In this document: positions 1 to 64,000 of the stretch, piece by piece
Layout of the letters: each line of letters opens with the position of its first letter
Position numbering within the stretch: position 1 is the stretch's first letter
The notes under the pieces: model-generated
Told to the model about the DNA's origin: nothing
The model's input: only the letters and a program-made list of their open reading frames with translations
Database searches by the model: none
Origin: Thermodesulfobacterium sp.
GTDB taxonomy: Bacteria > Desulfobacterota > Thermodesulfobacteria > Thermodesulfobacteriales > Thermodesulfobacteriaceae
Direction of reading: 5' to 3'
Length of the DNA stretch: 64,000 nucleotides
Assembly (NCBI GenBank): GCA_017656385.1
Contig: JACDNX010000003.1
Coordinates: 1-64,000, forward strand
Translations under genes and position numbers: made by a program

Positions 1-21
1 CCTGATTATTTCTTGAAAAGC

Positions 22-97
22 TGGTGGGCCGTGGAGGACTCGAACCTCCAACCTATGGATTAAGAGTCCATTGCTCTACCACTTGAGCTAACGGCCC
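22..97 (-). tRNA. tRNA-Lys (anticodon CTT)
   Basis: The reverse strand folds into a standard cloverleaf. The acceptor stem GGGCCGT pairs with ACGGCCC, an A discriminator follows and CCA is encoded at 22-24. The T arm is GGAGG-TTCGAGT-CCTCC. The anticodon stem ATGGA/TCCAT encloses the loop CTCTTAA, so the anticodon is CTT, which reads the lysine codon AAG. Confidence 0.96.
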
Positions 98-152
98 CTA
101 TTATCAAATTTTAAAATAATATACTCTTAAGATTTGTCAAGCATTGGTAAAA

Positions 153-596
153 TTAAATGAACATGTTAATATCTGCATCAAGGGCAAGCTTCATATACCC
201 TTCAGCATCAATTATTTCCACTCCATCAATAAAATCTTCTTTTTTAAGTTTCATCATTTGAACAGTCATAAGACATGCATAAAACTTGACTCCTTCTAAC
301 TGACATATTTCTAAAAGATCTTCAGGTTGTGGAACACCTGCTCTTTTTTCAGCCATTTTAATCATTAATTTTGTAAACAAAGTAGGAATACCTGGAATAG
401 ATCCTAAAAAGCCTTTGGGATAGTATTTTACTTTTTTTGCCCCACCTTTTAAAATTACTTTTATTCCTTCAAAAGTAAAGAATACCATAGATTTAGCTCT
501 AGCTCTTGCAGCCTGAAGAGATAAAATTAAAGCTGGATATACAGTATTTAGGGTATTGTCGGGACAGATTAAAAGAACCTTTTTTCTTTTTTCCAT
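153..596 (-). CDS. DsrE/DsrF-like family protein
   Basis: This 147-residue protein has the alpha/beta fold pattern of the DsrE/F/H-like family. A first strand (KVLLICPD) is followed by a helix rich in small residues (ALILSLQAARARAK), a VFFTFEGI strand and the typical Gly-Gly-Ala turn. Family members act in sulfur relay or bind membranes near redox enzymes; the exact role here is unknown. An upstream ATG at 614 is in frame, but GGAGG sits between it and the ATG at 596 at ideal distance, so the start is placed at 596. A sigma70-like promoter (645-650 / 623-628) precedes it. The gene stands alone between tRNA-Lys and rnpB. Confidence 0.8.
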   Translation of the reverse strand: MEKRKKVLLICPDNTLNTVYPALILSLQAARARAKSMVFFTFEGIKVILKGGAKKVKYYPKGFLGSIPGIPTLFTKLMIKMAEKRAGVPQPEDLLEICQLEGVKFYACLMTVQMMKLKKEDFIDGVEIIDAEGYMKLALDADINMFI

Positions 597-622
597 CTGG
601 CTTACCTCCTTCATTTTTTAAA

Positions 623-650
623 ATTTTAGTAAATTAATATATTTAATCAA
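623..650 (-). promoter_or_regulatory. Predicted promoter of the DsrE-family gene
   Basis: On the minus strand TTGATT (645-650) is followed after 16 bp by TAAAAT (623-628). Transcription would start near 616, giving a leader of about 20 nt that carries the GGAGG ribosome-binding site. The region is AT-rich, so a chance match is possible. Confidence 0.45.
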
Positions 651-760
651 TTTTTGAAAAATTTCAATTTCTAATTTTCATTTTTTAAAAAGACCTTTTG
701 GCAAGTTTTTTTTATGAAAAGTGTTTATGTGGAGATAGCAAGGTAGCAAAGGATGGTAGG

Positions 761-789
761 TTGAAATTAAAGAAAAGTTGTTTTAAAAT
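761..789 (+). promoter_or_regulatory. Predicted sigma70 promoter of rnpB
   Basis: TTGAAA (761-766) is followed after exactly 17 bp by TAAAAT (784-789). The predicted start falls at about 796-798, which is where the first base of the rnpB closing helix lies (798). The agreement between promoter spacing and RNA 5' end supports the call. Confidence 0.65.
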
Positions 790-797
790 TTTACAGA

Positions 798-1197
798 GGG
801 GTAGGGTTTAAGAGGTGGTTGCTCTGGAAGATCTTTGAAAAAGATCTTCCAGGGAGGAAAGTCCGGGCTCCACAGGGGAGGACGCCGGGTAACACCCGGA
901 GGGAGTAATCCCTGGAAAGGGCCACAGAAAACAGACCGCCAGCGGCTAAGAGAGCTAAAAGCTCTCTTAGTGCGGGCAAGGGTGAAAAGGTGGGGTAAGA
1001 GCCCACCGCGCAGGATGGTAACATCCTGCGGCACGGTAACCCCCGTCCGGAGCAAGGCCAAACAGAGCGCAAGGGTGCCCCGCCCAAAAGCGCTCAGGTA
1101 GGCCGCTTGAGGAGAGGGGTAACCCTCTCCCCAGAGAAATAACCACCGCCCGGGAACATCCCGGGTAACAGAACCCGGCTTACTTAAACCCTACCCC
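798..1197 (+). ncRNA. rnpB: RNase P RNA (bacterial type A)
   Basis: This is the catalytic RNA of ribonuclease P, which removes 5' leaders from pre-tRNA. The conserved core GAGGAAAGTCCGGGCTCC lies near 854-871, ACAGAA elements lie near 923 and 1168, and the 3' AACCCGGCTTA lies near 1172-1182. The ends pair perfectly over 15 bp (798-812 with 1183-1197) to form P1. The length of about 400 nt suits a type A molecule. Small reading frames on both strands across this interval are by-products of the structured RNA. The interval is much richer in G+C than its surroundings, as expected for a structural RNA in an AT-rich genome. Confidence 0.97.
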
Positions 1198-1205
1198 TTT
1201 TTTTT
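1183..1205 (+). terminator. rnpB P1 3' strand plus T-tract as likely intrinsic terminator
   Basis: The 3' strand of the 15-bp P1 helix is followed directly by eight T residues (1198-1205). A long stem plus T-run is the shape of a rho-independent terminator, so the closing helix of RNase P RNA may also end transcription. The next gene starts at 1210. Confidence 0.5.
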
Positions 1206-1209
1206 AAAA

Positions 1210-1800
1210 ATGTTTAAACATATAGAATTTGTCAAAAGTATCTATAATCTCAAAGAACTTCCACCTCCTAAATTTCCTGAAATTGCTTTTCTTGGAAGAT
1301 CAAATGTGGGAAAGTCCTCTTTAATAAATGCTCTTCTTAATAGAAAAAAGGTAGCCCGTGTCTCATCAACTCCTGGTTTTACCAGAGCTATAAATTTTTT
1401 CAGAATTGATCATCAATTTTATCTTGTTGACCTTCCTGGATACGGTTTTGCCAAAGCACCAATTGAATTGCAAAAAAAATGGAAGTATTTAGTTGAAGGA
1501 TATCTTAAAGCAACAAGAGATTTTCGTTTGCTTGTCTTGATTTTTGATATAAGAAGAGTTCCTGACAAAATGGATAAAAAATTAATTGAATTTGTACAAC
1601 ATATAAAAAAAACTTTTTGTATAGTTTTGAATAAAATAGATACCTTTTCTAAAAACGAAATTAAAAAGCAAGTCAAAGTTTATACAGAAAACTTCAATCT
1701 GGATCCACAGTTTTCAATATTTTTAACTTCCTGTAAAGAGAAAGAAGGAATAGAGCCACTTAGAAAATTTATTTTGGCAAAATTAAAAAACTCAAGCTAA
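1210..1800 (+). CDS. engB: Ribosome biogenesis GTP-binding protein EngB/YsxC
   Basis: This 196-residue protein belongs to the TrmE-Era-EngA-EngB-Septin GTPase group and assists large ribosomal subunit assembly. The P-loop GRSNVGKSS covers residues 29-37, the switch I region is STPGFTR, G3 is DLPG at 74-77 followed by YGFA, and G4 is NKID at 141-144. Length matches the family. The start codon lies five bases after the T-tract that ends rnpB and has no Shine-Dalgarno sequence, so expression by read-through or from an unseen promoter is unclear. Its last codons overlap the convergent MBL-fold gene by 4 bp. Confidence 0.95.
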   Translation: MFKHIEFVKSIYNLKELPPPKFPEIAFLGRSNVGKSSLINALLNRKKVARVSSTPGFTRAINFFRIDHQFYLVDLPGYGFAKAPIELQKKWKYLVEGYLKATRDFRLLVLIFDIRRVPDKMDKKLIEFVQHIKKTFCIVLNKIDTFSKNEIKKQVKVYTENFNLDPQFSIFLTSCKEKEGIEPLRKFILAKLKNSS

Positions 1801-2549
1801 AATTTTATGGACATTCCGTCATAACAGGCTCTAATTTTTAATTCAAGCTCTTTACTCAGTTCCTGTGCCACTTTAAAAGGATTTGCTCTGATCATAGTCA
1901 TTCCAAAATGAGTAAGAATTACTTCTTCAGGTTTCATTTTAGCTAAAAGCCTTTTAACATCTGGAATACTTAAATGTAAAACACCCTCTTTTGGTTTATA
2001 TCTTACAGTATAAATAACAAGAATGTTTGCTTCAGCAAATTCTTTTGCCAATTCTTCAAAATAGGCTGTATCAGTAATAAAACCTACAATTTTTCCTTCA
2101 GGAAAATAAAAAAGCAGTCCATAATTTTCTGCAGTATGCTTAAGTAAACAAGTGGTTTTAAAATTAAAAGGATTTTCCTCATATACAGTATGCGGTTTTA
2201 AAATTTCTATTTTTTTAAGATAGTTTCTGAGATAGGGTAATAAAATATTTTCCCTTAAAGCGCTTTCTGTTAAAAATAAAGTTCCTCTTTTTTTGAATCC
2301 TCCTTCAGTAATTGCATCTACTATTACATTCAGATCTGCGGAGTGATCTAAATGATGATGAGAAACCACAATGGTTTTTATTTTTTCTACAGGAATTTTT
2401 CTTTTAGCAAGATAAACCAGTGTTCCAGGACCAGGATCTAAAAGAAGATAAGAATTTTCAATATTTATAATTGTTCCAGCAGATGCTCTCAGTTGCTTAG
2501 CAACCACATAACGAGCTCCTGCAGTTCCTAAAAAAATTATTTCACTCAT
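1797..2549 (-). CDS. MBL-fold metallo-hydrolase
   Basis: This 250-residue protein has the metallo-beta-lactamase fold. The zinc motif HxHxDH is at residues 64-69 (HHHLDH). Further metal ligands are likely His138 (LLKHTAE), Asp160 (FITDTA) and His214 (ILTHFG), the order seen in RNase Z and related hydrolases. RNase Z exosite features are not obvious, so a specific substrate cannot be named. There is no Shine-Dalgarno; a -10-like TAAAAT lies 8 nt before the ATG, which suggests a leaderless message. The gene is divergent from the diguanylate cyclase and convergent with engB. Confidence 0.85.
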   Translation of the reverse strand: MSEIIFLGTAGARYVVAKQLRASAGTIINIENSYLLLDPGPGTLVYLAKRKIPVEKIKTIVVSHHHLDHSADLNVIVDAITEGGFKKRGTLFLTESALRENILLPYLRNYLKKIEILKPHTVYEENPFNFKTTCLLKHTAENYGLLFYFPEGKIVGFITDTAYFEELAKEFAEANILVIYTVRYKPKEGVLHLSIPDVKRLLAKMKPEEVILTHFGMTMIRANPFKVAQELSKELELKIRACYDGMSIKF

Positions 2550-2557
2550 AATGATAA

Positions 2558-2585
2558 ATTTTATTCAATTTTTGTTTGATTTCAA
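2558..2585 (-). promoter_or_regulatory. Predicted promoter of the MBL-fold gene
   Basis: On the minus strand TTGAAA (2580-2585) is followed after 16 bp by TAAAAT (2558-2563). The ATG ends 8 nt further on, so the transcript would be leaderless or nearly so. The element interlocks with the divergent promoter at 2572-2600. Confidence 0.45.
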
Positions 2586-2600
2586 AATTTATGGTAACAT
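2572..2600 (+). promoter_or_regulatory. Predicted promoter of the diguanylate cyclase gene
   Basis: TTGTTT (2572-2577) and TAACAT (2595-2600) are separated by 17 bp. The ATG is at 2607, six bases after the -10, where transcription would be expected to begin. No Shine-Dalgarno is present. Confidence 0.45.
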
Positions 2601-2606
2601 TTAAAA

Positions 2607-4334
2607 ATGAAAATTTTAAAACACATCTCAATAAAAAAGCTTTTTTACTTTTACTTTTCTATTTTTCTGTTCATCTTTATAGTAATTTCGTTAATGGAAA
2701 TTTTTAGTTTAAAAAAAGTTCATTTAAATGAAAAGAAAAGCCAATTAAAGTCTCGGGTTGAGATAGCCTACAGATTGATCGAAAATTACTATAATGCTTA
2801 CAAAAAGGGAAAACTTTCTGAAAGAGAAGCTAAGGAAAAAGCAAAATCAGCTATAAGGAGTTTAAGGTTTGGAAACAATTATTTTTGGATTAACAATATA
2901 GAAGAACCTATGCCTTATTTAATTGTACATCCTATAATGCCACAGTTTGAGAGAAAGTTTCCAGATGACCCAATATTTATATGTGTAAAAAGGGCTGAAT
3001 TTGGAGAAAAAAATATAAAATTTAAAGAAAAAAAACACATCCTAAAGGTAATACTTCAGGTAGTAAAAGAAGCAGAGGAAGGTTTTATTTTTTATGAATG
3101 GCCTAAACCTTTAGCCAAGAAAGATTTTAATGAAAAGCTTTTTCCTAAGCTTTCCTATGTCAAACTTTTTAAACCTTGGGAATGGGTTATCGGGACAGGG
3201 ATTTATATAGATGATGTTAAAGCAGAAATGTGGAAAAATATCGGTCTTCTTTCTCTTATTACAATTTTAGGATTTGGTGCTCTTTTCTTACTTTTAGTTT
3301 TTATAATAAACAGCTTTAATAGAGATATAAATAAGATAGTGGAAGTTATAAGAAAAGTCAGAGAGGGAAATTTTGGTGAAAGGATAGATATAGAAAGAGA
3401 AGATGAAATCAGAGAAATTGCTAAAGTATTGAATGAATTTATTAAAGATTATGAAAAAATTACTTGGTTTGAAAAAATTTTTTATACTTCCGAAACCCCT
3501 TTATTCTTAGTAGATAAAGATTTTAGATTTAGAGATTGCAACTATTCAGCAGTAAAATTATTAAACTACAGCTCAAGAGAAAAGTTCTTGCTGTCATCAT
3601 TTTCAATCTGCGATTTTAGTCCTCCTTTACAGCCTGATGGGAGAGATTCTGTAGAAAAGGCAAGAGAAATGGTAAGGATCGCGTTTAATAAGGGATATAA
3701 TAAATTTGAATGGGTATGTTTTAAATTTTCAGGTGAAGAAATAACAGTAGAAATCTCATTAACTCCAATAATTTATAAAGGAGAAAAATTACTCTATTCT
3801 GTGTGGCGTGATTTAAGTGAAGAAAAAAGACTTTATTTAAGTTCTATCACTGATCAATTAACTCAGGTTTATAACAGATATTACTTTAGAGAAAGGCTTG
3901 AGGAGGAGATAAGAAGAGCAGAAAGAGAAAGTGAAATATTTTCTCTTATTATGATTGACATAGATAGGTTCAAGAGAATAAATGACACCTTTGGTCATGT
4001 AGTGGGAGATAAAGTTCTTGTAAGAATGACAGAATTAATTAAAAATAGAATTAGAAAGACTGATGTAATCTGTAGATGGGGAGGAGAAGAGTTTCTTATT
4101 TTACTTTCAAAAACATCTGTTAGTAAAGCTGTGGTAGTAGCTGAAGAGTTGCGAAAAAATTTAAGTAATATGAACATTCCTGAGATAGATACACATATTA
4201 CTGCAAGTTTTGGTGTTGTTGGATATTGTCCAGGAGATACTGTAGAAACTCTTATTGAAAGAGTTGATGCCATGATGTATAAAGCTAAATCAGAGGGAAG
4301 AAACTGTGTGCGCTCAACTGATAAATGCGAATAA
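2607..4334 (+). CDS. Membrane diguanylate cyclase: sCache sensor, HAMP, PAS, GGDEF
   Basis: This 575-residue protein should make cyclic di-GMP in response to an external signal. An N-terminal membrane segment (about 11-30) is followed by a periplasmic single-Cache domain with the hallmark YFWINN...HPIMP (about 90-115). A second membrane segment lies near 212-235, then a HAMP stretch, a PAS-like domain (about 290-405) and GGDEF (about 410-570). The active site reads GGEEF near residues 491-495. The product-inhibition I-site RxxD (RKTD) is present at the correct position upstream. The gene overlaps the following PfkB kinase gene by about 29 bp. Confidence 0.93.
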   Translation: MKILKHISIKKLFYFYFSIFLFIFIVISLMEIFSLKKVHLNEKKSQLKSRVEIAYRLIENYYNAYKKGKLSEREAKEKAKSAIRSLRFGNNYFWINNIEEPMPYLIVHPIMPQFERKFPDDPIFICVKRAEFGEKNIKFKEKKHILKVILQVVKEAEEGFIFYEWPKPLAKKDFNEKLFPKLSYVKLFKPWEWVIGTGIYIDDVKAEMWKNIGLLSLITILGFGALFLLLVFIINSFNRDINKIVEVIRKVREGNFGERIDIEREDEIREIAKVLNEFIKDYEKITWFEKIFYTSETPLFLVDKDFRFRDCNYSAVKLLNYSSREKFLLSSFSICDFSPPLQPDGRDSVEKAREMVRIAFNKGYNKFEWVCFKFSGEEITVEISLTPIIYKGEKLLYSVWRDLSEEKRLYLSSITDQLTQVYNRYYFRERLEEEIRRAERESEIFSLIMIDIDRFKRINDTFGHVVGDKVLVRMTELIKNRIRKTDVICRWGGEEFLILLSKTSVSKAVVVAEELRKNLSNMNIPEIDTHITASFGVVGYCPGDTVETLIERVDAMMYKAKSEGRNCVRSTDKCE

Positions 4335-5301
4335 GCCGGTGTTTGATTTTGTTGGATGCGGGGCTTTAAACTGGGACATATTTTTTGAAGTAGAGGATCT
4401 TTCTCAACTTAAATTTGAGAATCTTGTTATTCTCCCAGGAAGAGAAACAGTCTTAAAAAGAGATCAGTTTTTAAAGTTTTTAAAATTTCTTGAAAAAAAG
4501 GGGGAATTTCTTTTTGAATGCGGAGGGGGTTCTTCAGCTAATACAATCTATGCTTTATCTTCCTGGGGTTTTAATTGTTGCTTTATAGGAAGCGTAGGAG
4601 AAGATAGTTTTGGCAAAGGGGTTCTTGAAGAATTCGAAAAGGTAGGAGTTGATACGAGCTTCATTGTAAAAAATGGTGAAACAAGTTTGGCAGTGGTTAT
4701 TCTTGACAAAAAGAAAGACAGATTTATAGCTGTCAGCCCGGGAAGTAGCGAAAGTGCACTTTCTGATTTAGAAATTGGATTAAATCATTTAAAAGCTTTT
4801 TTTCATTTTTCTTCATTTGCAAGTAAAAGTGGGCAAGAGTTTCAAAAAAAAGTACTTTTAGAACTTAACTCTAAAATTTCTCTTGATCCTGGAGAGGTTT
4901 ATGCCAATCTCGGAAAGGATTTTTTGCTTCCTTGGTTGAAAAAGACAAAAATTTTATTTATTACAGAATACGAATTAAAAAAAACTGGTTTATCTCTGGA
5001 AGAATTGTTAGATCTTGGAATCAGTAAAATATTTTTGAAAAGAGGTAAAGAGGGAGGAATTTTTTATTCTAAGAAAATGAGAATAGAATTACCCGTTTTA
5101 AAAATTGAGAAAATTGTTGATAACACTGGTGCAGGGGATTATTTTAATGCAGGAGTTATTGCGGGACTTAGACTTGGGTTTTCTGAGGAAAAAGCCTTGA
5201 AGCTGGGTATTTACTCAGCCAGCTTTAGCCTTAGAGATTTTGGAAGAAAAGGGTGTTTAACTAAGGAGGAGTTTCAAAAATATGTTAATTTGTTAAAATA
5301 G
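4306..5301 (+). CDS. PfkB-family carbohydrate kinase
   Basis: This is a ribokinase-fold sugar or nucleoside kinase of 331 residues. The N-terminal VGCGALNWDIFFEVE strand, the GGGSSANTIYALSSWG motif near 71-86 and the C-terminal signature DNTGAGDYFNAG near 270-281 (catalytic Asp in GAGD) are all present. The substrate cannot be read from sequence. Translation probably starts at GTG 4306, since AGAGGG lies at about 4292-4297; a second in-frame GTG is at 4339. It overlaps the diguanylate cyclase gene, implying coupled translation. Confidence 0.88.
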   Translation: MCAQLINANKPVFDFVGCGALNWDIFFEVEDLSQLKFENLVILPGRETVLKRDQFLKFLKFLEKKGEFLFECGGGSSANTIYALSSWGFNCCFIGSVGEDSFGKGVLEEFEKVGVDTSFIVKNGETSLAVVILDKKKDRFIAVSPGSSESALSDLEIGLNHLKAFFHFSSFASKSGQEFQKKVLLELNSKISLDPGEVYANLGKDFLLPWLKKTKILFITEYELKKTGLSLEELLDLGISKIFLKRGKEGGIFYSKKMRIELPVLKIEKIVDNTGAGDYFNAGVIAGLRLGFSEEKALKLGIYSASFSLRDFGRKGCLTKEEFQKYVNLLK

Positions 5302-5335
5302 AATTTTGTTAAACATAGTGTTCTTATTTTAAGTA

Positions 5336-6718
5336 ATGAAGATTGAAAAAAAAATTCCTAAGGACATTGAGAAGTTTTTAAAAATTTTATCTGTGCAAGG
5401 CTCTCTTTTGGGAGAAATCTACTTGGAGCATACAGAAACCTTTAAGCTGGTTGTTGAGCCAGAAAGAATTGACGAAATAAACTGGGGCAAAGAAGAAGGT
5501 ATAGCTTTTAGAAAAATAGACGAAAACCTTAAAAACCATTTTGCCTATTCTTCTGATTTGGAAAATTTATCAGAGCTTGAGGATCTGGTAAAGGGTGTTA
5601 CAAAAGAAACTTTTTGTATTTCTAACAGAAAAGAAAAAGAATTTTCAGAGAAAGAAATTTTAAATAATCAGGAAGAGTATCTTAAAAGCAGGCTTGAATT
5701 TTTAGAAAATTTAAAAAAGAAAGTTAAAAATCTAAAAGAGATAAAGCACTATAAAATAGGACTGAGTGAGATTAAAAAAGAAATTTTTATTATAAATTCT
5801 GAAGGGACTTTGGTGAGCGATGAAAGATTTTATTCAAGGGTTGTTGCAGTTGTTGTTGCTGAAAGGGATGGGAGGCTTGAAAGGGGATATGAGGTTTTTG
5901 GAAGATCTCTTCCCTTTGAGGAAATTAAAGATTTACCAGAAGTTTTGAATGTTTCTGAAAGGGCAAGTGATTTAGCTCTTACAATGCTTTCTGCAAGAAA
6001 GGCTCCAGCAGGGGTTATGCCTGTTGTTCTTTCAGGAACTGCAGGTGGAACTATGATTCATGAAGCAGTAGGACACGGACTTGAGGCAGACCATGCAGAA
6101 GAAGGTTTGTCTGTTTATTCAGAAAGAATTGGAGAAAAGGTGGCAAGTGAGCTCATAACTGTTGTAGATGATGCCACTTTACCTTCACTTTATGGTTTTT
6201 ATAGATTTGATGACGAAGGAATTGCTTCTCAAAAAGTAGTTTTAATAGAAAAAGGAATTTTAAAAAATTTTCTTTATGACAAATACTTTGCTTTAAAATA
6301 TGGAAAGGAATCCAATGGTCATGGAAGGAGACAGGACTTCAGGCACATTCCAATTCCGAGAATGGCAAATACTTATATAGAAAGAGGAACTTACAAACCA
6401 GAGGAAATAATAAAAAGCGTAGATAAAGGACTTTTGGTAAAAAAGATGGGTGGAGGAGAGGTTAACCCTTTAACAGGAGATTTTGTATTTGAAGTTATAG
6501 AAGGTTATTACATAGAAAGAGGAGAAATTGCTTATCCTGTTAAGGGAGCAACTCTTGTGGGGAATGGTCCGAAGGTTTTAGAAATAATTGATATGGTGGG
6601 AGATGACCTAAGTTTTACTCCTGGCACCTGTGGTAAAGATGGGCAGGGTGTTCCTGTAGCTGATGGTCAGCCAACTCTCAGAATACCTGAAATAACTGTA
6701 GGTGGAGTTTTAGATTGA
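5336..6718 (+). CDS. tldD: TldD family metalloprotease
   Basis: This 460-residue protein is TldD of the TldD/TldE (PmbA) heterodimeric zinc protease, which degrades unfolded peptides and matures some modified peptides. The zinc motif HEAVGHGLEAD is near residues 242-252, and a C-terminal Cys follows in the FTPGTCGKDGQ signature typical of TldD. The partner TldE is not in the window. No convincing Shine-Dalgarno precedes the ATG. The stop codon overlaps the Shine-Dalgarno region of purF. Confidence 0.93.
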   Translation: MKIEKKIPKDIEKFLKILSVQGSLLGEIYLEHTETFKLVVEPERIDEINWGKEEGIAFRKIDENLKNHFAYSSDLENLSELEDLVKGVTKETFCISNRKEKEFSEKEILNNQEEYLKSRLEFLENLKKKVKNLKEIKHYKIGLSEIKKEIFIINSEGTLVSDERFYSRVVAVVVAERDGRLERGYEVFGRSLPFEEIKDLPEVLNVSERASDLALTMLSARKAPAGVMPVVLSGTAGGTMIHEAVGHGLEADHAEEGLSVYSERIGEKVASELITVVDDATLPSLYGFYRFDDEGIASQKVVLIEKGILKNFLYDKYFALKYGKESNGHGRRQDFRHIPIPRMANTYIERGTYKPEEIIKSVDKGLLVKKMGGGEVNPLTGDFVFEVIEGYYIERGEIAYPVKGATLVGNGPKVLEIIDMVGDDLSFTPGTCGKDGQGVPVADGQPTLRIPEITVGGVLD

Positions 6719-6730
6719 GGAGGGATGAAT

Positions 6731-8107
6731 ATGTGTGGCATTTTTGGTATTTACGGGATAGAAGAAGCAGCTAATTACACCTATTTCGGACTTTATGCCC
6801 TTCAGCACAGAGGTCAGGAAAGTGCAGGAATAGCGGTTTACGATGGAAAGAAAGTAAAAGAGTGGAAAGGTCTTGGTCTGGTAAGTGAAGTATTTAATGA
6901 GGAGATCTTAAAAAAACTTCATGGTTATATAGCCATAGGACATGTTAGATACTCTACCACAGGATCCACTGCTCTTCAAAATGTTCAGCCCTTTTGTGTG
7001 AATTTTGCTAAAAAAACCATTGCTATAGCTCATAATGGCAACCTTGTGAATGCATATCAGATAAGATGTGAACTTGAAGAAAAGGGGCACATTTTTCAGA
7101 CCACAATGGATAGCGAGGTAATAGTTCATTTAATAGCTAAAAATTTAAAAAAAGGCCTGGTAGAGGCAATTGAGACTACAATGAAAAAAATTAAAGGAGC
7201 ATATTCGGTTTTACTTCTTTATGAAGACATTCTCATTGCTTTTAGAGATCCTTGGGGATTTAGACCTCTTTCTTTTGGAATGTTTAACGGAGGATATGTG
7301 ATTGCTTCAGAAACCTGTGCTTTTGATTTGGTAGGGGTGCAGTATTTAAGAGATGTAGAACCAGGAGAAATTCTTGTAATAGATAAAGACGGTCCAAAGT
7401 CTTACAAAGTGTTTAAAAAAGAAAAGTTTAATTTGAGCCACTGTATTTTTGAATTCATATACTTTGCAAGACCAGATAGTTATCTTTTTAACAAAAATGT
7501 ATATATGGTAAGAAAAAATTTAGGGAAAAATCTTTATAAAGAGTGCCCTCTTTCTGCAGATTTTGTTATGCCTTTTCCGGATTCAGGCAATTACGCTGCT
7601 ATAGGATATGCTCAGGCAAGTGGCCTACCTCTTGAATTTGGAATGATAAGAAATCACTACATAGGAAGGACTTTCATTCAGCCTTCAGAAAAAATTAGAA
7701 ATATTTCTGTAAAAATGAAGTTAAATCCTGTAAAAGATATTCTGAAAGGAAAAGAGGTAATAATAATTGATGACTCCTTAGTCAGAGGAACAACTTCTAA
7801 AAACAGATTAAAAAGTATTAAAGAAACAGGGGCAAAAAAGATACACTTTTTGCTCTCCTGTCCTCCTATAAAATTTCCGTGTTTTTTTGGAATTGATTTT
7901 CCCTCTTCTGCTGAATTGATTGCTCATAAACACTCTGTAGAGGAGATTAGAAAATTTCTTGATATTGATACTTTATATTATTTGAGTATTGAAGGTCTTC
8001 TTTCAGCGGTGGAGGAACTCAGGGACAAAGTCTGTTTAGCCTGTTTTTCAGGAGAGTATCCAATAGAGGTAGATTTTAGTTTTAGAAAAACTATTGCTGA
8101 GGTATAA
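6731..8107 (+). CDS. purF: Amidophosphoribosyltransferase (PurF), Fe-S type
   Basis: PurF makes 5-phosphoribosylamine, the first step of purine synthesis. GAGGAGGG at 6717-6724 sits 6 nt before the ATG at 6731, so that start is preferred over the ATG at 6725. It gives Met-Cys-Gly-Ile-Phe-Gly; removal of Met exposes the catalytic cysteine directly, with no propeptide. Four cysteines (SHCIFE, FPCFFG and CLAC near the C terminus) match the [4Fe-4S] ligands of the Bacillus enzyme. The PRPP motif IIIDDSLVRGTT is intact. Confidence 0.96.
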   Translation: MCGIFGIYGIEEAANYTYFGLYALQHRGQESAGIAVYDGKKVKEWKGLGLVSEVFNEEILKKLHGYIAIGHVRYSTTGSTALQNVQPFCVNFAKKTIAIAHNGNLVNAYQIRCELEEKGHIFQTTMDSEVIVHLIAKNLKKGLVEAIETTMKKIKGAYSVLLLYEDILIAFRDPWGFRPLSFGMFNGGYVIASETCAFDLVGVQYLRDVEPGEILVIDKDGPKSYKVFKKEKFNLSHCIFEFIYFARPDSYLFNKNVYMVRKNLGKNLYKECPLSADFVMPFPDSGNYAAIGYAQASGLPLEFGMIRNHYIGRTFIQPSEKIRNISVKMKLNPVKDILKGKEVIIIDDSLVRGTTSKNRLKSIKETGAKKIHFLLSCPPIKFPCFFGIDFPSSAELIAHKHSVEEIRKFLDIDTLYYLSIEGLLSAVEELRDKVCLACFSGEYPIEVDFSFRKTIAEV

Positions 8108-8118
8108 AGGAAGCTAAT

Positions 8119-8452
8119 AGTGTAAACTTCAGCTGGAATTCCATCTGGTATTCCATTGGGATTATCTGGTAGGAATATAATAAGTATCAAGAATACTCCA
8201 TACTTTAAGCTTTTCATTAAAATTTTTCTTCAAACTCTCCTGCCCATTTACAGAGTTTATGGATAGAATGCCCGATTACTATTTCTTCCCCCTTTATAGT
8301 AAAAGATAAGCTTTTAAAGATTTTTCAGCAATTTGTTGAGAAAGAGAACATACGAGATAATAAGCTCCTTCCTTTAAAAGATACTTTGCCCATTTTAGAT
8401 CTTCCATTGCTTGCTTGAGCCATCTTTTAGCTTTTTCTGTTCCCTTTATCAT
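8119..8452 (-). pseudogene. Frameshifted HEPN-domain (HepT-like) toxin gene remnant
   Basis: The minus strand from the ATG at 8452 reads MIKGTEKAKRWLKQAMEDLK and then a typical HEPN helix (CSLSQQIAEKSLKAYLLL) before a stop at 8294-8296. After a frame change it continues KGEEIVIGHSIHKLCKWAGEF; after another change near the A/T run at about 8220 it reads WSILDTYYIPTR; after a third near 8168 it reads PNGIPDGIPAEVYT. Together these give a nearly complete HEPN domain protein of about 110 residues, broken by three frameshifts. The expected C-terminal helix is missing beside the purF stop. Confidence 0.8.
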
Positions 8453-8552
8453 ATAGCACCTTTTCTTCTTGGAGAAAAGTTAAACTTAAAGTTATTTCTA
8501 TCTCTTCTGCTTGCTTTTTTTTAAGTCTTTTAACTTTTTCTTTTAGATGCAT
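8427..8552 (-). pseudogene. Probable remnant of the MNT nucleotidyltransferase partner
   Basis: A 41-codon frame starts at 8552 (MHLKEKVKRLKKKQAEEIEI) and ends LQEEKVLYDKGNRKS. Its tail resembles the C terminus of minimal nucleotidyltransferases, and its end overlaps the HEPN start codon by 26 bp, the usual MNT-HEPN arrangement. The catalytic GSxARGxA...DxD core is absent, so an internal deletion is inferred. Identity rests mainly on context. Confidence 0.45.
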
Positions 8553-8786
8553 TTTATATACTTTATACTTTTTATTTTTAATTAATTTAACTATTTTAAC
8601 AATTATTAACAAGTATAAAGTTTTTTGGTTTGAAAGGAAGGTAAAGCATGGTAAAATGTCAAATGTAAAAGGATATGGCTGAGGTATCATTTATGAATCC
8701 AAAAGGATTTAAAAAAGTTTTTCTAAAAACTCATGATATTTAAACATACTTTGTGTGACAAATTAGGTATTCTGAATTTTTGGCAT
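8553..8786 (+). other. AT-rich intergenic stretch without a recognised gene
   Basis: Between the toxin-antitoxin remnant and the UbiD gene there is AT-rich sequence with no convincing coding frame or RNA fold. It probably holds the promoter region of the UbiD gene, whose AGGAG lies at 8787-8791. A 22-codon frame near 8681 was judged too short to support. Confidence 0.4.
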
Positions 8787-8800
8787 AGGAGTTTATTCAA

Positions 8801-10270
8801 ATGAAAGCTTATAAAAATTTGCAAGAGTTTATTGCTACCTTAGAGAAAGAGAGAGAGCTTCTTAGGATAAAAGAAGAGGTTTCAGCGGAGCTTGAGATTA
8901 CAGAGGTTACTGATAGAGTGTGTAAGTTAAACGGACCTGCACTTTTCTTTGAAAAAGTGAAAGGACATAAAATTCCCGTGGTAACCAATCTCTTTGGGAG
9001 TTTTAGAAGAGTGTGTGTTGCTTTTGGAGTGGAAAAAATTGATGAACTTGCTGAGGCTTTGCTAAATTTTATGGAATTAAAACAGACAGAAAGTTTTTTT
9101 GAGAAATTAAAAATTATTCCTAAACTTTGGCAGGCTAAGAATGTATTTCCCAAAATAGTTGAAAAAGCTCCTTGTCAGGAAATAGTGTGGGAAGGAAAAA
9201 AAGTTGATCTTTTTAAGCTTCCTGTTTTAAAATGTTGGCCCAAAGATGGAGGACCTTTTATTACTCTTCCCTGTGTAATTACTAAAGATCCTGAAACAGG
9301 TGTGCGTAATATAGGAATGTATAGAATGCAGGTTTTCAGTAAAAATGAAACAGGTATGCACTGGCAAATTCATAAAGTTGGTGCAAAGCATTATCAAAAA
9401 GCAGAAAAACTTGGTCAAAAACTTCCTGTGGCAGTTGCTATAGGGCCAGATCCTGCGGTAATCTATTCTGCAACTGCTCCTCTTCCTGAAGATATAGATG
9501 AGCTTATTTTAGCAGGGTTTTTAAGAGGTAAACCTATTGAGCTGACCAGATGTTTAACAGTTCCTCTTGAAGTTCCTGCGGAGTCTCAAATTGTGCTTGA
9601 AGGTTATGTAGAACCATATGAAAGAAGGATAGAAGGTCCCTTTGGAGATCACACAGGTTATTATACTCCTCAGGATAAATATCCAGTTTTTAAAGTTACC
9701 TGTATCACCATGAGAAAAGATGCTATTTATCCTGCAACAATAGTTGGCAAACCTCCTATGGAAGATTGTTATCTTGGAAAGGTCACAGAAAGACTTTTTT
9801 TACCCTTGATAAAAAAATTTTTGCCAGAGGTAGTAGATATAAATCTCCCTTGGGAAGGGGTTTTTCATAATTTGGCCTTTATTTCCATAGATAAACGTTA
9901 CCCAGGTCATGCTTTTAAAGTGGCTTCAGCTCTCTGGGGTCTTGGGCAAATGATGTTTACTAAAATTATAGTGGTGTTTGATAAAGAGGTTGATGTGCAA
10001 AATTTGAGTGAAGCTCTATTTTATATGAGTGGAAATGTAGATCCAGAAAGAGATATAATGATTGTAAAAGGCCCTGTTGATGCTTTAGATCATGCAAGCC
10101 CATATCCAGCTTATGGTTCCAAGATGTGTATTGATGCTACAAAAAAGTGGAAAGAAGAGGGTTATCAAAGGGAATGGCCTGAGGAGGCAGTGATGACAGC
10201 GGAAGTTAAGAAAAAGATTGATAAGATCTGGAAAAAAATAGGAATTGAAGAGTTTTTAAAGAGGAGGTAG
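8801..10270 (+). CDS. UbiD-family decarboxylase
   Basis: This 489-residue protein belongs to the prenylated-FMN-dependent UbiD (de)carboxylases. The conserved RIEGPFGDHTGYY segment, followed by a PPMED motif, marks the cofactor and substrate site, and the C-terminal domain contains the usual DKEVDVQNLSEALF stretch. Candidate roles are a quinone-pathway decarboxylase or aromatic acid decarboxylation; sequence alone does not separate them. The prFMN-making partner UbiX is not in the window. AGGAG at 8787-8791 supports the ATG at 8801. The phosphoesterase gene follows after 6 bp. Confidence 0.9.
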   Translation: MKAYKNLQEFIATLEKERELLRIKEEVSAELEITEVTDRVCKLNGPALFFEKVKGHKIPVVTNLFGSFRRVCVAFGVEKIDELAEALLNFMELKQTESFFEKLKIIPKLWQAKNVFPKIVEKAPCQEIVWEGKKVDLFKLPVLKCWPKDGGPFITLPCVITKDPETGVRNIGMYRMQVFSKNETGMHWQIHKVGAKHYQKAEKLGQKLPVAVAIGPDPAVIYSATAPLPEDIDELILAGFLRGKPIELTRCLTVPLEVPAESQIVLEGYVEPYERRIEGPFGDHTGYYTPQDKYPVFKVTCITMRKDAIYPATIVGKPPMEDCYLGKVTERLFLPLIKKFLPEVVDINLPWEGVFHNLAFISIDKRYPGHAFKVASALWGLGQMMFTKIIVVFDKEVDVQNLSEALFYMSGNVDPERDIMIVKGPVDALDHASPYPAYGSKMCIDATKKWKEEGYQREWPEEAVMTAEVKKKIDKIWKKIGIEEFLKRR

Positions 10271-10276
10271 AGTTTT

Positions 10277-10765
10277 ATGAAAATTGCCATAATGAGTGAT
10301 AGCCACGATTCTATTTCCAATTTAAAAAAAGCCATAGAAATTTGTTTAAAAGAAAAGGTTGAGAAGATTTTTCACTGTGGTGATCTGATATCACCTTTTA
10401 TGGTACCTTTTTTAGGAAATTTTAATAAAGAAATACATTTGATTCTCGGAAATAACCCTGGAGACATTTATCTTTTAACTCAGAAGATTTTAGATTATCC
10501 TAATATAAAACTTCACGGAGAAAGTGCTTTTCTTGAAGTAGATGGATACAAAATTGCTATGGTACATTATCCAAAAGTAGCTTATGCTTTTGCCAGAACA
10601 GAGGAATACGATTTTATTTTTTGTGGACATACCCACAGATATGAGGTTAAGGAAATAGGTAAAACTCTGGTTATAAATCCTGGAGAGATATTGGGGAAGG
10701 AAGGAAAACCAAGTTTTGTGATTCTTGACTTAAAAACAAAGGAACATAAAAAAATAATTTTTTAA
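10277..10765 (+). CDS. YfcE/MJ0936-type metallophosphoesterase
   Basis: This 162-residue protein has the calcineurin-like phosphoesterase motifs in order: MSDSHD at the N terminus, HCGDL near residues 34-38, GNNPGD near 59, VHYP near 94 and CGHTHR near 115. These supply the two-metal site of small phosphodiesterases of the YfcE group. The natural substrate is unknown. It is probably co-transcribed with the UbiD gene (6-bp gap) and proS (15-bp gap with AAGGAG). Confidence 0.9.
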   Translation: MKIAIMSDSHDSISNLKKAIEICLKEKVEKIFHCGDLISPFMVPFLGNFNKEIHLILGNNPGDIYLLTQKILDYPNIKLHGESAFLEVDGYKIAMVHYPKVAYAFARTEEYDFIFCGHTHRYEVKEIGKTLVINPGEILGKEGKPSFVILDLKTKEHKKIIF

Positions 10766-10780
10766 GGAGAGAAAAGGACT

Positions 10781-12478
10781 ATGCGCTGGAGCAAATTTTT
10801 TATCCCCACACTAAGAGAAGACCCCTCTGAGGCTGAGGTAATAAGCCATAAGCTCTTGTTAAGAGCAGGTATGATAAGAAAACTTGCTTCAGGTATTTAC
10901 AATTTCTTGCCATTAGGCTTTAGAGCTTTAAAAAAGATAGAAAATATTGTTAGACAGGAAATGGATAGTGCTGGAGCTCTGGAAATTCTTATGCCGCTGG
11001 TTCAACCTGCTGAGCTCTGGCAGGAAACAGGACGGTGGAATGATTACGGAAAGGAGCTTTTGAGATTTAAAGATAGAAAGGACCACGATTTTTGTCTTGG
11101 TCCCACTCATGAAGAGGTTGTTACCGATATAGTAAGAAGAGATGTAAAATCTTATAAAGATCTCCCTCTTATCCTTTATCAGATTGCGGTAAAGTTCAGA
11201 GATGAAATCCGTCCAAGGTTTGGAATCATGAGAGCAAGGGAATTCATAATGAAAGATGCCTATTCTTTTGATGCAGACTGGGATGGACTTGATAAGAGTT
11301 ATCAGTTGATGTATGAAACCTATCAAAAGATTTTTTCCAATTGTGGACTTAAATTTAAAGCAGTTGAAGCTCATACAGGTGCTATAGGAGGTGATGTTTC
11401 TCACGAATTTATGGTGCTTGCTGAAACAGGAGAAGATGTTCTTGCCTTTTGTGAAAAATGTGGATATGCTTCAAATATAGAACTTACTCCAGCTGTTTCA
11501 GGAGAAAAATATTCTTTTGAGTCTGAAAAGCCGTTGGAAAAAGTTTATACTCCTGGAGTAAGAACCGCTCAGGAAGTAGCAGAATTCTTAGGGTTGCCTG
11601 TTTCTAAAATAACTAAAACTCTGATTTACATTCTTAACGAAGAAGAAGCAGTAGCTGTTTGTGTAAGGGGAGATCATGAGGTAAATGAAGTAAAACTTGA
11701 AAAGCTTTTTTCTGGCAAGAGTTTTAGAATGGCAAATGAAGAAGAGGTGAGAAAAATTGTAGGAGCAAGCCCTGGTTTTATAGGACCCAAGAATTTAAAG
11801 ATAAAAGTTATCGCAGATAAAGCACTGGAGGGATATCCCAATTTTGTGATAGGAGCAAATGAAGATGATTATCATTACATAAATGCTAATCTTGGTTCTA
11901 CTTTTAAGCCAGACCTTGTGGCTGATATCAGAAAGGCAACAGAAGGAGATTTGTGTCCAAAATGCGGAGAGCCTTTACAGTTTACAAGAGGTATTGAAGT
12001 AGGACACATTTTTAAACTCGGAACAAAATATAGTGAATCTATGAAAGCTACATTTTTAGATAAAGACGGAAAAATGAAGCCTTTTATAATGGGGTGTTAT
12101 GGAATAGGAGTAAGTAGAGTGCTTGCAGCAACCATTGAACAAAATCACGATGAAAACGGAATAATTTTTCCGTGGCAAATTGCTCCTTTTCAAATAGCAG
12201 TGCTTTATTTAAAAGAAGACTTTAAAGAAAATGCAGAGAAAGTTTATAAAAGGCTTTCTCAGAGATGGGATGTAATCTTAGATGATAGAGCAGAAAGACC
12301 GGGAGTAAAATTTAAAGATCTTGACTTGATAGGAATTCCTGTGCAGGTAATTTTTGGAAAAAATTACGAAAAAAATAGAAAAATTGAGGTAAAGATAAGA
12401 AAAACCGGAGAGAGAAAATATGTTAGTCCTGAAGAATTAGAAAACTTTATAAATAGGTTTGAAAATGAAAAAGATTAA
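10781..12478 (+). CDS. proS: Prolyl-tRNA synthetase
   Basis: This is the bacterial-type class II ProRS of 565 residues. Motif 1 lies near residues 45-80, motif 2 ([26 protein letters not shown]) near 140-165 and motif 3 ([14 protein letters not shown]) near 445-460. Between motifs 2 and 3 sits the YbaK-like editing insertion (about 235-385) that hydrolyses Ala-tRNA(Pro). The C-terminal anticodon-binding domain follows. AAGGAG precedes the ATG. The last codons overlap lpxD by 14 bp. Confidence 0.97.
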
Positions 12479-13490
12479 AGTTTCAGAACTTGCCAAAAGA
12501 TTAGATGGAAATTTTATTGGTGAGGATTTTGAAGTAGAGGGAATAAATGCTATTTCTTTGGCTAATGAAAAGGAGTTGATTTTTGTAGATTCTTTAAAAA
12601 GGGTAGCTGAAGCTCAAAACTCAAAAGCTAAAGCAGTTCTTTGTCCAGAGGGTTTTTCTCAATACTTTGTGGATAAATCAGCAATAGAAGTAAAAGATGT
12701 AAGAGTGGCTTTTGCAAAAATTACAGAAATTTTTAAAAAGGAGATTGAACCCAGATGGGGTATAAGTTCTCAAGCTATTGTGGAGGAAGAGGTTTCTATA
12801 GAAGAACCATGCTCTATATACCCTTGGGTTTATATTCAAAAGGGGGCTAAAATAGGAAAAAATGTGGTTGTCTATCCAGGGACATTTATAGGAGCTTATT
12901 CAGAAATTGGTGAAAATACGATAATTTATTCCAATGTGGTGATTTATCCTTATACTAAAATCGGTAAAAATTGTATAATTCATGGAGGAGTAGTTATTGG
13001 AGCTGATGGATTTGGTTTTGCACAAGAACAAACAGAAGATGGTTATAGAAATATAAAAATTTATCATTTTGGAAGTGTGGAAATTGGAGACGAAGTAGAA
13101 ATAGGAGCAAATACGACCATTGATAAATCTGTTTTCGGAAAAACAGTTATAGGAGAGGGGACTAAAATTGATAATCTCGTGCAGATAGGACATAATGTAA
13201 GAGTAGGGAAACAAAATATTCTTGTTTCTCACACAGCTATTGGAGGAAGTGCAGTTTTAGAAGATTATGTAATGCTTGCAGGACAGGTTGGGGTGGCACC
13301 TTATAGCAGAATAGGAAAAGGAGCTAAGGTAGCGGCAAAATCTGGAGTTTCAGGAAAAATCTCTCCAGGAGAGGAAGTAGCAGGTATACCTGCTATAAAG
13401 ATAAGTATTTGGAGAAGAGCAGTAGTTATTTTTGCTAAACTGCCTGATCTTTATAGAGAAATTAAAAGGCTTTTAGCTAAAAAGGATTAG
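12465..13490 (+). CDS. lpxD: UDP-3-O-acylglucosamine N-acyltransferase
   Basis: LpxD adds the second acyl chain in lipid A synthesis. An N-terminal uridine-binding domain (about 1-100) is followed by a left-handed beta-helix of hexapeptide repeats and a C-terminal helix. The catalytic His lies in [16 protein letters not shown]. An upstream in-frame TTG (12459) exists, but the ATG at 12465 gives the normal N terminus [12 protein letters not shown]. Its presence supports an LPS-bearing organism. The 3' end overlaps the convergent pilM-like gene by 4 bp. Confidence 0.95.
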
Positions 13491-14542
13491 ATAAAGTCTC
13501 TAAGTGCAGTGGCTGCAGCTATTGCTCCCTGAGTATTCACAACCTTTATATATTCTGGGTCAAAATTGTTAGAAAATTTAATATGCTTCTCCAGTTCAAT
13601 TAATCTGGTATTAATTTTTAGGTATTCGCTGAAAATATTACATATATTCGGAATTCTTGCTCCTCCACCCACTAAAAAAATATTTTCAATAGATAGATTA
13701 AACTTACCGCTTACAAACTTAATAGTAGCATCCAGCTCCTCAAGGATTTCTTTAATATAATTTTTATAAATATCCTTAAGCTGAGGATAATTGTTCTTTT
13801 CTGGATTTACTATTAAGGTTTCTGCTGTATCTTCATCTACTTTCAATTCTTTTATTATTTTTTTCTTTAGGTTCTTTATCCCCAAATTAAAAAGTTCTCT
13901 GTTATAAATAGGAAATTCTTTTTCACAGAATAATAATTTGATTTTGCTACTTCCCCAGTCCACAATAACTTTTGATTTTTCGCCATAAAGTATTTCTGTA
14001 AGGTTGTGAAGATTTATGAAATCTGCATCAATATTATTTGCTTTATAGTCTAAATTATTTATAAGAGCTTCATACTGCTCAATTATTTCCTTTTTAGCAA
14101 CAAGATAAAAAATCTGGTAAAAATCTTTTTTAGGAAATATATAATAACTGTAATAAACATCCTCAATTTTATAGGGAATTTCTTCATTTATCTTGTTTTT
14201 GATTTCTTCTTCATTAGGAATATGCTGGCTATTAAAAGAATCAAAAATTACAAGATCATAGGGAAGTGAAATATTTACTGTAGTAATATTAGTGTTAAAA
14301 ACATCTAAAATGTTTTTTAGATTAGATACCAGATATTGAAAATCATTAATAATTCCATTTATAATTACATTTTTATATGTTCTTCCTTGTATAAAATTAG
14401 TTAAAACCGGCTCGTCTTTAATGATTTGAACTTCGGCTATTTTTATGGAATGGATTCCCAGATCAAAGGCTAAAATTCCTTTTTTTCTTGAACCACCTGT
14501 AGTTATAGTTTTAATAACCTTAGAAAAAATTTTATCTATCAT
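13487..14542 (-). CDS. PilM-like actin-fold ATPase
   Basis: This 351-residue protein has the FtsA/PilM fold. Phosphate-1 motif is AFDLGIHSIKIAEV near residues 24-37, phosphate-2 is VIVDWGSSKIKLLF near 190-203, and the adenosine motif is FLVGGGARIPNI near 295-306. PilM is the cytoplasmic actin-like component of type IV pilus machines, yet no pilN/O/P/Q genes are adjacent. It is the last gene of a five-gene minus-strand operon with a dynamin-like GTPase and a heme-motif sensor, 16 bp after the preceding gene. A specialised cytoskeletal role in that system is possible (inference). Confidence 0.75.
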   Translation of the reverse strand: MIDKIFSKVIKTITTGGSRKKGILAFDLGIHSIKIAEVQIIKDEPVLTNFIQGRTYKNVIINGIINDFQYLVSNLKNILDVFNTNITTVNISLPYDLVIFDSFNSQHIPNEEEIKNKINEEIPYKIEDVYYSYYIFPKKDFYQIFYLVAKKEIIEQYEALINNLDYKANNIDADFINLHNLTEILYGEKSKVIVDWGSSKIKLLFCEKEFPIYNRELFNLGIKNLKKKIIKELKVDEDTAETLIVNPEKNNYPQLKDIYKNYIKEILEELDATIKFVSGKFNLSIENIFLVGGGARIPNICNIFSEYLKINTRLIELEKHIKFSNNFDPEYIKVVNTQGAIAAATALRDFI

Positions 14543-14558
14543 AATTTATAACTACCCC

Positions 14559-15281
14559 TCACGAATTTTTAACTTTTACATAATTTATATTGTTTTTATT
14601 TATTATATTTTCAACAGAACTTTGATCAAGTTTTTTATAAAATGTTTCTAAGTTATCTAAAAAACTTTTTTCTACCTTTAAAAGCCAACTTTTTAATTCA
14701 TTTTTAGCATTTTTTAGATAAGTATTAATCTGCTTTTTCCACATATTTTTAAGCCTTCTATTTTTCTCTTTGAATTTTTTTACAACATATATAGGACCTA
14801 CCAGTGTGGAAACTGCTGGAATAGCTTTTAAGGGTAATGTTTCAGGTATAGCTATAGTAGCTATAAGTCCTCCTGCACTTACTGCAATTCCCGGAGCAGC
14901 GGTTAAAGTTTTGTCTAATAAATCTTCATCCTCTTTAATTCTTAAAGGTTGTGGCTTGAAACCACCGTTTTCTGAAAGAATTTTATTTTTGATCTTTTCA
15001 CGCAGGTTTTCTTTGAAAAATTCGTATTGATAGTCAAGATCTAAATTTTTAATATTTTTTAATGCCTCTTGCATAAGATAGTTCAGAAGAGTATCTAACA
15101 AGATTTCAGCTTTTTCTTTTAAAAGTTTACGAGGGTAGTATTTTATAAATTCTTTTAAAAAATACAAATCCAGATCTTTGTTTAAAATGTAATAGACCTC
15201 ATTTTTGATAAGTTCAATTTCCTTAGAAATATCTTCATCTAACTTTTTTTCAATTTGTTTGAGTGTTTTTGATTTAATCAT
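14559..15281 (-). CDS. Unknown protein with central hydrophobic hairpin, dynamin partner
   Basis: This 240-residue protein is not recognised by family. Residues 1-125 are highly charged and helical. A long hydrophobic stretch (about 128-168, APGIAVSAGGLIATIAIP then LKAIPAVSTLVGPIYVV) could form a glycine-rich membrane hairpin. Residues 170-240 are again basic and helical. Its ATG overlaps the dynamin-like stop codon in the sequence TAATG, so the two are translationally coupled. That coupling suggests it works as a membrane-inserting partner of the GTPase. Confidence 0.7.
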   Translation of the reverse strand: MIKSKTLKQIEKKLDEDISKEIELIKNEVYYILNKDLDLYFLKEFIKYYPRKLLKEKAEILLDTLLNYLMQEALKNIKNLDLDYQYEFFKENLREKIKNKILSENGGFKPQPLRIKEDEDLLDKTLTAAPGIAVSAGGLIATIAIPETLPLKAIPAVSTLVGPIYVVKKFKEKNRRLKNMWKKQINTYLKNAKNELKSWLLKVEKSFLDNLETFYKKLDQSSVENIINKNNINYVKVKNS

Positions 15282-17305
15282 TAAGATAATCCTTTAAGAA
15301 AACCTTCTATTATTTTGACCTCTTTTTCAATTAAAGCAATATTTTTTTCCAGCATGAGAATTTCATAATCAATTTTTTCGTTTGATTTCAACTCTTTTTT
15401 AAGATTTTCTAAATAATTTCTTTTTTCTTCCAATAATTTTCCAATTCCTTTTTTATAAAATTCAAAGGCTTTATAAAATTGATCTCTTAATGTTTCAATT
15501 ACCTCAACGAAAGACTCTATAAGGTTGTTTTTTAAACTTTTAAGATATGCTTCTTCATTTAAAACTTCTCTTTCTCCAACTACTATTCTTTTTGTTCTCC
15601 CTGATTTTAACCATTTCCAAGGTTTTAAAAAGTTCCAGTTTTCTATAATGCTTTCTACTACCTCCTTAGTGATTTCTTCTTTTCTGATTACCTCTTTTCT
15701 ACATCTTTCTTCTATAGCAGAGAAGTCAATCTTGGGAATTTGGATATTATATTCCTCTCTATATTGTTCCCCTATTTGTTCAAGTTTTTCTCTAAAAAAC
15801 TTGCTTATATTTTTAAGGTTTTCCTGAACTATTCTGTTCAGATCATTTTCGGCATCTCTGTAATGTTTTCTTATTTCTTCCAAATCCTTAGAATTTAAAA
15901 ATCTGTCATAGTAATCTATTTTTAGTTGATCAAGAGAGTTTTCAATAGGTGAATGAACTCCTATAAAAATAGAGGATGCTTCTTCCAGGACAAAATAGCA
16001 GTAGGTTTCCAATTTCTTAAGTCCTTTTTGTTTTTTTTCAATTTCTATTATGAACTCTTCTCTATCCTTTTTTTGACTTTGTAACAAACGAATGGTTTCT
16101 TTATGAATATTTACTTGTTCTTCATAGCCTGCTTTTATTGTTTTTAAAATATCTATTAATTCTTTAAAGGGAGCAGAGATTAAAAAATTTTCAAGAACCG
16201 GAATTAATTCATGAAATCCAGAATATTTAATAAATGCTTCTTTTTCATCCAATCCTTCTTCTTCTGCAAGATCCTGAAAATAAACTACCCACTTTCTTTT
16301 ATGTCTGTATTCTTTTTTTATTTCTGCAAGGGTTTTACCCTTTTGTAAATCTTCGTGAATTGATTTTAAAATACTATCTACTGCAAAAATTCTGTCAGGA
16401 GAAACAAGAGAGCTATAAATTCTCTTAGCTTCTTCTAAAAGTCTCTCTTTTTCTTCAAAAAATACTGCAGAATGGGTTAATATTAGAAAGAGATTTTCTT
16501 TACTTTTATTAGTAATAACAGAAGAAATAAATTTTTTAAAAGATTCTGATTCTACAGGTTTAATAGGATGAACAAATAAGATAGCATTAGCTTTATCTAA
16601 GAACGAAAAGGATATATCGTGAACACCTCCTACAGCATTAACCCCTGGCATATCAACAAGTCTTATTTCGTCAAATTCCCAGGGAAAGGGATAACCTAAT
16701 TCTATTCTAACAGGTATGTTATCAAGAGATCTATTCATAGCATAATTTTCTAATTTATATTTCAACTCTTTGAGATTTTCCATTCCTGATTTGTCTTCTA
16801 AGTATTTAATAAACTCGTCATCTATAAAAGGAGATTTTTTGTTTTCCAGAATATACAGATCAATTAGAGTAACAGGAATATCTCTGTATTCTTCGGAGAT
16901 GGAAGCTATTTCTTTTAACTTCTCTTTTAAAACTTCTCTTGCCTCATCTTCAAGTATTTCTATCTTTCCTGAGGCATAAGTAACTTTTAAATAAGGTTTG
17001 CTGGAGTAAAAAATTTCTATCAATGCATTGGTTGCTTGTAAAACATCGGTGGGGAGTATTTCTTCTTTTATTAAGCTATTTATAAAAGTAGATTTACCAG
17101 CTTTAACCTCTCCTGCAACAGCAACCAAAAATTGATTGTTTTTAAGATTTTCTATTCTTCTTTCTAAACTTTTCAAATCTATTCCGTCATTTATTTCACC
17201 CCTAAGGTTTTTGTAATTTTGAAATATGTCCAGTATCTGCTGCTTATAAATTTTATAATCTTGTAATTTCAAATTGTTTTTTTGGATAGCTGTTTCTGTA
17301 AACAT
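15281..17305 (-). CDS. Dynamin-like GTPase
   Basis: This large GTPase of 674 residues resembles bacterial dynamin-like proteins. The P-loop GEVKAGKS is at residues 65-72, the switch I Thr is in ATNALIEI (T92), and G3 is DMPG at 218-221. The G4 position reads LTHSA (about 276-280), so the usual (T/N)KxD specificity motif is missing. After the G domain come long charged helices (about 390-500 and 610-674) like the stalk of dynamins, with a Trp/Pro-rich segment near 563-572 that may be a membrane paddle. It follows the sensor gene by 7 bp and overlaps the downstream gene by 1 bp. Confidence 0.82.
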   Translation of the reverse strand: MFTETAIQKNNLKLQDYKIYKQQILDIFQNYKNLRGEINDGIDLKSLERRIENLKNNQFLVAVAGEVKAGKSTFINSLIKEEILPTDVLQATNALIEIFYSSKPYLKVTYASGKIEILEDEAREVLKEKLKEIASISEEYRDIPVTLIDLYILENKKSPFIDDEFIKYLEDKSGMENLKELKYKLENYAMNRSLDNIPVRIELGYPFPWEFDEIRLVDMPGVNAVGGVHDISFSFLDKANAILFVHPIKPVESESFKKFISSVITNKSKENLFLILTHSAVFFEEKERLLEEAKRIYSSLVSPDRIFAVDSILKSIHEDLQKGKTLAEIKKEYRHKRKWVVYFQDLAEEEGLDEKEAFIKYSGFHELIPVLENFLISAPFKELIDILKTIKAGYEEQVNIHKETIRLLQSQKKDREEFIIEIEKKQKGLKKLETYCYFVLEEASSIFIGVHSPIENSLDQLKIDYYDRFLNSKDLEEIRKHYRDAENDLNRIVQENLKNISKFFREKLEQIGEQYREEYNIQIPKIDFSAIEERCRKEVIRKEEITKEVVESIIENWNFLKPWKWLKSGRTKRIVVGEREVLNEEAYLKSLKNNLIESFVEVIETLRDQFYKAFEFYKKGIGKLLEEKRNYLENLKKELKSNEKIDYEILMLEKNIALIEKEVKIIEGFLKGLS

Positions 17306-17312
17306 ATTGTGC

Positions 17313-18983
17313 TTAACCTTTTAAAAAGTATTCATTATATCTTTCTCTCAGGTCTTCTAAGTAAAGTTTCAATCTTCTACTTATAGTTTTTAACTGTTGA
17401 AATAATCTTTCTACTTTCAAGGAATCTTCCATGTTATAAGCAATTATCAATTCTTTACCTATATCATGCATTGTCTTATATGTTTTTTCAAATTCTCCAA
17501 AATCAAAATCTTTAATGATCTGTTTTAGTTTTTCACCTTCTTCGCTGTAATACCATTTACCAATAGGAAAGGCTTTATAGTCACCCCATCTTTCTGGATC
17601 AAGCCTATCAATGCCTTTGATATGAGCTTGCAAACGAAGTATATAACGGTCAACATCTTTTTCAAAAAGATCAAAGAGAATTTCTTCCATTTTTCTTGTT
17701 TTCACAGTTGAGGCTATAGTTTTCATATAAGAAGAAATTAGCAATGTTTCATAAGAACTTTCACTTATCTTATCCATTAACTCACTAATTTCGGAGGATA
17801 CCTGAGTTAATTCGTCAAATGCTTGATTTATTGCTTCTGAGGTTTTTACTCCCTTTTCAATATTCATAGCTATTTCCAGCCCCAGTTCATTTATTTTATC
17901 TCCTAAATTAAACACCTCAGATAAAATTTCCTTAAGTTCAGCTTCGTTGGCTCCTTCCTGAGATTTTTCAATCTTGGTTTTGATTTCTTTAGCAATATTG
18001 TTAATATTTCTTGTTATTCTTGATATTTCACCTATAGTTAAACTAAAGTCATCTACAACTATAGAGGTCTGAGCAACCTTTAAATTCTGAAATTTTATCC
18101 TCTCGTTTACATTCTCCACCAGTTTAAATATTTCGTCAACCTGTTCAACTAATTTAACAGAATAATCAAGAGTTTTAGATGAAAAGTTTTTCATATATTC
18201 TAAAACTCTTTCAGCACTTATAGCGATTTTCCCTATGAGGTCTTCTCTGTTCTTTATTTTTTCTTCTACAGATACAGTAAGATCTCCTTCTGCAATTTTA
18301 TTTAAGGTTGCAGTTATCTTTTCCAAAGGTCTGTGAGCTATTAAAATATAAGTAAAATATACCAGTAAAGAGGCAGTAATAATGCCTCCCAAACCTAAAA
18401 AAACATAGAGAGGAACTATAATTTTAAGTTCTTTAATTATGTAATCTATAGGCAAAACAATACTAATTGCTCCTATAACTTCTCCTTCTGATACATTGTA
18501 GTGACACCTTAAGCAGGATGTTTCTGCTTTAATTGGATAAACCCCTTTTATTATTTCTTTTTTGAAGTCCAGATGAAATTTTTCACTCCCTTCCAAAAGA
18601 ACCTGCTCCTCATCCTTATCCATTGGATAGTATTCTGGGCTTTCTTTTCCAAAAAGTTCATCAATCTTAGAAGTTCTTATTATCCTTATATTTTTTTGCT
18701 TTTTTAAAAATTCCTCTCTTATCGTTTTATAGTTAGCTATAGGATCTCCTTCCATCTTTTCAATTAAATTTCCGTGTTTTATTAGTGTATCATGAACAAG
18801 ATTAAACTGATTTTTTAAGTTAACATTTTTTGCATGTTCAATCCCGAAATAGTATGTCATAAAAGATGTAACACCAATGGTGAGAAGAACTAAAATAATA
18901 AAACAAACAACAATTATAGGCACTATTTTTTGATGGAGTTCTAATGTTCTATTTAACCTTCGAAACCAACTTATTAATCCCAT
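17313..18983 (-). CDS. Membrane sensor: periplasmic CxxCH domain, HAMP, coiled coil, degenerate CZB
   Basis: This 556-residue protein looks like a chemoreceptor without its signalling tip. A membrane segment (20-45) leads to a periplasmic domain of the DUF3365/Tll0287 type with the heme-c motif CLRCH at 157-161. A second membrane segment (about 187-212) and HAMP (about 213-265) follow, then a coiled coil lacking the conserved methyl-accepting hairpin. Residues 440-512 match a CZB domain (IGKWYYSEEG) with His454 and His506, but the zinc Cys is replaced (F472) and the last His position is Lys510. Heme or redox sensing is inferred. It lies between hemerythrin and dynamin genes. Confidence 0.8.
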   Translation of the reverse strand: MGLISWFRRLNRTLELHQKIVPIIVVCFIILVLLTIGVTSFMTYYFGIEHAKNVNLKNQFNLVHDTLIKHGNLIEKMEGDPIANYKTIREEFLKKQKNIRIIRTSKIDELFGKESPEYYPMDKDEEQVLLEGSEKFHLDFKKEIIKGVYPIKAETSCLRCHYNVSEGEVIGAISIVLPIDYIIKELKIIVPLYVFLGLGGIITASLLVYFTYILIAHRPLEKITATLNKIAEGDLTVSVEEKIKNREDLIGKIAISAERVLEYMKNFSSKTLDYSVKLVEQVDEIFKLVENVNERIKFQNLKVAQTSIVVDDFSLTIGEISRITRNINNIAKEIKTKIEKSQEGANEAELKEILSEVFNLGDKINELGLEIAMNIEKGVKTSEAINQAFDELTQVSSEISELMDKISESSYETLLISSYMKTIASTVKTRKMEEILFDLFEKDVDRYILRLQAHIKGIDRLDPERWGDYKAFPIGKWYYSEEGEKLKQIIKDFDFGEFEKTYKTMHDIGKELIIAYNMEDSLKVERLFQQLKTISRRLKLYLEDLRERYNEYFLKG

Positions 18984-19028
18984 TTAAAAACCTCCTGCAA
19001 TTTTTTATGTTATAGTACTTATAGCTCC

Positions 19029-19427
19029 TTACTTAATTTTACTTTCTAAAAAAAGACCGTATTTTTTATCCATAGTGATTATGTGATTTACCCACCAATT
19101 TTTTAGATACTTTAACACTTCTAAATAATTTATTTCTTCTTCAGGTTTTTGCATGAACTTATCTATAGTTTCTTTAAGTTTTTTATGTTCCTCTCTGTGT
19201 TCTTGAAGTTCGGGATATCCATATTTTTCCATCAAATTTTCCTCTAAAGTAAAGTGCTTATCAAAATAATTTATTAAAGAGTTAAAAGAATCCTTTAAAG
19301 CTCTTTTATTTATATTCAATCTTATAGCATCATAAATAGCATTGAATACATTTATAATTTTCTTGTGCTGTATATCACATTCATGAACACCTGTAATAAA
19401 ATTGTCATTCCACTCAATAAAACGCAT
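19029..19427 (-). CDS. Bacteriohemerythrin
   Basis: This is a single-domain hemerythrin of 132 residues that binds O2 (or NO) at a di-iron centre. All seven expected ligands are visible: His21, His58, Glu62, His77, His81, His115 and Asp120, in the family patterns HxxxE, HxxxH and HxxxxD. GAGGG lies 6 nt before the ATG. It is the first gene of the minus-strand operon, 45 bp ahead of the heme-motif sensor, so oxygen sensing or scavenging may be the operon's theme. Confidence 0.93.
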   Translation of the reverse strand: MRFIEWNDNFITGVHECDIQHKKIINVFNAIYDAIRLNINKRALKDSFNSLINYFDKHFTLEENLMEKYGYPELQEHREEHKKLKETIDKFMQKPEEEINYLEVLKYLKNWWVNHIITMDKKYGLFLESKIK

Positions 19428-19453
19428 TTATATCCCTCTGGATATAGTTAAAT

Positions 19454-19482
19454 AAGTTATTTTAAAATTATAAATAAGTCAA
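19454..19482 (-). promoter_or_regulatory. Possible promoter of the hemerythrin operon
   Basis: On the minus strand TTGACT (19477-19482) is followed after 17 bp by TAACTT (19454-19459), a weak -10. The start codon is about 27 nt downstream. Confidence 0.35.
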
Positions 19483-19701
19483 GTTTAAAATATTTTATAA
19501 AAATTTTTCGCAATAACTATCTTAGCTATATAAGTTCTTTCAGCATAGATATAGAGAGATTGGAAAAGGAGTTAATCATTGTAGTTAGGGATTTTTAGTG
19601 TTTTTATTTTTCACATGAACAAATTTTAAGAAAATAAAAGAATGGAAAAAATTTTAAAAGGATTTACTTTTTTAATATAAAAAATAAAAAATTGGATGGA
19701 T

Positions 19702-19730
19702 TTGACTTTTTTGAAAAAATAGGTTAAATT
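19702..19730 (+). promoter_or_regulatory. Predicted promoter of the radical SAM gene with overlapping palindrome
   Basis: TTGACT (19702-19707) and TAAATT (19725-19730) are 17 bp apart. An imperfect palindrome with arms TAGGT and ACCTA spans 19720-19738 and covers the -10, a usual position for a repressor site. The leader would be about 90 nt. Confidence 0.45.
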
Positions 19731-19826
19731 TTGACCTAAAATCAGAATAAAATTTAAGTATACATAAATCCTTTCAAACAAGTTTTTCTATACAGCTTTT
19801 TGAAAATTTTTAATAGGAGGTGGTTA

Positions 19827-20939
19827 ATGGAGAGAAGGATTAATTATATTATAAAATTGGATCATGTAGAGAAATTACCAGAGCAAGAGAGAGAAGAGTT
19901 AAAGAAAGTTAGTGAAAAATTTCCTTTTAGAACCAATGAATATTACCTTTCCCTTATTAACTGGGAAGATCCTGAAGATCCAATAAGAAAAATTTCCATA
20001 CCATCTAAGGAAGAGCTTACTGTATGGGGGAAACTGGATGCTTCAAATGAGAAGAAATATACAAAAGCCCGTGGTTTTCAGCACAAATATTCAGATACAG
20101 CTGTGATTTTAACAACCAATGTATGTGCTATGTATTGTAGATTCTGTTTTAGAAAGAGACTTTTTATTAACAAAGGGGAGGAAGTAGCTCTTGATATTTC
20201 AAAAGCCTTAGATTATGTAAAAAAGCATCCAGAGATAAACAATGTGCTTTTAACTGGAGGTGATCCCCTAATTCTTAACACATCTAAACTTGAAAAAATT
20301 TTGGAGGAACTGAGCAATATTTCTCATGTAAGAATAGTAAGAATAGGTTCAAAAATACCTGCTACCAATCCTTTTAGAATAATTAATGACTCCTCACTTC
20401 TCAGAATTTTTGAAAAGTTTAACTCGCAGAAAAACAAAAAGCTTTATCTTATGACTCACTTTAATCATCCAAAAGAGATTACAAAAGAGGCTAAAAGGGC
20501 AATAAGACTTGTGCAAAAAACTGGCACAATTACTTGTAATCAAACCCCTATTTTAAAAGGAATAAATGATAGTGCTGAAACACTAAAAGCCCTTATTGAA
20601 GAACTTTCCTTTACTGGAATAACCCCTTATTACTTTTTCCAGTGTAGACCAGTTGTGGGAAATAGAATGTTTTCAACAAATATTGAGGATACTATAGACA
20701 TTGTGGAATCTGCAAGATCTAAGGTCTCTGGACTTGCAGCTAAGGTGAGATATGTAATGTCTCACGAAACAGGGAAAATAGAGATCCTTGGTAAGACAAA
20801 AGAACACATCTTTTTTAGATACCACAGAGCTGCCAATCCTGAAGATGCAGGGAAAATTATGGTTTATAAGAGAAATCCTTCTGCTTGCTGGTTTGATGAG
20901 TATACTGAACTCGTTGAAGAGTTTAAATTTAATGCTTAG
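19827..20939 (+). CDS. KamA-family radical SAM protein (lysine 2,3-aminomutase-like)
   Basis: The radical SAM cluster motif is CAMYCRFC with Cys100, Cys104 and Cys107. The TGGDPLIL stretch and a C-terminal ETGK lysine, aligned with the PLP lysine of lysine 2,3-aminomutase, support membership of that PLP-dependent group. At 370 residues it lacks the C-terminal zinc-binding tail of the clostridial enzyme, so the substrate may differ. AGGAGGTGG at 19816-19823 sets the start at 19827, not at the upstream in-frame ATG at 19800. The glycosyltransferase gene follows after 29 bp. Confidence 0.88.
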   Translation: MERRINYIIKLDHVEKLPEQEREELKKVSEKFPFRTNEYYLSLINWEDPEDPIRKISIPSKEELTVWGKLDASNEKKYTKARGFQHKYSDTAVILTTNVCAMYCRFCFRKRLFINKGEEVALDISKALDYVKKHPEINNVLLTGGDPLILNTSKLEKILEELSNISHVRIVRIGSKIPATNPFRIINDSSLLRIFEKFNSQKNKKLYLMTHFNHPKEITKEAKRAIRLVQKTGTITCNQTPILKGINDSAETLKALIEELSFTGITPYYFFQCRPVVGNRMFSTNIEDTIDIVESARSKVSGLAAKVRYVMSHETGKIEILGKTKEHIFFRYHRAANPEDAGKIMVYKRNPSACWFDEYTELVEEFKFNA

Positions 20940-20968
20940 TCTGGATTTTCAGAGTAAAATGTTTATTA

Positions 20969-21829
20969 ATGAAAAAACCTTTAATAAGCGTTATTATCCC
21001 CACATATAACAGAGCTTATATTCTTCCTAAAGCCATAGAAAGTGTTTTTAATCAGACTTTTAGAGATTTAGAGCTTATTATTGTTGATGATGGTTCAACG
21101 GATGAAACTCCTTATTTAGTTGCTAAATACCCTCTAATTTATGTGAGAAAGCCTCATAGAGGTGTCTCTCATGCAAGAAATGTAGGAGTTTTGAAGGCCA
21201 AAGGAGAGTTTATCGCTTTTCTTGACAGTGACGATGTTTTCGTTCCAGAAAAATTAGAGAAACAAATTAAGTTTTTAGAAAAAAAGCCTTCTTATAAAAT
21301 TGTTCAAACTGAAGAAGTTTGGTATAAAGGAGAAAAAAGAATAAATCCCAAAAAAATTCATCAAAAAGCTGAAGGATGGTTTTTTGACAGAGCTATAAAG
21401 CTTTGTGTAGTCTCAATCTCTACGGTCTTGATAAAAAAAGAAGTTTTTGAGGAAATAGGGCTGTTTGATGAAAATTTTCCAGTATGTGAGGATTATGAAT
21501 TTTGGCTGAGAGTTTCACTAAAAATGCCTGTTGGTCTTATTAAGGAATATTTGGTAATTAAAAGCGGAGGAAGACCTGATCAGCTCTCTGCTATGAAAGG
21601 ACTTGATTACTACAGAACCTTAGCGCTTATAAAACTCTTTAAGAACTATCAAAAAGATTTAAAATTAGAACAAAAGCTCATGCTTTATGCTGAAGCAAAA
21701 AAGAAGTTTGAGATATTTTATAAAGGAGCTTTAAAGCATGGAAATTTTAAAAAAGCTTATTTTCTTAAGAAAGTTTTTAGAGAAACCTTTGGTAATTCTA
21801 TAATAACTTCATTCCGAAGTATTGAATAA
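20969..21829 (+). CDS. Family 2 glycosyltransferase
   Basis: This 286-residue protein has the GT-A fold of family 2. The N terminus SVIIPTYNRAYILPKAIESV and VDDGST near residues 39-44 bind the nucleotide sugar. FLDSDD near 84-89 is the metal-binding DxD region. An acidic ED motif (CEDYEFWLR) lies near 171 and would carry the catalytic base. Donor and acceptor are unknown; a cell-surface glycan role is likely. Confidence 0.9.
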   Translation: MKKPLISVIIPTYNRAYILPKAIESVFNQTFRDLELIIVDDGSTDETPYLVAKYPLIYVRKPHRGVSHARNVGVLKAKGEFIAFLDSDDVFVPEKLEKQIKFLEKKPSYKIVQTEEVWYKGEKRINPKKIHQKAEGWFFDRAIKLCVVSISTVLIKKEVFEEIGLFDENFPVCEDYEFWLRVSLKMPVGLIKEYLVIKSGGRPDQLSAMKGLDYYRTLALIKLFKNYQKDLKLEQKLMLYAEAKKKFEIFYKGALKHGNFKKAYFLKKVFRETFGNSIITSFRSIE

Positions 21830-21835
21830 ACAAAT

Positions 21836-24316
21836 ATGGAAAGGGAAAAAGGATTAAATGTTGAAGAGTGGTTTTTAAAAATATCAAGACCTCTTGAATT
21901 TGTTTCCAAAAATAACTTTGCAAATCTTTCCAAGACTAAGGGGCTTGAGAAAACTCTCAATTTTCTTATAAGCAATGCCCCTGAAGAATTAAAAGAGATT
22001 AAAAAAGAGCTTCTGGAACTTTGCACAGATTTAGAGAAAAGCTCGTTAGAAGAAAAAAAAGAAAAAATAATTAAAATGATAGATCTTTTGAGGTCTTTAA
22101 GATCTTCTACATCTGAGAGAGAGAATTCCTTTGGGTTAGAAGAAAGCAATAAAAATTTTGTTAAATATCAGGAGATATCGGAGAATAAAATCTCTTTAGA
22201 GACCTATCTCCGATACAAAGAACTTCTCAAACAACCTGTTCAGTTTTTAAAAGGCATAGGACCTCGTATTGCTAAAAAACTGGCAAAGAAGAATATTCAC
22301 ACTTTGGAGGATTTGTTATTTTTCCTGCCAAGAGATTATGAAGATAGAAGGCGGGTTACCCCGATAGGAGATTTAAAAGAAGGACAAAGAGCTGTGGTGT
22401 TTGGCGAAGTTCTTAAAAGTGGAACTGCTCATTTTTATAAAAGAAAAATATTTTATGCCTATCTTACAGATGGCACAGGATTTTTAACTTTAAAATGGTT
22501 TAATTTTAATGAAAGTGTATGGAGAAAGCTTTTGACACCTGGAAAAAATTTTTATGCAATAGGAGAGGTTTCCCGTTTTGGGAGAGATTTAGAAATTGTA
22601 CATCCAGAACTTATTGAAGAAGGCGATGAAGAAAAGCTTGCTACAGAAATAGGGCATATTGTACCAGTGTATTCCTCTGTAGAAGGTGTTTCTGAAAAGT
22701 ATTTCAGAAAAATTATGAAAAGTGCTGTGGAAGAATATGGAGATTATCTTAATAATTACATACCTACGGAAATCTTAAAGAGGAAAAAGCTTTATCCCTT
22801 AAACATAGCTATTAAAAATTTGCATTTTCCAAATTTTTCAGAAGATATAATCTTATTAAAAAGAGAAGAAAGCATTTATCACAAAAGTCTTGCTTTTGAT
22901 GAATTTTTCTTTCTGGAACTTGCTCTTGGATTAAGAAAAGGAAGAATAAAAAAGGAGAACGGTATAAGTTTTAACACGGAAAGCAAACTGGTTAATGAAT
23001 TTATTAAAAAATTGCCTTTTGAATTAACCTCTGCCCAGAAAAGAGTTATAGAGGAGATAAAAAAAGATATGAGAAGCGATTTACCTATGAACAGGCTTCT
23101 TCAGGGAGATGTGGGGTGTGGTAAAACTGTAGTTGCTTTTGTTTCAGCTTTAATAGCTATAGAAAATGGTTATCAGGTAGCTCTAATGGCACCCACAGAG
23201 ATTCTTGCAGAACAGCATTATTATAACTTCAGACAGTATGCTCAGATTATGGGAATACATGCAGCTTTACTTACCGGAGGAATACCACCATCTAAAAAAA
23301 GAGAAATTTATCATGGGCTTTCCACAGGGTTTATAAAGTTTGTAATTGGAACTCATGCTCTTTTTCAGGAAAAAGTGGAATTTAAAAAACTTGGACTGGT
23401 TATAATTGATGAACAGCATCGTTTTGGAGTTTTACAAAGAGCAGCACTCAGAGAAAAGGCAAAAGGTGTAGTTCCTGATACTCTTGTTATGACTGCAACT
23501 CCCATTCCCAGAACACTTGCTCTTACGATTTACGGAGACCTTGATCTTTCCATAATAAATGAAATGCCCAGAGGAAGAAAACCCATCATTACAAAACTCT
23601 TCTTGGAATATAACAAACGCAAAGCCTATGAAGAAACTAAAAAAGAACTTAAAAAGGGGCATCAGGCTTATGTGATACTTCCTCTTATTGAAGAATCAGA
23701 GAAAATGGATCTTAAGGCGGTAACAACTTATGGAGAATATCTTCAAAAAGAGGTTTTTCCAGAATATAAAGTAGGAATTTTGCACGGCAAAATGAGCTCA
23801 TACGAAAAAGAGAAAATCATGCATGCTTTTAAAAGAAACGAAATCCATGTGCTTGTTTCTACAACAGTTGTTGAAGTGGGAGTGGATGTTCCCAATGCAA
23901 CGGTTATGATTATAGAACATGCAGAAAGATTTGGTCTCTCCCAGCTTCATCAGTTAAGAGGAAGGGTGGGTAGAAGTGAATATCAGTCGTACTGCTTTTT
24001 GATAGCCTATAAGATCTCTATGGAAAGTGATGCCTACAAAAGACTTCAAATTTTGTGTCAAACCAATGACGGATTTAAGATCGCAGAAGAAGACCTGAAG
24101 TTAAGAGGTCCTGGAGAATTTCTGGGGACTAAACAATCGGGTTACTTAGAGTTCAGAAGAGCAGACATCGTAAAAGATTACCAGATTCTTCTTTGGGCAA
24201 GGGAAGAGGCATTTAAACTTATAGAAGAAGATCCAGAGCTAAGAAATTATCCTATTTTAAAGGAAGAATTGATGAGAAGATGGGAAGAAAGACTTAAACT
24301 TTCTGAAGTGGCTTAA
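21836..24316 (+). CDS. recG: ATP-dependent DNA helicase RecG
   Basis: RecG remodels stalled forks and branched DNA. This 826-residue protein carries an N-terminal extension (about 1-120, charged helices), the wedge/OB domain with LKGIGPRIAKKLAKKNIHTLEDLLFFLPRDYEDRR near 135-170, and the helicase core. Walker A is GDVGCGKT near 424-431, Walker B is DEQH near 525, followed by TATPIPRTLAL and the C-terminal QLRGRVGRS. No good Shine-Dalgarno precedes the ATG, and the upstream gene ends 6 bp before. Confidence 0.97.
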   Translation: MEREKGLNVEEWFLKISRPLEFVSKNNFANLSKTKGLEKTLNFLISNAPEELKEIKKELLELCTDLEKSSLEEKKEKIIKMIDLLRSLRSSTSERENSFGLEESNKNFVKYQEISENKISLETYLRYKELLKQPVQFLKGIGPRIAKKLAKKNIHTLEDLLFFLPRDYEDRRRVTPIGDLKEGQRAVVFGEVLKSGTAHFYKRKIFYAYLTDGTGFLTLKWFNFNESVWRKLLTPGKNFYAIGEVSRFGRDLEIVHPELIEEGDEEKLATEIGHIVPVYSSVEGVSEKYFRKIMKSAVEEYGDYLNNYIPTEILKRKKLYPLNIAIKNLHFPNFSEDIILLKREESIYHKSLAFDEFFFLELALGLRKGRIKKENGISFNTESKLVNEFIKKLPFELTSAQKRVIEEIKKDMRSDLPMNRLLQGDVGCGKTVVAFVSALIAIENGYQVALMAPTEILAEQHYYNFRQYAQIMGIHAALLTGGIPPSKKREIYHGLSTGFIKFVIGTHALFQEKVEFKKLGLVIIDEQHRFGVLQRAALREKAKGVVPDTLVMTATPIPRTLALTIYGDLDLSIINEMPRGRKPIITKLFLEYNKRKAYEETKKELKKGHQAYVILPLIEESEKMDLKAVTTYGEYLQKEVFPEYKVGILHGKMSSYEKEKIMHAFKRNEIHVLVSTTVVEVGVDVPNATVMIIEHAERFGLSQLHQLRGRVGRSEYQSYCFLIAYKISMESDAYKRLQILCQTNDGFKIAEEDLKLRGPGEFLGTKQSGYLEFRRADIVKDYQILLWAREEAFKLIEEDPELRNYPILKEELMRRWEERLKLSEVA

Positions 24317-24341
24317 AAATACTACAAGGAGGAGGGCTTAA

Positions 24342-25166
24342 ATGGATGATAACTTTAGAATTGGAATCATTGGTGGAAAAGGTAAAATGGGAAATCTTTT
24401 TAAGATCCTTTTTAAAAAAAATGGCTACCCTGTTGAAATATCAGATGTAAACACAGCTCTTACCAACACCGAGCTTGTGAAGAAAAGCAAAGTAGTTTTA
24501 ATTTCTGTTCCCATGGAAATTTTCCCAGAGGTGGTGAAAGAAATTTCACCTTTTATTGAAAATCATCACTGGATAATCGATGTTTGTTCTCTTAAAAGAG
24601 AACCTGTAAAAATAATGAGAAAATATTTAAAAAAGGGAGAAATTCTGGCAACCCATCCTCTCTTTGGTCCTTATGAGAAGGACTTAAGAGGAAAAACTAT
24701 TGTTTTTTATCCTGTTAGGGGAAGAAATGTATCCAGATGGTTTAGAGAACTTATGCTAAATGAGGGGTTAAATTTGGTGAAAATATCTCCTAAAAAGCAT
24801 GATGAAATAATGGCACTTGTTCAGGTAATAAATCATTTCTGGCTTATACTTTTAGCTAAGGTTATTAAAGATTCCGAGTTTTCCTTAAAAGAATTGGTAT
24901 ATCTTTCTACTCCGAGTTTTTTAAGACAACTTCATATTTTAAAGAGACTTGCCAAACAGGATACAAATCTTTATGCAAAAATTCAGCTTGAAAATCCTTT
25001 GGGAAAGAAATTTAGAAATCTTTTGTGTAAAAATTGCAAGATCTTAGCAAAGGCATTTAATTCAGAAAAAGCAGAGGAGTTGTTTAGAGAGCATTTCAAT
25101 TTTGCAAAAGAGATAGCAAAGGAATTAGAGAAACTTCTGAACGAAGTTTTTCCTGATGAGGTATAG
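24342..25166 (+). CDS. tyrA: Prephenate dehydrogenase-like protein
   Basis: This 274-residue protein starts with a Rossmann motif (GIIGGKGKMGNLF) followed by the TyrA-typical SVPMEIFPEVVKEI and the ATHPLFGPYE motif near residues 103-112. TyrA converts prephenate to hydroxyphenylpyruvate or arogenate to tyrosine with NAD(P)+. The C-terminal half is helical as expected. AAGGAGGAGG precedes the ATG. The 3' end overlaps lgt on the opposite strand by 42 bp. Confidence 0.88.
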   Translation: MDDNFRIGIIGGKGKMGNLFKILFKKNGYPVEISDVNTALTNTELVKKSKVVLISVPMEIFPEVVKEISPFIENHHWIIDVCSLKREPVKIMRKYLKKGEILATHPLFGPYEKDLRGKTIVFYPVRGRNVSRWFRELMLNEGLNLVKISPKKHDEIMALVQVINHFWLILLAKVIKDSEFSLKELVYLSTPSFLRQLHILKRLAKQDTNLYAKIQLENPLGKKFRNLLCKNCKILAKAFNSEKAEELFREHFNFAKEIAKELEKLLNEVFPDEV

Positions 25167-25925
25167 AAGAAGAAGTCCTGAAAAAATCATTACCAAGCAC
25201 AAAATTTGTCCCATACTCATCCAGCCAAAGATAAAAGGTAAACTCTGGGTATTTGTATGATCTCTTAAAAATTCAAATAGGAATCTGAGTATTCCATAAA
25301 GGATTAAAAATAGAGCAAGTTTTGTTCCTGGTATCCAGTTCTTTTTTCGCAAACTCCATAAAAATAGGAATAAAAATAGTCCTGTAACCAGACCTTCGTA
25401 GAGCTGAACAGGATGTCTTGGGATAGGTCCTCCTTCTGGAAAAACCATAGCCCAAGGAAGATTACTTGGGATTCCGTAGATTTCACCATTTATAAAATTT
25501 CCTATCCTTCCAAAAAAAAGCCCAATTGGAGCTGTAACCACAACCAAGTCAGCCCACCACAAAAAGGACTGCCTGTGCACTTTTATATAAATGTATCCAG
25601 CTAAAATCGCTCCTATTAAGCCTCCGTGAAAAGACATTCCACCCTTCCAGATAGCTATTATCTCCTCAGGATGAGCTAAGAAATAATCAGGATAATAAAA
25701 AAAGCAAAAACCCAAACGAGCACTTATTATCAGTCCTAAAAAGCTGTAAAAAAGCAAATTTTCAAGAAAAGGATAAAGATCTTTTTTCCCTCTTTCTTTA
25801 AGCTGATATTTACATAAAAGAAGACAGCATAGAAAACTTATTACATACATCAAACCATACCATCTTACCGCAAAAGGACCGATTTTAAAAATAACAGGAT
25901 CAATTTTAGGATAAGTAAGCATCAC
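25125..25925 (-). CDS. lgt: Prolipoprotein diacylglyceryl transferase
   Basis: Lgt transfers diacylglycerol to the lipobox cysteine of prolipoproteins in the inner membrane. The 266-residue protein has about seven hydrophobic segments. The Lgt signature FFGRIGNFINGEIYG is near residues 137-151, MSFHGGLIGA near 95-104 and RHPVQLYEG near 170-178. It supplies the lipid anchor for lipoproteins in this window. It overlaps the nth coding region by 20 bp. Confidence 0.96.
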   Translation of the reverse strand: MMLTYPKIDPVIFKIGPFAVRWYGLMYVISFLCCLLLCKYQLKERGKKDLYPFLENLLFYSFLGLIISARLGFCFFYYPDYFLAHPEEIIAIWKGGMSFHGGLIGAILAGYIYIKVHRQSFLWWADLVVVTAPIGLFFGRIGNFINGEIYGIPSNLPWAMVFPEGGPIPRHPVQLYEGLVTGLFLFLFLWSLRKKNWIPGTKLALFLILYGILRFLFEFLRDHTNTQSLPFIFGWMSMGQILCLVMIFSGLLLLYLIRKNFVQKFL

Positions 25926-26547
25926 AAAGATCCTTTAAAATACATTCTTCGCATTTTGGTTTTCTTGCAATACAAATTTTTCTTCCATGTGCCTGCATTA
26001 GATAAGGGAAAATAAACCAATCTTTCTTAGACACTACTTCCATAAGCTCTTTTTCAATTTTCTCAGGCTGTTTAGAAGTTGCTAATCCTATACGCTGAGA
26101 AAGTCTTCTAACATGAGTATCAACAGGAATTCCTTCTACAATTCCATAAGCATTTGCAAGCACTATGTTTGCAGTTTTTCTTGCAACTCCTGGAAGATCC
26201 ATAAGTTCTTCTATAGTTTTGGGAACTTCTCCTTTGTGTTTTTCTACTATTATTTTGCAGGCCTCTTTAATATACTGAGCTTTTTGTTTGTAAAAACCAG
26301 TGCTTTTTATGTCTTCTGCAAGTTCATTAAGATCTGCCTTTGCAAAGTCCTCTGCAGTCTTATATTTTCTAAAAAGTTCTTTAGTAACCTCATTTACCCT
26401 TTCATCTGTGCACTGAGCTGATAGAATTGTTGCTATAAGAAGCTGAAGCGGATTTTCAAATTTAAGGGCTATCTTCGCATCAGGATAAGTTTTTTTTAAT
26501 CTTTTAATCACTTCTTTTGCTTTTTCCTTAACCTCTTTTTTCGCCAT
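25906..26547 (-). CDS. nth: Endonuclease III
   Basis: This DNA glycosylase/AP lyase removes oxidised pyrimidines. It has the catalytic Lys in the LSAQCTDERVNEV region context, the helix-hairpin-helix LPGVARKTANIVL with the catalytic Asp in VDTHVRR, and the [4Fe-4S] ligands C-x6-C-x2-C-x5-C at the C terminus (CIARKPKCEECILKDLC). The in-frame upstream ATG at 26565 would overlap the previous gene; GAGGTG just before the ATG at 26547 favours the shorter start. Confidence 0.95.
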   Translation of the reverse strand: MAKKEVKEKAKEVIKRLKKTYPDAKIALKFENPLQLLIATILSAQCTDERVNEVTKELFRKYKTAEDFAKADLNELAEDIKSTGFYKQKAQYIKEACKIIVEKHKGEVPKTIEELMDLPGVARKTANIVLANAYGIVEGIPVDTHVRRLSQRIGLATSKQPEKIEKELMEVVSKKDWFIFPYLMQAHGRKICIARKPKCEECILKDLCDAYLS

Positions 26548-26549
26548 TT

Positions 26550-27218
26550 TTACACCTCTAAACAAGAAGAAATTTGTTTGTCCAATTCTTTTTTTAAAGT
26601 TGTTTTGAAAGTCTCCTTAGAGATGGCAGGCACTGGGAAATCGAAATGGAGATCGCTTTTATAAGCCTTTTCAACGATATTTTTAGCTCTTTTAACAAGT
26701 CTTGAACATTTAGATTTTTCAATCTTTTCTACCAAATTAAAAAATTTTAAAAGTCTGACAAACTTTTTTTTATCAAAGCTGTCAAGTGGCTTTTCCTCTT
26801 CAACTATTTCCTCCAGATCAAGAATGAGTTTTTTCATCTGATCAAGAAGCGGGATCTGAATCTGCTTTCTTAATTGCTCTTCAAGGAGTAAAAATTCTTG
26901 AGCAAGAGTAAAGTAACTCTCCTCTGAAAAATCTCTATGGAGAATATTTTCCTTAAACCAGTAGGAAAACTCTTTTCTCAAGAGGTCTACCAGATACATA
27001 AAATCAAATCCCTGATGCTCCAAAACAGACTCTAAATCTTTTATATCCAAATTTTCTCCCAAAAAGGGAAGTTCTTTTTTACTGTAAATATGTAAAAGAG
27101 CCCAGAGAAAGTGTTTAGGTTTAAAACTTACTTCTTTGTCTTCTATGAAAAAAGAAGTTTCTTCGGCTTGGTATCTTTTTAAAACCTCGATTATCCATTC
27201 TACAGTATAAAATTTCAT
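26550..27218 (-). CDS. Unknown helical protein
   Basis: This 222-residue protein is not recognised. It is predicted almost wholly helical and strongly charged, with no signal peptide, membrane segment or catalytic motif visible. It sits between alaS (5 bp) and nth (2 bp) in one operon, which suggests a cytoplasmic housekeeping role. The codon use looks like its neighbours'. Confidence 0.75.
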   Translation of the reverse strand: MKFYTVEWIIEVLKRYQAEETSFFIEDKEVSFKPKHFLWALLHIYSKKELPFLGENLDIKDLESVLEHQGFDFMYLVDLLRKEFSYWFKENILHRDFSEESYFTLAQEFLLLEEQLRKQIQIPLLDQMKKLILDLEEIVEEEKPLDSFDKKKFVRLLKFFNLVEKIEKSKCSRLVKRAKNIVEKAYKSDLHFDFPVPAISKETFKTTLKKELDKQISSCLEV

Positions 27219-27223
27219 TCTTT

Positions 27224-29830
27224 TTACAGACTGGGAAGTTTTTCTTCTAACAGATTTTTGATTTTATTTAAACTTACCCTTTCTTTAAAACTACCTTGAG
27301 ATAGCTCGGATTTTCCTCCACCTTTTAAACCTACAGATTCTCCTAATTTCTGAAAAATTTTATTTGCAGGATATTTTTCTGCCAGATCCTTTGTTACCAT
27401 ACATACTGCTAAGGGGAATCCGTTTTCTCTTTCTCCAACAATAAAAATTATGCCAGAGCCAAGTTTATTTTTAAAGTAATCACCCATTTCTCTCAGCTCT
27501 GCCATATTATCTGTCTCAAAAGAGGTAACAAGAAGTTTAACTCCGTTTATCTCTTTAACTTCTCTTAGTTTTTCCTCAAGAACTTTTTTGAGGTCCACAC
27601 TTTTTAGCTTTTTAATTTCTCTTTCAAGGTTTTCTATCTCTTTTAAAAGACTTTTAACTCTTTTTTCTATGTCCTTAGGGGTTGTTTTTAATATTTCTGC
27701 AATTTTTTCAATTCTTTCTTCCAGATTTTTAGTCCATTCATAGGCTTTCAATCCAGCAACTGCTTCAATTCGTCTTATTCCAGAAGCAACACTGCTTTCA
27801 GAAATTATCTTAAAAAGCCCTATATCTCCTGTTCTTTTTACATGAGTTCCTCCACAGAGTTCCATAGAAATTTCGTCAATCTTTACCACTCTTACAATTT
27901 CTCCGTATTTTTCTTCAAAAATTGCTATAGCTCCCAACTTTTCTGCTTCCTCTCTTTTAACCCAAAAAGTTTCAACCTGATAGTTTTCTAAAACCCATCT
28001 GTTTATTAATTCTTCTACCTTTTTAAGCTCTTTTGGAGTTAAAGCCTGAAAATGGGTAAAATCAAAACGAAGCCTTTTTTCTTCAACCAAAGAACCAGAT
28101 TGCCTTACATGAGAGCCAAGAACTTTTCTTAAAGCCGAATGAAGTAGATGAGTGGCTGTATGATGTCTTTGTATGTGAAATCTTTTCTCTTTATCAACTC
28201 TCATTAAAACTTCTTCATCTTTTTCAATCAGTCTTTCAATAAGCTTTATTTTATGATAGATAAGATCTCCTGCTTTTTGAGTTTCTAAAACCTCAGCTTT
28301 TCCTTTTGAACCAATAATCACGCCTGTATCATAAACTTGACCACCACCTTCAGGATAAAAGGGAGTTAAATTGGTAACAAGGTAATAAAAATTGTTTTCT
28401 TTTTTGATTTCTAACACTTTTGCTTTTGTCTCAAGAGTTTCATAGCCTACAAACATGGTCTGGATTTCTTTTTTTACCATATCTTTGATAAATTTTGGCA
28501 CTTTCTCAAGAGCACCTTTCCAGGATTTTCTACTTTTTTCTCTTGCTTTGTTTCTCAATTTTTCAAAACTTTCCAGATCCAGAGAAAAACCCAGAGGTAA
28601 AACCTGATCCCTCACCAGATCATAAGGGAAACCATAAGTGTCATAAAGTTTGAACAAAACTTCACCGGGTATGAGCTTTTTTTGTTCCTTCTGCAGCTTT
28701 TTTATTTCCTTTTCAAGAATTTCAAGTCCAAGGCTAAGAGTTTCTAAAAATTTGTCTTCTTCTATTTTAAGAACTTTTTTGACAACTTCCTCATTTTTTA
28801 CAAGCTCTGGATAAACATCTCCGAATTCCTGAATTACAGGGTTAACAAGCTTGTAAAGAAAGGAAGAGTTCAGTCCAAGCAGTTTTCCAAATCTTTCAGC
28901 CCTTCTTATAATTCTTCTTAAAACATAACCTCTACCTTCATTTGAAGGCATAATTCCTTCTGCAAGAAGAAAGACACTTGCTCTTATGTGATCAGCTATC
29001 ACTCTGAAGGCGATTTCGGTGTTCTTATCTTCTTTAAAAGATTTTCCAGTTATTTCTGAAAGTTTGCTAATTATTCCTGTAAAAAGGTCAGTTTCGTAAT
29101 TTGAGGAAACTTCTTGAATAACAGCAGTAATTCTTTCGAGACCCATTCCTGTGTCTATACATCCTTTTGGTAGTGGTTTGAGATTACCTTTTTCGTCCCT
29201 TTCGTATTGCATAAAAACGAGATTCCATATTTCCAGAAATCTATCACAGTCACAGCCTGGGGCACAGGTTGGTTTTTTACAACCGAATTCTTCTCCCTGA
29301 TCGTAAATTATTTCTGAGCAAGGACCACAAGGGCCAGTATCTCCCATAGCCCAAAAATTGTCTTTTTCACCAAGCCTTATAATTCTTTCTTCAGAAAGAC
29401 CTGCTATTTTTTTCCAGAGCTTACCTGCTTCGTCATCTTTTTCGTAAATAGTGACATAAAGACGCTTTTTCGGAAGATTTAATACTTTGGTAACAAACTC
29501 CCATGCATAGGCTATGGCTTCTTCTTTGAAATAATCTCCAAATGAAAAATTTCCAAGCATTTCAAAAAAGGTGTGATGTCTTGCAGTGTAGCCTACATTT
29601 TCCAAATCGTTGTGCTTACCTCCAGCACGGACACATTTTTGGCAACTAACAGCTCGAGTGTAGGGTCTTACTTCTTCTCCCAAAAATACTTTTTTAAACT
29701 GAACCATTCCAGCATTGGTAAAAAGAAGAGTTGGATCATCATAAGGGATAAGAGATGAGCTTGGGACAACCTCATGTCCCAGATTTTTAAAATAATCAAT
29801 AAATAGAGCTCTTATTTCTTTTCCCTTCAT
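27224..29830 (-). CDS. alaS: Alanyl-tRNA synthetase
   Basis: This 868-residue protein has the complete AlaRS order: class II catalytic domain (TARHHTFFEMLGNFSFGDYFKEEAI near residues 82-106), tRNA recognition domain, editing domain with zinc ligands HHTATHLLH near 553 and CGGTH near 660, a coiled coil and the C-Ala domain ending in GGKSELSQGS. The sequence NAGMVQFK near 39 is typical. It probably leads the operon alaS-unknown-nth-lgt. A 9-bp inverted repeat lies directly upstream (29834-29879). Confidence 0.98.
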   Translation of the reverse strand: MKGKEIRALFIDYFKNLGHEVVPSSSLIPYDDPTLLFTNAGMVQFKKVFLGEEVRPYTRAVSCQKCVRAGGKHNDLENVGYTARHHTFFEMLGNFSFGDYFKEEAIAYAWEFVTKVLNLPKKRLYVTIYEKDDEAGKLWKKIAGLSEERIIRLGEKDNFWAMGDTGPCGPCSEIIYDQGEEFGCKKPTCAPGCDCDRFLEIWNLVFMQYERDEKGNLKPLPKGCIDTGMGLERITAVIQEVSSNYETDLFTGIISKLSEITGKSFKEDKNTEIAFRVIADHIRASVFLLAEGIMPSNEGRGYVLRRIIRRAERFGKLLGLNSSFLYKLVNPVIQEFGDVYPELVKNEEVVKKVLKIEEDKFLETLSLGLEILEKEIKKLQKEQKKLIPGEVLFKLYDTYGFPYDLVRDQVLPLGFSLDLESFEKLRNKAREKSRKSWKGALEKVPKFIKDMVKKEIQTMFVGYETLETKAKVLEIKKENNFYYLVTNLTPFYPEGGGQVYDTGVIIGSKGKAEVLETQKAGDLIYHKIKLIERLIEKDEEVLMRVDKEKRFHIQRHHTATHLLHSALRKVLGSHVRQSGSLVEEKRLRFDFTHFQALTPKELKKVEELINRWVLENYQVETFWVKREEAEKLGAIAIFEEKYGEIVRVVKIDEISMELCGGTHVKRTGDIGLFKIISESSVASGIRRIEAVAGLKAYEWTKNLEERIEKIAEILKTTPKDIEKRVKSLLKEIENLEREIKKLKSVDLKKVLEEKLREVKEINGVKLLVTSFETDNMAELREMGDYFKNKLGSGIIFIVGERENGFPLAVCMVTKDLAEKYPANKIFQKLGESVGLKGGGKSELSQGSFKERVSLNKIKNLLEEKLPSL

Positions 29831-29833
29831 AAG

Positions 29834-29879
29834 CTCTTAAAAATTCAAAATTTTAATTTGACTAAATCTATTTTAAGAG
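29834..29879. repeat. Inverted repeat upstream of alaS
   Basis: CTCTTAAAA at 29834-29842 is repeated in inverted form (TTTTAAGAG) at 29871-29879. It begins 4 bp upstream of the alaS start codon. It could be a weak hairpin or a protein site; the arms are AT-rich. Confidence 0.4.
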
Positions 29880-29940
29880 ATTTTGAAATTTTAGCAATTT
29901 CTTTAGAAAGTTTTTTCTTTATGCGATCCTTTATAAGTAG

Positions 29941-30039
29941 AGCAGGTTTTTTATAATTAGTGGACAAGCTGTTCTTATTTATGGAGAACCTCGGCTTACC
30001 AGAGATATTGGTATAACACTTGGAATAGGAATAACTTAA
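29941..30039 (+). pseudogene. Fragment of a nucleotidyltransferase (AbiEii-like) gene
   Basis: In one frame this segment reads FFIISGQAVLIYGEPRLTRD followed by IGITLGIGIT and a stop. That matches the start of nucleotidyltransferase domains of the type (I/G)GxAVxxYGxPRxTxDIDI. The second catalytic aspartate of DID has become Gly, upstream sequence has stop codons, and nothing downstream continues the domain. It is a short relic of a gene often found in toxin-antitoxin or defence loci. Confidence 0.6.
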
Positions 30040-30061
30040 AAATTCTAAGGTTCAATTATCG

Positions 30062-30089
30062 TTGCTTTATTTTAAATATATATTAAACT
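30062..30089 (+). promoter_or_regulatory. Possible metK promoter
   Basis: TTGCTT (30062-30067) and TAAACT (30084-30089) are separated by 16 bp. No SAM riboswitch fold was found in the leader. Confidence 0.35.
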
Positions 30090-30124
30090 TGCATTTTATC
30101 AGACTATTAATTTGGAGGTAGGAA

Positions 30125-31288
30125 ATGCTGTTAAAAAATTTTCTTTTTACTTCTGAATCTGTTACAGAGGGACATCCTGATAAAGTCGCAGATCAGATTT
30201 CTGATGCCATTTTAGATGCGATTTTAGAAAAAGATCCCTATGCAAGAGTTGCGTGTGAAACAATGGTTAATACAGGTATGATTCTTATTGCAGGAGAAAT
30301 TACAACAGAGGCTCGTGTTGATTATGCTACCGTTGCAAGAGGAGTGGTTAAAGAAATAGGTTACAACCATTCTGATCTTGGTTTTGACTATCAAACCTGT
30401 GCAGTGCTTATAAGTATTGATAGACAGAGTCCTGATATTGCTATGGGAATAGATAAAGATGGGGAGATTGGAGCAGGGGATCAGGGACTTATGTTTGGAT
30501 ATGCTTGTGATGAAACTCCAGATTATATGCCTATGCCTATATGGTATGCTCATAGACTTGCTATGAGGCTTGCAGAAGTAAGAAAAAAAGGAATTTTACC
30601 CTTTTTAAGACCTGATGGAAAAACACAGGTAACAGTTAGATATGAAGATAGAAGACCAGTTGATGTGCACACTGTAGTTATTGCTGCTCAGCATGATCCT
30701 ACAGTCACCCAAAAGGAGCTAAGAGAAGCTATAATTGAAGAGGTAGTAAAGAAAGTTATTGCCCCTGAACATTTAACTTCTGAGACAAAAATTCTTGTAA
30801 ATACAACAGGAAGATTTGTAATAGGCGGACCACTTGCTGACTGCGGAATGACAGGAAGAAAAATAATAGTTGATACATACGGAGGAAGAGGACATCACGG
30901 AGGTGGAGCTTTTTCTGGTAAAGATCCCACAAAAGTTGATAGAACTCCCTCTTATTATACCAGATATGTAGCGAAAAATCTTGTTGCTGCAGGAGTTGCA
31001 AAGGAGCTGGAAGTTCAGGTAGCCTATGCCATAGGAGTGCCAGATCCTTTAGCTATAAATGTGAATACCTATGGAACACATACCATCCCTGTTGAAAAGA
31101 TACTGGAAATAATTAATAAACTTTTCTGCTTCAGACCCAAACACATGATAGACTACCTAAATCTCAGAAGACCCATTTTTAAGAAGACGGCTTGCTATGG
31201 TCATTTTGGAAGAAGTGAGCCTGAATTTACCTGGGAAAAGCTTGATATGGTTGAAAAAATAAAAGAGCTGGCAGGTTTTGACAAATAA
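30125..31288 (+). CDS. metK: S-adenosylmethionine synthetase
   Basis: MetK makes SAM from methionine and ATP. The 387-residue protein has the N-terminal [22 protein letters not shown], the [12 protein letters not shown] hexapeptide region near residues 118-129 and the phosphate-binding [21 protein letters not shown] near 255-275. GGAGG sits 6 nt before the ATG. It is followed by ahcY after 12 bp, linking SAM synthesis to SAH removal. Confidence 0.98.
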
Positions 31289-32557
<1,269 letters not shown>

Positions 32558-32566
32558 AAATTTTTG

Positions 32567-33499
32567 ATGCTAAAACCTCGGCTGGTTTTAAGTGCCTGTT
32601 TAAATTTAGAAAGAACAAGGTATGACGGAAAATTAATAGAAAATCCTGTAGCTATAAAACTTCGTAATTTTTGTGATGTAATTTCTGTATGTCCAGAAAT
32701 AAGTATTGGGCTTTCTGTTCCAAGAGAGAAGATAATTCTTTACAAAGATAGCAAAAAAATAAAAGCTGTTGAAATTTTTACAGGAAAAGATTTTACAGAA
32801 AAACTGATATCCTTTTCCAAAGAAACTATCAGAAATTTTCCAGAAATTGAAGGATTTTTTTTGAAAAGTAAATCCCCTTCCTGTGGAGTTTCTCACAAAA
32901 CCAAGACTTACAAAGATATTGAAGGTGAGCATTTATACGGAAAATCTCAGGGAATTTTTGCTAAGCAAATTTTAAAAGCCTTTCCACTTTTACCGGTTGT
33001 TGATGAAGAAATTATCAAGAACAAAGATGAGCTTGAGAATTTTTTCATCAGAATTTTTGCCTTAAGAAGATTAAGAGAGCTTAAGGAAAAAGCTAAAGAT
33101 AAAAGGGATATTATTTCTTTTCATAAAAAAGCTTACCATCTTCTCATGAGTTATGATCCTTCAGGGTTTCGGGAAATTGAAAGATTTTTATTTTCCAAAG
33201 ACACCGCATTTAAAGAGATTTTAAAAAGATATGAAAATTATTTTAAAAAAACCTTAGCCAAACCTTTTAGCAGAGGCAAACAGATTAACGCTATTTTGCA
33301 CATTCTGGAAAATTTTTCTAAGCACTTAGGAGAAAGAGAAAAAGCCAGAATTTTTCATTTTATTGAAAACTATAAAAGAAGGAAGATAGTTCTAAGCAGG
33401 GTAATTAGAGAGTTAAAAAGTCTTTTGCAAGAGAAAGGAAAGACATTTCCAGAGTTTTACTTAGAGCCCTATCCTGAAGAGCTTGAAGAGTTATTTTAA
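32567..33499 (+). CDS. DUF523 and DUF1722 domain protein
   Basis: The N-terminal half (1-155) shows DUF523 features: LSACLN, a conserved RYDG, SVCPE and a KSKSPSCG motif with conserved cysteines. The C-terminal half (about 160-310) matches the DUF1722/YbgA pattern (FHKKAYHLLMSYDP and a YRRRK-like helix). The biochemical role is not established. A TTG at 32564 directly precedes the ATG used here. It follows ahcY by 9 bp. Confidence 0.85.
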   Translation: MLKPRLVLSACLNLERTRYDGKLIENPVAIKLRNFCDVISVCPEISIGLSVPREKIILYKDSKKIKAVEIFTGKDFTEKLISFSKETIRNFPEIEGFFLKSKSPSCGVSHKTKTYKDIEGEHLYGKSQGIFAKQILKAFPLLPVVDEEIIKNKDELENFFIRIFALRRLRELKEKAKDKRDIISFHKKAYHLLMSYDPSGFREIERFLFSKDTAFKEILKRYENYFKKTLAKPFSRGKQINAILHILENFSKHLGEREKARIFHFIENYKRRKIVLSRVIRELKSLLQEKGKTFPEFYLEPYPEELEELF

Positions 33500-33516
33500 T
33501 TAGTCCTAAAATTTGT

Positions 33517-33522
33517 TATAAT
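33517..33522 (+). promoter_or_regulatory. -10 element for a leaderless riboflavin synthase message
   Basis: A consensus TATAAT lies at 33517-33522 and the ATG of the riboflavin synthase gene is at 33529, where transcription would begin. The -35 region is poor (T-rich). No Shine-Dalgarno exists. Confidence 0.5.
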
Positions 33523-33528
33523 AAAAGT

Positions 33529-34185
33529 ATGTTTACAGGATTGGTTGAAGGAATAGGGAAAATAGTTTCTTTACAATCTTATCAGGGAGGATTGCTTGCA
33601 GAAATTTCAGCCTCTTTTTCCCTAAGAGACACAAATATAGGAGATAGCATAGCAGTTGATGGAGTTTGTTTGACTGTTACAGAGATAAGAGGTTCTTCTT
33701 TTAAAGCTCAAATCTCTCCGGAAACCCTTGCTAAAACAACTTTCAGATACAAAAATTCAGGAGATTTTGTTAATTTAGAGAGAGCGCTTAGACTGGGAGA
33801 AAGATTGGGAGGACATTTAGTTTCTGGACATGTAGATGGTATAGGAAAAGTAGTTTCCATAACTCCTATAGAAGATTTCTGGAAGGTTGAGATAGAAATT
33901 CCAGAGGAGCTTGTCTCTTACTTAGTTAAAAAAGGCTCTATCGCTATTGATGGTGTGAGTCTTACTATAAATGATTTTAAGAACAATCTGGTAGAGCTTA
34001 TGTTAGTTCCTCATACTCTAAAAGTTACAACTCTTTGTCTTAAAAAACCAGGAGATCTCGTAAACATAGAGATAGATATGATAGCAAAAATGGTTTATAA
34101 ATGGCTTTCTCCCTATATAGAAAGTCTTGAAAGATCAAAAAAAGCACTCACTTTGGAGTTTCTTAAAGAACATGGCTTCTTGTAA
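33529..34185 (+). CDS. ribE: Riboflavin synthase alpha chain
   Basis: This enzyme dismutates two lumazine molecules to riboflavin. The 218-residue protein has two lumazine-binding halves: MFTGLVEGIGKI with VDGVCLTV in the first and GHVDGIGKVV with IDGVSLTIND in the second. Length fits the family. No ribosome-binding site is seen. The serine hydrolase gene overlaps its 3' end. A RibD-type reductase elsewhere in the window (57.0 kb) belongs to the same pathway. Confidence 0.96.
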   Translation: MFTGLVEGIGKIVSLQSYQGGLLAEISASFSLRDTNIGDSIAVDGVCLTVTEIRGSSFKAQISPETLAKTTFRYKNSGDFVNLERALRLGERLGGHLVSGHVDGIGKVVSITPIEDFWKVEIEIPEELVSYLVKKGSIAIDGVSLTINDFKNNLVELMLVPHTLKVTTLCLKKPGDLVNIEIDMIAKMVYKWLSPYIESLERSKKALTLEFLKEHGFL

Positions 34186-35269
34186 GATGATAAGTTCTCT
34201 TTCTCAGCTACTTAAAGAGGCTGTTGAAAACGGAGTTTTCCCTGGAGCAGTAGCAGGAATTTTTTACAATAGTAATAAATATATTATTCAGGCAGGATAT
34301 AAAGCTCTTTGTCCTTTTCCTGAACCTTTGGAAGAAACTGATATCTTTGATCTTGCCTCTCTTACCAAACCTTTAGCTCTTACCTTTACTTTTATGTATC
34401 TTCTTTCTAAGGAATCCAAGGTTGATCTATATACTCCTATAGGAAATTATTTAGACTTAAGAAAAGATCTTGCTGAAATTCCTGTTTATAGATTTTTTAA
34501 TCACACAGCAGGACTAAAAGCTTGGTATCCTTTTTATAAGGAGCTCAAAAAAGAAAAAGGAACTGATAAGTTAGGTTTATTAATTAAAAAAATAGAAGAG
34601 CTCTCTTTAGAATATTTTCCAGGAGAAAAATGCCTTTATTCTGATTTGAATTATTTTATATTGACTTATCTTTTGGAAAAGGTTTATCAAAAAGACATGG
34701 AGACTCTTTTTGAGGTTGCCAAAAGTGTTTTCACCTTTAGCAGAAAGGCTTATCTTGGTTTTAAACCTCTTGAAAAAGGGATTGATCAGGAGAAGATTGT
34801 TCCGACTTCAGTTTGTCCCTGGAGTAAAAAGATTTTAAGAGGTGTGGTTGAAGATGAAAATACAAGAGCTCTTGGAGGAGTATCAGGAGTAGCTGGTCTT
34901 TTTGGAAATATTTATGGAGTTCTAGAAATTCTTGAGTTTCTTCTGAAGGCTTATAAAGAGAATACAGATATAATTTCTCAGGAAATAGTAAAAGAATTTC
35001 TGGATTTTAGAGAGGGAAATTTTAATTTTTCACTTGGTTTTATGTTGCAAAGTTTAAACGGATATTCAGCAACTGCTGGTGTTTTTTCTGATAAAACAGT
35101 GGGACATCTCGGTTTTACAGGATGTTCCTTTTTTGTGGATTTAGAGAGAGAACTTATTGTGGTTTTACTTACCAACAGGGTTCACCCTGATAGAAACAAT
35201 TCAAAAATAAGAGATTTCAGACCAGTTTTTCACAAAGCAGTTTTAGAAAGCTTGGAATCAATTAGATAG
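34172..35269 (+). CDS. Beta-lactamase-family serine hydrolase
   Basis: The protein has the three active-site motifs of class C/PBP4*-like serine hydrolases: SLTK in FDLASLTKPLAL, YSDLNY as the YxN element, and HLGFTG near the C terminus in place of KTG. No signal peptide is evident, so it may be a cytoplasmic esterase-like member. An in-frame TTG at 34127 exists; the ATG at 34172 (or 34187) is preferred because a GGAG lies at 34155-34158. It overlaps riboflavin synthase by 14 bp. Confidence 0.82.
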   Translation: MASCKMISSLSQLLKEAVENGVFPGAVAGIFYNSNKYIIQAGYKALCPFPEPLEETDIFDLASLTKPLALTFTFMYLLSKESKVDLYTPIGNYLDLRKDLAEIPVYRFFNHTAGLKAWYPFYKELKKEKGTDKLGLLIKKIEELSLEYFPGEKCLYSDLNYFILTYLLEKVYQKDMETLFEVAKSVFTFSRKAYLGFKPLEKGIDQEKIVPTSVCPWSKKILRGVVEDENTRALGGVSGVAGLFGNIYGVLEILEFLLKAYKENTDIISQEIVKEFLDFREGNFNFSLGFMLQSLNGYSATAGVFSDKTVGHLGFTGCSFFVDLERELIVVLLTNRVHPDRNNSKIRDFRPVFHKAVLESLESIR

Positions 35270-35364
35270 TGTCACAAAAAAGCGCATTTTTGGAAATTTT
35301 TTTGAAAAAATTAAATTTAAAGCGAATTTAAAAAATATTTAACTTTAATTTTAAATTTTTGACT

Positions 35365-35393
35365 TTGACTTCCGTTATATTTATCCATATATA
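35365..35393 (+). promoter_or_regulatory. Predicted promoter of the tungstate locus
   Basis: TTGACT (35365-35370) and TATATA (35388-35393) are 17 bp apart. The -10 lies inside the first ModE-like operator, so regulator binding would block RNA polymerase. Confidence 0.55.
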
Positions 35394-35396
35394 ACC
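35373..35396. promoter_or_regulatory. ModE-like operator, site A
   Basis: A 24-bp near-palindrome has half-sites CGTTATAT and ATATAACC separated by 8 bp. E. coli ModE sites have the same layout (CGTTATAT, 8 bp, ATAACG-type arm). Only the last base departs from symmetry. It covers the predicted -10. Confidence 0.65.
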
Positions 35397-35406
35397 ATAT
35401 GGTTAT
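35391..35406. repeat. Perfect 16-bp palindrome between the ModE-like sites
   Basis: ATAACCATATGGTTAT is fully self-complementary. It shares its left end with site A and abuts site B at 35407. The ATAACC and GGTTAT arms resemble the operator half-sites, so it may be part of a composite operator at the expected transcription start. Confidence 0.6.
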
Positions 35407-35430
35407 CGTTATTTATAACTGAAAATAACG
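35407..35430. promoter_or_regulatory. ModE-like operator, site B
   Basis: A second 24-bp element has the arms CGTTATTT and AAATAACG around 8 bp. Its centre is 34 bp from that of site A. It lies downstream of the predicted start, in the leader of the tungstate-binding fusion gene. Confidence 0.65.
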
Positions 35431-35475
35431 CTATGCTAAAAGTTCAACTACAAAATTTATAAAGGGGTAGATAAA

Positions 35476-37266
35476 ATGAGTAGATTAAAGCAAATTATAT
35501 TTATTCTGTTAATTTTTATTCTAATTTCAATTGGAAAGTTAAATGCACAGCTTAAATGTAATGAGATTTATGGAAAGGGACAAAATAAAATTTATGTTGC
35601 AACAGGAAGTCCAGGAGAACTGGGTTTGTTGAAGGTGCTTGCTGAGGAGTTTGCAAAAGATCACAATGTTTCTGTTTGCTGGATAAAAGCCGGAAGCGGG
35701 AAGGCTCTGAAGCTGTTGAAGGAAAAAAAGGTTGACCTCGTCCTTGTTCACGCTTCCGCTGCTGAAAAAAAGGCAGTAGCCGAGGGATGGGCTACCAGAA
35801 GAACCTTGATAGCTTCCAATGAATTTTACATAGTGGGCCCCCGGAATGATCCCGCAAGGGTTGCGGAGAGTAAAAGCGTCATTGAGGCTTACAGAAGAAT
35901 AGCTAAGGTTAAAGCCAGGTTTTTTTCAAGGGGTGATAACTCTGGTACCCATAAAAGAGAAATGCAAATATGGCATAAAGCTGGAATAATTCCACAGGGG
36001 AGCTGGTATGTGGTTACCAAAACTTTTATGTCAAAAACTCTTAGAATGGCGAATGATGAAAAAGGATATTTTATGACTGACAGTAGCACCTGGATAGTGA
36101 TGAGGGATAGATTGCCCAACTTGAGAATCCTGTTTAAGGGGGATAAGCTTCTTATTAATGTGTATCACGCTCTGTGTCAAAAAGAATGTAATATTTTCGC
36201 GGGCAGGTTTATTGACTTTTTGGCTTCGGAAGAGGGACAGAGGATTATAAGAGAATTCGGCAGGGAAGTTTACGGAGAAGCGCTCTACAGGGACGCAGAT
36301 TATGCTAAAAAATACGAGGAACCGGATGAGGAGGGGGTTTTAATCATAGAGGGAGCGGTAAAAAACAGGACCGAGCTCAACTTAAGAGACCTCTTAAAAG
36401 ACTTTACACCTTATGAGGTAACCTTGGTGGAAGTGACATCCGATGGAGGGTATCACGGTGCATTCGTTTACAGAGGGGTATCCCTGAGAGACCTTTTGAA
36501 ACAGGTTCAAATTCAGAAGAAGAGCAAGGGTTTTTCAAAGTTAATTGACACCGGTGTGATGATTGAGAATAAGCAAGGAAAAAAGGTTTTCGTCTCGTGG
36601 GGAGAAATTTTTTACAGGGATCCGGAGAGGGTGCTAATAGCCTATTCTTACAAACTAATAAGACCCCATCACCTAAATTGCGGTAAATGTCACACAAAGG
36701 AGTTTTACACCCAGATTTTGAGTCAACTTGAAAGACCTGTAAAGATGCCCAAACTTGTTATAGTAGACGACTTTTACACGGATAGGTGTATAGAGGATGT
36801 GTCAACCATTAAAGTGGTGGAGACGGACAATTTCACGGTTCATAAAAAGTTGGAGAGGTTTTATTCAAACAGAATAAGGATACTCAAAAACGGTGTTGAG
36901 GTCGGAGAAATTTCAGAATTGTATGGAAAGGAGAGGTCAGAGGTTAAAGTGAAGGTACTGGGAGAGGGAAGGGGATATCACGGAATAAAAGTTTTTGAGG
37001 GTGTTGAGCTGAAGGAAGTTTTAAAGAACCTGAACATTGAGAAAACCCTCAACGGGGCGGTGGTGGTTTACGGAATTGACGGATACAGAGGCGTTTTTTC
37101 TCTGGGAGAGATATTCCTGTCCGGAGAGAGGGTATTTATTGCTGATAAGGTTAATCAAAGTCCGATTGATAAGGGCGGTAAGTTCGTCGTGCTCTCCTCC
37201 GGGGACATTTTTGCCGATAGAATGATAAAAGCCGTATCTGAGATAAGATTAATTTTTTCACCTTGA
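35476..37266 (+). CDS. Exported TupA-like protein fused to two molybdopterin-oxidoreductase-like domains with CxxCH
   Basis: A 596-residue exported protein with a signal peptide ending near LNA-Q (residue 24). Residues 36-275 resemble TupA-type tungstate-binding proteins, keeping SRGDNSGTHKRE (151-162), although the usual TTTS ligand motif is TGSPGE. Residues 287-449 and 463-596 are two related domains like the sulfite-oxidase molybdopterin fold (GYHGAFVYRGVSLRDLL and GYHGIKVFEGVELKEVL), both without the Mo-ligand cysteine. A heme-c motif CGKCH (402-406) sits in a loop of the first. AAAGGGG precedes the ATG. Base composition is richer in G+C than its neighbours. Function is unknown; tungstate-linked sensing or delivery is inferred. 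Confidence 0.78.
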   Translation: MSRLKQIIFILLIFILISIGKLNAQLKCNEIYGKGQNKIYVATGSPGELGLLKVLAEEFAKDHNVSVCWIKAGSGKALKLLKEKKVDLVLVHASAAEKKAVAEGWATRRTLIASNEFYIVGPRNDPARVAESKSVIEAYRRIAKVKARFFSRGDNSGTHKREMQIWHKAGIIPQGSWYVVTKTFMSKTLRMANDEKGYFMTDSSTWIVMRDRLPNLRILFKGDKLLINVYHALCQKECNIFAGRFIDFLASEEGQRIIREFGREVYGEALYRDADYAKKYEEPDEEGVLIIEGAVKNRTELNLRDLLKDFTPYEVTLVEVTSDGGYHGAFVYRGVSLRDLLKQVQIQKKSKGFSKLIDTGVMIENKQGKKVFVSWGEIFYRDPERVLIAYSYKLIRPHHLNCGKCHTKEFYTQILSQLERPVKMPKLVIVDDFYTDRCIEDVSTIKVVETDNFTVHKKLERFYSNRIRILKNGVEVGEISELYGKERSEVKVKVLGEGRGYHGIKVFEGVELKEVLKNLNIEKTLNGAVVVYGIDGYRGVFSLGEIFLSGERVFIADKVNQSPIDKGGKFVVLSSGDIFADRMIKAVSEIRLIFSP

Positions 37267-37291
37267 ACTTTTAAAGGGGTTTTAATAAAAT
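37263..37291 (+). promoter_or_regulatory. Predicted promoter of the ModE-like gene
   Basis: TTGAAC (37263-37268, overlapping the previous stop codon) and TAAAAT (37286-37291) are 17 bp apart. The ATG follows at 37300, so the message would be leaderless or nearly so. Confidence 0.5.
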
Positions 37292-37299
37292 AAATCTTT

Positions 37300-37695
37300 A
37301 TGAAAAAAAATCTTGAGAAGGATTATCATCGGTTTTGTATTGTTGAAAGTGATAAAAAAGAGGGTTTTAGGTTAAAAGGGAAGATATGGATAGAAGGGGA
37401 GGGCAGGACTTTTTTTGGTATGGGAAGAGCTGAGCTCCTTGAAAAAATTAAAGAATACGGTTCCATTTCTAAAGCAGCCAGAGCTATGAATATTTCTTAT
37501 AAAAAAGCATGGGATCTTGTTGAATCCATGAACAGACAGGCTAAAAGTCCTCTGGTAATTACAAAGGTGGGAGGAAAAGGGGGTGGAGGTGCTCAACTTA
37601 CTCCAGAAGGAGAAGAAATTTTGAGACAGTTTAAAAAACTCTACAGTCGTTTTAAAAATTTTTTAGAAAAGGAGATTAAAAATTTTAAATTTTAA
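37300..37695 (+). CDS. ModE-like winged-helix regulator without Mop domain
   Basis: This 131-residue protein matches the DNA-binding half of ModE: LKGKIWIEGEGRTFFGMGRAELLEKI, the helix-turn-helix GSISKAARAMNISYKKAWDLVESMN (about 65-90) and the wing GGKGGGGAQLTPEGEEIL. The C-terminal molybdate/tungstate-binding Mop (TOBE) domains are absent, so oxyanion sensing must occur elsewhere or not at all. It is placed between the fusion gene and tupABC, and ModE-type operators lie upstream of the locus. Confidence 0.88.
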   Translation: MKKNLEKDYHRFCIVESDKKEGFRLKGKIWIEGEGRTFFGMGRAELLEKIKEYGSISKAARAMNISYKKAWDLVESMNRQAKSPLVITKVGGKGGGGAQLTPEGEEILRQFKKLYSRFKNFLEKEIKNFKF

Positions 37696-37712
37696 TTTAG
37701 GAGAAAAACAAA

Positions 37713-38531
37713 ATGAGATGGAAAAGTCTTTTTTCTATTATTCTCTTACTTTTCTTCTTTTTAGTAAATTTGAGTTTTGCAGAGGGAAAAATATTAATTC
37801 TTGCAACAACTACTTCAGTAGAGAATTCAGGGTTATTAGAATATCTTTTGCCTTATTTTGAGAAGAAAACAGGAATTAAAGTAAAAGTAGTGGCAAGAGG
37901 AACAGGAGCTGCTATTGAGATGGGTAAAAGAGGGGATGCAGATGTTGTTTTTGTTCATGCAAAAGAACTTGAAATTAAAGCAGTTAAAGAAGGTTTTTTT
38001 GTTAATAGAAAAGAAGTTTGCTACAACGATTTTATTATTGTTGGTCCAAAAAGCGATCCAGCTAAGGTGAGAACTTCTAAAAATGTAGTTTCAGCTTTTA
38101 AAAAAATTGCCAATACAAAGGCGCTTTTTGTGTCTCGTGGAGACAATTCAGGAACCCATTTTAAAGAGCTAAAAATTTGGAAGTTAGCAGGTATCAATCC
38201 AAGAGGTGAGTTTTGGTATTTAGAAGCCGGGCAGGGAATGGAAAAAACTTTATTTATGGCAAACGAAAAGGATGCCTATACCCTTACTGATAGAGGTACA
38301 TGGCTTGCTGTAAGAGCCCGTCTGAAATACTTAACGATCCTTTTTAAGGGGGATCCGCTTCTATACAATCAGTATAGTGTCATGGCAGTAAATCCAAAAA
38401 AACATCCTCATGTAAATTATGAAGAAGCTATGAAGTTTATTAACTGGATTACCTCAACTGAAGGGCAAAAACTTATAGGTTCATTTAGAGATAAGTTTGG
38501 AAATCAGCTCTTTATACCGAATGCTAAATAG
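37713..38531 (+). CDS. tupA: Tungstate ABC transporter, periplasmic binding protein
   Basis: This 272-residue exported protein has a Sec signal peptide (about 1-24, ending SFA-EG) and the tungstate-binding TTTSVENSGLL motif near residues 32-42. RGTGAAIEMGKRGDADVVFVHA and SRGDNSGTH follow as in TupA. It delivers tungstate (or molybdate) to TupBC. AGGAG precedes the ATG. It is a paralogue of the N-terminal half of the fusion protein at 35.5 kb but keeps the canonical ligand motif. Confidence 0.95.
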   Translation: MRWKSLFSIILLLFFFLVNLSFAEGKILILATTTSVENSGLLEYLLPYFEKKTGIKVKVVARGTGAAIEMGKRGDADVVFVHAKELEIKAVKEGFFVNRKEVCYNDFIIVGPKSDPAKVRTSKNVVSAFKKIANTKALFVSRGDNSGTHFKELKIWKLAGINPRGEFWYLEAGQGMEKTLFMANEKDAYTLTDRGTWLAVRARLKYLTILFKGDPLLYNQYSVMAVNPKKHPHVNYEEAMKFINWITSTEGQKLIGSFRDKFGNQLFIPNAK

Positions 38532-38534
38532 TTT

Positions 38535-39248
38535 ATGGAATTTTTGATAGAAGCCTTTAAAAAGGCACTTTTTCTTATTATTAATTTGGACAGAGAGCTT
38601 CTTGAAATTATTTTTCTTTCCTTAAAAGTTTCTTTTTCAGCACTTATAGTAGCATCCATTTTTGGTATTCCTTTGGGAGCTTTTCTGGGAATGAAGAAAT
38701 TTCCGGGTAAAAATGCTGTTATAATTTTTTTAAATACAGGAATGGGGCTTCCTCCGGTTGTTGTAGGGCTTTTTCTTTATATGCTTTTTTCAAGAAGCGG
38801 TCCTTTGGGATTTCTGCATTTGCTTTATACTCCTACTGCTATGATAATTGCACAGTTCGTGCTGGCTTTTCCTATAGTTACAGCCCTTTCCCAAGCTTCT
38901 ATTATGAAAGTTGATCCTATAATTAAGCTTACTGCTAAAACTCTCGGAGCAACTCCTTTTCAGGTTGCTTTAACTATAATAAAAGAGGCAAGATATGGAA
39001 TTCTTGCAGGAGTTATAGCAGGACTTGGCAGAGTTATGGCTGAGGTGGGTGCTATTTTGATTGTGGGAGGAAATATAGCAGGTTATACAAGGGTTATGAC
39101 AACCACCATAGCTCTGGAGACTGATAAGGGTAACTTTGAACTTGCCCTTGCCTTGGGTATAATACTTCTTACCATATCTTTTTTAATTAACATTACACTT
39201 TATTTTATTCAGAAAAAAGGAGTTCCTGCTAATACTACATGGCTTTAG
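38535..39248 (+). CDS. tupB: Tungstate ABC transporter permease
   Basis: This 237-residue inner membrane protein has five to six hydrophobic segments and the EAA-type loop (KTLGATPFQVALTIIKEARYGILAGVIAGLGRVMAEVGAI) that docks with the ATPase. It lies 3 bp after tupA and overlaps tupC by 10 bp, giving a standard tupABC order. Confidence 0.95.
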   Translation: MEFLIEAFKKALFLIINLDRELLEIIFLSLKVSFSALIVASIFGIPLGAFLGMKKFPGKNAVIIFLNTGMGLPPVVVGLFLYMLFSRSGPLGFLHLLYTPTAMIIAQFVLAFPIVTALSQASIMKVDPIIKLTAKTLGATPFQVALTIIKEARYGILAGVIAGLGRVMAEVGAILIVGGNIAGYTRVMTTTIALETDKGNFELALALGIILLTISFLINITLYFIQKKGVPANTTWL

Positions 39249-39904
39249 AACTTATAGTTTCTAAAATCTGGAAAATATACGAGGGCAGACCTGTTTTAAG
39301 AGATCTTTCTTTTGTCTTTGATAGAAAAAGGATTTATGTGATTATGGGACCCAATGGAAGCGGGAAAACTACATTTTTGAAAATATGTGCTCTTCTTGAA
39401 GTTCCTGATAAAGGAAAAGTTTTTTATCTCAATTCAGATAAAAAGCGTCTTCCTAAGGATATAAATCTTTTCAGAAAAATAACTTATGTATTTCCTGAAG
39501 TGGGGATTTTTAATGCTTCGGTTTTTGACAATGTGGCTTATGGGCTAAAGATAAGAGGTTTTAAGAAAAAAGAAATAGTTGCCAGAGTAGAAGAGGTTCT
39601 TGATTTTGTAGGGTTAATACATAAGAAAAAGCAAAACGCTTTAACCCTTTCAAGTGGTGAAGCAAAAAGAATGGGAATTGCAAGGGCAATAGTGATAGAG
39701 CCTGAGTTTATTTTTTTAGATGAGCCAACAGCATTTGTTGATATGAAAAATACAGAAATAATTGAAAAAATTCTTCTTCAAATTAAAGAAAGAGAGAAAT
39801 CAACTATTATTATAGCAACGCACGACACATATTTTGCTTCAAAAGTGGGAGATATTATTTTAAAATTGGAAAATGGCAAACTTTTAACTGAAAACTCCGC
39901 TTAA
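39239..39904 (+). CDS. tupC: Tungstate ABC transporter ATP-binding protein
   Basis: This 221-residue ABC ATPase has Walker A GPNGSGKTT near residues 37-45, the signature LSSGEAKRMGIARA near 137-150, Walker B FIFLDEPTAF near 158-167 and a switch His in ATHD. It powers tungstate uptake with TupAB. It overlaps tupB by 10 bp and the convergent proC by 21 bp. Confidence 0.95.
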   Translation: MALELIVSKIWKIYEGRPVLRDLSFVFDRKRIYVIMGPNGSGKTTFLKICALLEVPDKGKVFYLNSDKKRLPKDINLFRKITYVFPEVGIFNASVFDNVAYGLKIRGFKKKEIVARVEEVLDFVGLIHKKKQNALTLSSGEAKRMGIARAIVIEPEFIFLDEPTAFVDMKNTEIIEKILLQIKEREKSTIIIATHDTYFASKVGDIILKLENGKLLTENSA

Positions 39905-40708
39905 CTCTTTACTCCTTAAAAATGCCTTATAAACTGCAGAAATTATTATTCCTGGAAATCCTTTTTCGTAAAATTCTTGCATAGCGGTAATGGTTGTTCC
40001 TCCTGGAGAGGTAACCATACTTTTTACTTCATAAGGATTTTTTCCTGTTTCAAGCATAAGTTTTACTGTTCCAAAAACTGTTTGTAAAGCAAGCTTTTCT
40101 GCAATTACTCTTGGAAGACCAGCTCTTACTCCTCCGTCAACAAGAGCCTCTATAAATAGCGATACATAAGCAGGTCCACTCCCAGAAAGAGCTGTTACCG
40201 CATCCATAAGAGTTTCATCTACGAGCATAGTTTCACCTATAGCTGAGAAAATACTTTCTGCAATTTTTAAATCCTTCTCAGTAGCAAAAGAACCTTTTGA
40301 GATACCACTTATAGCCTGATGAACAAGAGCACAGGTGTTAGGCATAATTCTTATAATTTTTGTTTTGGGAGGAAGTATTTTTTCATAAAACTTTATAGGA
40401 ACCCCAGCTGCTATAGTGAGAATTAAATGTCTTTCAGGATTTATGTAGGAACTTATTTCTTCTAAAACCTTTTTCATAACCTGAGGTTTTACTGCAAGAA
40501 GAATAAGCCCCATTTTTTCAACCGCTTCTACATTGGATTTGGTGGTATTTACATTGTAAGAATTTTTCAAATACTCTCTCCTTTCTTTAACAGGCTCTGA
40601 AACGAGGATGTCTTCAGCTTTAAATATCTTTTTTTTGAGAAAACCTTTTATAAGGGCTTCTGCCATTTGTCCACCACCGATAATTCCTATTTTTTTGAAG
40701 TTTTTCAT
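39884..40708 (-). CDS. proC: Pyrroline-5-carboxylate reductase
   Basis: ProC performs the last step of proline synthesis. The 274-residue protein has the Rossmann motif IGIIGGGQMAEALIKGF, the VKPQVM stretch near residues 75-80 and the C-terminal ALSGSGPAYVSLFIEAL and TSPGGTT motifs. AGGAGG precedes the ATG. It lies 16 bp downstream of the phosphate transporter gene and may be co-transcribed. Confidence 0.96.
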   Translation of the reverse strand: MKNFKKIGIIGGGQMAEALIKGFLKKKIFKAEDILVSEPVKERREYLKNSYNVNTTKSNVEAVEKMGLILLAVKPQVMKKVLEEISSYINPERHLILTIAAGVPIKFYEKILPPKTKIIRIMPNTCALVHQAISGISKGSFATEKDLKIAESIFSAIGETMLVDETLMDAVTALSGSGPAYVSLFIEALVDGGVRAGLPRVIAEKLALQTVFGTVKLMLETGKNPYEVKSMVTSPGGTTITAMQEFYEKGFPGIIISAVYKAFLRSKELSGVFS

Positions 40709-40724
40709 AACAAGCTCCTCCTTT

Positions 40725-41669
40725 TTAATGGAATTTTATTAGTATTATTTTAGTAATTACAAAAGAAAGAAAAAAAGCAAGAGAAAGGGAGAGTCCCCAG
40801 TTTATAGCTATTTTCTTAATAAGACCAAGTTTAACAGTTTTTAAACCTTTGCTCATACCTACTCCGGTGATAGCTCCTATCATACAATAAGTAGTGGAAA
40901 TAGGCATTCCTAAAAGGGTGAAGAAAAAAAGGCTAACACCTGCACTTATTTGGGCTACAAATCCTGAAAATGGGTCAAGTGGTAAAATACCTTTTCCTAC
41001 CGTTTCAATAACTCTACTGCTTAAAATATAAGCTCCCAGAAAAACTAAGAGAGAAGAAATTGAAAGAAGTAGAAAAAAATTTATAGAAATTCCAGAATAT
41101 ACTACTGGTCCAAGAACTGTGGCTACCTCATTTGCTCCTGTATTGTAAGAAATGAGAGAAGCACTGATAAGTAAAAAAGTTTTTAAAAACCGTTCTATTT
41201 TAAAGAAAGCTATTTTTAGAAAAAACTTTTCCACAAGTTTGTAAACAAAAAATGAAATAAAAACTGCGATTATAGGAGAAGTAATCCAGGATAGAAGGAT
41301 TTTAAATAAAGAAAGGAAGTTAACAGGAGAATTTGAGGCAAGAGCATTTCCTACAAGGCTTCCTATTATGATCTGATGAGTGGAAAGAGGAAATTTTTTC
41401 CAATTGGAAAGGATTATTAGTATAGCTGAAATAAGAAGAGAAAAGCCGAGAGTTTCAGGATTAACCTGTATAAGATTTTTACCAACGGTTTCCATAACTT
41501 TGTTTCCATTTAACCAGATACCGGCAAAGACAAGGATTCCGAAAAGGAAAACAGCCTTTTTAAACCTTATAACTCCAGCACCTATGGAGATACTTAAAGC
41601 ATTTGAAGCATCGTTTGAGCCTATGGCAAAGGCAATAAGAAAACTGGTTAAAAGAATAAGTTCTGTCAT
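40725..41669 (-). CDS. PiT-family inorganic phosphate transporter
   Basis: This 314-residue membrane protein has about ten hydrophobic segments and the duplicated PiT signatures: GSNDASNALSISIGAGVI near residues 17-34 and TGANEVATVLGPVVYSG near 176-192. It imports metal-phosphate with H+ or Na+. The PhoU-like DUF47 gene lies 8 bp upstream, the usual partner pairing. Confidence 0.93.
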   Translation of the reverse strand: MTELILLTSFLIAFAIGSNDASNALSISIGAGVIRFKKAVFLFGILVFAGIWLNGNKVMETVGKNLIQVNPETLGFSLLISAILIILSNWKKFPLSTHQIIIGSLVGNALASNSPVNFLSLFKILLSWITSPIIAVFISFFVYKLVEKFFLKIAFFKIERFLKTFLLISASLISYNTGANEVATVLGPVVYSGISINFFLLLSISSLLVFLGAYILSSRVIETVGKGILPLDPFSGFVAQISAGVSLFFFTLLGMPISTTYCMIGAITGVGMSKGLKTVKLGLIKKIAINWGLSLSLAFFLSFVITKIILIKFH

Positions 41670-41677
41670 AACGAAAT

Positions 41678-42310
41678 TTATTTGAGACTGATGTCAAGAA
41701 TGTAGAGATAATCACTTGCATCTTCTATAATGTCACTAATTTTAACAAGAGCATTTAAAAACTCGTCAATATTTTTGCCTTCCCAAAAATTAGTAACTTC
41801 TTTTTGACGAACCTTTTCTATTAGATCAAGTTTGATTTCATCAACTTTTTTCTCATATATTCTAATAGCCAGATTTTTTTCTCTTAAATTATTTTTTTCC
41901 ATAAGGGACTGGAAGGCTCTGTATAAAATTTCAGCCATTTCAATATTAATATTGGCAATTCTTAATACTTCTTCTTTAATAGTTTGATAAAATTTTTTAT
42001 CAAAATAACGGAACTCAAAAGCGCAGGTTTTCAAAAAGTCAAAGGCTTTTTCAGTTATTTCAATAAATGTGCAAAGATTAGGTCTTATGTAAGGCAGAAA
42101 GGCTCCTTCATAAATAGTGGAAATTATTTCTCTTCTTACAGAATCAGCTTCTCTTTCCAGATTTTCTATACAGTAACTTTTTTCTAAATTTTCAGTAAGA
42201 AAAAGGTTTTTTAAACATTCCTGAGCAGAAATAAAGATTTGAAGATAATTTTTTATGTTTTCAAGAGCCTTTTTTTCTAACTTCCCTCCTCCCAAGAGTT
42301 TTTCTAACAT
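41678..42310 (-). CDS. DUF47 family (PhoU-like) protein
   Basis: This 210-residue all-helical protein resembles the DUF47/TIGR00153 group that accompanies PiT transporters and regulates phosphate uptake. Typical features are the N-terminal LLEKLLGGG, repeated E/DxxxD-containing helices and the C-terminal KISDIIEDASDYLYIL. It is located between the CBS-domain gene and the PiT gene. Confidence 0.88.
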   Translation of the reverse strand: MLEKLLGGGKLEKKALENIKNYLQIFISAQECLKNLFLTENLEKSYCIENLEREADSVRREIISTIYEGAFLPYIRPNLCTFIEITEKAFDFLKTCAFEFRYFDKKFYQTIKEEVLRIANINIEMAEILYRAFQSLMEKNNLREKNLAIRIYEKKVDEIKLDLIEKVRQKEVTNFWEGKNIDEFLNALVKISDIIEDASDYLYILDISLK

Positions 42311-42324
42311 AAAAAACTCCCTTT

Positions 42325-42723
42325 TTAAGTTTTAGCTCTTTCTATAAGAATATGAGCCATTATGTCAAAGAAGGATACTACACCTATAATTTTTTCTTTA
42401 TCTTTTACAAATACTCTTGCAATGTTGTTTTTTTCCATAAGCTTATAAATTTCTTCTATAGAAGCATCCTTAGATACAGTGACAAGGGGTTTTGAAGCTA
42501 TCTCGCCTATTTTTACTTTGTGAGGGTCTATGCCCTTAATAAGGGCTTTGAAAATTATGTTTCTTACTGTTACCACACCGTAGTCATCTTTTTCATCTTT
42601 TGGTAAAACAAGAAGAGACCTTATTCTTCTGTCAATCATTTTTTCTATAGCAGAATAAATAGAATCTTCAGAAGAAATAGTTTCCAGTTTGGTGTTCATG
42701 ATTTCAAAGGCTTTTTTTGGCAT
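42325..42723 (-). CDS. CBS-domain pair protein (phosphate operon)
   Basis: This 132-residue protein consists of two CBS domains (about 7-65 and 75-128), a module that binds adenosine nucleotides. It begins the minus-strand operon CBS-DUF47-PiT-proC, so nucleotide-sensing control of phosphate uptake is plausible. GGAGG lies before the ATG. A same-length paralogue is encoded at 53.2 kb. Confidence 0.9.
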   Translation of the reverse strand: MPKKAFEIMNTKLETISSEDSIYSAIEKMIDRRIRSLLVLPKDEKDDYGVVTVRNIIFKALIKGIDPHKVKIGEIASKPLVTVSKDASIEEIYKLMEKNNIARVFVKDKEKIIGVVSFFDIMAHILIERAKT

Positions 42724-42803
42724 ATATTTCCTCCTAAAATTAAAAATTTTGTATAGTTTTTAAACAATTTTATAATATAGCATTTTTTTAAAAAATTAAA
42801 AAG

Positions 42804-42831
42804 TTGTAAAAAAGAGGTTTTAGGATATTCT
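42804..42831 (+). promoter_or_regulatory. Possible promoter of the IMPase-Nudix gene
   Basis: TTGTAA (42804-42809) and TATTCT (42826-42831) are separated by 16 bp; the ATG at 42844 would leave a leader of only a few bases. Confidence 0.35.
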
Positions 42832-42843
42832 TTAAAAATATCT

Positions 42844-44064
42844 ATGGAGATAGAAAAACTTTTTGAAAAAGTTGAAAAAATAGTTAGATCTGCAGGGAGT
42901 TTATTAAGAGAAATGTATTTTTCCACCTGGGAGGTTTATCACAAAGGAACAATTGATCTTGTAACCACAGCGGATATTAAGTCAGAAGAACTTATCAAAA
43001 AAGGTTTAAAAGAGATTACTCCAGATATACCAATAATTGGCGAAGAGAGTTTCTCAGAGAAAGAAAAACTTGAAGGAGTTTATTTTTGGGTAGTTGATCC
43101 ACTTGATGGAACCACCAATTTCGCTCATCGTCTTCCCTGGTTTGCTATATCTGTTGCATTATTAAAAGAAAAAGAACCAATTTTAGGTATAATTTATAAT
43201 CCAATAGTAGAAGAATTTTTTTATGCTATAAAGGGAAAAGGAGCCTATCTTAATGAAAAACCTATTAAAGTTTCTCAAAAAGATAAACTTATAGATTCCC
43301 TTCTCTGCACAGGATTTCCTGTATCCAAAATTTTAGATTCTCCAGATCTTTTTATTCCTCTTTTTAAAGAATTTATGACAAAATCTCAAGGAGTGAGAAG
43401 ATTTGGTTCAGCAGCTCTTGATCTTGCCTATGTAGCCTGTGGAAGATACGAAGGTTTTTGGGAGTCCTATTTAAAGCCTTGGGATACCTCAGCAGGAATT
43501 TTACTGGTTAGAGAAGCAGGAGGAGAGGTGACTGATTACTTTGGTAATCCTTATCATCCCTTTTTAAATACTATAGTTGCTTCTAATGGAAAAATTCACT
43601 CTCAAATGATAGAACTTACCTCTAAATATCATCCAGATTATTTTAAGCCTTATAGGAACCCCTTTCCTACTGTAGACATAATTATAGAAGTTGAAGACAA
43701 AATAGTGTTAATTTACAGGAAAAATCCACCTTATGGTTGGGCACTTCCTGGTGGATTTGTAGATTATGGAGAGCCTTTAGAGAAAGCAGCTATTAGAGAG
43801 GCTAAGGAAGAGACCAATTTAGATGTTGAACTTCTTTATCTTTTAGGTTGCTATTCAGATCCAAAAAGAGATCCAAGGTTTCATACTATAACAACTGTGT
43901 TTGTGGCAAAAGGTAAAGGAGAGCTTAGAGCTAAGGATGATGCTAAATTGGCAAAACTTTTTAAAATAGAAGAAATACCATGGAATGATCTTGCTTTTGA
44001 CCATGCTAAAATTTTAAAAGATTATCTAAAAAGGAGAGGAGATGTGTTACATTACATGGCTTAA
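42844..44064 (+). CDS. Inositol monophosphatase-family domain fused to Nudix hydrolase
   Basis: Residues 1-260 form an IMPase/CysQ-like phosphatase with the metal motif GEES near 62-65, DPLDGTTNF near 82-90 and WDTSAG near 213-218. Residues 275-400 form a Nudix domain with box G-x5-E-x7-REAKEET (starting [14 protein letters not shown]), similar to ADP-ribose pyrophosphatases. A joint role in nucleotide or NAD-derived phosphate clean-up is inferred. The reading frame is continuous and there is no internal start with a ribosome site. It overlaps the GGDEF gene by 23 bp. Confidence 0.92.
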
Positions 44065-45031
44065 TTTAATTGAAAAGGAACTAAAGGGAAAGCCTAAAAT
44101 AATAATTAGTGTAAGAGATAAGTTTCTAAAAGTATATTTAGAGGAATTTTTCAGAAATACTGAATTAGTAGTAGGGTTTGTTAATGACTCTAATAAAATA
44201 ATTGACATTATTTCTCATGATCCCCTTTACCAAATAATAATTCTTTCCGTTTCTGAGAAAGATAGACATTTACCACTTTTAATAGAAAAGCTTAAAGAAA
44301 ATAACCCTAATATTAAAGTATTTATTATTTTGGATTATTTTAAGGAGGAAGATCTTGGCAGATACTTTGAAATGGGGGTAGATGAGATAATACTAACTCC
44401 TTTTACATTAAATGAATTTAAAGCCAGAATTGCCAAATTATTAAAAGAGCATTATTTAGATATAAAACTTCAGAAATTTATAATAGAGGATCCACTTACT
44501 AATGTTTACAACAGAAGATATTTTGAAGAAATAATAAGAGAAGAAGTTTATAAATCTTTAAGGCAGAAATATCCTTTGAGTTTAATGATGATAGATCTTG
44601 ATAAATTCAAATGGTATAACGATAACTTTGGGCATCAGGAAGGAGATAAACTCCTACAAAGTTTTGGTAAAATTTTGTGGGAAAATGTAAGAGAAAGAAT
44701 AGATAAAGTTTGTAGATACGGAGGAGATGAATTTGTAGTTATTTTGCCTCATACATCTTGGAAAAATGCAGCCCTCATAGCAGAAAGAATTTGTAAAGCT
44801 TGGGAAGAAAAAGAATTTAATTCTGTCACCCTATCTATAGGGATAGCTCAATTAATTGAAAGGGAAGACTTAGAAAAATCAATTACAGATCTTATAAATA
44901 GAGCAGACAAAGCAATGTATGAAGCTAAAAAAGACAAGGTAAACAACTGGAAAGTTGATGAAGAAAGTGTTAAACAGCTTTCAAGCGAAGAACTTCAAAG
45001 TGAGGAGAGACCTTCTCAATCTTTACTATAA
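44042..45031 (+). CDS. Pseudo-receiver GGDEF diguanylate cyclase
   Basis: The N-terminal part (about 15-140) looks like a response-regulator receiver, but the phospho-acceptor aspartate is replaced (ILSVSEKD). The C-terminal GGDEF domain (about 150-310) has [12 protein letters not shown] and an intact active site GGDEF near 227-231. The inhibition motif RxxD is not conserved (ERID). Two GGAG elements lie just before the ATG. The 3' end overlaps the RNB gene on the other strand by 62 bp. Confidence 0.9.
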
Positions 45032-46955
45032 TTTCTTCTCCTGGTCTTAAATCACCTCCTTCCCCCATGATCTCTCCAGTTATGTTATAGTCAATCAGAT
45101 ATACTTTTGTTTTTCTATTTTGAACATCTGTTATTAAGCCTTTTAAGGGTTTATTCTGCATGTAAGTTTGAAGATATTTTAATAGAAAATATTTCGTTCT
45201 TTTACTTTGAATTTGCGATGCCCTCTGTAAGTTTTCATTCAGCTCAGAAAGTATTCCGGTAATTGTTTTTTCTGATAAAGTAGGTGTTCCTAACAAGAAA
45301 GCTTTCAGCTGATACTGCATCAACAGATCCAGAAATCTTCTAATAGGAGAGGTTAGAGTGGTATAGTAATTTAGCCCAAGTCCTGAATGATAAGCTGGTT
45401 GAGTAGAAAGTTCTGATCTTACCATGTATTTTAATTGCAAAAGTTTTGAATAGAGACTTTTTTCTCTGTTTTCTATTATTTCTAAGGGTTTAGGTTGAGA
45501 ACGGTAGATAGCAGGAATTTGGTTTTTGTATAAAAACTCAGCGGATAAAGCATTTACAAGAATCATGGCTTCAGCAATAAGAAGCCTTGCAGGGGTCATT
45601 TCAATTTTCTTTATAATTATTTCTCCATTTGGTTTTACTCTAATGTGTATTTCAGGGAGAAAAACTGCAAAGACTTCTTTTTCTTCTCTTTTTTTCTTAA
45701 AATGCATAAAAATCTCATAGAGTTTTTGCCAAAAAGGTTCTTTTGCTAAAAGTTTATCTACTTTTTCATAGGTTAATCTTTCTTTAACTCTTATAAGAGA
45801 TAAGAGTGGTTCAAAGGAAAGCAAATTGTAAGATTTATCTATTTCTATTTTAAATGTTAAAGCTGGTTTGAGTTCATTTTTTTTAAGACTAAATTTTTCG
45901 TGTGAGAGAGGAAAAGGTAGCATGGGATAAATCGCATCAGGAAGATAAAGTGTGCAGGCTCTTTCGAGTGCTTTTTCCCAGAGGGAAAGACCTGGTTTTA
46001 AAAATCCTGCAACTTCTGCAATATGAACATAAATAATGTATTTATCTTCTTTTTCTTCAAAACTTAAAGCATCATCAAAATCCTGAGTTTCCTCTGCATC
46101 AACTGTAACAGTATAAAGATGAGTAAGATCAACTCTTTGGTCTTTAGAAATATCCATTTTAACTATTGATTTTGTTTCAGCTAATTCCTTTTCTGAAAAA
46201 CTGGCTGGGAAATGCGTTTTTATTATTTCCAGATTTTCATCTTCTTTAAAAACTCCAGCATTTACAAGAAGGTTAAAAACTTTATAGGAATTGACCATAT
46301 TTAATCTTTTTAAAACTTCATAAGCTAATTTGCCAGAAGGAGTCTGATTTTCCCATAAAACAAATTCTTTTAAAGCAGATAACCAAAATTCCTTTTGAGC
46401 TTCAGAAAAATGTTCAATATTTTTTGACTGTAAAGCTTTTACAAACTCTTCTCCTTCATTTATTTTTTTGAGCTTTTCAAATTCTTTTTTCCTCTGAAGT
46501 ATAACTTTTTCTACTTCATTTTTTGAGATTATTTGCAATACATTAGGCTCTTTCAATTTGAAATAGATTCTATCTTCTAACGCTTTTCTGATAAAACTTG
46601 CTATTTCGTTTTCTGTAGGAGGTTGTCCGAGTAGAAGCTCTACTATCTCCTTGGCTAAAATGGTTTCTACTTCTTCTACAAGAACTTCCCACACTTCTTC
46701 AGGATTAAAAGTATTTTTTAGTTTTTCTCTTACTTCATTTTTTTCTTTTATCATAGCTATAATTTGATTTAAGTCTTTCAAAGAAGCAGCTTTTTCTTCA
46801 TAATACACAAGAGAAGAATAATTTATTAGCTCTTCTTTCCCTGAAGGTAATATAAGATGAAGCCTTTTTTCTTTTGTGTTTTTTATATAAGCGGTGGTAA
46901 TTTTCCCTTTATAGAAAACTTCTGCAAATCTGTTTTTGAGGAATTCAAGATTCAT
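44970..46955 (-). CDS. RNB-domain exoribonuclease (RNase II/R-like)
   Basis: The RNB catalytic core (about 265-580) carries the metal-binding aspartates in DAEETQDFDDA and the C-terminal LTSPIRRFLDLLMQYQL helix. An S1-like domain closes the protein (about 605-660). The N terminus lacks clear cold-shock domains and is shorter than RNase R, closer to RNase II or cyanobacterial-type enzymes. The ATG at 46955 overlaps the hisA stop region by 11 bp; an in-frame TTG lies at 46961. Confidence 0.9.
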   Translation of the reverse strand: MNLEFLKNRFAEVFYKGKITTAYIKNTKEKRLHLILPSGKEELINYSSLVYYEEKAASLKDLNQIIAMIKEKNEVREKLKNTFNPEEVWEVLVEEVETILAKEIVELLLGQPPTENEIASFIRKALEDRIYFKLKEPNVLQIISKNEVEKVILQRKKEFEKLKKINEGEEFVKALQSKNIEHFSEAQKEFWLSALKEFVLWENQTPSGKLAYEVLKRLNMVNSYKVFNLLVNAGVFKEDENLEIIKTHFPASFSEKELAETKSIVKMDISKDQRVDLTHLYTVTVDAEETQDFDDALSFEEKEDKYIIYVHIAEVAGFLKPGLSLWEKALERACTLYLPDAIYPMLPFPLSHEKFSLKKNELKPALTFKIEIDKSYNLLSFEPLLSLIRVKERLTYEKVDKLLAKEPFWQKLYEIFMHFKKKREEKEVFAVFLPEIHIRVKPNGEIIIKKIEMTPARLLIAEAMILVNALSAEFLYKNQIPAIYRSQPKPLEIIENREKSLYSKLLQLKYMVRSELSTQPAYHSGLGLNYYTTLTSPIRRFLDLLMQYQLKAFLLGTPTLSEKTITGILSELNENLQRASQIQSKRTKYFLLKYLQTYMQNKPLKGLITDVQNRKTKVYLIDYNITGEIMGEGGDLRPGEEIIVKIEKVSPHFEVLRLKAV

Positions 46956-47673
46956 CAGCAATTTTGAGAGCGTCTTTAAGATTTAAGGAGCCTTCATAAA
47001 GGGCTCTACCCGTAATCGCTCCGAGAAGACCCTCTTTTTCTAAGAGTTTAAGCCTTTTTATATCTTCTATGTTAGAAACTCCACCTGCCATTATAATGGG
47101 ATGATTAGAAACTTTAAGAGCATTTTTTAGTCTTTCAAGTTCTATTCCCTGTTGTGTCCCATCTCTTTCTATAAGAGTAAGAATAATAGCAAAAAGTTTG
47201 AGGCTGTTTAATTGTTTTAAGAAATCTAAATAATTTATTTTGGAGACTTTAATCCACCCTGAAACTGCAACCTTTTCACCTCTCACATCTACACTCACTA
47301 TTATTTTGTGAGGATATTTTTCTGTAATTTCTTTTAACCAGTTTATGGATTCAATAGCTTTTGTTCCAAGAATTACCTGAGAAATTCCATTTTGTAGGTA
47401 AAATTTAAGAGTGTCTTCCTCTCTTATACCTCCTCCTACCTGAACAGGAATTTTTATACTTTTTGCTATATCAACTATCAGCTCTTTATGAACAGGTCTT
47501 CCTTCTTTTGCTCCATCAAGATCTATGATGTGAAGCCTTTTTGCCCCCTGCTTTTCAAAAAAAAGGGCATAGTGTTTAGGATTGTCCCCATATACCTTAG
47601 TTTGATCATATTTTCCCTGAAAAAGCCTTACAACTTTGTTATTTCTTAAATCTATAGCAGGAATAACAAGCAT
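46945..47673 (-). CDS. hisA: Phosphoribosylformimino-5-aminoimidazole carboxamide ribotide isomerase
   Basis: HisA catalyses an early Amadori step of histidine synthesis. The 242-residue TIM barrel has the catalytic Asp8 in IPAIDLRNNKVVRL and the second acid in SVDVRGEKVAVSGW near residue 127. The phosphate sites VQVGGGIR and IMAGGVS are present. No other his genes are adjacent. It lies 3 bp after a lipoprotein gene and overlaps the RNB gene. Confidence 0.95.
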   Translation of the reverse strand: MLVIPAIDLRNNKVVRLFQGKYDQTKVYGDNPKHYALFFEKQGAKRLHIIDLDGAKEGRPVHKELIVDIAKSIKIPVQVGGGIREEDTLKFYLQNGISQVILGTKAIESINWLKEITEKYPHKIIVSVDVRGEKVAVSGWIKVSKINYLDFLKQLNSLKLFAIILTLIERDGTQQGIELERLKNALKVSNHPIIMAGGVSNIEDIKRLKLLEKEGLLGAITGRALYEGSLNLKDALKIADES

Positions 47674-47676
47674 TTT

Positions 47677-48339
47677 TCATTTTACAGGAAAGGTTCTTAA
47701 TACTTTTATTAAACCTCTTTCAGCCAGTTCTTCAGCTGTAAGCCATTTAAGTTTACCGTATAGTTTAATATTGAAAACATTTTCACTTAATGGTTTTTGT
47801 GTTTCGTCAAATTCTTCCATCCATAAAATTTTTCCTGTTTTGCCATCATAAAGTGTTAGAACAAACGCTACACTTGCAGGTTCTACTACAGAAAAAGAAC
47901 TGCCTTTTCTTTCTCTGAATTTATAAATTCTACCATATAATATTCCTTGAGTGTTTGTCTTTTGGCTTAATTTTTTAATTATTTCTATTGGATTTTGTGT
48001 TTCCTCAAGTATTTGAGAAATGATGTTTTCAAACTCATTTTGAGAAAGAAACACAAAGTTATAATAGGAGGAATATTTATGTAACTCATTTTTCAACAGT
48101 TTATTCATAGTTTCTCTTGCATCAGGTTCTATATAACCTGAAATTATGTTTCTTGCAGGGCAATAAAAGAAACTTTGATTATTTTCAGAGCAGATTTCAA
48201 AAGGTAAAACAAGAATAGAGTTTATATTTTTGGCTACTCTATAAGGAAGATAGGTTTTTTCTTGTTTACTACAGCTATTTAGGTTTAAGAATAACCAAAA
48301 TATTAAACTAAGGTATAGCAAATTTTTCAAGCCTTTCAT
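47677..48339 (-). CDS. Predicted outer-envelope lipoprotein
   Basis: This 220-residue protein has a lipoprotein signal peptide with lipobox LNSC (Cys23). The mature part resembles a conserved lipoprotein group of sulfate- and metal-reducing bacteria, with an ILVLPFE strand, QGILYGRIYKFRERKGS and a closing DETQKPLSEN...WLTAEELAERGL motif. Function is unknown; an LpoB/CsgG-like alpha-beta fold is possible. It is upstream of hisA with 3 bp between them. Confidence 0.82.
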   Translation of the reverse strand: MKGLKNLLYLSLIFWLFLNLNSCSKQEKTYLPYRVAKNINSILVLPFEICSENNQSFFYCPARNIISGYIEPDARETMNKLLKNELHKYSSYYNFVFLSQNEFENIISQILEETQNPIEIIKKLSQKTNTQGILYGRIYKFRERKGSSFSVVEPASVAFVLTLYDGKTGKILWMEEFDETQKPLSENVFNIKLYGKLKWLTAEELAERGLIKVLRTFPVK

Positions 48340-48556
48340 TTGTTTTTTTCCGTTTTTTTTAAATTTGAAATAAATTAGATTATTATTATATCATTTAATC
48401 TCAAAATGTGTAATTTAAAAATCTCTTTTACATTTGCATGGATAGTTAATTTTATTTAAATTTGTTTGAAAATTGAAATTTTAAGAAAAATTTTTAAAAT
48501 AATTTTTTAGAAATTTTTAAAAATTTTAAAAAATTTTGTGGATAAAGGATTAGATT

Positions 48557-50656
48557 ATGCTTGATTTTATTTTCAAGCCTTCATCTATAGCAGTAATTGG
48601 GGCTTCAGAGGATGAAAGAAAGATAGGACATGTAGTATTCAGAAATCTTGTTGAGCAGGGCTTCAAAGGAAAGGTTTATCCTGTAAACCCTAAAAGAAGA
48701 GAGATTCTCGGAATAAAGTGCTATCCTTCTGTAAAAGATATCCCTGACAGAGTGGATTTAGCTATTATAGTAATTCCTGCAAGAGGGGTTCCTTCGGTAG
48801 TAAAAGATTGTGCTGAGCACGGAGTTAAAGGATTGGTTGTTATAACTGCAGGATTTAGAGAGATAGGAGAAGAAGGGGTAAAACTTGAAAAGGAGATTGT
48901 AAAACTGGTTAGATCTGCAAATATCAAAATGGTTGGGCCTAATTGTTTGGGAGTGATTAATACACTTAACAGAATGAATGCAACTTTTGCTTTTGATTTA
49001 CCACCTTCTGGAAGAGTTGCTTTTTTTTCTCAATCAGGTGCATTGGGAGTAGCTCTTATTGATTGGGCTATAGAAAATGATTTTGGTTTTGGTAAATTTG
49101 TGAGTCTCGGTAACAAAGCAGATCTTAATGAAACTGATTTTTTGGAATATTTTGGAGAAGATCCCGAAACCGATATTATTCTTGGTTACATTGAAGATAT
49201 AAAAGATGGAAAAAGATTTTTAGAAGTTGCTAAGAGGGTTTCTAAGGTTAAACCTGTAATAATTATTAAAGCAGGGGCAACAGAAGCGGGAGCAAGGGCA
49301 GCATCATCTCATACCGGTGCTCTTGCTGGATTTGATAGAGCCTTCTCCGAAGCCTTTAAAAAGGCAGGAATAATAAGAGTGAACACTATTCAAGAACTTT
49401 TTGAAACAGCTGAGATATTTAAGGTGAAAAAGTTACCCAGAGGAAACAATCTTCTTGTAATAACTAATGCAGGAGGACCAGGAATTATTGCTGCAGATAC
49501 AGCTGATAAATTTGGAATCAGATTAAATCCTATGAGCCAAGAGTCCATTGAAGCAATAATAGATAAACTTCCTTCTAACGCCTCTCTTTACAATCCTGTA
49601 GATGTTATAGGAGATGCTACCTCAGAAAGGTATAAAATAGTTTTAGAACAAGCTATAAAGGATTCTGTAGTTGATGGAATATGTGTAATCCTTACTCCTC
49701 AGGCTATCACAGATGTAGAAAATGTAGCAAAAGAAATTGTTAACATAAACAAAATTTCAGAGAAACCCGTATTTGCCTGTTTTATAGGTGGAAAAAAAGT
49801 TAAAGAAGCAGTCAAATTCCTAAAATCTCACCAAGTTCCCTGTTATTCGGATCCTTCTACTGCTATTTCTTCTTACAGGAAGCTCATTGATTTTAGTATA
49901 AGCAAGAAGAAAAAAGAGCCAGAATTTCCCAAAATTGAAATACCAGCCGAGAATAAAGAAAAGGTAAAGTTGATTTTGGAAGTTCTGGAAAATGCAGGAG
50001 TAACTTCGGTAGGAGACGAAAATGCTACAGAGATACTGACTCTTTACGGTTTTGAGTTTCCTAAGAAGGCTCTGGCAAAAACTCCAGAAGAAGCTGTAAA
50101 AATAGCAGAAAGAATAGGATACCCTGTTGTTCTAAAAGTATCCTCCCCAAATATTTTGCATAAAACAGATGTGGGAGGTGTTAAACTTAATCTTAAAAAT
50201 GCAGAAGAGGTTTATAATGGTTTTATAGATATAACTATAAATGTTAAAAGATTTATGCCAAATGCTTATATAAAGGGGGTTATGGTTTATGAAATGATTA
50301 CAGGTGGTAAAGAAGTTATTTTAGGAGTTTCATATGATACAACTTTTGGACACATGGTTGCCTTTGGACTTGGTGGAATTTATGTAGAAGTTTTAAAAGA
50401 TGTGGCTTTTAGAATAATTCCTGTAAGTAAAGAAGAAGCTTATGAGATGATAGAAGAAATAAAAGGTAGTAAAATATTGGAAGGAGTAAGAGGAGAACCT
50501 CCTTATGATAAAAACAACATTGTGGATAAAATTTTAAGACTTTCCCAGCTGGTTATAGATTTTCCTGTGATAAAAGAGATAGATATTAATCCCTATGTGG
50601 TAAAGCATCAGGGAGGAATTGCACTTGATGCAAGGATGATAATAGGAAGAATATAA
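48557..50656 (+). CDS. ADP-forming acetate/acyl-CoA synthetase (fused alpha-beta)
   Basis: This 699-residue protein joins the CoA-binding and ligase domains (about 1-460) to an ATP-grasp beta domain (about 475-699). The active-site His lies in SSHTGALAGFDRAF near residue 252, and the ATP-grasp starts with NATEILTLYGF...YPVVLKVSS. It interconverts acyl-CoA + ADP + Pi with acid + CoA + ATP, usually to conserve energy. The DRTGG-domain gene follows after 15 bp with AGGAGG. Confidence 0.93.
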   Translation: MLDFIFKPSSIAVIGASEDERKIGHVVFRNLVEQGFKGKVYPVNPKRREILGIKCYPSVKDIPDRVDLAIIVIPARGVPSVVKDCAEHGVKGLVVITAGFREIGEEGVKLEKEIVKLVRSANIKMVGPNCLGVINTLNRMNATFAFDLPPSGRVAFFSQSGALGVALIDWAIENDFGFGKFVSLGNKADLNETDFLEYFGEDPETDIILGYIEDIKDGKRFLEVAKRVSKVKPVIIIKAGATEAGARAASSHTGALAGFDRAFSEAFKKAGIIRVNTIQELFETAEIFKVKKLPRGNNLLVITNAGGPGIIAADTADKFGIRLNPMSQESIEAIIDKLPSNASLYNPVDVIGDATSERYKIVLEQAIKDSVVDGICVILTPQAITDVENVAKEIVNINKISEKPVFACFIGGKKVKEAVKFLKSHQVPCYSDPSTAISSYRKLIDFSISKKKKEPEFPKIEIPAENKEKVKLILEVLENAGVTSVGDENATEILTLYGFEFPKKALAKTPEEAVKIAERIGYPVVLKVSSPNILHKTDVGGVKLNLKNAEEVYNGFIDITINVKRFMPNAYIKGVMVYEMITGGKEVILGVSYDTTFGHMVAFGLGGIYVEVLKDVAFRIIPVSKEEAYEMIEEIKGSKILEGVRGEPPYDKNNIVDKILRLSQLVIDFPVIKEIDINPYVVKHQGGIALDARMIIGRI

Positions 50657-50671
50657 AATTAGGAGGAAAAA

Positions 50672-51730
50672 ATGGTACCAGTTTTTTTGGTTTCAAATAA
50701 ACCATTTACAGGTAAAAACTTAATAGCCCTTGGTTTGGCTTTGAATCTGAAGGAAAAAGGTTACAAGGTTTCTTATATGAAAGTGATAGGGAAGTTTCCT
50801 TATAAAAAGGACAATCAGATTATAGATGAAGAGGCTTATTTTATTCATTCTATGTTAGAGTCTCAAGATCCTGTAGAATATTCTTCTCCCTTTGTTTTTA
50901 CATATCAGGTGCAGTATAAACTTTTTGAAGGAGAAGAGCTAAGGATAAATGAAAAGATTTTTGAAATAATTAACAATCAGAAAGATAAAGATATTTTGTT
51001 TATAATTGGAGGAGATACCTATTTTGAAGGATATAGTCTTGGTATTGATTCTTTAAGGATTATAAAAACTTTAAATGCCAAAACCCTTGCAATTCAAACT
51101 TGGGAAGGAGAAACCTCAATTGATGACATTTTGGGGATAAAAGAGCTGATAAAGGACAATTTTATGGGCGCGGTGTTAAATAAAGTGCCTCCTGAGCAGT
51201 ATTTGTATGTAAAAGAAACCGTTGTTCCTTATCTTACAGACAAAGGAGTAAAAATTTTTGGAGTATTAAAAAAAGACAAGTTTTTGGAGTCAATTACTAT
51301 AAGAAGGTTGTTAGAGATTGTAAATGGCGGAATTGCATGTGGAGAAGATAAACTTGATGAATTTGTAGAAAATTACTTGATAGGTGCTATGGATCCTGGA
51401 CAAGCTCTTTCTTATTTTTTAAGAGTGCCCAATAAAGCTGTTATTACAGGAATTTATAGAACGGATATTCAAATTTTAGCTATGGAGACATCAACCAAAT
51501 GTCTCATTTTAACTGGAGGACTTCATGCAGATGAAAATATAGTAAACATAGCTAAAAGTAAAGGAATACCTATTATTGTTACTTCCTTGGATACTTTTTC
51601 TGCAGTTGATAGAATCCAAGATATAATGGGGAAAGCTATACTTAAGGAAAAAGACAAAGCCTTTAGATCTAAGGAAATTATAGCTAAGGAATTTGATTTA
51701 GAGAGTTTTTTGAAAGAACTTAATATTTAA
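50672..51730 (+). CDS. BioD-like P-loop/DRTGG domain protein
   Basis: Residues 1-200 form a BioD/cobyrinate-synthase-like domain with a modified P-loop (VSNKPFTGKNLIALGLAL), and residues 210-325 form a DRTGG domain (ITGIYRTDIQILAM...CLILTGG). The combination is that of phosphotransacetylase N-terminal regions and of proteins that accompany ADP-forming acetyl-CoA synthetases. A regulatory role in acyl-CoA metabolism is inferred. Confidence 0.85.
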   Translation: MVPVFLVSNKPFTGKNLIALGLALNLKEKGYKVSYMKVIGKFPYKKDNQIIDEEAYFIHSMLESQDPVEYSSPFVFTYQVQYKLFEGEELRINEKIFEIINNQKDKDILFIIGGDTYFEGYSLGIDSLRIIKTLNAKTLAIQTWEGETSIDDILGIKELIKDNFMGAVLNKVPPEQYLYVKETVVPYLTDKGVKIFGVLKKDKFLESITIRRLLEIVNGGIACGEDKLDEFVENYLIGAMDPGQALSYFLRVPNKAVITGIYRTDIQILAMETSTKCLILTGGLHADENIVNIAKSKGIPIIVTSLDTFSAVDRIQDIMGKAILKEKDKAFRSKEIIAKEFDLESFLKELNI

Positions 51731-51747
51731 ATTTTTTAGGTTTAGAA

Positions 51748-53061
51748 ATGGTAAAAATCCTTTTTGCAAAATGGATTTTAGTTTCTCCTGAAAAAGTTCC
51801 ATTAAAAAATGGATGTATTGTTATAGAAAATGACAAAATAATTGATTTGGGTCTAAAAGAGGAAATAATTCTCAAATATCAAAATGCTGAATTAATTGAT
51901 CTTGGAAATAAAATCATTTTTCCTGGATTAGTTAATGCTCATACCCATGCTCCCATGAGCATTTTTAGAGGGATAGCAGAAGACTTACCTCTTATGGTGT
52001 GGCTTAGAGAATATATCTTTCCCATTGAGGCAAAACTTAAAGAAGATTGGGTTTATTGGGGAACTAAGCTTTCTCTTATTGAGATGATAAAATCAGGTAT
52101 AACAGTTTTTTGTGATATGTATCTTTTTGAAAAAGAGGTTATAAAAGCAGTAGAAGAATCTGGTTTAAAAGCATTATTGGGAGAAGGTCTTTTTGATTTC
52201 CCTTCTCCTTCCTATGGTCCCTTAGAGAAAGGTTTTGAACTTACAGAGGAACTTCTTAAAAATTTTGAGAAACATTCTCATATTAAAATTGCTGTTTCTC
52301 CTCATACTTTATATACTTGTTCTCCTGAGACAGTTAAAAAGTGTATTGATCTTTCTGAAAAATTTAATGCTAAGTTACATATTCATTTGTGTGAGAACGA
52401 AGAAGAAATTAAAGAAGTTAAAAAGAAATATGGGAAAAGACCTATGGAAATACTTAAAGAGTTGGGAGGAATAAATGAGAATTTAATAGCTGTGCATTGT
52501 GTGAAGCTTAATCTTGAGGAAATAGAACTTATGGCAAAGCATTCCGCAGGTATTGTTCACTGTCCTGAAAGTAATCTTAAGCTTGGCTCAGGTATAGCTC
52601 CTCTTACTGAAATGTTAAAAGCAGGTGTTAAGTTAGGATTGGGGACAGATGGTCCTGCAAGTAATAATGATTTTGATATGTTTTCTGAGATGAGAACAGC
52701 CTGTTTGATTCAGAAAGGGTTGAAGGAAGATCCTACAGTTATTAAGGCAAACGATGTGCTAAATATGTCAACTTGCTGGGGAGCCGAAATTTTAGGATTT
52801 TCTGATACAGGAAAGCTTTTACCTGGCTACAAAGCAGATCTTGCTGTGCTGGATTTGTCTCATTATTCAATGCAGCCTGATTACAATCCTATAGCACTTT
52901 TAGTTTATAGCGCTAAAAGTGGTTTAGTTTCTGATCTTATGGTAAATGGTCAATGGATAATGAGAAATTATGAGATAACTTCTATAAAGGAAGAAGAAGT
53001 TATAGAAAAAGTAAAAAATATTAAAGAAGAGATTCTTTCTTTTCTTTCTAAAAATAACTAA
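51748..53061 (+). CDS. mtaD: 5-methylthioadenosine/S-adenosylhomocysteine deaminase
   Basis: This 437-residue amidohydrolase has the metal motif NAHTHAPMSIFRG near residues 62-74, HIHLCENEEEI near 212, HCPESNLKLGSG near 271 and LGTDGPASNNDFDMFSEMR near 298. These are the MtaD/SsnA-like features; the enzyme deaminates MTA, SAH or 5'-deoxyadenosine. With metK and ahcY it suggests a SAM by-product recycling route, and with the radical SAM gene a use for 5'-deoxyadenosine. Confidence 0.9.
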   Translation: MVKILFAKWILVSPEKVPLKNGCIVIENDKIIDLGLKEEIILKYQNAELIDLGNKIIFPGLVNAHTHAPMSIFRGIAEDLPLMVWLREYIFPIEAKLKEDWVYWGTKLSLIEMIKSGITVFCDMYLFEKEVIKAVEESGLKALLGEGLFDFPSPSYGPLEKGFELTEELLKNFEKHSHIKIAVSPHTLYTCSPETVKKCIDLSEKFNAKLHIHLCENEEEIKEVKKKYGKRPMEILKELGGINENLIAVHCVKLNLEEIELMAKHSAGIVHCPESNLKLGSGIAPLTEMLKAGVKLGLGTDGPASNNDFDMFSEMRTACLIQKGLKEDPTVIKANDVLNMSTCWGAEILGFSDTGKLLPGYKADLAVLDLSHYSMQPDYNPIALLVYSAKSGLVSDLMVNGQWIMRNYEITSIKEEEVIEKVKNIKEEILSFLSKNN

Positions 53062-53075
53062 GTCAGTCTTTGAGA

Positions 53076-53106
53076 AAAAGTTTCACTTGGATAAAAGTTT
53101 TACTTG
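53076..53106 (+). repeat. Two 14-bp direct repeats upstream of the CBS gene
   Basis: AAAAGTTTCACTTG (53076-53089) and AAAAGTTTTACTTG (53093-53106) differ at one base and are 17 bp apart centre to centre. They lie in the leader region of the CBS-domain gene and could be tandem regulator sites. Confidence 0.45.
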
Positions 53107-53164
53107 AAGAAAAATTATTTTGAGGTAGTGTAAGGATATCAAATAACCTTAGGGAGGTGGGGTG

Positions 53165-53560
53165 ATGATAGAAATAGAAAAAATTAGAGTAAGAGATGTA
53201 ATGAGCTCTCCTGTTGTTACTATTGATGGAAATGCCACTGTAAAAGAGGCTGCAGAAATTATGATGAAAACCGGTTACAGAGGTTTAGTTGTTGAAAAGG
53301 TGGATGAAGAAGATGCATATGGAATAATAACTGTGAAGGACATAGTTTATAAAGTGATAGCAAAAGGTATGCCACTTGAAAAAGTTAAGGTGCTTGAAGT
53401 AATGACAAAACCCTGTATAGTTGTTCCAGATTATTATGATATAAAATATGCAGCAAGACTTATGGCTATGGCTAATATAGTTAGACTACCTGTTATATCT
53501 CCTGACAATAAAATTGTGGGAATGATTACTTTAAGAGACATAATTAAACCCTTTGTGTAA
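53165..53560 (+). CDS. CBS-domain pair protein (acetate block)
   Basis: This two-CBS-domain protein of 131 residues is a paralogue of the one at 42.3 kb; both share the YGI/VVTV(K/R)xII segment and the I/VGMITLRDI-type end. GGGAGGTGGGG lies just upstream; ATG 53165 is preferred over the GTG at 53162. Location directly before acs suggests adenylate-charge-dependent control of acetyl-CoA synthesis (inference). Confidence 0.9.
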   Translation: MIEIEKIRVRDVMSSPVVTIDGNATVKEAAEIMMKTGYRGLVVEKVDEEDAYGIITVKDIVYKVIAKGMPLEKVKVLEVMTKPCIVVPDYYDIKYAARLMAMANIVRLPVISPDNKIVGMITLRDIIKPFV

Positions 53561-53764
53561 TCTTTAAAAGGAAAGTTTAAAGTTAAATAAATTTTGAAAC
53601 TAACTTTTTAAATCTTTTGAAATATTTTTCTCCTTTTAAAACTAAAAACTGGGAGTATTTGTAATTTAAATTTTTAGAATGTGAAAATTTTCTTTAACCG
53701 TTTGACTAGACCAAAAGTTGTGTAATTTGGAACACATACATAATTAAAAAGGAGGTGAGAGAAG

Positions 53765-55744
53765 ATGGCAGAAATTAAATCTTTATTAAAAGAGACCAGA
53801 ATTTTTTATCCGCCTCAGGAAGGTAAAGATAGAGCATATATATCTTCCCGTTATCAATATAAACAGATTTATCAGTATTCTTTAGATGATCCAGATGAAT
53901 TCTGGTCAGAAAGAGCAAAAGAACTAATTACTTGGTTCAAATATTGGAACAGGACCTGTTATTGGGATTTTTACAAACCTGAAATTAGATTTTTTGAAGG
54001 CGGGAAGTTAAATGCATGTTATAACTGTGTTGATAGACATTTAGAGGATCCTGCTACTAAAAATAAGGCAGCTATTATTTGGCAAGGAGAACCAGACAGA
54101 GATGTAAAAGTTTACACATATGAAATGCTTCATAGTGAGGTTTGCAAATTTGCAAAAATTTTAAAAAATTTAGGTGTTAAAAAAGGAGATAGAGTAACCA
54201 TTTATCTTCCTACTATGCCAGAAGCTATTGCTGCGATGCTTGCCTGCGCTCGTATAGGTGCTATTCATAGTGTTGTTTTTGGTGGTTTTTCTGCAGAAGC
54301 TTTAAAGGTTCGTATTTTAGATGCTCAAGCTAAAATTTTAATTACCTGTGACGGGACTTACAGAGGTGGAAGAAGAATTAATTTACTGGAAAGGGCAGAA
54401 GAAGCTATAAAAGATTGCGATTGCATAGAACACTATATAGTTCTAAATAGATTTGGTGATCCTATAGAGTTAAAGGATGAAAGAGGTGTTTTATATGACG
54501 ATCTAAAGAAAGAACTTGAAGTTTTTGAGTATTGTGAGTATGAAGAGATGGATGCAGAGGACGTTTTGTTTATTCTTTATACTTCAGGGACTACTGGTAA
54601 GCCTAAGGGAGTATTTCACACCACCGGTGGATACATGGTATATGCTGCTCATACCACTCAGTGGGTTTTTGATTTAAAACCCGAAGATGTATATTGGTGC
54701 ACTGCTGATATTGGATGGATTACAGGACATACTTATATAATTTATGGTCCTCTTTCCCTTGGAGCAACTGTATTCATTTATGAAGGAATTCCCACTTATC
54801 CAAATCCAGGAAGATGGTGGGAACTGGTTGATCGTTACAGAGTAACTATTTTTTATACTGCTCCTACTGCAATAAGAGCTCTTATGCGTGAAGGAGAGAA
54901 ATGGCCTCAAAAGCATAGTCTTTCAACCCTTAGACTTCTTGGAACAGTTGGTGAACCTATCAATCCAGAGGCTTGGTATTGGTATTACAAAAATGTAGGT
55001 AAGGAAAGATGCCCTATTGTAGATACTTGGTGGCAGACAGAAACAGGTGGAGTTTTGATCTCTCCCTTACCTTATGCTATTCCTCAAAAGCCTGGGTCTG
55101 CAACATGTCCATTACCTGGAGTTGAACCTGTAATTTTAAGGTCTGACGGAACAGAAGCAGATATTAATGAAGGTGGACATCTGTGTATAAAGAGAGCCTG
55201 GCCTGGTATGGCAAGAGGAGTTTGGGGAGATCCTAAGAGGTTTAAAGAAGTTTACTTCAGTAGATTTCCTGGATATTACTATACCGGAGATGGTGCAAGG
55301 AAAGATGAAGAGGGATATTTTTGGATTATGGGAAGACTGGACGATGTTTTAAATGTTTCAGGACATCGTCTTGGAACTGCTGAACTTGAATCTGCTTTTG
55401 TTGAACATCCAGCAGTGGCTGAAGCAGCTGTAGTAGGTTTTCCTCATGAGGTTAAAGGAGAGGGAATATATGCTTATATTATTCTTAAAGATGGATATGA
55501 ACCCTCAGAAGAATTGAAAAAAGAATTGGTTCAGCATATAAGAAAAGCAATAGGACCTGTTGCAACCCCTGATGTTATTCATTTTACACCTGGACTTCCT
55601 AAAACAAGGTCAGGTAAGATCATGAGAAGAATACTAAGAAAGATTGCTGCTGGACAATTTGAAGAACTGGGAGATACCACAACTCTTGCTGAACCTGAAA
55701 TAGTTGAAAAATTAATTGAAAGTAGAAAAAGCCTTCAGTTATGA
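53765..55744 (+). CDS. acs: AMP-forming acetyl-CoA synthetase
   Basis: Acs activates acetate to acetyl-CoA through acetyl-AMP. The 659-residue protein has the P-loop-like YTSGTTGKPKG near residues 272-282, DTWWQTETGG near 422 and the C-terminal PKTRSGKIMRR with the regulatory, acetylatable Lys near 617. AAAGGAGGTGAG lies before the ATG. A strong intrinsic terminator follows. Confidence 0.97.
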   Translation: MAEIKSLLKETRIFYPPQEGKDRAYISSRYQYKQIYQYSLDDPDEFWSERAKELITWFKYWNRTCYWDFYKPEIRFFEGGKLNACYNCVDRHLEDPATKNKAAIIWQGEPDRDVKVYTYEMLHSEVCKFAKILKNLGVKKGDRVTIYLPTMPEAIAAMLACARIGAIHSVVFGGFSAEALKVRILDAQAKILITCDGTYRGGRRINLLERAEEAIKDCDCIEHYIVLNRFGDPIELKDERGVLYDDLKKELEVFEYCEYEEMDAEDVLFILYTSGTTGKPKGVFHTTGGYMVYAAHTTQWVFDLKPEDVYWCTADIGWITGHTYIIYGPLSLGATVFIYEGIPTYPNPGRWWELVDRYRVTIFYTAPTAIRALMREGEKWPQKHSLSTLRLLGTVGEPINPEAWYWYYKNVGKERCPIVDTWWQTETGGVLISPLPYAIPQKPGSATCPLPGVEPVILRSDGTEADINEGGHLCIKRAWPGMARGVWGDPKRFKEVYFSRFPGYYYTGDGARKDEEGYFWIMGRLDDVLNVSGHRLGTAELESAFVEHPAVAEAAVVGFPHEVKGEGIYAYIILKDGYEPSEELKKELVQHIRKAIGPVATPDVIHFTPGLPKTRSGKIMRRILRKIAAGQFEELGDTTTLAEPEIVEKLIESRKSLQL

Positions 55745-55778
55745 TAAAATAACCAATTTTTAGAGTTTCAATTTTTTA

Positions 55779-55802
55779 AAAGCCCCCTTTTGAGGGGGCT
55801 TT
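55779..55802 (+). terminator. Intrinsic terminator after acs
   Basis: A 9-bp stem AAAGCCCCC/GGGGGCTTT with a TTTTGA loop stands out in AT-rich sequence. It is preceded by an A-rich stretch and followed by T-rich sequence, so it may work in both directions. Confidence 0.85.
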
Positions 55803-55822
55803 CTTATTATCAACTTTTATTT

Positions 55823-55828
55823 TATAAT
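55823..55828 (+). promoter_or_regulatory. -10 element for the iron alcohol dehydrogenase gene
   Basis: A consensus TATAAT ends 8 nt before the GTG start at 55837. No clear -35 or Shine-Dalgarno is visible, so a leaderless transcript is suggested. Confidence 0.4.
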
Positions 55829-55836
55829 ATAAGTTC

Positions 55837-57003
55837 GTGAAAGATTTTGAACTTCATATTCCTACTAAGATCATTTTTGGTAAAAAAGCTATCAAACAAA
55901 TTCCCAAAGAACTTCCTAAATTAGGCAAAAAAGCTTTGTGGGTTTACGGAAAATCTTCTATTAAAAAAACAGGACTTTATGAAAAACTGAAAGCATTTTT
56001 ATCAAAAACAAATGTAGAATTTGTAGAGCTTGGTGGAGTTAAATCTAATCCTCTTTTATCAAAAGTTTTAGAGGGGATAGAGTTAGCCAGAAAGCATAAA
56101 GTAGATTTTATTTTAGCTGTAGGAGGAGGAAGCGTTATTGACACAGCAAAAACTATTGCCTGTGGATATTACTATAAAGGAGACATATGGAACTTTTTTG
56201 AGAAAAAAACTTACCCTGAGAAAGCACTTCCTATAGCAGTAGTTCTGACTATTTCAGGAACAGGATCTGAACTCAATGAAGTTAGTGTTATTGTACATGA
56301 TATAAAAAAAGTAAAACGCTCTTTAAGAAGCCCTCTCCTTTTTCCAAAAGTATCTTTTTTAGACCCTACACTAACATTTACTGTTTCTCCTGAATATACA
56401 GCCTATGGAGCAGTAGATGCCTTTTCTCATGTTTTTGAATTTTTTGTAAATAGAGAGTATAAAAAAGACTGTCTTGTAGAAGATTTGATGGTTAGTATTA
56501 TGAAAAATATAATGAAGTGGTCTAAAGTTGCTATTAAAGAACCTACCAATTATGAAGCAAGGGCAAATTTAATGTGGGCAAGTTCCTTAGCTCTATGTGG
56601 AATTGTAAAGGCAGGAATTGGAGCTTATAGATTTCCAATACATGCTATAGAACATACCTTAAGTGGAGGATACGATATCCCTCATGGTTTAGGACTTGCT
56701 ATTTTGATGCGAGCATGGATAAAAAAGTATAAAGATTATAACATAATAAGAAAATTTTTTGCTAAAGTATTTGACTTATCTATAAAAAGGGATAGAAATA
56801 TTTCAGATAAGGGTGTGGAACTTTTTGAAAATTGGTTAAGAGAACTTAAGCTTCCTGTAAGCTTAGCTGAAATTGGGATACCAGAAAGAGATATCGATAT
56901 GTTAGTTGACAAAGCTTTTGAGATTTTTGAGCTTTACGGTGCAGAAAAAGAATATCCTAAAGAAAGAATAAGAGAACTATTTAAAATAGCTATTGCATTA
57001 TAA
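55837..57003 (+). CDS. Iron-containing alcohol dehydrogenase
   Basis: This 388-residue group III alcohol dehydrogenase has the NAD-binding GGGSVIDTAKTIA near residues 91-103 and the iron-ligand helices DAFSHVFE and PIHAIEHTLSGGYDIPHGLGLAI with conserved histidines. It resembles NADH-dependent butanol/aldehyde-reducing enzymes. Substrate is not defined. The start is GTG with no ribosome-binding site. The gene lies after the acs terminator. Confidence 0.92.
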   Translation: MKDFELHIPTKIIFGKKAIKQIPKELPKLGKKALWVYGKSSIKKTGLYEKLKAFLSKTNVEFVELGGVKSNPLLSKVLEGIELARKHKVDFILAVGGGSVIDTAKTIACGYYYKGDIWNFFEKKTYPEKALPIAVVLTISGTGSELNEVSVIVHDIKKVKRSLRSPLLFPKVSFLDPTLTFTVSPEYTAYGAVDAFSHVFEFFVNREYKKDCLVEDLMVSIMKNIMKWSKVAIKEPTNYEARANLMWASSLALCGIVKAGIGAYRFPIHAIEHTLSGGYDIPHGLGLAILMRAWIKKYKDYNIIRKFFAKVFDLSIKRDRNISDKGVELFENWLRELKLPVSLAEIGIPERDIDMLVDKAFEIFELYGAEKEYPKERIRELFKIAIAL

Positions 57004-57006
57004 ATT

Positions 57007-57672
57007 TTATTTTTGAACTTTCCATTCAGTGATTAAAAATTTATCTATAGTAAAATGATTTATTATTTCAAGTTTAAGAACCTTTTTAAGACTTTTAAAA
57101 CCTTCTCCCCCTACTAAAGTGGGGACATTTTCTCCTCCCACCAAAACAGGAAGATGAATAATTCTTATTTCGTCAATGTAACCATTCCTTGCAAACTCCC
57201 AGTTTATTGAAGCTCCACCTTCAACCATCAATTTTTTTATTCCTTTCTCATAAAGTAAAGGAAGGAGTATATCAAAATTTACCAGATCTTCTCCAGCATA
57301 AATCACCTCAGCCCCGAGTTCTTTAATTTTTTTAACTCTTTCCTGTGAAGCTCGTTTAGTGGTTACAATAATTGTAGGGGCATCTTTGGAAAATATACTG
57401 GCATTGAGTGGAACATTGGCAGTTGAGCAGGGAATAACTCTGATAGGATTTTTCCCTTCCACATATCTTACTGTAAGACTTGGATCATCAGTTCTTACTG
57501 TTTCACAACCAACCATTATAGCATCTACTTGTGCCCTTATGCTGTGAAGATACTTATAAACCTCTTTCGTCATTATACTCATTAATTCTTTACTTGAAGC
57601 TCCTCTGTAAAGAGTGAGCTTCCCATCAATGGTAACTTCGGAAACCACAATAATGTAAGGTCTATTCATCAT
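57007..57672 (-). CDS. RibD C-terminal-type reductase (riboflavin pathway)
   Basis: This protein matches the reductase domain of RibD and its stand-alone archaeal form: SEVTIDGKLTL, VGCETVRTDDPSLTVR near residues 55-70 and LMVEGGASINWEF near 138. It would reduce the ribosylamino-pyrimidine intermediate with NADPH. The deaminase half is not present. GGAG lies 6 nt before the ATG at 57672, which is chosen over the upstream in-frame TTG (57684). It overlaps the CDP-alcohol transferase gene by 11 bp. Confidence 0.88.
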   Translation of the reverse strand: MMNRPYIIVVSEVTIDGKLTLYRGASSKELMSIMTKEVYKYLHSIRAQVDAIMVGCETVRTDDPSLTVRYVEGKNPIRVIPCSTANVPLNASIFSKDAPTIIVTTKRASQERVKKIKELGAEVIYAGEDLVNFDILLPLLYEKGIKKLMVEGGASINWEFARNGYIDEIRIIHLPVLVGGENVPTLVGGEGFKSLKKVLKLEIINHFTIDKFLITEWKVQK

Positions 57673-58288
57673 ATATGTCTCCAAAATTTTTATAAAGATA
57701 AATTAATCTTTGTAAAAGAGAAAATATGGTAAGAAGGGTTATTAGTTTAATTCCATATCCCAAGCCTACCGGTGCATTTAGTTTTTCTAAGATAGTAAAA
57801 ATAACAAGAAAGATATGAGTTTCTGGTCTTCCAAAAAATCCTATATTTTCTAAAGGATCTTTTATTTTTCCTTTTACTTTTACTTTATATCCTATTTCAG
57901 CATAAACTACAGGTTTTATAAAAGAATGAAGCATAGATGTTACAATTGCTAAAATTGCCCAGAAAGGATTAGCATAAAAATAACCTACGATTCCAAGCAC
58001 TAAACCATCTACCCATTTATCAGCTATCCAGTCAAAAACTGCTCCAAATTTAGTAGTTTTTCCAGAAAGTCTTGCTACCACCCCATCAGAGAGATCTAAA
58101 AGTCCAGAGATTATCAAAAGCAACATGGCACTAAGCAAATTTCCATTGTAATAAGCAAGCGCTGAAGTTGATCCTATTAAAAGAGATAAAAAGGTAATTA
58201 AATTAGGAGGGAAATGGAATTTATATAAAATAATTCCTACAGGGTTGTATATCTTTTCAAAATAATCTCTTTTACCTGTTAAGTTCAT
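57662..58288 (-). CDS. CDP-alcohol phosphatidyltransferase
   Basis: This integral membrane protein of about 208 residues has the family motif D-x2-DG-x2-AR-x8-G-x3-D-x3-D (DLSDGVVARLSG...FGAVFDWIADK) near residues 65-91 and several hydrophobic segments. It makes a phospholipid or inositol-phosphate type product from a CDP-lipid; the exact alcohol is not clear. The ATG at 58288 is preferred over an in-frame TTG at 58294. Confidence 0.9.
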   Translation of the reverse strand: MNLTGKRDYFEKIYNPVGIILYKFHFPPNLITFLSLLIGSTSALAYYNGNLLSAMLLLIISGLLDLSDGVVARLSGKTTKFGAVFDWIADKWVDGLVLGIVGYFYANPFWAILAIVTSMLHSFIKPVVYAEIGYKVKVKGKIKDPLENIGFFGRPETHIFLVIFTILEKLNAPVGLGYGIKLITLLTIFSLLQRLIYLYKNFGDIYDE

Positions 58289-58389
58289 AATCAAAATAAA
58301 GTTTAAGATATACTAACTAATTCTACAGAAAAGAAAAACAAAGTCAAGGAAATAAAGGGGATTTTATAAGGCTTAAAAATTTTTGCGTT

Positions 58390-58773
58390 TTAAAGTTCTA
58401 TTCCTCTCATTTTTAATTCCTGCAACTTTCTTTCTCTACAGGTTTTACATCTAAATTCTGGCTTCGGGTCATTGAGTCTATCATAGTTTCTGGTTTTTAC
58501 CAGTCTATATCCTTCACATATCTGACCACAATCAGCACATTTCACATTTTCTTTAATTTGCCAAAGCGGGAAAAATGCTGGGATTTTAAAATGGGATTTA
58601 AATATTGCTTTATCAACGAACCAGAAGACATTTGCAAGTATAAACTGATTAAGTAAAAAGGCTGGTATAGTATGAATTCTAAGATAATCACTTAATAAAA
58701 ACTGTAATAAAGCTCCAGCAATACCTGAAAGAAAGATCCAGCGACCAAACACATATATAAACCATGTTTTCAT
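58390..58773 (-). CDS. Small membrane protein with zinc-ribbon tail
   Basis: This 127-residue protein has two hydrophobic helices (about 10-32 and 38-55), then a cytoplasmic tail with two CxxC pairs (CADC near 79-82 and CKTC near 109-112) that should form a zinc ribbon. No family is recognised. It is a single gene, divergent from the TetR regulator. Confidence 0.8.
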   Translation of the reverse strand: MKTWFIYVFGRWIFLSGIAGALLQFLLSDYLRIHTIPAFLLNQFILANVFWFVDKAIFKSHFKIPAFFPLWQIKENVKCADCGQICEGYRLVKTRNYDRLNDPKPEFRCKTCRERKLQELKMRGIEL

Positions 58774-58845
58774 TTTGTTTCCCCTTTTAAAGAATTTAAA
58801 ATCAGCATAATTATATCAGAAAACAACTAAATACTCTATACTCTA

Positions 58846-58873
58846 TTGACAAAAAAACCTATCAAGATATAAT
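58846..58873 (+). promoter_or_regulatory. Promoter of the TetR-RND efflux operon
   Basis: A consensus TTGACA (58846-58851) and TATAAT (58868-58873) are separated by 16 bp. This is the strongest promoter match in the window. Confidence 0.75.
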
Positions 58874-58885
58874 ATCATTTTTTAA

Positions 58886-58897
58886 GTAAGTACTTAC
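58886..58897. promoter_or_regulatory. Palindromic operator, likely for the adjacent TetR protein
   Basis: GTAAGTACTTAC is a perfect 12-bp palindrome placed about 6 bp after the predicted start of transcription and 13 bp before the regulator's ATG. This is the usual place for TetR-family autoregulation. Confidence 0.6.
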
Positions 58898-58909
58898 AAA
58901 CAATTTAAA

Positions 58910-59503
58910 ATGTCTCAGACAGCGAAAACCAAACAGAGAATTCTTGAATCAGCTTTAAAGCTTTTTTCGCAAAAAGGTTACCTTGGCACAACAACTAAGG
59001 AAATTGCCAGAGAAGCTGGGATAGCAGAAGTAACCTTGTTCAGATATTTTCCTTCTAAGGAATTACTCTTTGGTGAGGTCATCAATACTTATTCTTTTTT
59101 ACCTACGCTTAAAGAAATTCTGGAAAAAATTAAAGAAGAACCCTGTGAAAAAGGACTTAAAATTATTGCTCATGAGTTTATAAAAATGTTAGAGAGTAAA
59201 AAGGATCTTATAAAAATAATGCATTCAGAGATGCAAAGGTATCCAGAAGAAATAAAAAAGATATATGAAAACATAATAGAAAACACGATTATATTACTTG
59301 CAGAATATTTAAAAAAATTGCAGGAGAAAAAGATTTTGCGAAACTTTGATAGCATTTTTGGAGCAAGAGCATTTTTAGGTATGTTTTTTTCTTATTTTTA
59401 TGCGAAAGAGATAAAGGAATGGCTTAATCTCAAAAAAGAAAACACAGAGGAAATAATAAATGCATATGTTGATATATTTTTAAAAGGCATATTAAAGAGC
59501 TAA
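58910..59503 (+). CDS. TetR-family transcriptional regulator
   Basis: This 197-residue protein has an N-terminal TetR helix-turn-helix (KQRILESALKLFSQKGYLGTT then KEIAREAGIAEVTLFRYFPSKELLF, residues 8-54) and a ligand-binding helical domain. It heads the efflux operon and probably represses it through the palindrome at 58886-58897. The next gene begins 12 bp downstream. Confidence 0.93.
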   Translation: MSQTAKTKQRILESALKLFSQKGYLGTTTKEIAREAGIAEVTLFRYFPSKELLFGEVINTYSFLPTLKEILEKIKEEPCEKGLKIIAHEFIKMLESKKDLIKIMHSEMQRYPEEIKKIYENIIENTIILLAEYLKKLQEKKILRNFDSIFGARAFLGMFFSYFYAKEIKEWLNLKKENTEEIINAYVDIFLKGILKS

Positions 59504-59515
59504 AAAGTTTTACAA

Positions 59516-60622
59516 ATGTTTAAAAAACAATTTCATCTAATTTTTCTGAGTTTCTTAATTTTAGCTTTATTGTCCTGTTCTAAGAAAGAGACTAAGGTTA
59601 GTTCCAGGATCCAAGCAATACCTGTTTCAGTGTATAATGTAACTAAACCAAGAGATGTAGAAGTAAAGTTAGAATATCCAGGCAGAACCAGAAGTATCTC
59701 ATCTGTTACTATTTTTGCAAGGGTTACAGGTATTTTGGAAAAAATGTATTTTAAAGAGGGACAATTTGTTAAAAAGGGAGATTTATTGTTTTTAATTGAG
59801 CAAAAACCGTATAAAGCTGAATATGATAGTGCAAAGGCAAATTTAGAAAAAGCTATGGCAGAATTTAAAAAGGCTGAAAGAGATTGGAAGAGAATTAAAA
59901 GTGCTTTTGAAGATAAAGTAATAAGTGAGGAAGAAAGAGATGAAGCTTTATATAAGTATGAAACTGCTAAAGCAAACGTAGAATATGCTAAAGCAAGATT
60001 AGAGCAGGCTGAGATAAATTTAAGTTATACAAGAGTTTTAGCTCCGGAAGAGGGAATTATTGGTGAACGCATGGTTGATGTGGGAAACCTTGTAACACCT
60101 GGAACACAGCTTGTTAAAATTACTAAAATTGATCCAATTTATGTGGATTTTTCTATTCCTGAAAACGATTTGCTCAAGGTAGGACTTAAGATCTCAAAAA
60201 TAAAAGGTCTTCCTGTGGAAGTTTATATAGAAGGTTTACCATTTAAATTTAATGGATATATTGATTTTGTTGATACTGTGGTAGATGAAAAGACAGCCAC
60301 AGTTAAGGCAAGAGCTATTTTAAAAAATTCTGAAAAAAGGCTTCTTCCCGGTCAGTTTGTTAGAATAGCAATTAAAGGATTAAAAAGAAAAAATGTAATT
60401 TTTATTCCTCAAAAAGCTGTTATACAAACTCCAACTGGTCCTGCGGTCTGGGTTGCAGTTAATGGGAAGGCAGAAATGAGATTTATAAAGCTTGGGGAAT
60501 CTACAGAAGATTGTTTTATTGTTGAAGAAGGTTTAAGACCAGGAGACATCGTAATTGTAGATAATCTGATGAAGTTGAGATCAGGTATCCCTATCTCTAT
60601 AGAAAACAATTATAGGAAGTAG
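59516..60622 (+). CDS. RND efflux membrane-fusion lipoprotein
   Basis: This 368-residue periplasmic adaptor has a lipobox LLSC (Cys21). It shows the biotinyl-lipoyl-like barrel (YPGRTRSISSVTIFARVTGI and FVKKGDLLFLIE), a coiled-coil hairpin (about 90-155), the SYTRVLAPEEGIIGER return strand and the beta-barrel/MP domains. It would join the inner pump to the outer channel, in the AcrA/MexA manner. The pump gene starts 4 bp downstream. Confidence 0.95.
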   Translation: MFKKQFHLIFLSFLILALLSCSKKETKVSSRIQAIPVSVYNVTKPRDVEVKLEYPGRTRSISSVTIFARVTGILEKMYFKEGQFVKKGDLLFLIEQKPYKAEYDSAKANLEKAMAEFKKAERDWKRIKSAFEDKVISEEERDEALYKYETAKANVEYAKARLEQAEINLSYTRVLAPEEGIIGERMVDVGNLVTPGTQLVKITKIDPIYVDFSIPENDLLKVGLKISKIKGLPVEVYIEGLPFKFNGYIDFVDTVVDEKTATVKARAILKNSEKRLLPGQFVRIAIKGLKRKNVIFIPQKAVIQTPTGPAVWVAVNGKAEMRFIKLGESTEDCFIVEEGLRPGDIVIVDNLMKLRSGIPISIENNYRK

Positions 60623-60626
60623 GTCT

Positions 60627-63600
60627 GTGTTTTCCAAATTCTTTATTGAGAGACCAAGATTATCAGCTGTTATTTCAATTATTTTAATCATACTTGGAAT
60701 TCTTGCCATACAGGTGCTTCCTGTTAATCAGTATCCAGCTCTTACACCTCCTCAAATTGTAGTAAGTGCTGTCTATCCAGGTGCAGATGCTGAAACAGTT
60801 ATAAAAACAGTTATCACACCTTTAGAAGAGGCAATAAATGGTTCACCCAATATGATTTATATGACAAGTTCAGCTGATTCAAGTGGAAGAGCAAGTATAA
60901 ATGTGTATTTTGAAGTGGGAACTGATGTAAATGTTGCCAAGATGGATGTTAACAACAGAGTTCAAACAGCCTTAAATAGACTCCCAGAAGAGGTAAGAAG
61001 ACAGGGAATCACTGTAAGAGAGCGTTCCCCTGATATTGCTATTGTTGTAGCCTTCTTTTCAGAGGGTTCTAAAAGATCAGTTGTAGAATTATCCAACTAC
61101 ATCTTGATAAATGTGATAGAGGATCTTAAAAGAATTTCAGGAGTAGGAGATGTTATTATATTTGATGATAAAAGTTATTCTATCAGGGTTTGGATAGAAC
61201 CTGATAAACTTGCCAAATATGGACTTACTCCTCTTGATATTTTTAATGTAATAAACAGTCAAAATCAGCAGTTTTCAGCAGGTGGAATAGCACAGGAACC
61301 TATCAATAAAACAGTTTATTTTTCTTACACAGTAAAAGGAGAACCAAGACTTGAAACAGTTTCCCAGTTTGAAAACATCCTTATTCGTTCAAATCCTGAT
61401 GGGTCAGCTTTAAAGTTAAAAGATGTAGCGAAGGTTGAGCTTTCTTCTGAAAATTTTAATAGGAATTCTTTTTACAAGAAACAGCTTGCCATTCCTGTGG
61501 GAGTATTTCTGTCTCCTGGAGCTAATTTGCTTGAAGTAGTCTCCAAGGTAAAGAAAACATTAAATGAAATTTCAGAAAAATTTCCTTCAGATATTAAATA
61601 TGCCTATCCTTACGATCCTTCAATTTTTGTGAAAGAGTCAATAAAAGAAGTAATAATTACCTTTGTTATAGCAATTATTTTGGTAGTTTTTGTGATTTAT
61701 ATTTTTTTAGGTAATCTTAGAGGCACTATTATTCCTGTTCTTGCTATTCCTGTTTCAGTCATAGGAACTTTTGCTTTTCTTTATGTTTTTGGATTTTCCA
61801 TAAATCTTCTGACTCTTTTTGGACTTGTTTTAGCCATAGGATTGGTTGTGGATGATGCGATTATTGTGATTGAAAACGCTGAGAGAATAATGAGAACTTA
61901 TAAACTTTCTCCTAAAGAGGCAACCATTAAGGCTATGGAAGAGCTCACTTCCCCAATTATAGCTATTGTTCTTGTCCTTTCAGCTGTCTTTATTCCAGCA
62001 GGATTTACAGGTGGATTTACAGGGGTATTTTATCAGCAATTTGCCATTACCATAGCTTTTTCTATGATCCTTTCAGGGATTGTTGCTCTGACTTTAACTC
62101 CTGCTCTCTGTGCAATATTCTTAGAAGAAAAAGAAAAGAAAATTATTTTACCTGTAAAAGTATTTCAAAGGTTTATTTTAAAAACAAGGGAAGGCTTTGT
62201 AAAAATTGCAGAGTTAGTTATTAAGGGATTTCCTTTAGGAATTTTGATTTTTTTACTGATTATATTTTTTAGTATAATTTTAATTAAAAGACTTCCGACC
62301 TCCCTTGTTCCTATGGAAGATCAAGGCATTTTTATTCTTTTTTCCAATCTTCCTCCTGGTGCATCCCTTAAAAGAACTACTGAATATGTAAATAATAAAA
62401 TAGAAGAGAGGCTCTTTAAAATACCAGAAGTAAGAGATTGGGTTGCTATTGCAGGACTTGATTTGCAGAGTTTTGGATATAAAACTGATTCAGCAACAGC
62501 TTTTGTTATGCTCAAAGACTGGAAAGAAAGAAAAGGGAAAGAGGATTCAGTTTTTAATCTGGTTCAAAGACTCAATCAAGAATTTTTTAAAGACAGAGAA
62601 GCTCTTACCTTTGTGGTTAATCCTCCTCCCATAAGAGGAATGAGTATTACAGGAGGGTTTGAACTTTATGTCCAAGATAGGACAGGAGGCACGGTTTATA
62701 GTCTTTACAGATATGTTCAGGAATTGATAAACGAAGCCAATCAAAGGCCAGAACTTACAGCAGTAAGAACCACCTTTATTCCCAATGTTCCCACTTACAA
62801 AATTGTTGTGGATAGAGAAAAAGCCAAAGCTTACAATGTAGAGATAGATGATATTTATAAAACCTTGGCTATGGTGTTTGGAAAGTATTATGTAAACGAT
62901 TTTAATCTTTATGGACGCGTTTTTCACGTAAACATAGAGGCTGAGGGAGAATTCAGAGACGAGCTGAGTGACTATAGATTTGTTTATGTGCGTTCAAAAA
63001 CAGGAGCCCTTATACCTGTTAGCAGTCTTATTAAGGTGGAAAGGGTTTCTGATGCTTCAATTCTTGAAAAGTTTAATATGTTTCCTGCAGCAAAAGTTCT
63101 TGGACAACCCCAACCAGGATATTCTTCTGGTGAAGCTATAAAAGCAATTTCTGAGGTAGCTAAAAAGGTTTTACCCTCTGGTTACACTATTGCCTGGTCT
63201 GGGACTTCTTATCAGGAAATAAAAGTAAAAGGTAAGACAGGTAAGGTTCTATTTTATGCTATTATTTTTGTTTATCTTATTTTGGTTGCTCTTTATGAGA
63301 GCTGGAGTGCCCCATTTGCCATTATGCTCTCAGTTCCTTTTGCTATATTTGGAGCAAGCTTAGGAATGCATTTATTTGGTTTAGAAAATGATATTTATTT
63401 TCAGGCAGGTCTTTTAGTTCTTATTGGACTTTCTGCAAAGAATGCCATATTAATTGTGGAGTTTGCAGAAGAAGGATTGAAAAAGGGAAAGGGAGTTCTT
63501 GAAGCAACTCTTGAAGCAGCAAGACTTAGATATAGACCTATTATAATGACTTCCTTTGCATTTATTGTAGGTGCTCTACCATTGATGTTTGCTAATGGAG

Positions 63601-64000
63601 CAGGAGCAAGTAGCAGAGAAGTAATAGGAACAACAGTTGTTACTGGGATGCTTTTTGCTACATTATTTGGAATATTTTTTATACCTCTTTTTTATTATTT
63701 AATTGCTATCTTAAGAGAAAAAATAAAACCTTCTAAAACTTCCAAACTTTTAACCATTGTGTTAGCCTTATTGTTTTTACATGGTTGCAGTTTAGCTCCT
63801 GAGTATAAAAAACCGGAGATACCCCTTCCTGAAAATTTCAAAATTGAAGAAAAATTTTTAAATAATTCCACTAAAGTAAACTCTATACATGCGGAATGGT
63901 GGAAGGGATTTGGAGATCCTTTTTTGAATAAGTTGATTGATGAAGCTCTCAGAAATAACGATGATCTCAAAATATATACTTCAAGGGTAGAACAGGCTTT
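60627..64000 (+). CDS. RND efflux permease reading in frame into an outer-membrane-factor lipoprotein (partial)
   Basis: From the GTG at 60627 the frame is open to the window edge. The first 1,040 or so residues are an AcrB/MexB-type HAE1 pump: ten-plus membrane helices, the proton-relay GLVVDDAIIVIENAER (TM4) and LIGLSAKNAILIVEFAEEG (TM10), and two large periplasmic loops. After the last helix (IFFIPLFYYLIAIL) no stop occurs. The frame continues through REKIKPSKTSK into a hydrophobic stretch and the OprM/NodT-like lipoprotein described next. AGGAAG precedes the GTG. The fusion may be real or caused by a lost stop or sequencing error. Confidence 0.88.
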   Translation, partial: MFSKFFIERPRLSAVISIILIILGILAIQVLPVNQYPALTPPQIVVSAVYPGADAETVIKTVITPLEEAINGSPNMIYMTSSADSSGRASINVYFEVGTDVNVAKMDVNNRVQTALNRLPEEVRRQGITVRERSPDIAIVVAFFSEGSKRSVVELSNYILINVIEDLKRISGVGDVIIFDDKSYSIRVWIEPDKLAKYGLTPLDIFNVINSQNQQFSAGGIAQEPINKTVYFSYTVKGEPRLETVSQFENILIRSNPDGSALKLKDVAKVELSSENFNRNSFYKKQLAIPVGVFLSPGANLLEVVSKVKKTLNEISEKFPSDIKYAYPYDPSIFVKESIKEVIITFVIAIILVVFVIYIFLGNLRGTIIPVLAIPVSVIGTFAFLYVFGFSINLLTLFGLVLAIGLVVDDAIIVIENAERIMRTYKLSPKEATIKAMEELTSPIIAIVLVLSAVFIPAGFTGGFTGVFYQQFAITIAFSMILSGIVALTLTPALCAIFLEEKEKKIILPVKVFQRFILKTREGFVKIAELVIKGFPLGILIFLLIIFFSIILIKRLPTSLVPMEDQGIFILFSNLPPGASLKRTTEYVNNKIEERLFKIPEVRDWVAIAGLDLQSFGYKTDSATAFVMLKDWKERKGKEDSVFNLVQRLNQEFFKDREALTFVVNPPPIRGMSITGGFELYVQDRTGGTVYSLYRYVQELINEANQRPELTAVRTTFIPNVPTYKIVVDREKAKAYNVEIDDIYKTLAMVFGKYYVNDFNLYGRVFHVNIEAEGEFRDELSDYRFVYVRSKTGALIPVSSLIKVERVSDASILEKFNMFPAAKVLGQPQPGYSSGEAIKAISEVAKKVLPSGYTIAWSGTSYQEIKVKGKTGKVLFYAIIFVYLILVALYESWSAPFAIMLSVPFAIFGASLGMHLFGLENDIYFQAGLLVLIGLSAKNAILIVEFAEEGLKKGKGVLEATLEAARLRYRPIIMTSFAFIVGALPLMFANGAGASSREVIGTTVVTGMLFATLFGIFFIPLFYYLIAILREKIKPSKTSKLLTIVLALLFLHGCSLAPEYKKPEIPLPENFKIEEKFLNNSTKVNSIHAEWWKGFGDPFLNKLIDEALRNNDDLKIYTSRVEQA
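63714..64000 (+). other. C-terminal outer-membrane factor (OprM/NodT-like) domain, truncated by window end
   Basis: The segment reads KTSKLLTIVLALLFLHGC, a lipoprotein-type signal with its lipobox cysteine at 63786-63788. SLAPEYKKPEIPLP and then HAEWWKGFGDPFLNKLIDEAL follow, the classic N terminus of RND outer-membrane channels. It lies in the frame of the pump gene. The only possible separate starts, GTG 63759 and TTG 63771, would remove the positively charged part of the signal. Confidence 0.85.

Follow-up and report, generated by a model that had tools for sequence, protein, structure and literature searches.

A TupA-like protein fused to two predicted sulfite oxidase-type domains in Thermodesulfobacterium, and its relatives in predicted Mo/W-regulated gene clusters of Desulfobacterota

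The fusion gene and its operon

The window analyzed here is a stretch of 64,000 nucleotides from the 1.67-Mb genome of a Thermodesulfobacterium sp., a thermophilic sulfate reducer (contig JACDNX010000003.1, positions 1 to 64,000 of the forward strand). It contains a gene that joins a TupA-like solute-binding half to two domains of predicted sulfite oxidase type, preceded by two ModE-type operators and followed on the same strand by genes for a ModE-type protein and a tungstate transporter. The features are the following (evidence in brackets).

35373..35396, + strand: ModE-type operator 1, CGTTATATTTATCCATATATAACC (pattern search; one mismatch to CGNTAT-N12-ATANCG)
35407..35430, + strand: ModE-type operator 2, CGTTATTTATAACTGAAAATAACG, identical in L002 (pattern search; the only perfect CGNTAT-N12-ATANCG in the genome)
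35476..37266, + strand: fusion gene, 596 aa, TGSPG-type TupA domain plus two putative Moco-less PF00174 domains (ORF, Pfam, NCBIfam, PDB profiles)
35476..35550, + strand: signal-peptide-like N-terminus, aa 1-25 (by inspection)
35581..36261, + strand: TupA-like solute-binding domain, aa 36-262 (PF12849, PDB 3lr1/5my5 matches)
35599..35619, + strand: ATGSPGE, aa 42-48, where TupA has its TTTS ligand loop; diagnostic of the subfamily (24 TGSPG-type sequences aligned with 14 of TupA)
35926..35952, + strand: SRGDNSGTH, aa 151-159, with counterparts of TupA R118 (Arg) and T124 (Thr) kept (alignment; ligand roles from PMC5517513)
36331..36819, + strand: first predicted sulfite oxidase-type (PF00174) domain, about aa 286-448, without the Mo-ligand Cys (profiles, alignment; ends approximate)
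36679..36693, + strand: CGKCH, aa 402-406, heme-c attachment motif in the insert of the first domain (motif, alignment)
36856..37257, + strand: second predicted sulfite oxidase-type domain, about aa 461-594 (profiles, alignment; ends approximate)
36961..36984, + strand: GEGRGYHG, aa 496-503, a second-domain loop that is conserved, with a His invariant in 17 relatives (alignment)
37300..37695, + strand: ModE-type DNA-binding protein, HTH domain only, 131 aa (TIGR00637, 86 bits; cut-off 98.5)
37713..38531, + strand: ordinary TupA, TTTS kept (NF041772, 252 bits; cut-off of 400 missed)
38535..39248, + strand: TupB-type permease (NF038017, 260 bits, over the cut-off; NF041773, 177 bits)
39239..39904, + strand: TupC-type ABC ATPase (PF00005, operon position)

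The tandem operators lie 46-103 bases upstream of the fusion start codon and, with 0.04 matches to CGTTAT-N10..13-ATAAC expected by chance in the window, the original prediction of ModE-like operators at this place holds. The published ModE consensus is ATCGNTATATA-N6-TATATANCGAT, and a Geobacter site reads ATCGTTATgTcaTgAAggtTATAGCGtT (PMC545781). A looser version of the pattern has further matches in the genome; one of them, at 20989-21010, falls inside a glycosyltransferase-like ORF and was taken as chance.

The same domain order was found once more among the 395 Desulfobacterota genomes, in a Thermodesulfobacterium MAG of the same genus (L002:100-1887, 76% identical to the window copy), where an in-frame TAG at codon 166 is either a real stop or an assembly error. 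We use the label diMo for relatives of the C-terminal half of the fusion; in the class to which the window belongs both diMo cases (2/41 genomes) are fused to a tupA of the TGSPG type. Comparison of the two fusion genes gave a dN/dS of about 0.1. Their dS, 1.3 with saturation in the C-terminal domains, is several times the 0.20-0.34 of the neighbouring genes, i.e., the two alleles diverge more than the surrounding operon, as after recombination.

The two halves of the protein

Residues 36-253 of the fusion match PF12849 (PBP_like_2; Pfam, E 2.8e-32) and the nearest solved structures to this half, by PDB profiles, are those of TupA (3lr1 and 5my5). The score against the NCBIfam TupA model NF041772 was 133 bits, under its equivalog cut-off of 400. 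The tungstate ligands of TupA are Thr9-11/Ser12, His59, Arg118, Thr124 and Asp170 (PMC5517513). In our alignment the equivalents of the last four are kept in the window copy and in nearly all TGSPG-type sequences. The change of the TTTS motif, noticed in the original prediction, is real, and it is no peculiarity of this protein but the signature of a whole group: ATGSPG or a close variant (ATGSPG(E/A/S)) is present in 23/23 of the sequences that include the region, out of 24 TGSPG-type sequences aligned. Across the 395 genomes, identity to the window copy was 50-65% within this group and at most 46% for ordinary TupA, which sets the TGSPG-type proteins apart as a discrete subfamily. The half resembles TupA in its fold (by sequence), in the four conserved ligand positions and in operon context, and differs from it in the change from TTTS to ATGS-PG(E), the sub-cut-off score, the extra domains and the presence of an ordinary TupA in the same operon. 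With TTTS changed, oxyanion binding by the TGSPG-type domain is not assured.

Genes of this subfamily are found in tup operons (L070, L071, L072, L074, L081 and L090) and in a wtp-type operon (L088), and a Porin_O_P or Alginate_exp barrel gene adjoins them in L070, L084, L086-L089 and L091. In L084 the genes run in series: exbD, tonB, one for a free-standing tetrapyrrole-methylase-fold protein that has a signal peptide, TGSPG-tupA and one for a porin. Three other fusions combine a TGSPG-type TupA with WtpA (L086:7421-9235, L087:7524-9347 and L091:1961-3712); the WtpA part of the first, the one of the three scanned with NCBIfam, scored 403 bits against a cut-off of 355. As in the window protein, the same N-terminal subfamily is joined to another periplasmic module linked to Mo/W, the differences being that the partner is the WtpA binding protein and that an outer-membrane barrel gene lies alongside. 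This barrel gene, Alginate_exp-type or similar, is directly upstream of all three.

In the C-terminal half PF00174 (Oxidored_molyb) was found twice (Pfam, E 6.1e-8 in the full protein), and hhalign identifies one copy as a homologue of the other (probability 99.4%, E 2e-21). The presence of a TupA-like half and two predicted sulfite oxidase-type domains in one ORF is confirmed. A PF00174 match was obtained in 17/17 of the relatives scanned. The best PDB profile matches were SorA sulfite dehydrogenase chains, weak (E 0.05) yet in register, and the position of the SorA Mo-ligand Cys is occupied by V, L, I or M in 17/17 of the aligned sequences, in agreement with the absence of this Cys noticed initially. 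An AlphaFold2 model computed with three sequences had a pLDDT of 35, so that the proposed sulfite oxidase-type fold rests on the sequence profiles. The likeness to sulfite oxidase and SorA stops there: the fusion lacks the Mo-ligand Cys and matching catalytic subunits, its copies are in tandem, and one of them has a heme-c motif in a loop. Domain 1 also has a conserved SWGE and R, and domain 2 a conserved GxGxG[YF]HG, DGYR and ADR. A weak likeness to the GEGP motif-containing diheme protein NF041762 was detected across the GEGxGYHG region (the window protein gave E 0.0047, one relative 5e-5). The score is far under the 300-bit cut-off and there is one CxxCH versus two, and this family was rejected on score. 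The PHROGs profile search gave no match and no relatives were found in viral contigs.

In the hhalign comparison, the CxxCH of domain 1 falls in an inserted stretch without counterpart in domain 2; the original prediction had put it in a loop of the first domain. A signal-peptide-like start and CGKCH at aa 402-406 are both present, export plus CxxCH being the sequence criterion for a c-type cytochrome. The motif is kept in 16/17 sequences (alignment A2) and is missing from L051-L053, L055 and a whole distant subgroup of diMo proteins. Because several relatives linked to TonB receptors lack it, as does the distant subgroup, the CxxCH is a common trait of the diMo family, to which heme is not essential.

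Gene clusters and palindrome of the unfused relatives

Counting the window's own genome, diMo genes were present in 29/395 Desulfobacterota genomes (28/394 without it). Outside the window's class they are free-standing (about 340 aa) or, often, extended to about 590 aa by a PF00590 domain at the C-terminus. Members of a TonB-dependent receptor family occur in 20 diMo loci, ExbB in 8 and ExbD in 7, and CcsA/ResB-like pairs occur in others. Several clusters also include Mo/W uptake genes. In L039 and L041 a WtpA equivalog starts 73 and 56 bases after diMo and is followed by the TonB receptor; the L044 cluster comes with tupABC and a ModE gene, that of L046 with a ModE gene and a mod-type operon, and in L036 a TGSPG-tupA is located some 5 kb from diMo. 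The distant subgroup, without CxxCH or TonB receptor, adjoins AOR-type genes (L058, L060) or WtpABC (L061, L063). Receptor, ExbB/ExbD/TonB and periplasmic protein in one cluster are reminiscent of TonB-dependent siderophore or heme uptake, and the receptors linked to diMo score about equally against heme and siderophore receptor models. The diMo clusters differ from such systems in their Mo/W operators and in the putative Moco-less sulfite oxidase-type periplasmic protein, and the window genome differs further in having no receptor next to the gene.

Some other features of these loci can be mentioned. The proteins of the distant subgroup (L058, L059, L060 and L061-L064) are membrane-anchored by appearance. 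An APC-family amino-acid permease gene is found in nine diMo loci, often adjoining diMo (L034, L035, L036, L037, L038, L048, L049, L052 and L053). PF00590 tetrapyrrole-methylase-fold proteins with a signal peptide are encoded at L084:1422-2366 and, as the C-terminal domain, at L034:5602-7353; to our knowledge, SAM is not expected in the periplasm. The idea that the CcsA/ResB-like genes attach the diMo heme was dropped, since the same genes accompany members without CxxCH.

We have analyzed the related loci for regulatory palindromes. ModE-type palindromes numbered 14, against 0-1 in shuffled sequences. A more closely defined version, TATGTCA-N4-TGACATA, was found 42 times versus 4-5 in the shuffles, and 20 times versus 0 when at most one mismatch was allowed; a form with a 6-base spacer was in no excess. 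The palindrome with the 4-base spacer is intergenic in 14/23 diMo loci, compared with 0-3 in 20 shuffles. As this palindrome had been defined after viewing the same upstream regions, an independent genome-wide check was run, in which 22 genomes gave 126 sites versus 25 for the reversed control (one strand counted). The majority of the other sites examined adjoin genes for AOR, formate dehydrogenase, XDH-type oxidoreductases, FdhD, FmdE, MoeA or ModA, and 10/10 of the proteins chosen as such neighbours were Mo/W-linked by Pfam; MoeA and a ModE domain were also confirmed. Sites without a neighbour of Mo/W type occur in L132, L135 and L140-L143. The palindrome thus precedes formate dehydrogenase, AOR, moeA and modABC elsewhere in the same genomes, which places the diMo operons in a predicted Mo/W regulon. 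In L138 (116-526 and 2026-4626), a fragment like the L084 tetrapyrrole-methylase-fold protein adjoins a modABC-type operon, with three Mo/W palindromes.

Proposed function and rival explanations

The reading that we favour, with moderate confidence, is that the fusion acts in the periplasm, capturing and handing over metal in a ModE-controlled route of Mo/W acquisition whose first step is at the outer membrane. From sequence features and gene context we infer the cargo and the direction of transfer, the binding of a Group 6 metal, the presence of heme and the hand-over to TupBC. The TGSPG-type domain would bind an oxyanion of a Group 6 metal, or a form related to it. The paired sulfite oxidase-type domains, no longer engaged in Moco catalysis, would receive or process a metal species crossing the outer membrane. 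If a c-type heme is attached at the CxxCH, it may contribute a redox reaction, e.g., one that releases the metal from a thio-species or chelate. With both modules in one chain, the TupA-type module would capture metal that the C-terminal module has freed or bound, and would deliver it to TupA/TupBC. In most Desulfobacterota the two functions would belong to separate genes. The window genome has two Cytochrom_C_asm genes, which would serve the heme, two AOR genes, which speak for a demand for tungsten, and four Plug-domain matches, these last away from the fusion gene, beside which no TonB receptor was found; with cytochrome c assembly genes, AOR genes and Plug-domain receptors elsewhere, all the needed partners are available in this genome. 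A delivery protein for tungstate, one of the roles first suggested, is upheld in outline by the tup operon, the ModE-type operators, the retention of the H59, R118, T124 and D170 equivalents and the Mo/W-regulated operons of the unfused relatives.

More tentatively, Desulfobacterota could possess a dedicated, ModE-controlled and TonB-dependent outer-membrane route for Mo/W (as oxyanion, thio-anion or chelate) that uses a heme-c, Moco-less sulfite oxidase-type protein together with a partner of tetrapyrrole-methylase fold in the periplasm. In the window protein the periplasmic step would be merged with an oxyanion-binding protein.

The C-terminal module might instead handle a tetrapyrrole or heme-like cargo imported by the TonB receptor, the methylase-fold domain, the CxxCH and the CcsA/ResB-like proteins serving its handling and the Mo/W control being indirect. 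The PF00590 domains fused to diMo, the CcsA/ResB-like neighbours, receptors that fit heme and siderophore models about equally and the CxxCH of most close relatives would all agree with this. However, we regard it as unlikely, given that the operators are those of Mo/W genes, that wtpA, tupABC, modABC and TGSPG-TupA are the neighbours or fusion partners, that the distant subgroup sits by AOR and WtpABC genes without a TonB receptor, and that members without CxxCH come with CcsA/ResB-like genes too. A role in delivering or salvaging a pterin (Moco/Wco or a precursor) would suppose that the predicted fold still binds pterin without the metal-ligand Cys. The fold, detected as PF00174 in 17/17 of the relatives scanned, would allow it, the Mo/W regulation is consistent with it and TonB receptors suit large scarce ligands in general, but none of the aligned sequences has the Mo-ligand Cys and the fused partner domains are binders of metal oxyanions and not pterin enzymes, which makes this quite improbable. 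We give slightly less credit still to a periplasmic electron-transfer or redox enzyme subunit, i.e., a mono-heme cytochrome that reduces or oxidizes Mo/W species and for which transport is secondary: the CxxCH in 16/17 sequences (alignment A2) and the cytochrome c assembly genes speak for it, and the lack of the CxxCH in several members of the same gene context against it. The secreted tungstate sensor of the original prediction, suggested by a binding domain with extra domains behind ModE-type operators, has very little to recommend it, as the protein is without a transmembrane output or signalling module, the ModE-type protein of the operon already provides regulation and the relatives sit with transport genes.

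Passage of molybdate and tungstate through the outer membrane is usually ascribed to unspecific porins. Our literature search, over papers available outside subscription, found no description of a TonB receptor for Mo/W, of a diMo-type protein or of such a fusion. Because of the sulfide in their habitats, sulfate reducers find Mo and W as scarce thio-forms, so that a regulated outer-membrane step would be plausible and testable. The fusion joins two families otherwise encoded by separate genes and offers one protein in which oxyanion, heme and pterin binding can be examined together. Under the favoured reading of capture and hand-over, a sulfite oxidase-type domain would have exchanged its catalytic role for a different one, and tetrapyrrole-methylase-fold domains would work in the periplasm, a compartment in which no SAM is expected. 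The Mo/W regulation of the TonB receptor clusters is evidence of association and not of transport. The Mo/W-regulated set of outer-membrane and periplasmic genes is a stronger finding than the single fusion, and the Mo/W control of the relatives beside an outer-membrane receptor points to an undescribed first step of Mo/W uptake.
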